Assembly (NCBI RefSeq): GCF_036370855.1
Contig: NC_088102.1
Coordinates: 41,453,835 to 41,517,834 of the forward strand
DNA length: 64,000 nt
Origin: Dromaius novaehollandiae
Lineage: Eukaryota > Chordata > Aves > Casuariiformes > Dromaiidae
Direction of reading: 5' to 3'
In this document: positions 1-64,000 of the stretch, in pieces
How the letters are laid out: each line of letters begins with the position of its first letter
Numbering within the stretch: the stretch's first letter is position 1
Notes under the pieces: generated by a model
Told to the model about the DNA's origin: nothing
Seen by the model: only the letters and a program-made list of their open reading frames with translations
Databases searched by the model: none
Made by a program: the position numbers and the translations under genes

Positions 1-1487
1 TGATGATGTTTCTTCACTTTGTTCACTTACTTTGAGTCAGACACCCTGAAATGTGTCAGTCAATGAACTACTAATACACTGCAACTCCTGGTGCCCCATG
101 TGATACTCTATCTGCCCATTATTAGCACTTACTGTTCGCTCCAATCCTGTCAGATTTCACTGAAATCTTGTGGAAGCTCTTATGAAACCGGTAATAAAAT
201 CTGTATTTATATCTACATAAGTAGGTGTGTATGTGTGTGTGCATGCAATTATGTATATATAAAAAATAAAGTCAACTGTGAATTAGGGCAGATTTACCAG
301 TTACCTTTTCGGTGTGGCTCCTGCAATCCCAATCTTGTTTTAACAGGCACAAGATGCGTTTAATTCCAGAGTAAGAATTTACTCCTTTGGTGTTCCAGTG
401 GTTGTCCCCACCTTGTTTACAGACGTTGCCTGGCAACTTGTGGGGCACAATGTCCTCTGTTCCTCCTACAGCATATCTGCCTGGGCTTTTGTTTCTTAAT
501 AATGCTCTCCCTTTGAATATCAGTATGTTTTTTATTTATTTATTCAGACTTCACTTTGTAGCAGTCTTTTAAAATCTTTTATACAGCTACACTCAAGGCT
601 TACTCAACATTTTCTACATTAATTGAATTTTTAATGAGGCATAGCATATGTCATAAACAGGCTTGCAGGGTGCCTGGTCTTGGGCATGCAGTGTGATCCT
701 TGTGATCCTCAGTTTCACTGTCATCATCGCTATACATACTGTATTATATCAAATCTTAATTAAACCTTAGGCCATAGTCTCTCACAAGAGGGAATTTGTG
801 TTATGTAGCTGACACAACAGCAAAAACATCTTCTTTAAAAAGTGATATATAGGTCAGTAGAGTTAAAAATGATTAATCAGATATATTTGTCTGTTTTTAA
901 AGCTGCAATAAGGAGACAATAACTGTGTTTAAATGACCAGACTTACTATCGTTATTTTAAAAGCATAACCTAACCTTTGTTATTTATGATATTTTAGCAA
1001 CATCCTTCAAAATTTATGCAATGCAAGACCCATTCTCTTCTTTAAGTTGCTTAAATTTAGAAGGTGGGGTAAAAATAAGGCAAAACTGATCCAGAAGCCA
1101 CAGGTGATACCAAGATTGAACAGATATAAAATTGGAAGATGTCCTTCCAGAATAAATATGATTATAGAAGCAGCTGTTATCAAAAAGAGTGCTGAGTGAC
1201 ATAAAGGTGTGAACGAACAATTGTGCCACCTGTGGTACAAAAGGATGAAGATATGAACCAGATCTAAGTATTAAAAAAGCAAGCTTTAGAGCTGCAGAAG
1301 GTGGTAGAGGCCCTACCTTAGTAACGCAAACAGACTCACATATGCCAGGCAGGGAGAGAAGGGTGTTTTCGCATCCCTGGTTCTGTCCAGCGGCCCGAGG
1401 TCTTTGCTAAATCAGATGTCAAGACACCCCAATGGTGAGGGCAGAGCAGGAGAACAATCCAGGTCGTCCCGGGGTCCCTCTGTGGGA

Positions 1488-1531
1488 CTGAGCTCTCTAA
1501 TATTCATATGGCTGAGCTCTCTAATACTCAT
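1488..1531. repeat. Small tandem duplication, period 24
   Basis: Two 20-nt units starting at 1488 and 1512 (ctgagctctctaatattcat and the same with one change) differ at one position. This is a simple local duplication with no visible function. Confidence 0.8.
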
Positions 1532-2032
1532 CAAACACAAGCCTTTCTTTGCCCATTTCTCTTAGCTTATAATGATGCCTACTCAGATCACTCTCCCCAC
1601 TGGAAGCCAGGATGGTGCCCTTTACTAAGGTTCTCCTCATGCCAGATCTTCCTTGTCTTTAATGTCCTCCAGCTCACTTCTCAATCATCTCCACACCATC
1701 CAGCTAAGCTCTGCCAGTGGGATTGACAGCACGGTCCCAGTGTACAAGTGTGAGCCAGACACAGAGCTCAAGCCAGGCCCCAGGAGGAGGGGAGGATTGC
1801 GGGACTGTAATTTTGGGCACTATAAAGGCATCAGCCAGCAAAATCACCAGATTATACACTCTAGTTAGTTCGAAAGAAATGGGCTGGCCATGTGACAGTG
1901 TGGTGTGCCCTTCCTCGGCAATACTGCAAGGTGATCCAAGGGTTGCACAGATCTGACGGAAGTCTGGCCGTTGCCCTATATTTTTTCTCACAGGAACTTG
2001 ATCTTTACCTAATTAAGTTGTTCTCTTGCTTG

Positions 2033-2052
2033 TTTTTTTTTTTTTTTTTTTT
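2033..2052. repeat. T homopolymer, 20 nt
   Basis: An uninterrupted run of 20 T, followed by CC and six more T. It could be the remains of a retroposed A tail in minus orientation or plain slippage; no flanking element is recognised. Confidence 0.85.
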
Positions 2053-3013
2053 CCTTTTTTCTCCCAGTAGGATGTGCCAGGATGGATTTCTCTCTAACTT
2101 CATGCATTCACTACTGCCGTACTAAGCAATGAGCACCATACGGCAGTTTGCTCCAAGGGGTTTCTTAGTCCAGGCCTGTTTTGAACTTCTGGATTTAAAA
2201 ATCCATGAAGATGGATTTTCATCTTACACAGATGATGTTGACTTTCTGCTGCTGAGTGTCCTGCCAGTTATTTTGCACCTGACCTTTTCAGGAGGGACAG
2301 AGCAATCTCCACAGGAAAAGGAAGACTGCTGAGACTCTGCCCAATACCTTTAACTACGGGTACTGCAAAGGAGGACAATGCTGAGCATTCCCTCATGTCT
2401 TTCCACTCATTTCTGAGCCACAAGCACAGATACAGGGAGCTTGGCATGGGACACACCTCTGCCAACATCTCCCAGGAGGAGTCAGGGAGCCTGTGGAGAC
2501 AGCTCTACCTTTGTGGCTCCCTGAGGAGTGCAACGTCCAGGTCAGGCTAAGGCTGACTGAGTGTCAGTTTTTCAACTCTTGCACAAATTATTCCTGGAAT
2601 GGCAGAGATTTAATTTTTCTCTGAGGACACTTAACCCTTACAGGGCCCTGCTGTCCATACTCATATTAACAACATTAAGAGAGAGTGGGAGTAAGTCTCT
2701 TCTAACATGTCAGGGCCTTTACTCCTCTCCCTGCAGCACTGAGCACGAAAGGATACATGAGCATGGTGGCCAGGAACTACACACCACTTGATAAGCCAAG
2801 GTGAGGGCTCCAGTTGCTTAAAAATTTCAGTTCCCATGTTGGCTGGGAAAATGCAACACTTTTCTCCTGTTTCTCCTAGGAGAAATGATGTTGTCGGAAG
2901 AAGATCCAGACATTTCCTAACCTCGGTAAAGAGGAGTCAGTGAAAGTCCCTGTCTCTCCTTCCTTCCCACTCCCCACCAGCATAACTGTCATTCCCAATT
3001 GGCACAGCCGTGA

Positions 3014-3326
3014 CGCTGCCAGAGCTGGACGGAGGCTGGCAGAGGTGTGACCCGTCTTACCCACACCTTGGGGCACCAGTGTGGAGGAAAATGCAGCAAG
3101 AGGACACGAAGCAAGGCCAGGCCTGTGCTGTCCTGCCTTCCTCCCACCTTGTCTGGGTTCAGACTTTGCTCCCACTCCCACCCCAGGCTGAGCCTGATGC
3201 TCCGTCTTGCCCTGCCGGGCTTGCAGCAGCTGCTGCGTAGCCTCGCTGCTGGCTGGCAGCAGCCCCCTGTGCTGCCTATGCTGTTCCCACTTCTGCGCCC
3301 ACCACCACGGGACCTGGCCAGCCCTC
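3014..3326. repeat. Segment R1, copy 1 (paired with 9435-9748)
   Basis: About 313 bp matching 9435-9748 at roughly 90 percent identity in the same orientation. Both copies lie upstream of an ACOT exon 1 (about 0.98 kb before copy A, 1.5 kb before copy B). The pair therefore looks like part of the segmental duplication that gave copy A its present first exon. It does not read as a coding exon. Confidence 0.85.
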
Positions 3327-3995
3327 AGCACAGCATAAGCTCCTCAGTGATGATGTCCTGCTGCGTTCAGGATCCCGTCACAGGACTGGGCTCTCCAGGA
3401 GCATCAGTCCAGGAGGCAGCCTGAGGAAGCTGCTAAAGCACTCCCAGACTGGGGTGCCAATTCCCTGAGGGCAGTAAAGGGATCTCCTTTTCCATAGGGA
3501 GCCTGCAACTTGGCTGAGTTTGGGAGAGGAAAGGCAGCAACTGTGAGATAAGCCTGGGGATGGGGAGGAGGGCTGCAGGTGCACCATTCTTGTAAGGAAA
3601 ATAACCAGCAGGCCTGAAGGGAGATTGTTTCTAAGACCCGGTCATGTGTTTGCACTTGCCTTTGGGAAGTTTGCCACAGCTTATCTGACGGGGTGACGAG
3701 ATACAGCCTGTGCAGCCGTGGGCCACCAGGACTTGGGCAGAGCTGCTGCCCTTCGGAGATGCTCCTGCGATACCAAAGGATTTGCTGTGCTTAGCCTGCC
3801 CTGCTGCAATCTCTGACGGGGCTGCAGCTATGGCTACGAGCTGCCAGGCAGCCTCTGACGTCTCCCTGGCACAGCGTGGGCCCCCTTATCACCTGTCCAC
3901 GAGTCCCTTCCCCTCATGTGTGTGTGGGAAGCAGCATTTGTAGGAGAAGCCCCAGCTTGAGTGCAGCCGCTGGGAAGGCAAGTGGTGGTGGGGCC

Positions 3996-6900
3996 ATGTG
4001 GCGGGTCGCTGCCCACCTCCTGCGCCGCATGGGTGCCCGGTGCTGGCAGAGGCAGCTCTCCCGGCCCGGCCCCGGCTCCCTGCGCTGCAGCCCCGTGCGG
4101 ACCCCCGGGGCGGCAGCTGCCCGCTGCCTGTCCTCCATGGCCCCCGCCGTCCGCTTCTTGCCCGCCGCCCGCAGCCTCTTTGACGAGCCGGTGGCCATCA
4201 CGGTGCAGGGCCTCAGCCCGCGGCAGCAGGTCACGCTGCGGACATCCTTGCAGGACGAGACAGGCGAGCTCTTCGAGGCCTGCGCCCGGTACCAGGCGGA
4301 GGACAACGGGGAGCTGGACCTGGCCCGCTGCCCCGCGCTGCCAGGGGGCAGTTTCTCCGGCCTGGAGCCCATGGGGCTGCTCTGGGCCCTGCAGCCCCAG
4401 AAGCCCTTCTGGTATTTCATGAAGCAGGACATGCAGACGCCGCTGCGCCTGCTCCTGGAGGTGTTTGAGGGTCAAGAGCCTCCACCCGGGCAGCTCCTGG
4501 CCCAGGCCCAGCACGAGCGGGTGTTCCTGCGGGATGGGGTGCAGAGAGTCCCGGTGCGAGAGGGGAGGATCCGAGCGACGCTTTTCCTGCCTCCTGGTGA
4601 GTAGTGGCCATGGCCCTGCTGCTTTTTCTGGAAGTAGCATGTTTTGTCAGTGCAAGCTCCAGCTCTTTCCTGACCTCCATCAAAAGAAGTCTGTGAATTT
4701 GCCTGCCCTTTCCTCCCTCCCTCTTGCTTCACCAACCAGCATGACCGCTATTCCCAATCTATCTGGCTGTACAGGTCCCAGGGCAGGGCCACAGAAGTAA
4801 CTGGCAGAGAAGTAACTCTTAATGCCCAGAGCTTGAGGTTAAAAACATGGAGAAATACACAGCAAGAGAAAATGCATGCGCCTGGAGGGCCTCTGAGGCC
4901 AAGCAGCTAGAGAGAGGGTGGTGGAGACCTCTCAGCCCTCTGTGCCAGGCCTGCCATGCAGCCCTGAGCCTGGCCCAAAGTCCAGAGCCATCCCCATGTG
5001 AAAAACTAAGTAGTTCTCATCACTGGGAGGGTTTGGGAGATCTTCCCTCTTACCCTGACACAGCAATAGTTCATATGTCAACCACAGTTCGCTATGTTCA
5101 GAACCATATGTTGGGGTATATGGTCCACGAACATTGGTCTGTGCAAAGGAGGAGGTGGAGGGGCATTTTCAGAACATTTGCAGGGAAAACAACTTTCCAG
5201 CAGGAAAAGACAAACATTGCGTTGCTCCTGGAAAGGATTTCTACTCTGTGCTGTGGTGTAAGACTTGCCCAAGACCCCTCCAAGCTGCAGTATGTGCTGG
5301 GCAGCTCAACAGACACTTCCTTGCCAGGGTGCAGAGATGGCTGTTTTCACGTGCTCGGGATCCCACTTGGCCAGGGCTCCTCCCCTGCCTCACCTCTACC
5401 CCTGCCTGCTGACCAGGAGATGAAAGAAGCCACTTGCACACACTTACACACGTTTTGTCTCCAAACTTTCCTGCTCACCCTGACTTGAGCTGATTACAGT
5501 AAGTCAAATGCTGGCTCATTTCCTCCATGTCCCCAGACCTGCTTCCTTTGCATGATGTGAGTTTTAAAATGTTAGGCCCTTACCAGAGCTGCTGGCACTT
5601 TGAAGGGCTTCCCAGGCATGCAGAAGAAGGAGTTTACTCTCATCCAGCCACCACAACCAGTCTTCAGCTTAGCAAGACTATAAGCTTGAGCTGTAGTCAG
5701 TGTTTCTCTTATGCAGCTGTAGATGTGTTTCACTCTGCTCTAATTGTCTTGCACTGAGATGTCCCACTAACGATTTTCCATTCCTGGGAGTGCTCTCTGC
5801 ACAGTCATCCCTACACTTTCTGATTCAGAGGATGTTGGGGTTGGACACCACTCAGCAATTCACCTAAGGTCATAGAAAGGTGGAGAGCCCCAAGGAAAGT
5901 ACTTCTGCTATCATACTGTCCCAACTCCCTTGAATACCCCCAGAGCCTGATTCAGCGGTGTGTCCTTTTCTGTGCCTCTTCAGCGTAAGACCACACAGCC
6001 CTCCTGCACTCAACCAATCCACAGCCCACAGTCAACTGCACTCCTGGCCTCCAGGGCACACAGCCATGCTGTGAATGATCACGGTCCTTGGAGAGGCAGT
6101 GGAGCTGCTGTCGCCTGTGTGCACAGGCAGCTACCCCCTTCTCACAGCAGCAGAAGGAAGAGCACAGCACTCCTTCGGATGGCTGCGCTCTCCGCAGCCC
6201 AACCCGGAGACAGCGAGCAGAACTGTGCACTCTCCCTCCTCCTCAACTCCTGGCAGCAAGTTCCCATCTACCACCTGCAGCCTATTTGAGAAGGTGCAGG
6301 CCTCCACTTTCCAGGGCCAGAGCCCATGGCAGGAGGGCACACACCGAGGGCAATCCTGAAGGGTGGGAGGGATGACCTTTCCCAGGCTGGCAGCTCTCCT
6401 GAAGCCAAGAGGAGCTGGGCCTCACCCACTTCCCAATGTGGCCGGGGCACCTTCTCTGGCCTGGAGACCGTGAAGCTCCTCTGGGCCCTGCAGCCACCAA
6501 ACCCTTCAGGCTGCAGGACTGCAACATGAAGAGCCCTTTCCCTCTGAGCCTGAGGTCTTTGGGGCCCATGATTTCCTCCTCCCCTGGCACCGAGAGCACA
6601 GCACATGAACTGGGCTTTCTGCAGGATCAGGGAAAGAGGATCTTGGGGCAAGAAGGGAAGATCTGGGCAATGCTCTTCCAATCACCCCCAGAGCCACCAG
6701 TGCTGTTCTATGCAGAATTTGATATCAATCACAGTCAGAGATGTCATTGCTGAAGACATGAAGTGCTGGCTGGGGCAATCCCACCTATCATTCTTCCTTA
6801 GGTCCCAAATGTTCAACAGCTACAATACAATCACAAACACATATAGGTTGCTATTTTAACAGTACTGCATCTATTAAGCCACGCTACCTTGAAGATCTTA

Positions 6901-8319
6901 AAGGTGCCAGGCTAAGTGGTCTTTGTCAGCTGCTTATGGGAAGAGGAGAACCTGGGACAAGTCACCTTCACCAAATTGTCTATCAGTTGGCCCTAAACAC
7001 AATGCTGAAATACTGCCAGTTCCCAGCGCATAAAGATTTGCATCTTACCCAGCGGGTGTTTTTGCTGATCCTTTCTTCATCTGCAACACACCCTGGCGTA
7101 TTTTCAGCTGCTGACATAGCACAGCTGAGCAACTGATCACGTCTCTTCCCCCAGAAATGCTCTTCTACAGTTCCTGTTGTGTATCTGGTTTGATGCATTC
7201 TAAACTGGGGAAACATTAAGAGGACTCATTGCAGGCAATACTGCTCTTGGTCTTGTCTGCTCCAGGAGAAGCACCTTTTCCAGGAGTCATTGACATACAT
7301 GGACTTGGAGGAGGTCTTTTTGAACATAGAGCCAGCCTCCTGGCCAACCACGGCTTTGCCACATTGGCCCTGGCATATTACCGGTATGAGGATCTGCCCC
7401 AGGACCCATCTAAACTCCACCTGGAATATTTTGAAGAGGCGGTGAACTATATGCTGCGGCACCCACAGGTAGGAGCACCCTGGCTGTCCTCTGCGCTCCA
7501 AGGAGCGGCCTCTTCTCCAAAATGCCCCTCACTTTATCTCTGTTATTCCCTATTATCCCAGCGAGCAGTTTGTCTGTGGGAAGTGTCTACAACTCATCCA
7601 GCAGAAAAATGATCCTTGCCATCCTCTCCTTTACAGTGTCGTGCAAACGCTCAGCATTATACAGTGTCCCCTCCAGTAATATTTAGCTGTCATGCTTTCC
7701 AGCTCAGTAATGATGGGGATTTCCTCCTCTTCACCAGGTAAAGGGACCAAGGCTTGGCTTGCTCGGATACTCCAAAGGAGGAGAACTGTGTCTCGCCATG
7801 GCCGCCTTCCTGAAGAATATCGCAGCCGTTGCTTCCATCAATGGTTCAGTGGCCGTTACAGTTATTCCTCTCTGTTACAAGGATAAAATCATCCCCACTC
7901 TGCCCTTTGATGAAAAGCGTGTCAAGGTCAATCAATACAATATTCTTGATTATTCTGACATCCTTAATGACCCCTTCCAAGTCCCTGGCCACCAAAGCCT
8001 GATCCCACTGGAGAAAGTCGAGGCAAATTTACTGTTCATCACTGGACAAGATGATCATATTGTTAAGAGCAAATATCATGCTACTGAAACCTGTAAACGT
8101 TTGCAGGCTCAAGGGAAGGAAAATTTTCAGATTCTCTCCTACCCTGGAACAGGGCACTGCTTTGACCCTCCCTTTTTCCCTTTGTACCCCATAGGAAAGC
8201 ATCCCGTTTTTCACAAGTGGGCAGTCCTGGGTGGGGAGCTCAAGGCTTATTCTAAAGCACAGGTTCATGCTTGGCCGAAGATACAGGCTTTTTTCAACAA
8301 ATATTTAAATGACAAGTAA
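3996..8319 (+). CDS. ACOT copy A: acyl-CoA thioesterase, ACOT1/2/4 type
   Basis: Predicted 461-aa enzyme hydrolysing fatty acyl-CoA to free acid and CoA. The coding exons are 3996-4596, 7266-7468 and 7738-8319, with GT/AG borders and phases 1 and 0, as in the family. Residues about 60-185 match the acyl-CoA thioesterase/BAAT N-terminal domain, with [14 protein letters not shown]. Residues about 250-461 match the BAAT C-terminal alpha/beta hydrolase. The triad by spacing is Ser280 (in GYSKGG), Asp374 (GQDDH) and His408 (GTGH). The start was chosen because it begins the MWR sequence shared with copies B and C. The first 47 residues are Arg-rich with no acids, like a mitochondrial presequence, and Met48 is a possible inner start. 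The tail is NDK, not a peroxisomal signal. Exon 1 is nearly identical to copy B's while exons 2-3 are not. A decayed second exon 1 lies in intron 1. Without transcripts, use of the 3996 exon with exons 2-3 is inferred. Confidence 0.85.
4597..7265 (+). other. ACOT copy A intron 1
   Basis: The intron opens with GTGAGTAG and ends with CTCCAG. Its first bases match copy B for only about nine nucleotides beyond the exon, so the similarity stops at the splice site. It contains the decayed exon 1 at about 6230-6705. A 213-codon open frame at 4847-5488 resembles no family I know. Confidence 0.75.
6230..6705 (+). pseudogene. Decayed ACOT exon 1 inside copy A intron 1
   Basis: Pieces of translation follow the ACOT first exon in order and at the right spacing. 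CSLFEKV...QGQSPWQE matches RSLFDEP...[25 protein letters not shown] matches [27 protein letters not shown] matches [10 protein letters not shown]. The distance from the first to the last match (about 425 bp) equals that in intact exon 1 of copy B. The pieces lie in different frames because of small insertions and deletions. The donor is gone: where copy B has CTCCTG|GTGAGT this copy has a run of C then AGAG. It sits about 560 bp before exon 2 of copy A, so it is probably copy A's original first exon. Confidence 0.82.
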
Positions 8320-9434
8320 CGTGCAAGAAACACACAGCTTTGAACAGCCTGATCTAACAGGTCCTTTATATTTATGATGTTAAACCCTGTTCACAGCTGC
8401 ACCCATACAACCCCAATATCTTTCATGCCTTTGCACACCCCTGACTCAGAGAAGAACTGGGTTTGCATTTTCTTTTTTCCCCCAAACTTTGTTTGCTCAA
8501 GTGCAAAGGAAAGGCATGGCAAATACATTTGCATCAGCCCTTGATCAAACAGATTATATGCAAAATATTCAGTTATGATGCTCACCTGTTTTATGATCTT
8601 TTAATACCTGTCTGTACTTTGTGAAACTCTGTGCTGCCTACATGCATATGCTACCTTCAGCACATATCTTTTGAAAACTTCCTCACCAATTAACTTTCAG
8701 GACTGGCATTGCCACCCACACATTTACGCTAATGAGAAGTGGAATCACGTCTGATTGCTGAGATGGAGGAACTGTCCATTTGGGCATGTCAGGACTAGGA
8801 TGCCAGGGTCTCTGCTTAAGAGCGCTCAGGTTGCAGGAAATTGGGTCTTCCCTCTGGAAGGGCTGTTGGTTTTCTGTGCCTTGTTTCTGTCTCCCTTTCA
8901 GAAAGAAGTGCTCTGGCTGGTGGATACTTCTGACCCTGAGACTTTTTGTTCCTGCCAGAAGCCGTTCTGCCAAATTTAGTCACTGTGATCTTCTCCCACA
9001 CAACATGGTACCTTTTCTGCTCTGCGACTTGGGGCAAGAATTTTAAATGAAGAGAGAATAGATTTGAATTCCATGGAGTAGTCTGTTGTGCTCTGGTTAG
9101 AAGTGGGTACCTTTGCATCTGGATTGCTCTCCTTCCCCTCAGCTTGGGTGCTGGGCTGCTCAGGTGGGGAGAAGAGACCAGAGGAGGCTCTGACATGGGG
9201 CCTTGGCACCTTCACTCCTCCTCTGCTCTTGGGGCATCAAGGGTGCAGTGGAAGGGATGTTGTTTTAGACTTCAGGTCCTTTCCCCTTGGACCTCTTCCA
9301 GGGTATAACTGAGCTTGTGACTGAATCCAGCTCTGCGTCCTGAGGAGTGCCATTCTCAGTAGCAGGAGAAGTTGCCACGCATTGAGGGCTGGACATCAGA
9401 CAACACACTCAAATGCCAGATGACCAAGCCATGT
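8320..9434. other. Intergenic and 3' flank of ACOT copy A
   Basis: AT-rich sequence after the copy A stop, presumably its 3'UTR at first. I see no clear AATAAA within about 400 nt, so the transcript end cannot be placed. From about 8785 it holds segment R2, copy 1. Confidence 0.5.
8785..8980. repeat. Segment R2, copy 1 (paired with 10250-10450)
   Basis: About 195 bp resembling 10250-10450 at roughly 70 percent. Shared landmarks include CCCTCTGGAAGGGCTGTT near the middle and GAAGCCGTTCTGCCA / GGAGCCGTTCTGCCA at the end. It could be a local duplication or two copies of an unrecognised dispersed repeat. Confidence 0.65.
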
Positions 9435-9748
9435 AGCTGCCAGAGCTGGACAGAAGCTGGCAGAGGTGTGACCCGTCTTGCCCACACCTCGGGGCACCAG
9501 TGTGGAGGAAAATGCAGCAAGAGAACATGAAGCAGGGCCAGGCCTGTGCTGTCCTGCCTTCCTCCCACCTCGGCTGGGTTCAGACTTTGCTCCCACTCCC
9601 ACCCCTGGGCCAAGCCTCATGCTTCATCTCGCCCTGCTGGGATCACAGCAGCTGCTTCATAGCCTCGCTGCTGGCTGGCAGCAGCCCCCTGTGCTGCCTA
9701 TGCTGTTCCCACTTCTGCGCCCGCCACCACGGGCCCTGGCCAGCCCTC
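9435..9748. repeat. Segment R1, copy 2 (paired with 3014-3326)
   Basis: About 314 bp, roughly 90 percent identical to 3014-3326 in direct orientation, upstream of ACOT copy B. Its position relative to exon 1 parallels that of copy 1, which points to one duplicated block rather than independent insertions. Confidence 0.85.
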
Positions 9749-10249
9749 GCCATGCCTGCGGGGCCGGCCGAGGCCAAGGCCAAGGCCAGGGCTTGCTCCT
9801 GCCCTCACCGTGCTGGGGGTGACAGCCCTGTGCAGACGGAGGCCCCTGCTGTGCACAGGGACTGCACAGCCCCTGTCCTGGGGCCCGTGCTCCTCGCCCG
9901 CCCGGCCCACCCCAGCCTGCAGCTGCCAGCGAGCTCAGCGCAGGCCTGGCAGCATGACTCCCTCTGCCCAGAGCACGCTCCCTCCTCCAGGGAGGGCTTG
10001 TGGCCCCAATGGTGGGGCCATGCTGGTGCAAAGGCCACGAAAGCCTCCCTGCCCCCCTCCACAGCAGCTGCCATGGGGACCCCGAGCTGGACAAAGTCAG
10101 GGTGGCATCTCCCACCTGCCCTCTCCAGTGCATTTGACATGTATTTTTAAACATGTCTCCCACAGGCTCAGGGATTTCACCACATTTACCCTGAATGCCT
10201 CATCACAAGTGGAAACATTTCTGCCTGCTGAGCTGCAGGAAGCCTATTG

Positions 10250-10450
10250 CATGGTGTGCCAGAGCCAGGATGCCGGGATTTGAGTTTAAGAGTGTGCCGG
10301 CTGCTGGGAATCAGCTCATCCCTCTGGAAGGGCTGTTCGTTTGCCTTCTACCCATGTTTCTACCTTCCCTTCAGAAGGATGTTCCTTGGCCAGGGGGTTT
10401 CACTCTGCGCCCTGAGGTGTTTCAGTCATGCAAGGAGCCGTTCTGCCATG
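10250..10450. repeat. Segment R2, copy 2 (paired with 8785-8980)
   Basis: Diverged direct repeat of 8785-8980 that lies between R1 and the copy B promoter. No third copy was seen near copy A. Confidence 0.65.
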
Positions 10451-10689
10451 CCCCCCCCCGTCTCACCAGCCACCTTACAGTTTCGCTGTAGGTTATTGCC
10501 TTGGGCCTTCACTGGCCTGGTGCAAAGCCACAGTGCAAGGAGGAAGCATCACGGGGAGAGTGGTCACAAGCTGGCTCCCTTCCCTTTCTGTGTCCCGATC
10601 GTGACTTCTGACCGCGATTCTGCTCTGCGGCTGGTGAATACCTCTGGCCGCTCGGTTTTATAAATGAGATGACACTGAGGATTGCGGTC

Positions 10690-11560
10690 TGCTCTCACCC
10701 AGGGCTGCAGCCCACCCGGGGGGAGACACCGGGGGGACACAGCCGGCGGAAGCAGCGCTTGCTGCGGAAGAGCCCGCTCCGGCTCAGGCAGCCTCTCGGA
10801 CAGAGACGCCCGCCCGCGGGCAGCCAGCGCGGAGCACCAGCCCCGCCCGGCCCGGCGGAAGGGGCCGGGCGGCGCGGGGAGGCGGCAGCGGGCAGTCCCG
10901 CCCCGGCGGGGCGGTGCCAGTGTCGGCGCCATGTGGCGGGTCGCTGACCGCCTCCTGCGCCGCGCGGGTGCCCGGTGCTGGCAGAGGCAGCTCTCCCGGC
11001 CCGGCCCCGGCTCCCTGCGCTGCAGCCCCGTGCGGACCCCCGGGGCGGCAGCTGCCCGCTGCCTGTCCTCCATGGCCCCCGCCGTCCGCTTCTTGCCCGC
11101 CGCCCGCAGCCTCTTTGACGAGCCGGTGGCCATCACGGTGCAGGGCCTCAGCCCGCGGCAGCAGGTCACGCTGCGGACATCCTTGCAGGACGAGACAGGC
11201 GAGCTCTTCGAGGCCTGCGCCCGGTACCAGGCGGAGGACAACGGGGAGCTGGACCTGGCCCGCTGCCCCGCGCTGCCAGGGGGCAGTTTCTCCGGCCTGG
11301 AGCCCATGGGGCTGCTCTGGGCCCTGCAGCCCCAGAAGCCCTTCAGGCGGCTGGTGAAGCGGGACGTGCAGACGCCGCTGCGCCTGCTCCTGGAGGTGTT
11401 TGAGGGCCACGGTTCTCCCCCCGGGCAGCTCCTGGCCCAGGCCCAGCACGAGCGGGTGTTCCTGCGGGACGGGGTGCAGAGAGTCCCGGTGCGAGAGGGG
11501 AGGATCCGAGCGACGCTTTTCCTGCCTCCTGGTGAGTAGCGGTTGTCGCGCCGGGCTCCT
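10690..11560 (+). promoter_or_regulatory. CpG island promoter of ACOT copy B
   Basis: Very GC- and CpG-rich sequence that starts about 240 bp before the ATG and covers exon 1. It contains GC-box-like runs (CCCGCCCCGGCGGGGCGG at about 10895-10912) and no obvious TATA box near the start. The equivalent stretch before copy A is clearly less CpG-rich. Confidence 0.7.
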
Positions 11561-14500
11561 TCCTTCCCCGCGGGCGCCACCTCCTGCCATGGCCCCACCG
11601 CGGGGGTCCAGCCTGGGCCCGCGTTCCCGGGGTGCTCGGTGCCGGTTGGTCAGGCTGTGCCCCTTGTTACAACTCCGCCACTGCAGAGGGGAGCTCGGCC
11701 CCGTCCTCTCTGCATGCACCTTTCACGGGGCTGGAAGCTCTCCGGGGGGCCGCCCGCTCCCCAGTCCCTGAGCCTTGCCAGAGCCCTCCCCGGTTTCCGA
11801 GCTTCCCGCTGAGCCGGGAGCCGGCACTGGGTGCTGACCTCATCAATTACTCCTTCGGTCTGCTGGCCACCTTCCTCCACGTGTCGCCCAGCATCTGCGT
11901 TTGCCTCATAGGCGTATGTTCAACCTGGTGTCCAGTGTAAGGCCAAGGTCCTTGTGTTCAGCCTGGTGTCCAGCGTGAGGCCCAAGTCCTTTCCAGCAGG
12001 GCTGCTACTCGGGCAGTTGCTTCCCAGGGCTGGGGGCTATTTTGCCCCCAATCAATAACTTCACACTTCTCTATGTTGAACTCTGTGACATATTTGTTGG
12101 CCTAGTCCTAAGTTCATCAAGGTTTCTCTGGACTGAAGCTCTGCCATTCTTTGTATCTCTCAGTGCTCTCTTTAACTGAGTGTCATCTGCAAATTTGCTG
12201 AGGATGCCCCTTGTGCCACCATCCAGGCTGTTGATAAAAGTGTTAAGCAGTACATACCTCAGTTAACAACCCCAGAGGTAATTGCTTGCTCCTGACTGCC
12301 AGCTGGACATCAAACCATTGGTCACCCTTTGAGTTTTCAAATGGGAGTAGTGTGGGAGATGGTGTCAGATGTCTTTGAGTCACCTTCCCCCTTCTTCACT
12401 GTTTTCCAGGGGAGTCAGCTAGTAATTCCCTGAATAAGTTGAAGTTTGCTCTACTAGAGTCCTAACTCTCCTGCTTCCCTTTCCAGCCTTCCCCAGATTG
12501 AGAACTTGGTCATTTTGTAGTTGCTGCAGCCACGTTTGCCCCCCATTCTTCACCATGTGTGAACAGAAGGTCAAGTAGGGCATTGTACAGGCTTGCCCTT
12601 ACAGTATTTGTGCCAGAAAATTATCACTGGCAAGGTCTGTGAAGTTCCCAGATTGCCTGGCAAAAGCTTTGTTACCTCCTAGCAGTGATCCAGACTTCTG
12701 CTAGTTGTTTTTTGGAAGCATCATCTCCTGCCTGCTCTTGGTGTTGGGGGACTGTTACAGACCACCCCACATATCCCACCCTCCCCAGGCACATCTCTGG
12801 TTTCATGCCGGAGGTCTGTGCAGTCAAGGAGCTCCTCTGCATAGCACGTTTCTCCCTATCCTCCTTTGCCTGTCCCTGTACTTCTCCAGCAGCACCTCCG
12901 TAAACAGCTTATCCTTGTCCGTGACAGTGCTGCAATCACACCTACCATCCCAGACAGCCTCCGTGCTCCTGGTTGCTGTGTACTGTGGCTCCATGTGAAT
13001 TTCCAGTTCTTGTTTGTTGCCCAAACATCATCAACATCAATGTGGTTGTAACATTTTTGACCCAAACATGTTGCCCCGTTGTCTGTGCATTAGTGTGCAG
13101 ACACCTGAGAAAAGCCTCACCCTCCTTTGGAGCAGGAATGGGAAAGTCCCCTTCATGGCCTCCTCCTTTCCATGCTTCCTCACTAGTTTACAGCTCTTCC
13201 TCTCAGTTCTAGACTTCAGTCTCTGCCCCCTGATGAACCTCATTTATAGCTTCCCTCACCAGGTTACCAAGCCTGGTTGAAAATAGTTTCTTCCTGCTTA
13301 GTGCCAGAATAAACTGGCCATAGTACATTCACACTGAAGCTGAGAAGCTGGAACCATCCGAAGATGAGATTTTTGGGTCAGTCTTCTGAGGGATGCGCTG
13401 GGGAGAAACCTACTGGGTATTTTTGAAGGGAGCATAATACATTTTCATGACAATATAGATAGCTAGATGTGACTGCCAAGGGATCCCTTCCCTTCAAGCC
13501 ATATATTCCCTGATGCTAACTAAAACATTAGCTGGCTTGCTATTTTGTGCTATCTTGTTTAATCTTGAAGAAATTGAGCCATTTATTGAAAATTGACACA
13601 GAACTTAGGACCCTTAGTTCCAGTTCTGCTACTGCTGTTTGTTTTTCTCTTTTTAAAAGAGTCACATTCCCAGACCTGTGAATTTGAGGTATAAATGAAA
13701 AATTATGAATTAATGTGTTGTTATGTGGTGTCTTGCAGGAAATGGTCCTTTTCCAGGAATAATTGATATATATGGAACAGGAGGGGGGCTCCCTGAATAC
13801 AGGGCATGCCTGCTGGCCAACTACGGCTTCGCTGTGCTGGCTCTGGCTTACTACAGCTATGAAGATCTCCCCAAAGATATGAAGGAATTCCACCTGGAAT
13901 ATTTTGAAGAAGCCATAAACTATATGTTGCAACACAGACAGGTTGGCTTGTTCATTGACATCCTCCCACTAGAAGGAACTCTCATTAATCAGGTCCTGTC
14001 AGACTGCAGATGGGGCAGAGCCACTGTACTTAAAATAGCATCTCTGTTCAACCTGCCTTAAATAATTTGTTTCGTATCTCTTACTCCCATTATAATAGTT
14101 CTCTGGCAGTTATTCCAATTCTTTGAATTGGATTCCAATATTTGAACTGGCTGGGTAATACAGTAATGCCTGGGTCATATATTGGTAATTTCTGCTCCGT
14201 TCAACCCTGTGTCGTCACTAGGGAACCAGTTACTTCAGGCTTACCAAACTTCTAATGGGATTTTGGGGTTTATGCTTTGTAAAATGCCCTTGACAACTAA
14301 ATGCCCTTCTCAGCCATGTAACACATGATAAGCCTCTGTGATCCATGGCTCGAGGAAGTACACCAGTACACATTTCTCGCTGTATATTGGATAGGCTGCT
14401 ATAGTCAGTCCAAATGTTGGTATTTGGGGAATGTGGTTTCTAGTAGCTGCTGTGAGCTCAGGGAGCTTCTAAGTCTGCACCTTTTGTAAGAGAGCCCTGC

Positions 14501-16289
14501 TGTGTTCTGTATCAGCTTCCAGATAGCTGTTCATGACAATAACTAGGGCTGTGCAAGGAGAGCTCTACCTTTAACTAAATGGCATCCCCAGCCTCAGAAA
14601 GATGATTACTTTAAGGCCTTGGTTGCCTTTCAGTCACCCTTGCCCTAACTTCTGGTGCTACCCTTCTGTCCAAAAACTCCCCCAAATTGCTTTTTCTACC
14701 CTCTTTTCTTCTTCCTGCAAACAGCACCGCAGCCTCCCATTAACACTTCCACTAATACTCCCCACTATGTTCTTTATATGTTGCAAAGATCCAGCCATAT
14801 TTTTTAATTTCCCTCTTTCCGTGCTTCAGCTTACGCTGATGATAAGGTATCAAAGGTGTGAAATTTTGATGCTATCTTGGAGCCTCTTATCCTGAGGCTG
14901 TTTGGATAATGGAGCAATTGTGGTATTAGCTAACCTTCTTCAAGTGTCCGTAGAGGATTTCAGCCACCTGTAAAATCATTGAGCATTCCTACTCTAGTTA
15001 ATTTGCCCATGGAAAAGAAAAAGAAGCTAACCTAGACTATACTAACTCTGTAGGGTCTTACAGTTGGCTTAAAAGAGGTTTTTAATTGGTTAATTTTTTA
15101 AGATACATTTTAATGAGTAAGCTATCTCAAAATACTTATTTTTCAGTGTGAGTGAGACACCAAGCGTAATGAAGAAACGAGAGAGCAGCTGATAGAGAGT
15201 CCTGCCACCCTGTGTTAGGGTGCCACCTCCTAATAGGAAAATCAACAACAGTGTTTGAATATAAGAAATACCTTAGGATGTCTAAATGACAGTGTCATAG
15301 TCATTACTGATTTTGAACATTTTGCACTGAAAGAAAGCATTTGAAGAAGAGGCCTCCCCTCTTCCTTCCCTCCACTTTCCTGAGCTGCCTTATGAGCAAA
15401 ACGAATCTGGAGCTACCTGTCTGCATGGCTTTTTTGCAGACAGAGCTGTGCCCTCTGCATATGCTTCAGCACTGAGCCTGGTAGTTTTGTTAGGATGTTG
15501 CTGCAGTCTCAGCAGGGCTTATGATCATGAACCCAGCCCAGAGCTGTGCCAGTGTCCCCTTGATGCAGGCCCTGCACTTAGGATGTTAGGGGCCTACACC
15601 TGCGGTCAGGACAGAGGCTGCTGTTAAGACAGCAATGCTTTAAATGGTTCATTGCTTGTGGTTTCTCTTTCACTCCCCTCCAGGTTAAAGGTCCAGGAAT
15701 TGGGTTGCTTGGGATCTCCAAAGGGGGCGACCTGTGTGTCTCCATGGCCTCCTTCCTAAAGGGCATCGCTGCCACCGCCCTCATCAATGGCTCGGTGGCA
15801 AACGTGGGCGCCGTGCTGCGCTACAAGGATGTCACCATTCCACCCCTCGGCATCAACGCAAGCCGTATCAAGGTCAACAAGTCCGGGGTTGCGAATATCA
15901 TCAACGTCCTGAACAACCCGTTAGAAGGGCCAGACCGCCAGAGCTTCATCCCCTTGGAGAAGGCCGAGTGTCCCTTCTTGTTCATTGTTGGCCAGGATGA
16001 TCACAACTGGAGGAGCGAATTCTTTGCAGTTGAGGGGAGCAAACGTTTGCAAGCTCATGGGAAGGAAAAGCCTGAGATAATCTGTTACCCTGGGGCAGGG
16101 CACTATATTGAACCCCCCTTTTTCCCAATGTGTGCAGCCTCGATACACATGCTAGTCGGCAAGCTGGTGGTGTGGGGAGGGGAGCCCAAGGCGCACTGTG
16201 AGGCACAGGTGGATGCTTGGCGGCAGATCCAAGCCTTTTTCCACAAACACCTCGCTGGCACGCTCTCTGGGACATCCAGTAAGCTGTGA
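10931..16289 (+). CDS. ACOT copy B: acyl-CoA thioesterase with peroxisomal SKL tail
   Basis: Predicted 469-aa thioesterase, the most conventional member of the cluster. The coding exons are 10931-11531, 13739-13941 and 15684-16289; splice phases match copies A and C. The N-terminal thioesterase/BAAT domain (about 60-185) has [11 protein letters not shown], as remembered for mammalian ACOT2. The C-terminal hydrolase has GISKGG (Ser280), GQDDH (Asp374) and GAGH (His408), followed by YIEPP and WGGEPKAH. The last residues are SSKL, a classical PTS1. The first 47 residues are Arg/Ser-rich and nearly acid-free (one Asp), suiting a mitochondrial presequence. Met48 (11072) would give a 422-aa form without it, so dual targeting is plausible. 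The first ATG has G at -3 but T at +4, which could permit leaky scanning; this is inference. A CpG island covers the start. Confidence 0.95.
11890..12780 (-). mobile_element. CR1 LINE fragment (ORF2 region), decayed
   Basis: The plus strand contains tgtcatctgcaaatttgctg at about 12181-12200, the complement of the reverse transcriptase FADDT block of avian CR1. It is followed by the familiar downstream phrases on the pair of ccatccaggctgttgataaa and cagttaacaaccccagagg. The part beyond about 12420 fits the upstream part of ORF2, with less certainty. Several stops and indels break the frame, so this is an old non-autonomous relic. Borders are approximate. Confidence 0.75.
13042..13066. repeat. 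25-nt word shared with 16616-16640
   Basis: Exact direct repeat, beginning gtggttgtaacatttttgac, in copy B intron 1. The second copy is about 330 nt after the copy B stop codon. Similarity drops off within a few bases on each side. Confidence 0.8.
13942..15683 (+). other. ACOT copy B intron 2
   Basis: Starts GTTGGC and ends CCTCCAG before the exon carrying the catalytic Ser. I see no gene or recognisable repeat inside; the open frame at 14602-14895 has no family features. Confidence 0.75.
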
Positions 16290-16860
16290 TGTGCATTAGG
16301 TTATTTTTCAGACGAAGGGGCTGGTGTTTCACGTTTGTTTTGTTCAATGACTCCGAATGAGAACAAAGAATAACTACAAATAAGTCAGGTTTCTCTGGAG
16401 GCGAGTGTGCCCCCTGGCACTGCCCCCTGTGCAGCTGCTTCTCCCAGAGCCGGGCTGTGGGGCCGGCACCACAGCCCCTCAGCCGGGTGCGAAGGGGGCA
16501 GCAAGGCCATGGTGGCGGCGGCGCGTCGTCATGTCCCTGCCACCCCGTGCCGCGAGGGGCTCCCAGCTTAATTTCTGCCCCTGTCCCCTTGCCCGCTCCT
16601 TGAGGACCAGCTGGGGTGGTTGTAACATTTTTGACCCAAATATTTGTTTGAAAGAGAAAGCACTGGATGTCACTAGTGAGGTGAATTTGCCCTGTTGACT
16701 GGGAAAAAAAAAGTACAAATTTGTGCCTTACTAATCCGACCGGAGCGGGTGTAGTTGATCAGCCTGGCTTGTGTTTTATGTGAATTACGTTAGGCGCGTT
16801 TATGCATTATGTGTGCACTGTTTGGGGTTTTGTTTCTTTTTAACGGATTAAAATGAGACG
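16290..16860. other. Region between ACOT copies B and C
   Basis: Begins with the presumed copy B 3'UTR. A possible poly(A) signal ATTAAA occurs at about 16846. The second copy of the 25-nt word is at 16616-16640. The next CpG island begins at about 16870. Confidence 0.5.
16616..16640. repeat. 25-nt word shared with 13042-13066
   Basis: Second exact copy of the word in copy B intron 1, here in the 3' flank or 3'UTR of the same gene. Confidence 0.8.
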
Positions 16861-16869
16861 TTAACCGCT

Positions 16870-17720
16870 ACGAGCCCCTGGTGTCTCCGAGCCGCGCCGG
16901 CGGCGGTTGGGGCGGGAGGGAGGGCGGTTGGGGGACGGAGCGGGGGCGGTGGCTCTGCTGTCGATTGAGGCTGCCTGGGGGGGGGGGCAGGTGACCGCGC
17001 CGCCCGTTGTGGCCGTTGGGGAGGAGCGGGGCCGCGCTCGCCGCCTCGTCGCCATGTGGAGAGCCGCTGCCGCCGCCGCCGCCCTGGCGCGAGCCCTGTG
17101 CCGTGCCGCGCCGCCGCCGCCGCCCCCGCGGCGGGGGGCCGTGAGCCTGGCGGTGTCGCCCGCCGCCGGCCTGGCGGACGAGCGCGTGGAGACGCGCGTG
17201 GCGGGGCTGGGCCCGGGGCAGCCGGTGACGCTGAGGGCGGTGGCGGCGGACGAGCGCGGCTGCCTCTTCCAGTCGTGCGCGCACTACCGCGCCGACGGCC
17301 GCGGCGAGCTGCACCTGGGCACAGACGCCTCGCACGGCGGCGACTACACCGGCGTGGAGCCCATGGGGCTCTTCTGGAGCCTCGCCCCCGCCGGCATGGA
17401 GCGGCCCTACCAGCGGCTGCTGCCCCGCAGCACCGGCACCCCCATGCGGGTGGAGATGCTGGTGCACCAGGGCCACAGCCGGCCCGACGCCCTGCCCGGC
17501 CCGGTGATGGCCAAGGCCGAGGTGGAGCGGTGGTTCACGGCGCCCGGCGTGCGGCGGATCCGGCTCAAGGAGGGAGGCGTGCGGGGTTCCCTCTTCCTGC
17601 CGCCCGGTGAGTGCCCCGGCCCGGCCCGGCGGCGCCCGCCGCCTCCCCGCGCAACGCACAGCGGCGTTGGGGTTTTTTCCTGCCGGTTGGTACCGGAGGC
17701 CCGCGGAGAGGTGCCTTGTC
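16870..17720 (+). promoter_or_regulatory. CpG island promoter of ACOT copy C
   Basis: Dense CpG sequence from about 180 bp before the ATG through exon 1, with GC-box-like GGGGCGGGAGGGAGGGCGG at 16910-16928. No TATA box is evident. Confidence 0.7.
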
Positions 17721-20700
17721 GCGGGCGGCTGTCGCTGGACAGGCAGCAGCCGACTGAGAACAGGGGTTGTTGAATTTACCATGTCGCTGCTCCCTGTCTT
17801 GGGTTTTCTGACAGTTGTCCTGGGCTGCTAGAATAACTTGTATTCAGAGAAGCTGATGCATTTTCCTCATAGGAGGTTTTTACCCTGAGTGGGGCTGACC
17901 GCAAAAGGCATTTTGCCTCCCTGTGAAACACATGCCAATAAACAGCAGTGGAAGGAGGTTATAGAAAACATAAGTACACCACCACCTCTCTGTTACACTA
18001 GACCCAAAGCTAAGCGATAGTTTTGCTGCTGTGGTTGCTCAGTGGTTTTATAAATACAAAATAGATTTCTGGGGAAGTTCTGCCTGTGGCACCTGTGGGA
18101 TGGCTGTGCTCTATGAGGTGTGATGGCCTGATGGGCAGCTACTGTTGCTGTAGAATGAAACCTTGCACTGAATATTCAAGCCATGATTTAAACTCCTAAT
18201 TGTTAACCTGCTGGAACTGTCCTTATATTGTCTCTTACTTATAATGACTTGGTTCAGCAAAACATGGAAGCACCACTAGTTTTTATGGATCTAAGTCTTT
18301 CCAGTGAATGGTTTCCAAACCAATAGTGTTTTTATCCATTTAGATACAGATCCAAAGTCCACTGAAGAAAAAAACAACTGAGATTGAACTTTGTATTTTG
18401 GATGAAAAGTTTGGTCCACATTCTGGATTCTCCAACACTGAGACCCTGTTGTTTTGATGAATCCTGCCTTAGAGAGTGAGCTGAGTTTCTGCAGAGCTCA
18501 GTGGGAATCCAGCGATCTGCAACCTGGAGCTGCATTTGTCCGTTTAAAAAGTCCAGTGTTGTAATAGTAGTGTGGAAAAGTCTGGAATCATTGCTTAAAT
18601 GACACTAAAATCCTTCTCAGTGGAGTATCCAGTTACAACATTACCACTATGCTTTGTGTGCTTCAGGGAGGGAAAAATGTTAATATTGTTAAGGTAGGAA
18701 TCTCAGAGGTGAACTGCTCTCACTCACAGTGAGATGACATGAGTGGCTTTAATTATGTTTGCAATATAAAAGAGGTTTCTCATTTCAAACGTAAGAGTTA
18801 CAGTTTTTAGATTTTTTTTTAAGCAGTAGTAAAGTTGTCTAGCCCCGTTTAGCTTGTTTCTTAGTGTGCTGTGCAGAAACTGCACACGTGGACATGAGTA
18901 GGCACTCAGGAAGGCTGTCCAGGATCCTTGTAGAAGTTAAAGGTTGTCTTCATGAGAGATAAAAACACATTTTTGTTTGACTGTATTCTGATTATATGTT
19001 TTTGCTAGAAAACTTTCTATGTAGGCATGATAAATAATTAAATCCTTCCTTTTCTAGCCATCTAGGCTGACTGTTTTTAATTAAACATTTCTCTTGATCA
19101 GGGCATCATGATAAGAAATGTATCCAGACTGATTTTCTTCCCAGCAGAATATTAAACTTCTGGAAAAAAATTAGAACTGAAAGAAAAAGGAAAACATTAG
19201 GAAGTCAGAAAAGCACTGAAATATATATATATATATATTTTAAGTTATGAGGTTTCCACCATTTACTGTGTCTTGTCCAAAACTTTGTTTTCTCAAGTAC
19301 CTTGAAATGCCAGAGGTCTTTTCTTTAATTGTTGCACCTAGGTAACTTAGTGTTAATGCACTTCTGCACAAGTAGATCTCTTTTCTGCTAGATAGTTGTA
19401 GTGATCTGGATCTGAATGAGACAATGGTGACATCTGGTGGCCAGTCAAAAAAAGGAAAAAAAATTGGGGTCTTTATGGTTATAAGGATAGTATCCCCAAC
19501 CGCTTAGCTCAAAGTCTGCTACCATGGCAGACAGTTATATCACAACAAGACTTTGGCTGCAAAAGCATGTCCACTTAAAGTTGTGGGTTTGAATGTTTCT
19601 GCAGTTCAGTGGGACTGTTCATTTACATGTATATGTGTGTGTATATTTATATATCAGCCACAGACACCCCCACACCCACAGGGTTTCTTTACACCTGCAA
19701 TAGCAGTTCTGCTGCCAGCTGTTGCAGTGCTGATGCTGAGACAGAGCTAGTAAATCTAGCTAATTTCACCCAGGTGACTTCTTGCCGTGTTTTTCACAAT
19801 GCACTTTTTCCCACAGTTTGTGTAAGTCTTGCAGAATTATATCTGTGGGCTCAATGCAATTGCCTCTTTAGTAATGTGCTTATATTTTGCTAATTAAAGT
19901 TGTTTGTGGGAAAACATCTGATTTAGAGTATGATTGTTTCCAGGATGGGAAGTTAAGACTATTGAAAAACACATTTAAAACAGTTAAAAAAAAAAAAAAA
20001 AAAAGTTAACTGTTTACATATTTTACAGGAAGGTAAGGAGCTATTCCTGTTTTGAAATAGCCAAAGTAGGTTACAGCGCTAACTCTGTATTCTCCACTGT
20101 GGAAGTAGAAAAGTAATGAGTAGTGATAGAAAATGTGTTATGCCTGCTATATTTGCCTGTTCACTCTTCATTAGATACTTTGTAGTGTCCTATTTGATAA
20201 CTTTATTGTCCTCTCTACCTCTTTATTTAATATAGGGGATGGCCCCTTTCCAGGAGTGATTGACATGTACGGTGATGAAGGGGGTTTAGTTGAATTTAGA
20301 TCCAGCCTCCTGGCCACCCGTGGTTTTGCTGCTCTTTCTCTGCCTTACTTTGACTTTGAAGATCTGCCTAAGGTCATGAAAGAATTCAAACTCGAGTACT
20401 TCGAGGAGGCAGCTAGATTTCTACAGCGTCACCCGAAGGTGAGTGTAATGCGGGGTTCCTCTGAACAAGGAACTGGAGAGGATTCAGCAGCCATGCCCCA
20501 GTAGTATCAGTGATTTCTTTGGAGTGTCAGTTTCTGTTGAGCAGATTTTTGCCCAGTAATGGAAAAAGCATAGGTTTTACACAGGTGACTATGCTTATGA
20601 CTGCAGAGAGTGAATTTTTTTCCAGCACAAGCAGATATAAAACTGGTCATTAAATAAATTTATGCTGGAAACTAGAAGATTCCCGATTATTAGAACAGTG

Positions 20701-21893
20701 AAGTGCTGGAACAGCCTCCAAACAGGAGCAATGGTGATAAAGATGTACTACTTTAAAAATGGAAAGTAATTAGCTTATGAAAGGATGGTAGAAAACTGCT
20801 TAATAATCAGTAAGGGAATGGATTTGATGGCTTAAGAAGTTACTTTCAGTTTTACTTTCCAGACTGGAGAAGGACAAGACTAAATAATACTCACCTGATT
20901 CTCACATGTCATTTGTAAGATTACTTTACTTGCCTGAGATGTATATAGCAATTGACTATGTATATAGGAATTGGATTTCCTGCTACCTGTTCTGGAAAAA
21001 AGAGAAAGCATTTGGATCAAAATATGCAGTTGGGACTAGGTGAGGTCCAAGTGATTGTATCTTCTGTGCCTAGCGTAAATACTGTGTCTGTGTTATTTTA
21101 GCAGATTTAACATCTGTTGTTGTCCCTGAAAAATAAGACACTTAGAGGAAGGAGCCTGGCTCCAGGCTGTAGCGTTCCAACTGGTCACGTCAATGATTAA
21201 CATAACCTTTTTTGTATAACATAACTCTAGAGGCATTTAATGGCTAATCCTATTATAATGCATGCTTTCTGTATTCCTTTCTTCTTCTGTTCCCCTCTCC
21301 CACCGCCTTATCTGAAGGTGAAGGGGCCAGGAGTTGGAGTGATTGGGACTGGGAAAGGGGCAGAATTAGCACTCTCCATGATCACCTTCCTGCCAGAAGT
21401 AGTGGCTGCTGTTTGTATCTCCGGCTGTAGTTCGAACACAGTTGCAGACCTCCATTATGGTGAGATGACCCTGCCTGGGCTGCGTTTTGATATGAATAAG
21501 GTCAGTGTTTCTGACACTGGTGTATTTGACACTTTTGAAGCTCTGGATGACCCAATGAATCCTGCTAATTCCCCTTGCACAATCCCCATTGAAAAAGCCG
21601 AAGGTCACTTTCTCTTAGTGGTAGGAGAAGATGATCGTATGTGGAAGAGCTCCTTATATGCTGATCTGGCAATTGGGCGTCTGCGCCAGCATGGGAAAGA
21701 AAACTTTGAGCTCTTGAGTTATCCAGGAGCAGGCCACCGAATCGATCCTCCTTCTACTCCGTTTTGTCAGGTAGCTGTGGATCGTGTTCTGGGGGTACCT
21801 GTCCTGGGGGGCGGAGAGAGCAAAGCACATGCCCATGCACAGGAACACTCCTGGGGAAAGATTCAGGAGTTTCTGCGCTTGCATTTGGGCTGA
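17054..21893 (+). CDS. ACOT copy C: ACOT/BAAT family, catalytic Ser replaced by Gly
   Basis: Predicted 443-aa protein of the thioesterase/BAAT family. The coding exons are 17054-17606, 20236-20438 and 21318-21893; phases match copies A and B. The N-terminal domain contains [13 protein letters not shown], and the middle exon begins [13 protein letters not shown]. The nucleophile elbow reads [13 protein letters not shown] where copy B has [13 protein letters not shown], so the Ser position is Gly264. Asp358 (GEDDR) and His392 (GAGH) are kept with the normal 94 and 34 residue spacing. The reading frame is intact and splice sites are good, so this is not an ordinary pseudogene. C-terminal stretches ([22 protein letters not shown]) recall BAAT more than ACOT2, but BAAT has Cys as nucleophile. 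The N-terminus is an Arg/Ala-rich stretch with a proline run. The tail is HLG, with no PTS1. A CpG island covers the start. An inactive or re-purposed enzyme is inferred. Confidence 0.93.
17607..20235 (+). other. ACOT copy C intron 1
   Basis: Opens GTGAGTGC and ends AATATAG. It contains an (AT)9 run at 19221-19238 and a 19-nt A run at 19986-20004. No coding sequence is recognised. Confidence 0.75.
20439..21317 (+). other. ACOT copy C intron 2
   Basis: Opens GTGAGTGT and ends CTGAAG. The part at about 20690-20870 (gtgctggaacagcctcc and following) resembles the region of CR1 3' ends that reads ggaacaggctgccc, so a very old CR1 fragment is possible but weakly supported. Confidence 0.6.
20690..20870 (+). 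mobile_element. Possible ancient CR1 LINE fragment
   Basis: Only a short phrase (gtgctggaacagcctcc) and the loose arrangement downstream support this. Too diverged for a firm call by eye; it could be another ancient LINE such as L3. Confidence 0.3.
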
Positions 21894-24880
21894 ACACTTC
21901 AGTACCTGAAAGCTGCTGTGAGTTGCAGAGGACTGAGCTTGAGCCACCAAAATGACTAGAGAATTGGAGGGACTGACTGAGACAAGTTCTAAAATATGAA
22001 ATAACCGAATGACAGCTCAGCTATGTGCGTAAATCCAAACAGAAGGGGATTTGTTTGGATTAGTCTGAGTTATTGTAACTAGGCATCCTGAGGAGAAGTG
22101 AAAAAATGATAATAAATAGGCTGCATTTTAGTACAAATTTGCCAGCCTGAATTGGTCTTAGTATCAAGAAATAAGTGTCTGAAGAGAGCGGTAGGTGCTT
22201 TCTTGCCTGCAGTATTTATGGCTTAAAGAACTTAGCAAGCCAGTCTGCACCATCAGAAATGGCATACTGGTTCCCACATGGGGAAATGATGGCAACCTAT
22301 GGATGATAAACTTTGACATCAAAATGAAAAATGATTCTGACTTTGGCTCTGAATCAAGCTACTTCAGTCCAGAAGTCTCCAATTTACAGCCATATATATT
22401 TTGAAAATGTCTTCTATCTCTATGAAGCCAGGGTTATCTATTTGTAATGAGTCTTTTGTAGCTTCACCTTAGTGGTCTTCTGCCAACATAGTCAATGCTT
22501 CTTTCCAACAAAAAACTACCTATAGAGTGAGAAAACAGAGTACTTTTACTGTCATCTAGGGAGAATGGCAGTGCCAGCACTACCTTGTACTAGTGATGTC
22601 ATCATCAGGGACTCATCTGTTTCTATGGTGTCTTGGACAGGCAGTTGACACTCAGGGTATTAAAGTTCTGCTGGGTAGTGCAGTTAAATGCAGTTATGTG
22701 AAACTCTTACTTCTCTCTTCATTGCTTTTTTTAAAATGGTAACACCTGTCACTAAATTTGGGATTAGTTACCTGTGGAACTCTTTGGTAATGATGTCAGC
22801 AGATGCTGACAGCTGTTTCTGGGGAGGAAGCTGAGTTGAGAAACAGAAAACCTGGCCAACAGAAGATGGCAGGACTGACTAAAAAGCTAAAATATGGCAA
22901 TGATTAACTTAACCTTAACTTTTTTTTTAATATTATGATTTTATCTTTCCCATTGCTACTGGGGATTGTTTTTCATCCTAATTAATTTTTAGTTGGTGCC
23001 TTATTTCTCCCACCATTTGGGTAGAAAGAAACAACTTCTTTCAAAATTATTTGATTTCTTAAGAGGGTCCTGCTGAAATGATGCCAGTGCTGGAGGCCTG
23101 TTTAACAAGGCCCTCTGTCGATACAATTCTCCTTCCAGGGTCTTTTTTTTTCCAGGCCATTTTGAGGGCTTTCCAGTAAGTTACAAACCCTTCATTTATG
23201 ATACTGAATTTTGGTTTGCTCTGAGAGATCTTTTCTCTCCAATTAACTGTCATTATGCTCTTGCTCAGGTCTCATTAGCTTTTTCTGCAACTCAATACTA
23301 CTCCTTATCATTTGTGTGCAAATCACGTGTTGTCCACACACACCATCACTTCCAATTGAACAGTTTAGCTATTCACTCCTTACAAGATAAGCTCTACCAT
23401 ACTCACTCCGCTCAAAACATCTTCACAGCTAGCCTCTCTAAACTCTTTGGCTGAAGAGGCCTTGCATGGTCATTTCTGGTGCTTGAATCTGCACTAAAAC
23501 TGGCTGCCTAGAAGTCCAGGATGGCAGCCTGCCATGAGGTGCATGTTGGTGTTGCCCGTGCTTCATACCCTGCCTTTTTGCCAAAGCCACCCCAGGTTGT
23601 AACCGTAGAAGAAAGCGTTGTCCAACGGTTTCCTTTTGCACTGTCTGCCCTCGTCATGTGGATCTCCAGCAGTCAGAGCTAACTGTGCCGTTGGCTTTAG
23701 TTGAACAGTGCCTCCTCTAACCCCATTTTGTTACCCTCCTGGTATAGATACCCATGTTTCTCCACTGCAGTCCTCCACAGAATATCCAATGCCATGCAAG
23801 ATCAGAAGCTGGAGTTCCAGGAAGCAAATGTTGCGTTGTGATTAGAACAAAACCCAGGTAGCTTAAAAATCCCCAAATTTCTTTCTAAAGCACAAAGCTT
23901 TAAAGGAATTCTTACTAGCTATTAACAGGTATATACAAACAATTTAAAAGAGAAGTAATACCTCCTTTATTACAAGGCTGCACGTGAATTCAACGTTTTT
24001 TGTTTCTGAATAGTTCATTTGTCTGGAAAGCTGAACAATATCCCTTTTAAACAAGGGAAGAAAAACAGAAAGAACATAACTTTACTGTGGAAATACCTTT
24101 AGGAGCAGGGCAGGATACTCATGGCCAAAATTATTCACAAAATGGTCTCTAGAAAAGTGATCTGCTTTGGCACTAATGTTTTGTATATTTACAATGCTAC
24201 TTGGAGACCAAAGAGGCATCTTAGACACTCTGTAGGTAATATATTTCCTGAATGGGGAGTACCAGAAATATTTATAGCGTATGTTAAAATGAGTAACTGT
24301 GGCCTTAGCTAAAGCCGTATTATTTATACTGTTTCACATACTTTACATGGCAAAAGTCCCACAGCATTTCATCGAGAATACTGCTTGGATGGATGGCTTA
24401 GCTTTATTAGTTAAATTTGGGTCTATCTCATGATGGAGGCAAAATTAGGCTTGGGGTTCCAGAAACACTCCATGACTTACGGATGGCCTGTGCTGCAGTC
24501 TGAAAAAGCTACAGCTTGTCCGCGCCTTGCAGAGAGCAGCAGGCAAAGTTTGGGTGACTCCAACAGCACCAGGTTGTGTTATCCACTAAATGTTATCAGC
24601 CAAAAGCTGACACTTGGGCCAGCTGTAATTAGTTGACAGTGTTATGGATCATATCTTACTGCTGAAATGTATGGTTTGTGTTACAGGATCATTTTGTGCA
24701 GACACTATTTGTAATTTGCAATTCAACTTTTTTCACTGATTGACTTAAATAAAATGCATATAACGATGCTAGGATGCTGTGGCGTGTTTTATCATCATTA
24801 TTGCTGCAGACAGCATGCTGGGGGAAGGAGGTGTGAAGTTCTCTGTCCCTAACCCTCTCGCACAGCCGCTTGTACGGAAA
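21894..24880. other. 3' flank of ACOT copy C and intergenic region before DNAL1
   Basis: A canonical poly(A) signal AATAAA lies at 22111-22116, about 220 nt after the copy C stop. A perfect 9-bp inverted repeat (22032-22061) lies in this presumed 3'UTR. Beyond it, to the DNAL1 CpG island at about 24880, I see no gene on either strand. Confidence 0.6.
22111..22116 (+). terminator. Candidate poly(A) signal of ACOT copy C
   Basis: AATAAA about 220 nt downstream of the stop codon, the first canonical hexamer in this direction. Cleavage would be expected some 15-25 nt further on. Confidence 0.55.
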
Positions 24881-25690
24881 AGACTTCAAAGTGAGGCGGT
24901 TATCAGAGTGGGGACCCGGGATGGGGGGACGGGACGGGGCGGCGGCCAAGCCCCGGCTGCCACCGCCCTCAGCCGACTCGACACCCCTCCGAGGTGTCCC
25001 ATACTGCGTCGCGGAGTGCCCCCTACGCAACTTCCGGAAGGGGGACTTTCTCTGTGGTCGTGCGTCTCTATGGTTGCCAGGTGTGGTTGCCTTCGTGCTC
25101 GCCCCTCCTACCTGGCCGAGCAGCCGACGCTGCGCATGCGCGCGAGGCCGCTGTGCCATAGCAACCGGAGCGTTAACGGTAGCAACGGCAATGGTGGGTC
25201 CGCTTAGTGCCGGCGCGGGTAGGCGGGCGCCCGGCGGGGAGGGCGCTGGGCCCGCGGGGTGGCGGCCTGCCTGGCGGCGCGGGGGGCCCGCCCGGCGGGC
25301 TGCCGGGGGCTCGGGGCGAGGCTGAGCTGGGGCGTCCCGGGGCCAGGGCGGACCGGGGCCTGCTCCGGGCGGGGGCCGGTGCCGCCCCCCGGCGCGGCGA
25401 GGCGGACGGGGCCGGGCAGGCGGGCGAGCCCCCGTCCCCGCCGAGAGCGGGGCGGCGCGGCGGCGGCCTCCCCTCACGGCTGCCCCCGAGGAGTCCCCGG
25501 GCGGCGGTGGCGGCAGCGCGGAGCGAAGCGCTGCGCAGCCGGTGCTCCCCGGGCCGGGCTCTGGCGCTGCGTGGCCGGGCACGGCGCGGGCTGGCCGCGG
25601 GACAGCCCCGTGCGGCGGCTGTGGCGCTGGAGCTGTGGCCTGTTACCGTGCCCTGGAGAAGAGGGGGTCGGGGGTGGATCGAAGTAGCGG
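24880..25690 (+). promoter_or_regulatory. CpG island promoter of DNAL1 with NRF1, ETS and RFX-like motifs
   Basis: GC- and CpG-rich island around the DNAL1 start. It contains a palindromic ETS-type CTTCCGGAAG at 25031-25040, a full NRF1 motif TGCGCATGCGC at 25131-25141, and two X-box-like pairs just before the ATG. These are TGTGCC-AT-AGCAAC (25152-25165) and GTTAAC-GGT-AGCAAC (25172-25186). Two further GTTGCC half-sites lie at 25073 and 25086. RFX X-boxes are the known switch for ciliary genes, which suits DNAL1. The second pair has one mismatch to GTNRCC(N0-3)RGYAAC and the first has two. Confidence 0.7.
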
Positions 25691-28600
25691 GAGCTCATTA
25701 ATTCACCTCCTGCAGTTGTTGGGACTCGGGCACATCATCATTTAAACAAAAAAACCCTGAGCTACTGGCTGTTTTTAAGACAGTGGTATCTGCAGTTACT
25801 GCACTAAGTAGCCTGGTTTTTGTTGCTGTGAAATTCTAATTTACTTTACTTAAGCGTATAAATAAATGTATGCAAATGAAGGCAAAGTGTCACTTTTACT
25901 TTTTCCTGTGGGTCTGAATTTTGTAAATATTCTGTGTCAAAATATTCTGTGTCCAAAAGCCATGTTTTTTGGGGCAAGGGGGAAAAACAGAATTATTTGT
26001 TATGACTTTTATATGTACAGGGGTCTTCTCCTCTTTCCCCCTTCACGTACTGTTTGTCTTCTTCCTGCAGTGTTGATGGTGGCCATTCAGGGTGATGATT
26101 TCAGCTTTTGATCATTTGGAGAGTTGAATGCTTGAAGTATATTCCAGTAATATGACTTTCTTTAATCTAAATCCCTGTAGGAGAATTTTCAATATGCAGG
26201 TAGAGAACACCTGCAAATAGGCTCTTCAGAGGTTTCTGTTAACTCCCTTGGCAGAAGATAGTATGATTTGTCTAAAGAAATTTCAAGTGCGCTTCAAGGA
26301 ACAAAGCAAACCCCCTAACACACATTCTCTTGATAAGCCACTTCTGCTGATTTTTGTATTTTCCACAATATTATATTATAATACCAGTCAGGTATTATAG
26401 TGGAAGAGGCAAGTCTGTAGAGGTCAGGGAAGAAACTGCTCTTTGTGTTCACAGGGATCACTAGCTTCAAAATCCGGTCTGTTTTTGGTGTGAGTTTGAA
26501 ACAGATTTAGGCACTGGTCACATAAACCAGTTTCTGTCTTTAATAATGGGTGGCTGAAATCCTGCACCCAGATGCCATAACAATGGATTAGCATGAAAAA
26601 TAATGCAGGCAAGTTCCTGTCCAAAAAAAGTGATTAACTGGAAGCCAGTTGGCTTTCCTGGCACACTGGTCCCTTAATGGGACTTGATGAGACCGTCAGA
26701 GGGGGATCTAGCGCTGTGGTGTCCTAAACAGAAGGAGGTCACTCAGCTGCTTATCTGCACCAGGCACCAGGGAGGTACTGTCATAGCACAGATTTATCAG
26801 GCTGTCTACAGTTGGAGCGAGAGAGAGCCAGCTAGCTAACTATAACTCAGTGTAGGCAGGATTAAAATGAGTGTCTCTCAGCAGAAGGAAGTAGCTAGAA
26901 CATCTGGGGATGCTTAGTGACATATGTCTAAATGAAGGCATATTTTGACATTTGAGATGCATATTCAGAGTCCTTAGTATCCAGGGTCTTGGCCTGTTTT
27001 GGGGCATTCAGTGACTGTCCCCATTCTTTTATTTGCAGCTACCACAACTGTTGCCTTTTATCATCGGGTCCAGAATTTCTAGTGTTCCAGAGCAATAATA
27101 ACCTTGTAGCTCTGTGACCTGAAGGAATTACCTGTAAAATTTTGGGTGGAAGTCGGTTCATTGGTTTTAACCTACACAGTCATTTTCTTGGTATCTGATT
27201 ACCTGAAAAGCTGCTTCAATCCACATGTTGTAGAGCTACCCTGAAGAGCAATAGAGATGTTCAAGCTAGAGTCTTCCTGATTTTATAGGAAGGAGGCTGT
27301 TGAGCAGTTTTTGTGAGCGACCAGTCTCAGTGGAACTGTTTTCATCCAAAAGACCTCTTGGAATATATTTAAAGTTTAGGATATGTTGAAGTGTCTCTAT
27401 GTGCTACTGTTTTTGGATAGAGATAGTCATTTGGCTTTGATGACACTCCTAATGAGAGCCAGAAGAGCTGGAGCTAGTGGCAATAGATGGTTGGTCAGTG
27501 GGTTGATCTGTAAAAAATCTTGTACGGTAGCTCTTAGACTTTTTTTAACTGAATAATGTATGTTTTTCAATAACAAGATGTGACTGGATGTAAAATGAAG
27601 AGAAACAAATATAAACATTCCAGACTGCCCTTGAGATTTGGCAAGATGTGCCTTATTTTGCTCAGTGAATCTTAACAGGCTCTGTCTTTCTACCTATTCG
27701 TTGACTTACTTTCAGACTGGAAGTTGCATAATACATAGTAATAGAAAGTGTGTAGAGGACTAGACCATGTTTTTTAGTACAATAACTTCTAACTTCTACA
27801 ATTAAATTTCATCATCAAAACTAATAAGCAGTGTCCCTAACCCATTCTCCAGCCTACGCAGAGAATAAAATCACAAAGATGTGCTTGTATGAAGTCAACT
27901 GATTCCTTGTGAAAATGCAGCTGAGTACCCCAGAAAATAAACTTAAGAACCACTAAGGAGTTGTGCTCATTCCTACTTCTTAGAACCAGCTATAGGAAGG
28001 TAATAGAGGAAAGTGGTAGAAAGGGGTTTACAAGCAGGTAAGCGAGAGAAAAAGGAGAGGAAAGCAGTTTGCAGTGAACAAGCCATCTAAAAATTGCAAT
28101 GAATGTTAATTTTAATTTGTTTATTTTTAGGCGAAAGCAACAACTATCAAAGAAGCTCTAGCCAAATGGGTAAGTACTAGAATGGGTAAGTACTAGAACA
28201 GTATCTCGCTGGTTTGCATTACTCTGCGGCATGGATTTTGACTGTATTCAGATAAATTTATTTTTCAAACTTTTTTATAACAAATATGTTTACTTGAAAC
28301 ATCTGCTGCTATAATAAATTTCACAAAGTAAAATTTTTATTACTAATATTGATATGCAGTAAATTCTCTTAGAATTTCTTTGTGTTCTTAAAATTATATG
28401 GCCGGTAAAGATGAGTCAGTTTTGATGTCTTGCCTTGTTCTGCTGAATATGCATTGATAGAAGGCCTGAAGCTACAAAGAGATTCAGCATAGCAGCTCAG
28501 GATAGCTTATATTTTAATTATGCTCTGTTCATTTTACCTGAGTATAATCCCTCTCACAGAATAAATAGGTACAAAACACTGACTGTACTGAAGTCAGTAA

Positions 28601-31600
28601 GATATCTGCCATTGCCTTATAACAGTGCTAAAATGAGTGTATAGAAAAAAGCTACCAGCAATGCTCAGAAATTCACCTCCCTCACCCAACTTCTAGTGGG
28701 TTCATTTCAACACACAATATTTGCTTGTTTAGTGTAGTGGTGTAGAATAAGTTTAGCACTGTTGTATCAGTGTTTTTCTGCAGCAGTGATACACAGGCCT
28801 CTTACATTGGCCACTGTGCAAAGCTTAACTCAGAATGAGTTTCTTATTTGTTTTTCTCCTTCAAGTACACCGTTAATACAGACAGTCACTGCGTGTGACT
28901 GAGCTGGTCTTGTAACCTTCTAGAAAGCTGTTTGTTGGAGGGGACATGAATATCTTTTCCAATAATGCTATAGGGTGCCTCTGGGGTCAGGTTCACAGTT
29001 CACTGAAGTCAGTGAGAATTTTCTGCTAATCTCACTGAATTTTAGCTTAGTGCATAGATGTGCTGTTCTGTGTATATGTAACCCCCCTCTAGTTCTGTCC
29101 AGCTGCTAGAGCAACAGCACAAACAATTTTGGTCTCTAGAAGATCTTTGTATGAGGTAATGTGGGCAGGTGCAGCTGAAAGCCAGATCTTTACCACCAGC
29201 TTAAGGTACTACACTGTAATTGAAGATTATTTCCTTTTTGAATGTTATCATTGTTTAGTACTTTCAGTATTTCCTTTTTTTTTTTTTTTAAGCTACACTG
29301 GTATATCCCACAAACTTGACTCCTGCTGTCATAATAAGAACCAGAATGCAACAGCTTGTGGAAAGTAGCATTACTAGAGATGTGAATTGAATATAAAAAA
29401 TTCTGATATTTTTCCATTTTCCTCCCTCCAAAACCTCAACTCCATGTCTCCTATTAAAGATTTATTTTATATTTGCTCTTCCATCATGTGTTTTGTAGAG
29501 ATAATAGAATTATGTCAGTGAGTTTTTATTAAGTAAGAAGTGCTGAATTTGCTTTTCTGTCTGTGTTGTTTTGGGGAGAGTTTCAACTCTTCATTTTCCT
29601 GCTCTTAATCTGAATCCACCTGACTTGTAAAATTGGATCTGATGTTGAGCTGCATTCCAGATGTTTTTCTTCCCTTCAACTTAAGGGTTTACTTATGCCC
29701 TGTTTCGAGTCAGGATGAAGTTAGTTAACTCAAGGAATCTTTAACTTAGCAAACAGGAATCCTTATCTTAAAAAATGTCCGTTGTACTAGTGGTTTCTCT
29801 ATGGCTTGTTGGGGTAGTTCATCTGACCTTTTTTCTAGAACTGGGTGGCAGTCAGGGTGAATTTTCTTCTGCAGGTGCTCACTCCTGACTACAGTCTGTG
29901 TTGGGAGCTCCTTCCCTTTCATGTTTTTAAGAAACAAATCATTTTATTGATTGGTATAGGCTGATAGATTATAAATTGAGTATAAGTGCAAATACATACA
30001 GTATAATCCTTGTTCTTAGAAAAGAAAATAGAAGGTTTTTTTCACCATATTCTAGCATAATATCTGACATGCTTCTTATTTTCTAAGTTGCTAATGATGA
30101 GCAAAAGATCATCACACTGAATTTAGACAGTGAATGCATAGGGCAACATGTTGATTTTTCTTTAAATTAAGCCACCTGAAGTGTTTGGGGCATAGAAGAG
30201 AGAAAATAATGTTATCAAAGCTTATTTTGCATTTAAATTACTTTGAACAACCATGTGAAGTATTACATAAGGTTACTGAGGTGAACAGTCAATACCTGAT
30301 CTTATGCTATGAGATTACTAAATACTTCTGGGATGCAATTCATTTCATTCTAAAGCAGACATATAAAATAGGTCAGGCCTCAGCTTTCTCACTTTTCAAT
30401 TGGCTGAGTAAAAATGGGAGAGAAAACAATATTCCCTGTTTCTAAAACCTGAGTAGATTTCTCCTTTGTTAATGGACCTCCAGTCTTCCCACTGAACACT
30501 GAGCGAACTGACAAAATGCTCTGTTTGTTCTGTCAAGGAAACAGCTGTCAAAACTGGTGTTCCCATCTAAATAAGTACTTGTTTGAAGTGTTTACTCAAT
30601 AATCACCATCAGTTCAGAATTTTAAAGGACTTAATAGACTGCAGCTTTTAAATAAACACACCCAAACAATGAAGTTATGACCATTTTTGTAAAGCTCTGA
30701 ACTTACTAAAGTATTTAGTTCTAGAAAATTATCTAGAAAATTATATTATTCCTAGATTATAACTAGGAAATCTGCCTTTTGCTATATTCTCTAAAGCATG
30801 AAATTTTCTCCTTTCCTTTTTTTAATGACTAAGTGGGGGTGTTTTTTTTTTTTTTTAAAGTTATTAGCTCTGTGAATGGTAAGGATTTAATATTTTCTCT
30901 AAATACCAACTTTTCCATTATTTCTAACCAGAATTTCATGATCCAAAGATGGAATATAATCAATCTAGCTTCAGAATTCCCTCCTCTCTCCTCTTTGCTC
31001 TATATTTTATTTTCCTTTATTGGGTAAGAGCGTAAACTGTTTCTCTTTTCATGCATATGTTCCTTAGGAAGTATAGTTGCATGCAAGAATTACCATCTAA
31101 GCTCATGCATATTTTGAGGCTGACCTCAAACTACCACCACAGCTGGAGGAGCAGGAGTCACAGCACAGAGTTCATGAGGAACATCTGGAAACTGTCCAAA
31201 ATGGTCAAAACCATGGAAAGACCTGAGAAAAATGCAGTTGAGATTCTACCCCAACACGCGCTCCCCTGCCTCTGGGAACAAGTGCAAGTCTCCTAACTGT
31301 ACTTCATGGCTTATGGATTTCCAGCTGCATTTTGCGTTATTTGTTCACCTATAGTTGGCTGTTTCGCTAATGATTTCAGCAGTTTAGGCTGTACTGGGCA
31401 GCTGTAACTATGAGGAAGTAGGATGAGTGTAGCTTAGTCCTGATTTTTTGTTAGTGAGTTTTCTGGATGAAGTAGGAAAGAGATTTTTCTAGCAGAGTTT
31501 TTAAGTATCTGCTTCTGCTACAGACTGGCCCTAGTTCCCATTTGTCGGTCTCCATGGAAGTACTTTGATTCAGCATTTCAAATCTCTGGCTAGTCTCCAT

Positions 31601-34600
31601 TTCATTTTAGCAGAGGATAGCTGAATCAAATTGCTCAAATGTAACACAACTTTTTTTAAACAAAGAACGTGTGTGTAATGTATAAGTGTTTTAATACCTT
31701 GGAAATAAGCAAGCCTTCTCCTCTTTACTTGCCTTCCCCCCGCCCCTTTTTTTAAATTCAGGCTATATTTGTGATTTAGTGGAATTGGGTTGTTGGGGCT
31801 GAGGTGTCATTCAGAAAAGCAACTCCAGTAGGTATCTTGATATTCAAAATGCTTTCTCTTTTCATTAATAACTTTTAGTAGTATGTTGTATTAATTTATA
31901 ATAATTGCATGTACCAGTGAGTATATTCTTTGCCTTCTCTTTTATTTAGGAAGAAAAAACTGGACAGAAGGCTTCAGAGGCAAAGGAGGTGAAACTCTAT
32001 GGCCAGATTCCTCCTGTAGAGAGGATGGATGAATCTCTCTCCATGCTTGTTAACTGCGAGTAAGTTCTGTTAAAAGCAAATTGGAAGACAAATATTGTCT
32101 TCTCTTTGTATTAATTTTCAGTTTTTCTGTTGTCCACTATGCAAACATGTATTTACTATGTTTAATTGTGGCCTTCAAAGCAGCACCTTTTTTTTTTTTT
32201 TTTTCTCAGCTGGGCTTCTCCTTCACTCTCAGTTCCTGCTTGTTTGAGGTTTTTTTCCTATGATTCCTATCACTCAACTGAGAAGATGTTAGGGTAGATT
32301 CTGTATTAATATTTGTCCTCAGAGAATTAGCAGATTGTTCACCAGTATATAATTACAGGTCCGTGTCTGGAATCTACCAACTAACAGACACATTTGCAAT
32401 CTATTTATTTATTTTTCTTTGGTATTATAAACCAGAGAGTCTGGAATACCACATCCACTGGTTCAGGCTCTTTCTGCCTTTACTGACAACAAATCTGAGG
32501 TGCTTCCTAAAATACAAGTTGTACTGACTTGTACAGTGTTAAGATTGTAACTGCACAATGAACTGTCTTGGTGAATGTGCCCAAATGGCAAAGTGCAGCA
32601 GCATGCAGAGATACCTGAGTATCTCTGGGTACCAAAGCAATATGGCTGCTGTTTAACTGATCAAACTGTTGTAATAATATCCATGTTTGAAATGAGAAAG
32701 CGAGAGAAAAGTAGACCTAACCAGGACTTTCAGAGAGAAATTACAGCCATTTCAGAAAGAAATGGCTGTCTATTTGTTAAGGCTAGATACAAAAAGATAA
32801 TCCCATATGTGATGTAAATTACTGGTGGTAATTTCCCAGAAGCTAAATAAAGTTGCAGAAATCTTGATGGTCTGAGGGTATTATAAGTCTGTTCACATAT
32901 TTAGTTAGTTCACCATCTAATGAGAGAAAAATAAATTATAATTTATTCCTAATGTAGTGGTATTTGGAAGTGGAACTCTTCTTGATACAGTGATCCCTCT
33001 TATACTGTCAGCATAAAAATGATTGATTATTCTTGTTTTTAAAGGAAGCTGTCATTGTCTACAAACTGCATTGAAAGAATTGCCAACTTGAACAGCCTAA
33101 GTAAGTGACAAGCCAGTGGTTGATTATATTCATTTTCTAGTGGCTTGGACTGGACATATACCATAACATGGATCTAGCTGTATACCTAGTCTTATCCTTA
33201 TTAATTCCTTTACCGTAGAAAATTACATGTGATTTTTAAAATTACCGTTATTGGAGAATGCGTGTTTAGCAGTAAAGATGTATTAAAGCATGTATCCATG
33301 TGCACTAGTCTTGGCAGTTGTCCTGTGCAAGTTTAACAACAACAAAAATCCATACAGAAAACACCTTTACAGCACCCAGTAGGCTTGGGTTGTGATATTC
33401 AACATCTAATCAAATCCAGAGTGATTTAATGACCAGTTTCCACACTGATAATGGAGAGAGTCCGCAGTTCAACAGCTTTTTATCTGTGGTGGTGTCTGTT
33501 GCTGAGCTTGTAGGTCTGGGTGGAAAAATGTCGTGCTATTTTGCAGTCGGTTTGGTTATACTGGTTTTGATTCTGGTCATACCTGAAAGAGGTGTGTTGG
33601 GGGTGAGATGGAGCCAACTGTCTACAAGTGGAACTGAATTCTTGTTTCTTGGGCAGCTATTCTGGATCTATGAAATCTTGAAACCCATCGGGTTGCTGAC
33701 TTTAGGGCAGAAACCTTAATGGTCTGTCCCCAAGTTGTGGACTCTGTGGCAAGGAGCTGCAGGTTTTGGGCTGGAACTTCCAGGCTTTTCTGTCCACATC
33801 AAATTGCCAGGCAGACAGACAAGGAACCTGGAATCTCTTCCTCTCCAACTACACACCCATGGGGCTGTCAGAGGAGCCTGATGAACTTTACTGCCTCTGT
33901 AATATGCTTAGACTTCCACAAATTTGCAAATACTGATGGGGAAAAAACACTCCATTAGAGTCTTTCCAAATAACTACTGTGAATATTTCACTTTGATTAA
34001 CTCTGTCACAAGCAAAAAATGATTAAGCAATTATAGAAACGTGAAACAAAAGTCTTTAGTGGGAGAAAACTTTAAAAGCCTTTAAAGCATCTTAAATGTT
34101 TATATTAATAAAATGTGGAATCAAAGCAACCAGTCTGTACCAAATATTTGATCCTGCAAGCAGACAAAATATAACCACACGGTCTGTCTTTTAAAGGTTT
34201 AGAGTGCGAGAAACAGTTTCTATTGCTTTCTGTGAAAGAGAGAGAAAGCAGTGCTTATAGCTATGAAAAACATATTTGCTTTGGTTCATTGTGGAGAGGA
34301 AGCTGAGAAATACATTTAACCATCCAGCACTCTTTTCAGACAGAAAAGATTAATGTTAATATATCTTCCTAGTTATAATTATGTTGAGTAGATAATTTTG
34401 TGTAAAGGACTACACCCCTATTGGGGTGTAGCTATTGGGACTGAATTTCAGCTAAGTAATATACCAATGAACAGTTTTGTATTCATCTATGTGTTTCTGA
34501 GCTATCTGCCATGGACTGGACATTCCTGATGATCTGTGTATGTAGAGAGTTTTGCTTCTATTATGTCATTCTTTTTTTAATACAGCTTATTCAGAATGCA

Positions 34601-37600
34601 AATATTTTTAGAAGTAGAATGTGGGGTTTTACCAGACTTATAGCATCTTCCTGCAATTTAAAAAGAATCTCTGATTAATAAGAAACTTTGTTTCATCTGT
34701 TGCAGAAAATTTGAGAATTCTGTCTTTGGGAAGAAATAACATAAAGAACTTGAATGGATTGGTATGTGCTTCTTAGCATTAACTAATATTCACTACCAAA
34801 ATGGAGTGCTCTCTTGAATTTGGATCACTGAATTCCCCTTATTGCCTAACCATTCTTTTCATTTTCTCCCTTCACTACCACCTTTTCACCATCTCACATA
34901 TTGCTTCTGAATTTTCAAATTCTCTTCCTCTTTTTTTTTTTTTCCTTTTTACTCTCCTTATGTTTGGAGACTTTTTAGGGCTAATTTACTGCATAACAGG
35001 ATATTAGAAAGGGAGAGTTCTTCATTTTTGATGATGAAGAACAGAACTTTTATTTTAAAACTTTTTAGGTTTGTAAAGCACTTTAAATTCCGCTAGCTTT
35101 ACATGAAAATAATTTCTGCTAAAATTTTGAATATGGAATTTTCTTCCAGAAGGTACTTGGATTATGGTTCTTTACTACAAATATTGGCAATCATGTGAAC
35201 ACATGGTTCATGAGTGACGCTTTTTACAGGTAACTGGCACTCTGAGCGATATGACTTTGGGGGAAAAGATGGTGACAGGACTAAGTCTGCTAGGCAGAGG
35301 AAAAATTGTTGGGGAAGAACAGGATCAATTTTGTTGCATTTGTATTAATGCCAGAAGAATTATTTTTAATCATCTGATTAATTAAGCCAAATGAATATAG
35401 AAAATGTTTTCTTCCTCAAGACTGGTTGTATTTTCTCCTGCAGAATGTCTCTCTTCAAGGCTGTTCCCACCTTCAGAGATGCCATATCCCTTAAGCGTGA
35501 AATGTACAGTCAATGTGTAATGGTTGGTTTTAAAAAATACCTCTGTTTTTGAGGGAACTGTGAAAGCAATTTCTGGCCTACAGATATAAACATGCATGCA
35601 CCTGAATCTATTCAGTCCCTCTTACTGTATAAAAATCCCTCTAAAGTGGTTGTTGAACTGCAGTCACTTTGTACATACTTACAGTGCACAAACAGCCAAA
35701 TTCCTTGCTATTCCTTGTATTATTCTAGTATTGTGACTTCTTCCCTCCTAAATATATTTCAGATCCTTTGCACTTAATTCCCATGGGTATTTGTCATGCA
35801 TAATCAGGGACCTGCTTGAAAGGATATGAGGACCAATATACTTTAGTATTTTATTACGTGAGATGACCTGTAGGGTGTGAAGAAGGGAGAAGCTGAAGAA
35901 TAAGGAAGACTTACCTTCACTTATTTGAATAGTCCTGTCATTTTCCAGGAGGCAGTTGCAGATACTTTAGAGGAGCTGTGGATTTCGTACAACTTCATTG
36001 AGAAGCTGAGGGGGATCCGTGTAATGAAGAAGCTGAAGGTTCTCTATATGTCAAATAATTTGGTGAAAGACTGGGGTAAGGCAGGCCTGTTTGTTCTGTA
36101 ACTTCTTACATTCTTATGGGGAATGCATAGGTTAAGTCAGTAAGTGGAAAATAGTTCTGTTTATTCTAGGAGCTAAGTTTTACTGATAACCCTGCAGAGA
36201 TGCACAGAATCCCTAAATCTCTGCTCATGCATGAGATTACAAATAGTTAGAAAATAGTTCAAAATTTGAATATAATTTCTAAGCCCAATGGATTTTGTCC
36301 TTTGAACCATCTTTCTCTGACTTCTTTTAAAATTCATGCCTGTTCTATAACTCGATACCAATTTTTGCCCAAACAGTCCCCATCCTCTTGTATCCCATGC
36401 TATTTGTGTTTGTATTGACTTTGAAAGGAAGGTTTGCTGCAGATGTACTTTCCATGTTCCACAATCTGGTTGGTGTTTTCACATTTGTGGTTGCAGCAGA
36501 GTTTGTGAGACTGGCAGAGTTGCCATTACTAGAGGATCTGGTGTTTGTAGGCAATCCACTACAAGAGAAATACGCCTCTGATCAGAAGAACAGTTGGATT
36601 GAAGAAGCAAGCAAACGAGTGCCCAAGCTGAAAAAGCTAGATGGTGAGTCTGGGGCATGAGGCGATTGGTGTAAGTTGATAGCTTAATAAAAAAAAGACC
36701 ACAATGAAATAAATCATAGCCTCAGAAATACATGTGTGACCATGTAATACTCCTCTTCTCCTTCCTCTCATTTGAGTTATTATTCAGAAGCAGACTAGCT
36801 TCTGACAGCTGCATTTTGTAGCCCTGGCCTCAGGATCTTCTGAAAGTGTCTAATAGATTTCAGAGTGTTAAATCTATGGGGCCTTGCAGCTGGGCTTGAT
36901 CCTTGAAGTTTTCCAGTCAAATAGTTCTAGCACCTGACTAATAAGGAACTGAAACATACGTTTGTTTATTTTTAATACTGGTTTGAAGTTCTCTTGTGGA
37001 GTTCACACATTGACTTGTGTAATTATGTACTTACATATTTAGCATTAAATAAGTTAACAAGGCATTCATCTGCCAAATGGAATTATAGTTTTCACAACAA
37101 AGTCGACTTCCAATTTTCCCCAAAAAAGATGGTGACATGGGGGCCTGGGGATATATAGGTGCATGTTCTCTGTTTTGCCTCCAGTGCAAGGGCAGGTTTT
37201 TAAAACTTCATGCAAGTTTCCCAAATGCCTGGATATGCCCCTTTCTTCACTGCAGTAAGCCTCAGTTTATGAGCTCTCCTCTGCTGCTTTCTTTTTTTAG
37301 TGGCTGATATGAAAATATATTAAAGCATGTCCTGATTAGTGAGTAAAAGCAATACAATTTTAAACGCTATTTTAAAATATATTATTTTCTGCTAATGGAG
37401 ATATTAACTGTTCCCCGTTATCCCCTGTTTACTAAAGCAATGAAGAGAAGAGCGAGATGGGTAACATTAGTAAAGAGAGTAGCAGCAGGGAAGATATGGG
37501 TGTATAGGGAGCAACAAGAGGACCACATTAATACAGTGAGCGATGGATGGGAAATCAAAGCCAGATCAACTGAAATAACAAGAATTATGGAGAAGCTGAA

Positions 37601-39208
37601 GGCTGGTTAGAGGGCTGTACTGCTGTGAAGGATGGCCTGCAATAGTCCATTCACTGGTGTAACAGAAAATGTTATGTGAACAGAGAAACTGGAGTAGGGC
37701 AAGTATTTGTATGGGCAAAGGGTAACCTTGTTAATACACGGATACATCCTTAGTTTCTTAAGCATTCTTGCAGCCTGGAGCAATGGTAGGTATGAATTAG
37801 GTATGTGTATTTCCTATGCAATGTAGAAAGAGAGGGAGATATTTAAAAATGGAAACCACAAAATATAGAACGTGGAGTAAAGCAAATCTCAGAAATGCTG
37901 TAGCAGGACATAAGTTTCTTGTGACTGCAGTGTCCCAAGATCCTGCTATGCTTATGCAGTATATGTGAGATGACTAATATAGGGATCTGAAAAATGAGTA
38001 AAATGGTTGAAGATGTTCTGGATGAAAATAGGCATTGATGGTATCTTTGGGCAGGTGTCTTCTTTCGCTTGGTTCCTGTGCCAGGATGCCTCCTCAGAAG
38101 TTAGGAGCCTAACCATGACAGATATCAGGCTGCTTTGTTTTTATTTTCAGTTTCCTATCTGTGAAAAAACAGAGACACAGTGCCCCAATCTTGCAGTAAT
38201 CAAAGAGCTCTCACCCCAGAGCCTCACCAGTCAAGTCTGTGTTTCAAGCTGATCAAGGCATGAGTATGAACCTACAGTTCCCATTTCCCAGGTGAATGTT
38301 CTAGTCACCAGCACAGGTGGATTGACATATACCTCCACACCCCTGCTATTCTTGTACTGTTTATTTACACATGTACTTTACTGTGCTACTTCAGTGTGCT
38401 GTGAGCTCACCTTGCTATTGAACCTTGCTAGCATGGGGAAAATATCTAATCTGATAAATCTTTTTGGGGCTGTTAGCACTGCAGCTTATTTTAAGTTCAT
38501 GAATACATCACTATTAGGTGGTATCCCCAGCCTTGCAGTCTGTCAGGATCTGAGGTGCCCCTGCACTGTGTTGCATTCATACCTTGTGTAGGGTATGTTC
38601 ATACTGTGCAATGAAGCTTTAGTCCAAGTTAGCTCTAAGAAGATGGGACCATACTGCTTTTTGGATCCCCACTAATAATTGGCACTATATTTTGTAGTAT
38701 AGACATCCTGGTTAGGTATCTTTGAGGATGTAGCCTGTACAGTATGTCATGGAAATGGCAGTACAAAGTAGGAGCCCTCCAAGAGGAAGATTGAGTGCTA
38801 GTTGGATGCTAGCAGTTGAAACATCACAGCGCATCTTCCAGTGACCAAGTTAGGCTGATCTTTGTGGATCATGCTTTAATACTTTTTTACCTTTAATATT
38901 TTTTTTGCTACTAAAGAAGTTGGAAAAGCATCCAAGAGAAGATCTCATCAGTTGAAGCCTCTTCTAGTTAAGAGAGATTCAGTTATGTAGGAAGTTGGTG
39001 TCTATGGTTAGAAGCAGTGGCAGCAAATAGTTGTGCAACTCTTTCTTCTTTCTGACAGTCCAGATAAACTTTCAGGTATATCAACATCAACTATACCTTT
39101 CTCTGCATAATCTATTTGTAAATCTTTGCAGATTTGTTCTCTTTCTCTCTTTTTCTTTTAGGTATCCTAGTTATTAAACAAGAAGATGAAGAAGAAGGAG
39201 GAAACTGA
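25191..39208 (+). CDS. DNAL1, dynein axonemal light chain 1
   Basis: Light chain LC1 of the axonemal outer dynein arm. In the family it is a leucine-rich repeat protein that docks on the microtubule-binding region of an outer-arm heavy chain (DNAH5 in mammals) and tunes ciliary beating. The predicted 194 aa compare with 190 in human. Coding exons: 25191-25193 (only the ATG), 28131-28169, 31950-32059, 33045-33100, 34706-34761, 35949-36075, 36497-36643 and 39162-39208. All have GT/AG borders and consistent phases. Recognised segments: [13 protein letters not shown], then LRRs from about residue 52 to 155 ([71 protein letters not shown]), a basic [16 protein letters not shown] and an acidic end EDEEEGGN. 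The start is the ATG immediately before a donor, with GCG AAA following at exon 2, as in mammals. Exon 2's donor is duplicated downstream. Confidence 0.97.
25194..28130 (+). other. DNAL1 intron 1
   Basis: Starts GTGGGT directly after the ATG and ends TTTTTAG. The first 500 bp belong to the CpG island; the rest is AT-rich and shows no gene or recognisable repeat. Confidence 0.75.
28166..28197 (+). repeat. Tandem 16-bp duplication spanning the DNAL1 exon 2 donor
   Basis: Two identical copies of atgggtaagtactaga stand back to back. The first contains the end of exon 2 and its GTAAGT donor (intron begins 28170). The second repeats the same donor, with its GT at 28186. Use of the second would add 16 nt and shift the frame. 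Confidence 0.9.
28170..31949 (+). other. DNAL1 intron 2
   Basis: About 3.8 kb, AT-rich, ending TTTATTTAG. No exon, RNA gene or clear transposon is recognised. A short A/T-rich area near 29270-29290 has a T run. Confidence 0.7.
32060..33044 (+). other. DNAL1 intron 3
   Basis: About 1 kb between GTAAGT and TTTTTAAAG, with a T run at about 32189-32205. No further feature seen. Confidence 0.7.
33101..34705 (+). other. DNAL1 intron 4
   Basis: Opens GTAAGT, ends GTTGCAG. A 96-codon open frame at 33429-33719 and a following GC-richer stretch to about 33900 match nothing I know. A perfect hairpin lies at 34410-34431. Confidence 0.65.
34410..34431. repeat. Perfect 9-bp hairpin with 4-nt loop
   Basis: CTACACCCC, loop TATT, GGGGTGTAG. 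It lies in DNAL1 intron 4, about 280 bp before exon 5. GC-rich arms in AT-rich surroundings make it stand out; its role is unknown. Confidence 0.85.
34762..35948 (+). other. DNAL1 intron 5
   Basis: About 1.2 kb from GTATGT to TTTTCCAG. No gene or recognisable repeat. Confidence 0.7.
36644..39161 (+). other. DNAL1 intron 7
   Basis: About 2.5 kb from GTGAGT to TCTTTTAG. Ordinary AT-rich intron sequence; nothing further recognised. Confidence 0.7.
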
Positions 39209-39258
39209 TAAAGCTTTCTTGTTGGGTATTTAATTATTTAAGTATCTCCAGAATGCCT

Positions 39259-39460
39259 CAGTACATAGAACTTTTATATACGTTTGTTTTGAAGAAAATC
39301 TTTGGGCAACTTTTAAAAGACTAGCTTATCTCCACAGTCTCTCACCTGAAGAATTGTTCAGTACATAGAACTTTTATATACATGTTTGTTTTGAAGAAAA
39401 TCTTTGGGCAACTTTTAAAAGACTAGCTTATCTCCACAGTCTCTCACCTGAAGAATTGTT
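39259..39460. repeat. Tandem duplication, about 100 bp, in DNAL1 3'UTR
   Basis: Unit 1 is 39259-39358 and unit 2 is 39359-39460. They start cagtacatagaacttttata and differ only by two extra bases in unit 2 (acg against acatg). The near-identity means a recent event. It begins 51 nt after the stop codon. Confidence 0.95.
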
Positions 39461-42450
39461 TTCCAAAATCTGGGCACACCAGTTTGTTAATCTCATGTCA
39501 CCTTCTGGAGAGACCAGTGGAACTGAGTTTATCTGCTGTTTGACTAACAAGAGATCTTTATCTAATATAATACATAGCTATTTTAAATCCCTGATTAGTG
39601 ATGCTTGTTGTTCATTCTTGGGTTATAATAGAACAGTTTTAGCTTGTTAAGTACAGCTGACCAACATTATTATTTGAAACACTGAGGCCAAAAGAACAGC
39701 ACTGTGTTTTAGAAAGACTTTACAGGCTTTATTCCGTTTAATTTTGTTGTGGGAGTCCCTTAGTATTTTCAATACGTGAGTTTGCCTTGTCTGCTCCTTA
39801 ACTGTTATGCCAAGTAGGCCCTGTAGTTGTGGACTTGCACAGAAAATAGGTATTGGTCTGATGATCTCTTGTTACTGGCCTTAAGTCTTGAATTGGTTTT
39901 CTTGCATTGAACTCTTAACTTCATTACTTAGAAGGCCACATATAACTTCTTACATATTTATTTATTTTAAAGAAGCAAAAGCACCTTTTTACGTGGTTTC
40001 AGGTGAGACTAAAATATTTGCTAGTTTTTTCTTTGTCTTTTATAAGATGCTATTTTAGATTGGAATATGTAGACTGTTAGCCTGCAGCTGGTTCCTGGTT
40101 TCTTTTTGGCTGATTGAGGGACGCGATCCTTCTCAGCTCTGGAATTTTCATATTACTAAGTAGGCTAATAATCAGAAACAAACAGTGAACAAAAGACCTG
40201 ACTTTGAGGATATAAAATTTTGGTTGTGAGGATACTTGGTTTTTTTCCTAAAGCACAGATTTAAGCAGTGTGTGAAAGGTTTATGTAGTTAGTGACGAAG
40301 GTAAGATGAGGTGGGAAGTAGGCACTGGAAAATAAATATTGAAGTGCTAAATGTGCTGAATTGGAAGGAAAACAGTTCTGTAAAGTCCCCATATGTGACA
40401 GGTAACTGTTTTGTAGTGAAAAGCATTAAGTACTGATGAAGACATGTACCTGATTGCACTACTGGGGGCCAGTAGTGACTTTTTTCCTCCCCTCTTTAGA
40501 GAACAGATCAAGTGACCTGCATAGATTTTTCTGCAGCTTGTTTTTTTTTAAGCTTTTCTTCTTATTCTTGGTGCCATCTTTGTTTAAATTATAATGGCAA
40601 CGAGTCTATTTGCTGGTTCCAGAACTGATGTAGAAGGGATGGAGGCAGAAATCGACTTTTAATTATTTTGTTTGTGGAGGTGTGGCGGGGGTCAAGATTG
40701 TGGAAGCCACTGTACAAGAAGAGAACGGTTACGTTGGCCCAGGCAACAGTAGTATTCAGCTCTTTTTGTGATGTGCAGGAATACTAAAGCTCCAGGTCTA
40801 ATTGTAATAGATGATGATTCTAGCGCTGATCAATTTCTAAGTGAACAGTATGAAGTAGAAGCTTACAAGCAAATAATTATAGTTCTGTTTCAATATATTC
40901 TTTCTAGTTATTCTTTTCATTGTTAGGGCAATTCTTAGGCATTCCAACTGAAATTGGCAATTGCAGGTAAGACTTAAATTCGATTTAGGTCCATTTTGTG
41001 AAATAATGTCAGAAGAGCAGTGGCAAAAGCTTTAGACATTCTGAACAAGCTATTTCCAGACAGCCGTTTATCCTGACCAGAAAGCTGTCTGTTTCTTAAT
41101 TAGCTCACTGGATTTATCTTATGGACAACTTTATACCCATATGTAGTTTCTTTTTAGAATTATTTTCCTGGCTTTATCACTATTAAAGTCACCATTGACC
41201 AAGAAGCATGATGGGAGACAGAATATATAGCTAGTCAACACCCAGGTCATATTGGCTTCTTTCAAAACTAATCCATTCGGTTGACTTGCAGCCAACCACT
41301 TTTGGAAAAGTGGATGTGCTTCAAGCACATGCATAATGCAGTGCTTATGACAAACTCAGTCTCTACTGACACCATCTTCTGTGTTAGAGCAATGGGGAAT
41401 TGGCTTGTGCTCCCGACTACTGTAATTAAAGTGCGTTTAAAATGAGCCAGAACTTGAGTGGAAAGAAACTTGACTTCTGACTATTGCCAGCAAATGGAAA
41501 TGCCAAATTCATATACGCAGTTGGGAGAAGTTTTCAGAATTGAATATTCAGTGCTCTTGTCATGGAGTATGGATGGCCACAAGCAATGTAGCTGTTTTCT
41601 CATATCAAGATTTCTACAGTTATGGTACGTATGGCTAAGTTAGCTCCTTGAATGAAATAAGACAGGGGTGTGGATATGAGAGAGCAGTCTAATGCCATGT
41701 ATAATCCTACTGGTGGACTTTTAATATCTAAATATGGTCTAAATACTGTACATTTATGAAGGCAGAGTTAGATACAGAAAATACTCTATTTTGTGACGTT
41801 CTGAGACCAGAATATGAAGTTGGGACTATGTGGTGATACTTTGAACAAACCATGGCTCCACTGATGAGACTTGGACAACAAAAGTACGGTTCCGGCTCTT
41901 GTAAGTGACAAATGCAGTCTATACATACGGTAATTATTCCAAGAAAACTTTGGCAATTGTTAGTTGGTAAAGCTGGCTTCATTCTGTGGCCCATTGTCAA
42001 CAGCTCTTTTCACAGATTAACAGCACAAATTCTCTAGCTCTTCTTCAGAGCAGCATTATAAATACCACAAAAATTCACAACTAAAGGAATGGGGCATCTA
42101 GTTAAAACAGCAGTAAGGTATGCTGTAAGTATAAGAAGGTTTTCTGTTCCCTTTTGTCCTTCATGCAGTGATAACTTCCAGCATGTAATTTAAACACTTC
42201 TGATAAAAACTGTCAGTCTCAATAGAAACAATATGGTAAGAAAAAGTAGACCATGGAACTCAGATAGCTGTCAGAGACTCCAGCTTAGAGCTGGGTGGAA
42301 GTTTCAGCTTAATTTTGCTTTGCCCGATGAATCATGGTTGCTTTCATGAACAAATCAAAAAACCCCTGAACTTTTTCTCCTCCAAAATCAGTAGTTTTTC
42401 ATACATTTTAAGATTTGCACTTTAAAATTATGCAGTGGATGTGGTAGAAG

Positions 42451-42478
42451 ATATATATATATATATATATACACACAG
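42451..42478. repeat. (AT)10(AC)4 microsatellite
   Basis: Ten AT units followed directly by about four AC units, in the DNAL1 3' region. Confidence 0.85.
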
Positions 42479-43445
42479 ATGTAGAGAGAAAGCAGCTGAT
42501 TTGCATATTGATGGTGTTACACCATGTCATTTAGAAGCTAACAGCGAAGATTGGAGGCTGACTCAAAGAACTGTCTTTCTGTAGTACTCTGATCATCAAT
42601 ATCTCACCACATCCATTAAAATAGTAAGCACATTTTTATTCATGGATGAAAAGAACACCCATGTAAAACTCTCAAGCCATGTGGAATACTGCTTTTCCCA
42701 CTAGAATTATGGAGGATTAGCATCCACTTTATTCCTTAGAACAATTTCCTAAAATAATATTAGTAATAGAGAAATAGGTATTTTACTTGCTTGCTAGCAC
42801 ATTTACCTGTCTTAAAAGAGCTGGTGTGTGGAGTGATATATATTGAAAACTGTTGGAAAAATGTGAGAAGGGACCTGAGAGCTGGCAGTTCTTCCTGTCT
42901 ACTTATAGATCACTCAGGTTACACTAGAAGTAGCCTCAGCTAAAAAAAAAAAAAATCTTCAAGCAAGAGAGCACTTTTAACATCTGCTTTGGTTATCTTT
43001 TCTATACAGTGATTTTGTAGCATGACCAAATTGTTTAATTTGCTGTGTTTAAATTATTTAGGCCTATGTTTATAAATGTTGTTCAGTGAAATGTGTTAAA
43101 AAATTATAGAATGTTATTTTATACAAAAAATTTTGGCTGTTGTGTAACAAAATAGTTCAGCTTGTGGACAGCTTTCAGAAATTAAATTTTGTTCTCATTA
43201 AACTTTCCTAGCTGCTCAGGGAGCAACGTATTTATAGTATGTAAATACTGTTCCTTTTTGCATCTATATTTTAGGATAGGAAATGACTTAGGCTTTAAAA
43301 ATGTTGATATATTGTGATTGTTGTCATCTGAGACATAAATATTTTTCAATATTTTAAGTAAGACATTGTTTGTTAGATTTTATTCCTATATCCTAAGAAA
43401 CAAATCTATTACTTTCATAAGGGGAGAAAAAAAACAAATATGATA

Positions 43446-43451
43446 AATAAA
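43446..43451 (+). terminator. Candidate distal poly(A) signal of DNAL1
   Basis: AATAAA followed by GT-rich sequence (aggtttggtcctattttaat), which fits a downstream element. Chosen as the most distal hexamer with such a context before the MIDEAS side; not verified. Confidence 0.4.
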
Positions 43452-43470
43452 GGTTTGGTCCTATTTTAAT

Positions 43471-45680
43471 ACAAAATTACTAATTCACTTTGAAGCTGAA
43501 TTCTGTTAATAGCAATATACAATCAATTTCATTAAATGAGGACAGGAGAAGGTCGCTGCTTAATAAACTTCTGTAATAGAAACTTTAGCCTTCAATAGAC
43601 GTGGTCACCGTAACGTAGTCTCAAAGTCAAATATAAAAGAAAAAGCTTTCTAACCCATAGCTCACAGCAGTCAGTCTGAATGAAGACAAGAGTAGCATCA
43701 TGCAATTATGGGTGTAATGCTGTTTAAAAAAACATATAGGGAATTACTGCCGAATTCCTCAAAATACCACTAACTCAAAAATTCATTTAAGGTCACAAAT
43801 GGCTTGTCTTTCAGTAATTGAAGTAACCTGTGGGAAAACTTGGGCTTGGAAACACTTAACCCGCCCCCCCCTCCCCCCAAAACAAAACAAAACAAAACAA
43901 ACTCCAGATCAAAACACTTGTGAAGTTTTTGGTTATCCAAGCCTTGTTTGGATGCCTTTGCTATTTTAATACTAGGTAGTCAACCTTTCCAGATGCACAC
44001 TAACATTTTAGACAGTTTGCTTTGACATTAAGACAAAACACCTTATTTAAAGCCTTAAAGAAACAGTGGTCTGCTATCGTATGTGAAGGCTTTTGTGTTC
44101 CCTATTTTGCCTACTGAGCAAAATACTGCTTACTTCCCAAGTGGTATTTCTGATTAACAGCCACATCCGCAGGAGTAAATTAAAGCAAGAGTGCTTAAAC
44201 TGAGCTGCACAAAGAGTTTTAATATCTTGGGCTAAATCCTATCAATCCATCAGCTCTGCCAGCCCTATTGGGATGAAAGTTTAGCTGTCAGCATACGACA
44301 ACAAAAAAAAAAAAAGGTGTTACTTTAACTTTGACATAGGCCTGCTTAGATTTTAATTGCAATCTAATATGAGGCCAGACTGGTATCCATTTCTAGAAAC
44401 CTGCTTCACTGAATGAAACATTTTTGGCTTTCAAAGACTTCAGGCTCATAGATGTGGGAAACAGTAGGCATCCTACAAACAGTTCACTAGCAAAACAGAA
44501 GGAACCTTCGTTGGGAAGTTGGGGGGGGGGGGTATGTTCATATTTATTAGAAACCACAGCAAGAGATCTAGCTACTGCCAGAGGAAACAAGATTAATGCC
44601 ATATTAAAAAATATATAAAAATCCTAGGTCCAGATAACAAACAAGTTAAGACAATATTACAATATTAACTAAAAAAACTTTTTAAACTCTACTAATGAAA
44701 AATACGATGCAATATGATCTTCTGGAATCATTGTTTCTACATCCCACAGATACATGTACTATACAGTAGGAGAATATTATTAACTTCTTTCTAGCTGTTC
44801 TAGATTTACTTCAGTCTCTACTTTTTAACCCCATGCACAGCCATCCAGGAGTTCAGATTTGATACAGGCCCCTGAAGCACTAGGTTACTTCATACTGCCT
44901 TTGCTCCACCACTGTCTTTGTGATGGTTTCAGCTAGTTTTGCAATGAACTAGAACTGCTTTTTGTGGATTTCTAAAATTTGGAATTCAACTAGCAATTAC
45001 TTTGAGGTTTTTCAGGATGGTCCTGTGTGAAAGAGTGAAGGGCCGCAGTAACTCACACTTGTAAAACACTATCAAGATTGTCACTGGCATTCGGCACAGG
45101 TGCATGGCTTGGAGCAGGACATATGCAGTCAAAATTTCTGTAAAGCAAATGGAGCTGCATCCACCAGTTATTTTCCTGGATATAGGACACACAAATACAT
45201 CACAGGCTGGAGTATTCTGAGAGAAGTTTACATTGAGAAAGAGCCTTGAGGATAGAAGTGAACATGATCAGAGAGTAGGATAGCTAAGGGGACTCACAAC
45301 AGGACTCTCAGTTGCTTCCTCTGTATCAATGAGTCACAGTCACTATCCACCCAGAAAACCCCAGCCACTCACTCATACCAACAAAAAATTTCAGCTATAA
45401 AACTGTTTTTAAACCTCATTTAATAAAAGGTTTTTAAGAGATATAGAGGATATTAAGTAAATAAGTTACAGAGTACATTACAATCACATCAGCAAGATTT
45501 CCTTTAGTGTATTAATATTTTTATAAAAAAGCACACAAAAAATAAATTCAGTCCAGTCTATCACAACTGTACAGCAACAGGTAAATATTTTTATATTTAT
45601 ATATGTACATTTTTAATATGTAACAGTCATTTAAAAGGTGCCCTAGGCAGCAAACACACAAAAGGAAGTGTCTGCTCACT
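43471..45680. other. Gap between converging DNAL1 and MIDEAS transcripts
   Basis: AT-rich sequence containing a pentanucleotide (AAAAC)n stretch at about 43877-43900 and a 12-nt G run at 44521-44532. No gene recognised; either transcript may extend into it. Confidence 0.5.
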
Positions 45681-48600
45681 TGTTAAAATAAAAGTAATAT
45701 ACTTTATTATAAAGCATTTATACAGTAATTACAAAGGCTGACTGCTCCTGTACAGTACACCATAGCTTTGACTACAAATTTAAAAACAGAAAATAAAAAG
45801 AATGAACACAAAAAAAAAAGTTTATATCAAATCTGAACTACAAGGGGAAAAATAAATGTGGAGAAGCTGCAGGAAAGAGGTTTTTAAAATATACAGTTAC
45901 ATTTCTATAAAAATATATGTTGTCCTCTAATCTTGAGAAGTTAAGGATTTTACAGGCTCAGCTGTCAATGGAATCCAAGTTTCAGAAAGAAAATATTTAG
46001 ACAGCTGGGGATTCAAAGTTTGTGTCTTCCTAACGTTTGACATCGGAGAGCATGTGGGTGAATAAAGCAGCTGAACCCAAGTGAAGAATTTATATAGAAA
46101 CTCACCCCCACAAAAATCAAACATCATTTTTAGACACTGCTGCTCTATCTCTTTAAAGCTTTCTAAACTTTCAGACATACATTAGAAGATGAAACAGGGA
46201 GAAAGTCCGCATGGGAAAATGTGCTTTCTAATGAGGTTTCTGGCAGAGGTAATCCATAGGCTCGCAGTGCCTTTGTACAAGAATCTCCTCGCAGTGCACA
46301 GACCCTGAAAGGGGACGAGACTTCTACAGCTGCGCAGTCCTATATTGTGACTTCCTAGTTTGCTGCCCAAAAGAGAATTAAGATATAACTGCTGAGGCAG
46401 TGAGAAAGCTCACTCTTTGTGGTTTAGGAAACACGTTTTTTTTGGATGTTGACTTTAATCTAAACTTACTGCAATCATAAGAAACAACCTTAAACTTCAG
46501 TTTGATAAGTCAAATGCCTTGTTAGCTAATTTAAGCCTCACATTACATCACTAGTATGGGATCAATAGATGATTTACCTGTAAGCTTCAGGATTTCTAGC
46601 CTTGCCCTGCCTTCAAGCAGCTATATTCCTACCTGGCCCTAGCTCTTAAAATGCCAGGGTCCTGCGTAGCCAGCTGAAATTCTGTAGGCTTTAAATTTAA
46701 CAGAACTAAGTTCTCTCAGATTAGTGTTACCTGTTAAGCAAAACCACCCATGACTTTAAATGGAATAATGTTGAATAAATTAAAATGCAGAGTTCTTGTG
46801 GCTAGACAGCTAAACACCTGTAGCTACATCAGATTTGCATCACAAGTGCATGCATACATCTAGCAATTATATACACACAGTGGTGCAAAACTGAGATGCT
46901 TTCCCATGCAAATCACAAACCTGAAGGCTTGAATACTAATAGCTCAGCTCTGAAGGGCAGACAGCGTAGGCAAAAATACATGATCAGGGCAAAATACAAT
47001 TTGACCATAAGCCCATCTATCTATCTGTGCATCCCTGCAACACCCTGAGCCTGCATCAAGACTCAAATACGTAATGGTTTTGAAATACAGCCACCTGACT
47101 GCTAGGTTTATGTCCACCTGGAGCCTGATCTCTCATCATAAAAGACGGATCTGTTAATACACACTTACAAAATTGCAGTCTACGAGTCTTCTATTGTGTT
47201 TCCACAGAAGTCAGCTGAAGCAAAGAGAGGCCTTGTTCAAACTCAACTTAATGAAGGAGGGTACAGTGCTTTTTTCTAAATACATAGCAAACCCTCATAC
47301 TAAACAGAGATCAGCAAATGTGCTTTAAATGTTGGAAAATAATGAGCAAAGGACTTAAAACGGACAAAGCAACAGAAAAGTACAGAGTCCTATTTTTTAA
47401 ATCATAATTGAAACAACACAGTCTTAACACTGTGCTGTGATAAAGAACCACTCACATATTTTTTGTGACTAAGAGGTGTACCAGAATTCATTGCAGATCA
47501 GACAAATTCAATTCAAATACTTTGTCCACAGCGTTTAAAATAAAAAACACACCTCTGCCACGGTTGATAACGGGCAGGATCCAATTTGGACATAAGATCA
47601 ATTCCAGACTGCTACTTGTAAGCAAGTGTGCAACAAGTTTGTTGCTTTTGAGGGTTGTCTTTGCTGTTGTTGTTATTACTAAAGAAGAAACTCAGGAGGT
47701 TTTTTGCCCCCCTCCCTTTTTTTAAAAAAAACTTATTACCAGTTACCACCACTGGAAAAAGGTCTTCCAGTAGCTGCTAGCAATATGTAAACATGCTTAG
47801 AAGCATTTCCAGATTAAGCATTTAATGCCACTGGGAATTCTTAACCCGATTTGGGTCAGCCGTGCTAACCCACAGTTGTTGGGGGACACCCTCAGAAAAA
47901 GCCCTGTTTGATTCTCTTTCAGTGGCAGCCCTGAGCACGTCAAATCCTCCTGTTCTCTTCTGCTTCTACTGCAGTGGGGTGGGAGAGAAACAACCAGTAC
48001 TGGATTCATCAGTGTGTAATAAATACACCTTTTTGTGCAATTAGAAAAAAGATTCTCATTTGTTCTTATTGGCACCTCCGTGGCTTATCCTTGATAAAGA
48101 GAAAAATGACCCTTCTACCGATTTCCTGGAATAGGGAACATCAGTGAAAGATCTGGTCTTTAGGAAGACTATAATAATGCCTACTCTAAAGCATTATCAA
48201 GCCTAAAAGAAGACTAAATTGGTACTTAAAGCAATCATGTGATTTGCTCCTTAAACCTTTGTACTTCATTTCTCTTCATTGGTTGTTTGTCCACCATGAT
48301 TTGCTTCGCCACATCTAAAACTACTGCAACCTTGCAAACACCTGAGGGCCACGACTAAATGCTGTTTGCTCATTATCACCCAGGCACACTTTAGGAAACT
48401 AAAAATACTAGAGTAGATGCAAGTGATATGATACACAGAGTAAAGTGTAAAAGGCAAAGAAATGTACTCATTTTTTGCCCATATGGGGACAGTACATTTA
48501 AGGACAAATCTATCTGCAGCTTTGCCTTACTGGAGAACACAAGTAATTCCTTCTAGTTTAGCATCTTGTTTTCTGCCAGGATATTCCGTGCTTTCCCTGT

Positions 48601-49300
48601 TTGTATACTTTTTTCCTAAGCATCTGCTCCTGATCACCGTCAGAAACAGGACATGGAGCGAGACAGATCTTTGGTTTGACCCAGTATGAACAAGCTGTTT
48701 TTTTCTAAAGGATTACACATTAGTTGATTTTGTCCTATTTTAACAATGACAGTGAAATAAGACAGTTTGATTAACCTTAATGTAGTTCTCAAACTTAGTC
48801 AGATCTCTTTTCCAACCTAAAAAATCTTCATGTTTGCCATGTTTCTCAACTTGTGTGGGTTCCACCTGTATCTCCATTTTTGACATGTGTTTCTAGGCCT
48901 TTACAATCTCTGTTAAATAACTATACACCATTCTACAGCTGAAGCACTGTATTCCAGGCTAACATATTCACTACAACACTATAACAATATCTACATTATC
49001 ATCAAAGCCTTTTTATTTTTTTAATATACTCACACGTCCCACTTATTTTTTTTTGAACTGCTGCACTACCCTGCAGTTCTCAAGATTTGGCAACTTTCAG
49101 CAACTTCCCAGAAACATACCCAAGATCTTAACATTTAATTGCATCATTGGTTTTTACTGGAATTAACCTTGATACTACAAGCAGACCATGAGGCCCAGCT
49201 GCTTCACCTACTGACCATCCAGGCACTGTGTGCTAAAGCTTCTGTTCTCTGTAAGGAACCTGGGATAATGGTAGACAAGCATTTTCTTCAATTTACAAAT

Positions 49301-49341
<41 letters not shown>

Positions 49342-51608
49342 ACCAAACCCCAAAACAAACAAAAAAACCCTTAATAGGAAGACTGATTTGGTTAAGCTTC
49401 TGTTTAAAGATTAGTAGCTTTCAGCTCTACAGTTTTCTAATGGATTTTAATAGATAGCGACGTGCCATCTGCTTCCAGAGTCTGGTCAACAAGATCCCAG
49501 TTTGTGCAGCAACATGAAAACAGTCATCCAGATGCTGAAAGGGATGAAGCTTTAGATAATTGTACAGAAAGGTCTTGATTGGAACTTGGTCTTTCGATCT
49601 CTAAATTGATATAAACCTAATTTTCTTAGGAATGAAAGATACAGCATTGGCAGAAAACAGAACATTTATAGGCAAAAATGTCAACTTTTTTTTAAAGTGC
49701 AGTCCTCACTAATACTCCAATTTATTTTAAGAGTAATTATTGTTTCTGCTATTAAGGAAAAAGGAGTCTATGCAACAGCATATGTTTTAAAGAAAACATG
49801 ACAGAATACACAGCCTTTAGACTCTGACAGTGAAACAATCCTGGTTGCATAGAACTACCTGGGGCTGGAGAAGAGGGGCAGATGGCACGCTGGCGGTAGA
49901 TCCACCTTCCAATTATTACCTGGAATTTATCTAGCAGCTTGAAGGGTCAGGATTTAGAAACCAGCCATTTGGGAACATTGTTGTTCACGTACAGTAACCC
50001 ACCCTGGAGCTCTGCTCAGGGAGGCAGCAGCCAGCTCATTCGGGATCGCCCTGCGGAGCTGCACACAGAGCAGCGCGTGCGTGATCTGACACACTGCCAG
50101 CACCCCAGAAACCGGGAACCCACGCGGCCCCGAGCACCGGCCCGGAGGGAGGGCGTCGGGCAGCCAGGGCACTGGGCTGTGACTGACCAGCTGTGAAGCA
50201 CAAGGAAATTATGTGGTTCCATACTTCTTTATGAAATAGTAATAAGGGTGGGCTCTACAGAAAAATCCTGTGCAAATCTAACATGTATGTCACCCGGACC
50301 ACCTTAACTTCCTCTGAGCTCTCTTGCACCGGCAGGCTTTTGGTGGCTAGGCTTTTTTGGCTGTTAGCTTGTGTCAGTTATGAAGGAAAAGGCTGCATTT
50401 CAGCCAGCAGAGTGGTCACAGCAGGACAACCCAGCAGGCAAGGCTGTCCAGTCACTTGTGCGGAAATAAATGAAAAGCTCCTCCTGTACATACAGCCACA
50501 TGCTGTCTGCTGGAAGTATTTAGAAACCCAGGGCCCCACCAATACAAGCTCTTGGTGACGGCCATTTCGAGAAATAAGTGAGGGCTACTAGGAGAAAGAA
50601 ACACATGCGTTGAGAGGTAAGAGTCAGTCATGGAGAGATTTAAGGAGCCTGACAGACCTAAGAGTCCAATTCCTCCCATCTCCGAGGCACACAGAGTGCA
50701 GCAGACACACAAGGTCTAGGTTCATTTTCACTAAACAAACTTGCTCCCATTCATGCAAAGTCAAAATCATCAGTTTTCATTTCAAATTGCACTTGTGAAG
50801 CCCAGACTACTTTCCAAGAAGTTAATCAAAGGCCGACTATTTTGTTTTCCATGATGAGACACAACCTGCATATGGTCTGTGGCTACTCTAATCCCACAGG
50901 ATATTTTATATCCATTTCTGCATTCTTAATGTCATAAAAGAAAAGCACCTCAGGCTTCCCTCAGAAAAAGAAAACTTCATCTCAAAAGGAAGGAAAGTGT
51001 CTTGCTCATCCCACTTTTCGTTTTTGTCAAGCAGAAGCCAGAAGTGCACATCATCTTTCCACAAAACTTATCAGCAGCCCCAAATAAACTCTCAGAAAGA
51101 AAGGCAGAAAAGTGTATAACAGGAAGGGGAACTTGCTGAGAAAAGAAATATCTAGAAAACACCAGTGTCACAGTAACTGGATACAGTTAGCTCAGAGCAG
51201 AGCATCTTTTTCTTGGTTAGGTCTGGAAACCTTTATATCCAAGAGTTCTGTTACCATGTCTCCTGACAAGCACAGGAAGAAGGGTCTGGCTGACCTGAGA
51301 GAGAACTTACTTCCACTGCAGGTGACATTGTTCTGCTGTGTACCTCAGATATCATTATAAATAAAATAGAAATCTCATTTGTTAAAAATAATTTAAAAAA
51401 ATCCAAGTTGAAACAAATCTTTTCATCCACCACTCTGGCTTGGTCAGTACTGGCAAGGTGAAGTGGAACATGTGGCATGAGGCAACGGCAGCACTGAAAC
51501 TGAGACCCGATGTAAATCAGCTCAGGTAAGAAAAAGTGCAAGCAAGAAAGCAAAACCAAGAGGGAGACTGGGTCCAGCCTTGCTACTCCCTCCACTTCTG
51601 GCTTGCTG
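45681..51608 (-). other. Probable MIDEAS 3'UTR
   Basis: Nearly 6 kb without coding features downstream of the MIDEAS stop. On the minus strand, AATAAA appears at 45703-45708 (tttatt on plus), and several others lie closer to the stop, so a shorter end is possible. On the minus strand it also contains a T run of 37 (49303-49339). Confidence 0.4.
49303..49339. repeat. A homopolymer, 37 nt
   Basis: Uninterrupted run of 37 A, followed by C/A-rich sequence. No LINE or SINE body is recognised upstream of it, so slippage expansion is the simplest reading. Confidence 0.85.
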
Positions 51609-54600
51609 CTATATTTCTCCATCCTCATCAGAGCTCCCACCGCTGCTTCTGCTGCTGCTGCTCCCACTCTCGCTGCTCTCCTCCTGCTGGGCCTGGCTGT
51701 GGGCTGCTGCCGCCGCTGCCGCTGCCTCTCTCTCTTGCTGCTTCAGCGCGGCCGCCTTCTTCTCCTGCTCCGCATGGCTCTTCATGTGAGCGCTGCGGCT
51801 CTTCACCTTGTAGAACACCCTGAGGAAGAAGGACACGCATACGTTAGTGCTCATCCCTTACAGCCTCCTGCGCCAGCTCCCACAAGGAGCTTCCATAGCT
51901 CCAGCCTCAAGCCCGTGAGCTTCGGCACAGGAACCTGCATTGGCATCGCAATGGAACACCTTAAACAAAATTTTGCCGCTTAAACACAGCAAACGCTGCT
52001 TCTGACTTGGTGTGCGCCAGCGCACTGGGCCAAGTGCTAGCAGGAGAGCCCAAATGCCCTCAAACCACTTGCTTCGTTTCTTAATACTGCTACTTCCTCT
52101 ATATTTCATTCAGCTCTTAAACTTTCTAAATTCAGGGGGAAAGTGCTGGTATCTGACATAGGCACATGCTGCTTCAATACAACAGGGCCCCACTTTTTTC
52201 TCACTTCCTCTTTGCTGCAAAAATTCAATAAACAGGCAAACAGTGGCCAGTGCACACTCCTGACTCTTGCCTGCACAGCTGCGAACACTTGAGTTTTTTC
52301 CTCCTAACTTTGCACGTCCATTCTCTGTCCCTTCACCTCTCACCGTTAACTATTTTGATTTGGCATTGAATGTCATGAGACAAGTTTAGACACCATTAAA
52401 AATCCTTTCCTGCTTCTCCTCTATGAGTGGCCCAGACCACATCATAACTGCGTGAATTCTCACAGCACTGCCCTATGCAAAGCCACGTGCTCCCTGAGGG
52501 CACAGAGACAGCCTGCCTTGTCAGGGCCAGCTAAGTCCCAGCCACAGCAGGAGTATGTCAACATGCCTGGTGATTTAACTGGATGGAGATCTCATTTTCT
52601 TGCCATCCCCTAGCTTGATGCCTTTCTTAAACAAAAGGGATAACCTCTGGCATTACAAGACTCATTATTATTTTGAGAGTTGTTTTGTTGGCATTTATGA
52701 ATCTGTTGGCAACAAACCTACAAAAACCACCAGAGCCATGTGAGGAAAGTAAAATATATCTTATAGGCACAGAAAACTGGTGCAAGTTTAACCAGATGCA
52801 CTGTGTACTCACTAGCCTAACATCTGCTGCTGTAACAATGATAATGGCCTGTATTACTACAGCATTGTTCATTAGTAAAATTTCTAATATGGGATTAAGC
52901 AAACATACAGAAATGACTCACTACAAAAATGCAAACATTACAGAGGGGGAATAGAGCAGCTGTTTGAAAGTGCAACTTGGCACCATACACTACAGACAGT
53001 TGAAATGCAGCAGGTATCTCACTGCATATGAAGAAACATGGTTATTGTCCAAGTATAGTGCACCTAGCACTTCAACATCAATACACCCCTGAGGCGAAAG
53101 ACTGTGCACATCTCTGCAAGTAAGGAAAAAAAAACCAAAACCAAACATAACCCCCCCTGAATCCACAAGTATTAGTAGGGTAATAAGTCATTATATTGCC
53201 AGTCTCTCCTGCCTAAATAAACAGAAGGGAAGCTCTTTGAGAACAGGCTTCCACAGGAGATGCCTTACTGCCATTCTGTGGCTGTTGCTGGAAGCTAAAT
53301 TCCTCTTACCTGCCACATTTTTTACATGGAAACGTGTTTTCTGTGTTCTGGGCTTTACAGGTAGCATCTGTTTTCATCTTCTGTTTCCGCCTCCTCCTCT
53401 GCATTGGAGCATTAATAGGCTTTCGAGGCTTCACTACTGTCTCCCTTGGTCTCCTTGCAATCCTGCCTGTGACGGTTGCTTCTTGACTCGTTATACTGGC
53501 ATCATTGGCCTTTGTAGGGGGATGAGAGGGAAGAAAGGTAAGGTAAACCTGAAACTTAAAACCACCATAAGAAGGAAAACAATGACTGAGCTCCTGTGCT
53601 CCAATTACTCCAAAACAAGGTTTTATTAATGATGAACTCACCAAGATATTTTCAGGACACTTCTCATCACGGTCATATCTTGTGTACCAACCACAAAGAA
53701 ATTATCAATATTGTTGGGTTTCTTCCCCTTGCTCATCCCAATTCTCCCAGAACAGCATACAGTTTGGTGGCTAATAATACTCTAAGCTACCCCAGCCCAG
53801 TCCCATGCATCAGGAAAAGTTAGAGGCAAAAACTTTTTACATCTGACAACTGTCCATTTTCTAAACTAGTTGCAGAGTGAAGGTGGTGTAGAAAGCACAA
53901 AATGCCCAATGCAACACTTACTATTACATCAGTTTGTAGTGTCTGCGCATCTCTGAGGGGAACTGTACTTTTCTTTCTGTTATCCAACCCTTCCTCTGCC
54001 TCCTCTTCCTCCTCCTCTCCTTCCTCCACATGCCCCTGTTCTTCACTGAAAATGTCCCTTCTGAGAGGAAGAACACGTGCAAACCTATGGGAACTCTTCA
54101 CCAGAAGATAAAGGAACTGTTAATTTTCTTGTATGCAAGTAAATGTCAGTATGTGACATAGGACACAAGTTTGCGACTTGGACTCCTCCACAGAGGCCAG
54201 ATTGTTTCTGCTGATGACTTTACCAGCAAATGGGGCAACACACAGTCAGACTTGGCACTGTCTGAGGACTTTGGGAAATTACCTTGATGTCAACTTCAGC
54301 TTCATCTTTCATGGACTTCTCATTAGTAACATCAATGTCCCCAAAGATTAAGGTCCCATTCCGACCAATTTTCACTTGTTTCTTATACGTGTAGTAGAAT
54401 TCCACGCACTGAGCCACCGTCTTGGTTTTTATCTGGTATTTTAAAAAACACATAAGTCCAACAGATTACATGAATTTATAAAGGCTTATAAACAAATTAT
54501 TTACTAAAGGTGCAATACATATACACTATGATGCACTAAAGTTGCAATAAATATACTTTGTATTTTTTTTCCCCTAGCAGTCTCCATTCCACTACAATTG

Positions 54601-57600
54601 CCGTTAAAGCCTTCTCCTCCACGTGATGGTCTCCTGTAGGCCCTATCCCATAGCCCACCTCCTGCTGCCACTGTTACTCACTGAACACTGCAGGACTTCT
54701 TCCAAAGAAAAACTGGTCAATGTAAAGGCGACAGGATCTGGCACTTTGTGAGCTTAATGTACCTCTTAGCTTCTGAAACGTTCCAATTGAGCTGTCAAGC
54801 TTGAGAGCAGCCTTTCAGTTTTATGGAAGAGCTTTATTTTCCAACAGCACTTCAGAGAAGACCAGAGCAGAATACCGATCCAAAAATGGAAAGGAAGGTT
54901 TGCAGTGCTTTCCCATTTTGGACACATGCATTTCATACACATACAGTAATAGATAATTATCACTACAGACCTATGACCATTTACATATTTTCTTCAGCAA
55001 TATCTTGAAAGTTTGGGAGAGTATTTTTACTTTCTGGGCTTTTTATTCAGAGGAAATATGTAAGCAACTTCTGATCTCGTGCTCTAATTCCTCCAGCAAT
55101 TTCCCTCCCACAAGCATCATACCTCATGAAAATAGATGTGAGATATAAATTAAATGATCATTTTTACTTTCATCTTCATGGAAAGCTGGAAACAAGAATA
55201 CTGAAGGATGCATCATTCACACATCCTTCTTTACTCCTTTTCATCAGTAGCAAGAATGTGTTTCTACTGAGTTTTATAAGCAGCCCGTTTAAGCACTACT
55301 GGAACATTACCAGCACTCTATAAATAAGCCCTGTAGAAGTGACAGCTGCACTGTATGGACTAATGGAAGTCACGCAGTAAGTACAAGGGTTAAGTAAACA
55401 ACAGCGAAACGAATACTACTGTTCTAGCTATCTCTAGTGAGATTACATGCTGCACTGAATGGTAAAATTTCTTTGAAATCTGTTGTGTGGGATTCAACCT
55501 CAATGAAGTTTCAGAAAAAGCAAGACTGAACTCTCTGTATTAAATGTTGAACAAACACATGAGAAGTTATAGTTGCTATCATAAAAAAATGAAAGAGTAA
55601 CTTACAAGTTTTTGGACCAAGAAAAAGTCTTTCTTGTAAATGGCAATGCCTTTGTTGAAAAGCTTTTTTTCAGCAACTTTCCACTTGTCTGATCCTGTAG
55701 ATAAAGAAGTTGAAACTGAAGCCCTTGCATTTTCAAATGTTTACTTTTCTATGTACTTTTCTTTGAGTTCTCTCTAAATAAAACCACCATGCATATACAA
55801 GGGTGCAGTCTCTCATTACACCTAATCCAGCTTAACTGCAGGCTGCTGTTAAACCCCTCCCCAGCTACTTCCCTGGAGCCCTCCTGTCATCGCTTCCTTT
55901 GTGTTAGATCTAGTACTCTCATTACCACACAGTAACTCAGTTCAGCTTGCTAAAACCAGCCCATTAGAAGTAGTAAGAGGTTTTCCAGAAAAACAGCAAG
56001 CTGAACAAACACTTGTGGTGGCCCAGTCATTAGATTTGATACAAGGGAAATGGTGGCGCAGGAGAGCAGGATCGTCTCTTTCAACAGCAATCCACGGTCA
56101 CACCAGATTAGGTGCAACATCACACTGTACCTGAAGATTTATTACATTTCAAGTACTCCTAGTATCCTAGCACCCCTGCCTCTAATAACAAACACATTCC
56201 AGAATCTCCTCCTGCCTTATAGATATTACCCAAGTAGAGGCGCTATAGTAGGAGCACGTAAGAACAAAAAAATGTAATTTCTATGCTTTGTGTCAGGAGC
56301 TTTAGACTTCTCTCTACCCTCTTGCATTAGGTCTCTCAGGTGCCTAGGGTCACTCTAGATTACTGAAGTTAGTGTCATACAGCTATTTCCTAATCAGGTA
56401 CAAGTGCTACAAAGGAAGTTTAGGGTATTTAAATTTTGCAGAAACAATGACAAGCATCGAAAGCTGGCTGCGCTCTGCATGTACTGGATTTCTTCTGCAA
56501 GCTCAAAACCTCTTCCTGTAGGACTCCCTCTTCACTCCACCCTGGGAATCCATGCCAGGGAGGCTGCAGTTCGGATGCTGCAGCAGTCTCTCCTTTATCT
56601 ATTAGCCACCCTTCTGCATTCTCTGAGGCTTGGTATAAGGGGCCAGATTCCCTTTTCCCCACAGAGGAGATCAGAATACACACATTCACGCATTCTGACA
56701 CCCACAGTGTTTTTTACACTGTATTACAAGTGTCATGCTTTGCACACGCAAAACTCCTGTCAAGCCATCATCCGATTTACCAGAGAAAAGAGCAGTCTTT
56801 TATTCTTATTGTAACACATTACAGAATTCCCCAAAAAAGCAGAAAAGGATGAGAGAATTCCCCTGCAATAGACAGGCAGCACAGAGTTATTTGGTTAGCA
56901 AACCTGTGTAGTGATAATCTGCCAGAGGGTGGGTAGGTGATCGTACTGGCCTCTTCAATAGCAGTTTGGTCAAAGCCCCCTAAGATAAACACAAATAAAA
57001 TAATTAGCTTAATGTAAGACACTCACTCTTTTGGGTATTTAAAATAAAGATTAGGCAATTCCTAATCCTTTCCCATTAAGTAATCTAATCAAACAGGAGC
57101 TCTTCTCTCTTTCCCGCTGCACATTTTAGCACTGGGGACAGGGAACGGGACTCAACTCTAAAAATCACATTCTTGACTCTCCACTGAGTTTTGGGTACCG
57201 CTGGCAGGTGGCCAGCCTCTCAGCACCTCTTCACCATTCAGTGAATCAACACTTTCCCACCCAACCACAAGAGTGTTGGGAGAGACCTAATCCCATAGAC
57301 AGAGATAATACAGCAGTTTCCTCTTATTTATTGAAGGCCTAAGTAACATACCCACATCCAGAAACCTGCCCTAAATGATGACTTTTTTTTAAACACCTAA
57401 GTCATTGTGATCTTAGCTCACTTAAGTAAACAATATTTCAAAGTAAAACAGAACAGTCATTTCAGTGGAAGATTCTAGACAAAAAAACCTCTCAGGCTGC
57501 TTTTTACTTTACATTTAAATTACAAGTACGTTCAAAGTTAGGAGGAAGGAACGGAGTCATGGTTCCAGTAGCAGTTTAAACCACTTTAACCAGGAGCTCC

Positions 57601-59489
57601 CGCTGCAAGAGGCAGCCCTGCTCCTCCCCAATGCCAGCAATAGCATTCATGATAGAGGTCTGGTTCTGGGAACTTACCTAGCAGAAAACTAACCCAGGGA
57701 AAGAGAGGAAAAAAAAAAAGATTAATTTTCAGTTGATTGACAGTCTCACAAAATGCCAGTGCTGGCACATTACAGAGAATGGGAAACAGCCAGCTAGGCA
57801 AGAGGGTGGGATGCTCCTTCTGATCACAGCAATGATTCATGCCAAGTTAAATCAACCATAGAACTATAAAAAGCTGGTGACCCTGTGCTCTGCACCTTGA
57901 TGTCACCTCCCAGGGATGAAAGTATATCATGTCTTACAATACCGATATAAAGTGAACAAATACAGCCATTTTATAGATATGCACAGAGACGTTAAATGGA
58001 TTTACCCAAAGTAAGAGGAATTCTTAGTCTCAGTTTCAGCCCCAGGCTCTCGTTTTTCCTTCCAACAAGGCCTGCCTTCCCAGGAAGGCAACAATAAGAC
58101 TCATTTAGCAGTCTCAGCTCACTTACCCTGGTAGACTGACAGTCTGCTTGTGAAAATGCCAAACATGTCCAAGTTTGAAATACGCAAGAGAGTAGGTGAA
58201 TATGGCACCGTACCTCAGGCAGAACCCACTTTAGGGACAGCAACATCACCAAGGGACACTAAAGAGTGGGAGCTGGGTTACACAAGGAGGAGTTCGCAAG
58301 GCTTTCCTTTTTTGAAGTGACAGGCTTTCATTAAAATCTTTTGCCACAGCATGTGAAATGCCAGGAAGACTCACCAGAATGCTTCCCTTTGCTTCATGCA
58401 AGTAATGCAGCGCCAGCTCCTGGTTGGTTCCAGCCCCAGGAAAAATGCTTGAACATGCAGCAGCTAGCAGATTTTCCACTGTTTCCACAGATTACCAAAC
58501 AAAGCCAGATAAGAAGATTAAAATGTAGTTCCTATATGAGTCACACCATTAATAAGCTCTTTTGAAGCAGAACTAGACATAATAGAAGGTAAAACTCAGA
58601 GAAGTTGAGTCTCCTTGTAAGTCTATCTGGGTCAAATTTGGACACAAGAACCCATTAGACTGCAAGGTTACACAGCATTACTCCAAGTGTTGCACTGTTC
58701 ACACACGGAGTTTCTTGCAGACCCCCTCTTCTCCTTCCTCTAATATCTTCCTATCTCCCTTTACCTCAAAGATTTCCTGCAATCCCCCTTTACTAATCTG
58801 TGACCTTTAAAAAAACCTTCTATTTCACAATACTCTCCTTTCTCTTTTATCAGAAATATTTCTTCCAAGCCTGCCCCCTTCCTCTTCCCTTCAGGATTTG
58901 TACATGCTACAGCTCATGTGCGCCAACAGCAGACAACTCTTCAACATGCTAACTAGCTGCCACAACTCCTGCTTCTTCATTCTGACTTCCATCTACAACT
59001 TGATTTTTCCAAAATGCTATTACATCTAGAACAGTCCTTGGAATTAAGTTGACTGCATGTAGCATTCAAAAGTTAACAGAGACCAGGAAGCCTCACCGAA
59101 CACAAGGCCTCTTCTTTGCCTGAGCACTTACAAATGATCCGATTTAATCTAAACATAATCCCAGACAACCCCCACTATAACCCACTAAACAAGTTTTGCT
59201 CCCAAGATTGCTTTCAAGGCCATTCAGTCAAACATGCCACTTGATTGGCGGCACAGATATTTAAAATTATGCCCACGGTAGATATGTGGTTACCCCTGCT
59301 ACAGCTGTGGCATCCAGTCCTATGTACCAGCCTTCCACATTCTTACCATTCTCTTGGGTGACTTTGTTGGTTTCCAGGTCGCCCCACGGCCGCCACACTA
59401 GCTCCGCTTTATGCTCATCAACTGCGGCCAGAGATCTGTCTTGGAGCGACGGGATTTCTGCTTGAAAGCGGGTTCCTACATTGATTCGT
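51609..59489 (-). CDS. MIDEAS (ELMSAN1), C-terminal part; 5' exons outside window
   Basis: Scaffold of the MiDAC histone deacetylase complex, which holds HDAC1/2 and DNTTIP1 in the nucleus. Exons in transcript order: 59347-59489, 58375-58478, 56904-56979, 55606-55694, 54283-54432, 53922-54095, 53310-53509 and 51609-51819, with a TAG stop at 51609-51611. All joins keep phase. The first three give the ELM2 domain ([47 protein letters not shown]). The next two give SANT ([44 protein letters not shown]). Then come a Glu-rich linker, a basic stretch with RRRRKQK, and a C2H2 finger (CKKCGR / [15 protein letters not shown]) whose halves are in different exons. An Ala run and a Ser-rich acidic tail ending DEDGEI follow. 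The 59347 exon begins mid-codon, so the gene continues upstream. Synteny with DNAL1 favours MIDEAS over its paralogue TRERF1. Confidence 0.95.
51820..53309 (-). other. MIDEAS last intron
   Basis: Opens GTAAGAG and ends TTCCTCAG on the minus strand, splitting the zinc finger after CKKCG. No other gene recognised. Confidence 0.75.
54433..55605 (-). other. MIDEAS intron within the SANT domain
   Basis: On the minus strand it runs from GTAAGTTAC to ATACCAG. Nothing further recognised. Confidence 0.75.
55695..56903 (-). other. MIDEAS intron between ELM2 and SANT exons
   Basis: From GTTTGC to TATCTACAG on the minus strand. No gene or clear repeat inside. Confidence 0.7.
56980..58374 (-). other. 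MIDEAS intron
   Basis: Starts GTGAGTC and ends TTTATCTTAG on the minus strand. No recognisable element. Confidence 0.7.
58479..59346 (-). other. MIDEAS intron within ELM2
   Basis: Starts GTAAGA and ends GGAAACAG on the minus strand. No recognisable element. Confidence 0.7.
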
Positions 59490-59867
59490 CTGCAGAAATA
59501 ACAAGTCATGGTCAGGGCCTCTTTACAATACTCAGAAAGTTGCCATTTCTGCTAAAAGCACACATTATGAAGAAACCAAAATGCAGCAGGCTCTTGCATA
59601 TAGCAAGAACAATTTCAGATGGTCTAGATTAAATTACTAAATATGACTCAAAAGGTGAGAGGTTTTATGTCTATTAACAGTTTGGTTGGAATGGTTGGAA
59701 TTGTATTTAAACTAGGATTTCCTAAAATCTGCTCAAAGAACAGTTATTAGCTTTCAATAATCACCACTTTCTGAGAGGCTGTCACACAAATTTCTCTTGT
59801 GGCAAACTTGTTCCTCTTGCATAAGATAGCAGAACCTTCTTCAATATCAATGTTTTGCAGGTCATAA

Positions 59868-59960
59868 CTACAGAATCATAGAATAATTTAGGTTGAAGGG
59901 GACTTCTGGAGATATTCTAGTCCAACTCCTCATTCAAAGCAAGATCAATCTCAAAGTTTG
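59868..59960 (-). mobile_element. CR1 LINE 3' end fragment
   Basis: The plus strand reads agaatcatagaataattta then gttgaaggggacttctggag and tccaactcc. This is the complement of the CR1 3' terminus that normally reads ...ttccaaccc...attctatgattct. Only the last hundred or so bases remain, as is usual for 5'-truncated CR1. Confidence 0.85.
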
Positions 59961-62639
59961 GTCCTCTAGGATCTTGGACACAAACTAGTCTCTTCTAGAA
60001 ACTACTTCAAACTCCTGAAACCAAGGATATAAGCAACAAAGATTGTCTTGCTTATCCTTATCAAAACCTGTCCTTACCAAAACCAAATCATACTCTTTTG
60101 GCAACAATTCCACACATTTAGATATGGAATTACAGGACAGTATTTTCACAACATGCTATCCACAGAGCACTATACTTGCTTTAAAGAGATGTTGCTTCTT
60201 CAAATTACCATCCACAGAGCTTTTACTCTTTACTAGCAAAAGGAATTTTGTGCTTGGAGATAGGTAAAAAACAAAAACAAACAAAAAAACCCAACCAAAC
60301 AAAAAACAAATGTTGAAAGACTACTCTACCAGAACAGAGGTCTACACCAAAAGCACAGCAAGCAGTGAAAGCATGGATCTCCTTTGTCACTGCTCTACAT
60401 CTCTTAGTCAATGGCAAACTAAACAGAGAAACTGCAGTGGCTGCACAAACTTAGTGCAAAATATTTTGGATCAATTCAAGGGCAACTTTCATTCTAAGTA
60501 ACTTAGCAACTAGGTATACTCAGACATACAGAAGAGAGATTAAAAAAAAAAAGTCCAAACTGCTAGCAAAAAACAAAACAAAAACAACTCAAACCAACAT
60601 ATTTGCGAACTGATGCTGCTCAGACCAGTTTAAAGATAATGAAAATCTATTCTGAAGTAAGATGGCTATGCCTGCTGCAAAAATGTTTCTCTTTTGGATG
60701 TCAGTCAACTAGCACTAGACTGACAGCTCCTGAAATAATGGTAAAGGATGGAGAGACAAGCTGTTCTTTTTAGAGAGCAGATCAGGCAGTACCCAAAGAT
60801 GATTAAATTCTCAAACAGCAGCTTTATTAGAAACACACACAACTGCTGGCCCAAGGCAAGGCTTATTATAATTCTCAAGTCTTGGCTTTGTTTCCTCAGC
60901 ATGAGGGGAAAACACATATACTAGGAAAAAAAGCATGGTCTGGTACAATATGCAAGAGTAACAAAAACATATTTGAGAAATGCCAGCCTCCATGCTTTTA
61001 TGGTCCTCTGCTGTTCTGAAATGACACATACGTGTCTCCTGCGAAAACAAGAGTCTGGAAGAAGGTGGGGGAATATCTATAAAATATCATATAAAGGTGG
61101 GTAATATCTATAAGGTCTTGAAAAACCATAGATATCTCATAGAAAAGCCCAGAGAGATATCAGAAAATCATCCAACAGGATGTTTTGAAGTTCCAGAAAG
61201 CTGTGGTATCAAAGGGAAGGAAGGAGGTTTTGCTTTCTGTTCCGGAAGGGGAAGAAGGAAACACCTTTAATCCTTTCCTTTTCTGCCTAATATATCACTT
61301 TGATATTGTCTCACAATGCAAATGCTTACTGACACCACAAGATAGAAATGCCTGCATTCAAAACAAATAGCTGACTTCTAACGCATGTGAAGAGAGACCT
61401 TACAAACAGATTATTTCTTTTGTATCACCAGCAGATCCAAGTCTACTTCCTTACATTTGAGGGGAACAGCTTACAATTCATGTTTATAGCAGAAGAGATG
61501 CAGAAGACAACTACTCTACACACCTGTTCTGACTTCATCCACCCATTCAACTACACGTGGACATCCACAGGGTGGGATTCCCCCTTGGACAAGTAGGATC
61601 TGCTAGGCACATGGACTGATGCTAACCTCCTTGTAGTGGGTGATGATAAGGTAACATCCAGTGTGACAGATATAGTAGGGAAGCTTTAGGAAGTCTGCCA
61701 CATAGTACCTGCCATTTTCCAAAAAACATTATCTCCAATTCATCTTGAAGGTAAAGTGGTAGGGATGCTACACACCTCAAGTCATGGCCACAGGCAGGAG
61801 AGGTGGTTGAAAAAAATCCCATCTTTGATGTCCATGGTTATAACAGTTTCCGGGTATCTCAGAAAACAGATTCAGCAAAATGGATGCTGCTTTGCAAAAA
61901 TAATTCAATCTCAAATGCACACTAACAGTAGAATCTGCATAGAGAATTAAGAAACCAAGGAAGAACTCAAAGTTTGGGTTTGAGTACTTTACAAGCACAG
62001 AAGTCTACTAAAATCATAACATTATAAGGGCTTTCATTTTTCCTTCACCTGTCCATATGACTATCTTGTGGGACAGAAACTGCACTATCCAGACTGAAAA
62101 TAAGAAGTCAGAGATTTCATGCAAGAATGAGCAGAACATCTTGCTAAAAAACAAAAACAAAACAAACCCCCTGATAAGTCCTCCTTTGAGCACACTGTGA
62201 TAGACTGCAGAACAATGTTAGTCTGCAGTTTTCTATGCACTGCAATTAGTCCATCTTATCACTGCTAGGGCATGCAGTCTCAAAGTGGAGGCAAGGGTGT
62301 TAAGGACACCGACCCACCCAAAAAGGATGGCTGACAACCACTAACACTTCCTTGTTAACTAGAAACAGATTTAAATAACTGTTACTGAGTTATGAAATTA
62401 GGGAGATTTTGTTCTCTGAGACATAGACTCCTCTGGCCTCACTTCTGAAAGGGAAAGAGGGAGAGACAGAGGTAACTGAAGGAGATGGAGAAAAAGACTG
62501 TGGGCTTGAAGGGATATTTCAGAAGCTGCTCTTTATCTTGAAACTAAACTTCTAATATGGTATTCCTAGGCTCATGGAGCCTAAGAATTAGACCTTATAC
62601 CTGCAATGTCCAAATAAAACTAGATTTCCACTGCAAGAG

Positions 62640-62741
62640 CTGATCAGTTACCTGAACAACCTGATCTAGTTTGGCTCTGCTCTGAGTTGGACCAGATGAC
62701 CTCTAGGGATCTGTTCAAGCTAAATCATTCTATGATTCCTT
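62640..62741 (+). mobile_element. CR1 LINE 3' end fragment
   Basis: Reads cctgaacaacctgatctagt, then gttggaccagatgacctcta, and ends aatcattctatgattcc, the typical CR1 3' end with its octamer. 5'-truncated copy in plus orientation, opposite to the one at 59868. Confidence 0.88.
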
Positions 62742-64000
62742 TGCTGATGAAGCCTGGATTTCAGTATAGCAAAAGATCTTTCTTTTAAGCACTGATGGTG
62801 CTCCTGGGGCACCTCAGAGTACCGTAATATCCAAAAATGAGTTGTGAATTGAGAAGGCAAGAGTAAGCCTCAGGCACCACAGCTGTGCTGGAGGCTGGCT
62901 AGCTGAGGGATGACTCTGAAAGACTCAGAAACAACTGAACTACAGGGAGCAAGAGCCCTAGGACACTGAGATCTGTGACACCAGCTGTCTGTTAAACTGT
63001 TTTGCAAATAGAAGAATTAAGCTTCATTATCATATTTCCTATTCCAAATCTCTGCAATGAAATGACTTCACGAGCAGCATTAGCAGAAGGTCTGGCAAAG
63101 AGCAAACAATTTAGAGCACAGTATAGGGTAAGCACAAGCTATGATCAACTGCTGACAGAGCCAAAAATAAAAACCAACGGAGCAAATTAAGTATTTTTTC
63201 TTAAAAAAACCCCCAAAACTAAAAATGTGTTTCCTGTCATCTTTCCTTTTTAGCGGATGTTTGCACAACAGACTTCAGAATGATGCTGCCCAAATTCACT
63301 TTGAAGCAGTGAACTAATTACTGTGACAACACATATTGACACCAGCTTGTTAATGCACCTTGGTTAAAAGTTAAATTTTTCTATCTATGTAAGGATCTGT
63401 TCAGTAAGACTTAAGATCATAGCGAGATGCTGCTTTGCACATCGCTGTCTTCTGGAAACAGGAGATGAAACTGCATTACTAAGTTTTTGCAGTTTGAAAT
63501 TTACAGCAACAAATTTCAAAATTTTCATACAGGACTAAATTTGCAGCTAACATTATGCCATTAACTTCAGCAGTTTAAACTGATAAACACAACAGCCAAA
63601 AACAATTGCACCACACAGAGTTCAAAGATCAAGACCTGTGGGAAAACCAAAAAGCATCAGGTCAACAAGAGGTTTTCCTGGATTTTTATGAAATGAACCA
63701 ACAGCAAAAAGAAGGATCAAGCCATTTTCAAAATAGATTTAAGAAACTAAATAGTTTTCTGCTGGTTTATTTCCATGAATGGGTTTGTACCAGTGGTGCT
63801 GGTGCAAGACAGGACATAAGAGAAGAAACTAGGAATTATTTTTATCTGGTTTCATGACAATGCAAACAGAGTCTGGGCCTAGAAGGAATTTTCAAAAGTG
63901 ACATGAATTATCTAGGTTCATCTACAATTGCAACTGAATTGTTTTCAACATTGGCTTAGGACAGTCTGCTGCCAAAAATGCAGAAAACAACTCTGAACAT

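Follow-up and report, generated by a model that had tools for sequence, protein, structure and literature searches.

A probably maintained acyl-CoA thioesterase/BAAT family gene of Dromaius novaehollandiae with glycine at the nucleophile position

Type-I acyl-CoA thioesterases (ACOT) and BAAT work through an acyl-enzyme formed on a serine or cysteine. In the 64,000-nucleotide stretch of Dromaius novaehollandiae DNA analysed here (C5:41453835-41517834, hereafter the window), one gene of this family, gene C, has glycine at that position and still carries the catalytic Asp and His. Is it a decaying copy, an enzyme with changed chemistry, or a protein that is no longer an enzyme? The best explanation we can offer, held with about even confidence, is that gene C is an old, maintained member of the family without a covalent nucleophile, which would act as a non-hydrolytic acyl-CoA-binding pseudo-thioesterase, perhaps a mitochondrial one.

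The features of gene C, at positions of the window, are:
17054-17606, 20236-20438 and 21318-21893, plus strand: gene C, 443 amino acids in a single frame when spliced
17054..17606, plus strand: exon 1, coding for the N-terminal 41 residues, followed by PF04775, the N-terminal domain of acyl-CoA thioesterases and BAAT
20236..20438, plus strand: exon 2, 203 bases, of equal length in genes A, B, D and E
21318..21893, plus strand: exon 3, most of PF08840 (BAAT_C), which is the catalytic-domain part, and the stop codon
20274..20276, plus strand: Asp198, part of the GDEGGL loop (located with the gene model)
21351..21353, plus strand: codon GGG of Gly264, where the relatives examined have the nucleophile Ser
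21633..21635, plus strand: Asp358, the family catalytic acid, kept (counted from the gene model)
21735..21737, plus strand: His392, the family catalytic histidine, kept (counted from the gene model)
22111..22116, plus strand: AATAAA, a possible poly(A) signal 218 bases beyond the stop

Gene C belongs to the type-I ACOT/BAAT family by its domain order, PF04775 (E-value 1.8e-36) followed by PF08840 (E-value 2.2e-68), both above the curated cut-off. Human ACOT2 and ACOT4 were its only solved-structure relatives by sequence at an E-value of 0.1 or lower. The frame is free of stops and frameshifts, and none of the splice sites is broken. The original prediction of a frame open through all exons is matched with the single 443-residue frame, and that of good splice sites with the GT..AG ends of the introns, with the minor correction that the exon-3 acceptor is AAG; CAG is the commoner acceptor. 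Around exon 1 (16850-17620) the CpG observed/expected ratio is 0.96. The first 41 residues contain five K/R and no D/E, and this presequence-like composition suggests mitochondrial import. BAAT has a peroxisomal signal at the C-terminus; gene C ends in LHLG and shows no signal of this type.

The search for family members covered the whole genome (1.468 Gb, 271 contigs). PF08840 and PF04775 each matched five places, all on contig C5, which are genes A to E. A protein search with C gave at least 15 matches in the genome; the 15 listed are all exons of the five genes, three from each, and include neither an additional copy nor a retrocopy of C. The other four genes are:
3996-4596, 7266-7468 and 7738-8319, plus strand: gene A, 461 amino acids, Ser280
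10931-11531, 13739-13941 and 15684-16289, plus strand: gene B, 469 amino acids, Ser280, C-terminus SKL
C5:42729522-42733609 (42.73 Mb): gene D, assembled exon by exon, Ser, C-terminus SSL
C5:76972189-76973864 (76.97 Mb; coding exons): gene E, BAAT-like, assembled exon by exon, Ser, C-terminus CQL

We take the CQL tail of gene E to be PTS1-like. Zona-pellucida-domain matches lie near this gene, at C5:76961356 (E-value 5.5e-15) and, weaker, at C5:76969278 (E-value 6.8e-5). Passages of Kirilenko et al. (2019, PMC6934887) describe a second BAAT locus in sauropsids, flanked by ZP1. The arrangement around E fits this locus; E is probably BAAT, and the zona-pellucida gene is a candidate ZP1. The nucleophile of E is Ser, versus the Cys which passages of the same paper report for BAAT of platypus, alligator and turtle.

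Several other observations were made on the window. Exon 1 of gene A is 96% and its upstream stretch 91% identical to those of gene B (3006-4596 vs 9427-11531), whereas exons 2 and 3 of the two genes are only ~74% and ~66% identical; it seems from these values that exon 1 of B was recently transferred into A, by duplication or gene conversion. The first intron of A holds a decayed stretch (6411-6679) with 68% identity to exon 1 of B (E-value 8e-18), perhaps the original first exon of A, left after the new one was gained. Gene B (10931-16289) has a presequence-like N-terminus, an internal Met48 and the ending SKL. Presequences and SKL are targeting signals, and alternative starts in B could direct its product to mitochondria or peroxisomes. 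Peptides encoded downstream at 34.7-36.6 kb on the same strand presumably match DNAL1, which also adjoins the human ACOT cluster. Two tandem copies of 102 bases, 98% alike, are located at 39258-39460.

At the nucleophile elbow of gene C, codon 264 is GGG and encodes Gly. The protein has neither the Ser nucleophile in G-x-S-x-G of active ACOTs nor the Cys (or Ser) nucleophile of BAAT, just as had been read from the sequence at first. Ser was found at this position in all four other family genes of the genome (A, B, D and E) and in human ACOT2 and ACOT4. The elbow is GYSKGG in A and GISKGG in B, both with TCC at Ser280, and it is GLSKGA in D, GVSKGA in E and GISLGA in human ACOT4. It means that the replacement of Ser by Gly264 was correctly called, but GISKGG could not be kept as the universal motif of active members, from which A, D, E and ACOT4 differ. 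The spacing of Asp and His was also as claimed: 94 residues from nucleophile to Asp and 34 from Asp to His, identical in A, B and C. Residue 198 lies in the GDEGGL loop, which by analogy we take to be the probable oxyanion loop, and it is Asp in C alone among eight aligned sequences.

GGG is two or three bases apart from every Ser codon and from both Cys codons. At this distance, a one-base sequencing error or a private point mutation is excluded as the source of Gly264, and, barring a multi-base change, Ser or Cys had already been lost from the codon that preceded GGG. The RNA editing types considered were A-to-I and C-to-U, and since GGG contains no A or C, neither of them can restore Ser. 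The codon was read from a single assembly, which would allow errors of assembly or base calling, a rare allele or Ser-restoring editing as the explanation, but with two or three bases to be changed within one codon from any Ser codon we regard all of these as extremely unlikely.

Another Ser, Thr or Cys might have replaced the lost nucleophile, for example Thr263, which stands directly before Gly264, or a residue of the ISGCSS stretch that comes later; Cys and Ser residues follow strand 28-34 of the structure model. Among the fold families listed, exon 3 was predicted to fold like human ACOT2, as an alpha/beta-hydrolase catalytic domain. In the model, strand 6-11 and helix 13-24 are retained with residue 12 between them, and so by analogy residue 12, which is Gly264, would sit at the tip of the elbow. 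With the elbow modelled in this way, a substitute nucleophile is very unlikely.

Bacterial relatives were compared by profile alignment of the best-scoring loci listed, and all 38 loci (31 distinct genes) had Ser at the elbow column, a count biased by the choice of the column richest in Ser. This alignment had 45 rows, of which seven were fragments without the column, and seven of the 38 loci repeat a gene. Many of the weaker loci listed are other hydrolases, and eight carry PF04775. In a second alignment of 14 sequences, Asp and His were invariant (14/14 each); Ser was present in 13/14, which adds little as the nine bacterial genes included were located by Ser-containing text patterns. Scanning for relatives found one bacterial relative on genome contigs and none on viral contigs.

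Of the columns in which the other four genes of this genome agree, gene C keeps 105/125 overall and 67/74 in the catalytic part. The same measure for the Ser-bearing paralogues gave 105/114 and 67/74 for A and 105/109 and 67/71 for B, the overall values of both being inflated by their near-identical exon 1, as well as 105/124 and 67/81 for D and 105/125 and 67/77 for E. The other seven sequences, one of them a bacterial protein, share 66 invariant columns; C keeps 57 of these, and the nine that changed include a single triad residue, Ser264. A branch codon model of 255 catalytic codons gave an omega of 0.09 for C against 0.226 elsewhere; holding C to omega 1 cost 25.4 in 2dlnL, while a separate omega for C gained only 4.23. 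This omega comes from the catalytic-exon fit only (the N-terminal fits were non-convergent and left out), and it is an average of the whole branch, among long and near-saturated branches, in which a late change of constraint would be hidden. The single-branch foreground omegas of the other genes were noisy (A 0.46, B 0.37, D 0.13, E 0.007). When decay of B or E without constraint was simulated, 0/300 runs per setting stayed stop-free at 0.2, 0.4 and 0.8 substitutions/site.

On these results, the catalytic part of C is about as constrained as in the Ser-bearing paralogues. A neutral pseudogene since duplication is rejected by the intact frame compared with simulation, the retention of invariant columns and the branch omega. 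Relaxed selection, named in the original prediction as a refuting outcome of the dN/dS check, is rejected as a whole-branch average. A loss of function that happened recently is compatible with such an average, and gene C would then be drifting to a pseudogene with its frame, Asp and His as leftovers. But stops, frameshifts and broken splice sites are absent, and, multi-base events aside, the codon must have taken at least one further substitution once Ser or Cys had been lost; we consider this course unlikely.

The designation of the gene as an ACOT copy was misleading, because it did not arise recently alongside A and B; gene E, which is BAAT-like, resembles it most. Identities of C over the catalytic part are 53.6% with E, 47.5% with D, 47.0% with B, 46.6% with human ACOT2 and 46.2% with human ACOT4; B and human ACOT2 share 71.2%. 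Tree topologies were tested under LG+G4 with eight sequences and 275 columns. A tree joining A, B and C without the human proteins was strongly rejected (dlnL 68.7), and with it the idea that C arose recently by tandem duplication with A and B. Placing C inside the A/B/ACOT2/ACOT4 group was narrowly rejected by the AU test (0.047) but not by SH (0.259), and for a pairing with D rejection came from AU (0.014) and not from SH (0.204), while the pairing with E tied with the best tree. Best-fit trees under another model supported the A/B/human group with 99, and put C beside the ACOT-plus-D group, not beside E, with support of 39 in the catalytic part and 46 in the N-terminal part. A position of C outside the A/B/ACOT2/ACOT4 group is thus probable. 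From the similarities and tree tests together, its lineage most likely branched off before mammals and sauropsids diverged, and the two sets of trees place it differently with respect to D and E.

Judged from its sequence and predicted fold, the C protein is probably an acyl-CoA binder that does not cleave its ligand in the usual way. It would enter mitochondria and retain the acyl-CoA pocket. As there is no Ser or Cys for the acyl-enzyme of the family, this intermediate would not form, and acyl-CoA would be bound without fast turnover. The protein might then serve as a buffer, a sensor or a regulatory partner of the active paralogues. A pure pseudoenzyme would not need Asp358 and His392, and both are kept; this pair is the fact least well explained by a binding-only role.

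The kept pair may instead mean that C is still an enzyme, in which His392 and Asp358 act as general base and activate water or an amine on bound acyl-CoA with no covalent acyl-enzyme. The gene would then have evolved into a nucleophile-free alpha/beta hydrolase or acyltransferase beside its Ser-using paralogues. Both residues, invariant in the 14 sequences, were kept in spite of nucleophile loss, in a catalytic part constrained about as in those paralogues, which favours such chemistry. But the literature searched held no precedent for it in the ACOT/BAAT family, intact BAAT/BAATP1 genes all keep Cys or Ser in the mammal survey as given in passages of PMC6934887, and Asp198, found in C only among the eight sequences, might repel the thioester oxyanion. 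We hold it as a possible, though rather unlikely, account. The early proposal of a pseudoenzyme, a binding or regulatory role, or altered chemistry was right in its basis, nucleophile loss with intact frame and Asp-His, and the first two are not separated from the third by these data. If gene C is maintained with only the nucleophile lost, it would allow a test of Asp and His acting alone, and also of whether acyl-CoA-binding pseudoenzymes tune the active members of the family.

No nucleophile-less ACOT or BAAT was found in the literature searched, which covered titles and abstract openings, with most subscription papers outside its scope. The ACOT passages of PMC8919083 and PMC3790746 contain nothing bearing on a missing Ser, and in passages of the mammal survey (PMC6934887) intact BAAT/BAATP1 genes carry a Cys or Ser nucleophile. 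Human ACOT2 (PDB 3hlk) and ACOT4 (PDB 3k2i) are type-I acyl-CoA thioesterases with a Ser nucleophile, where C has Gly. BAAT of the ZP1 locus, here probably gene E, has the highest catalytic-part identity to C (53.6%), but E has Ser and ends in CQL, whereas C has Gly and ends in HLG. Outside the family, passages on neuroligins and NDRG proteins describe an alpha/beta-hydrolase fold which persists without a nucleophile; like C, neuroligins and NDRG3 lack the catalytic Ser and keep the fold, and their role is described there as non-enzymatic. The passages of PMC7022630 on NDRG3 report that all three triad residues were lost, whereas C lost one and keeps the Asp-His pair, a difference which leaves room for His-Asp general-base chemistry in C.
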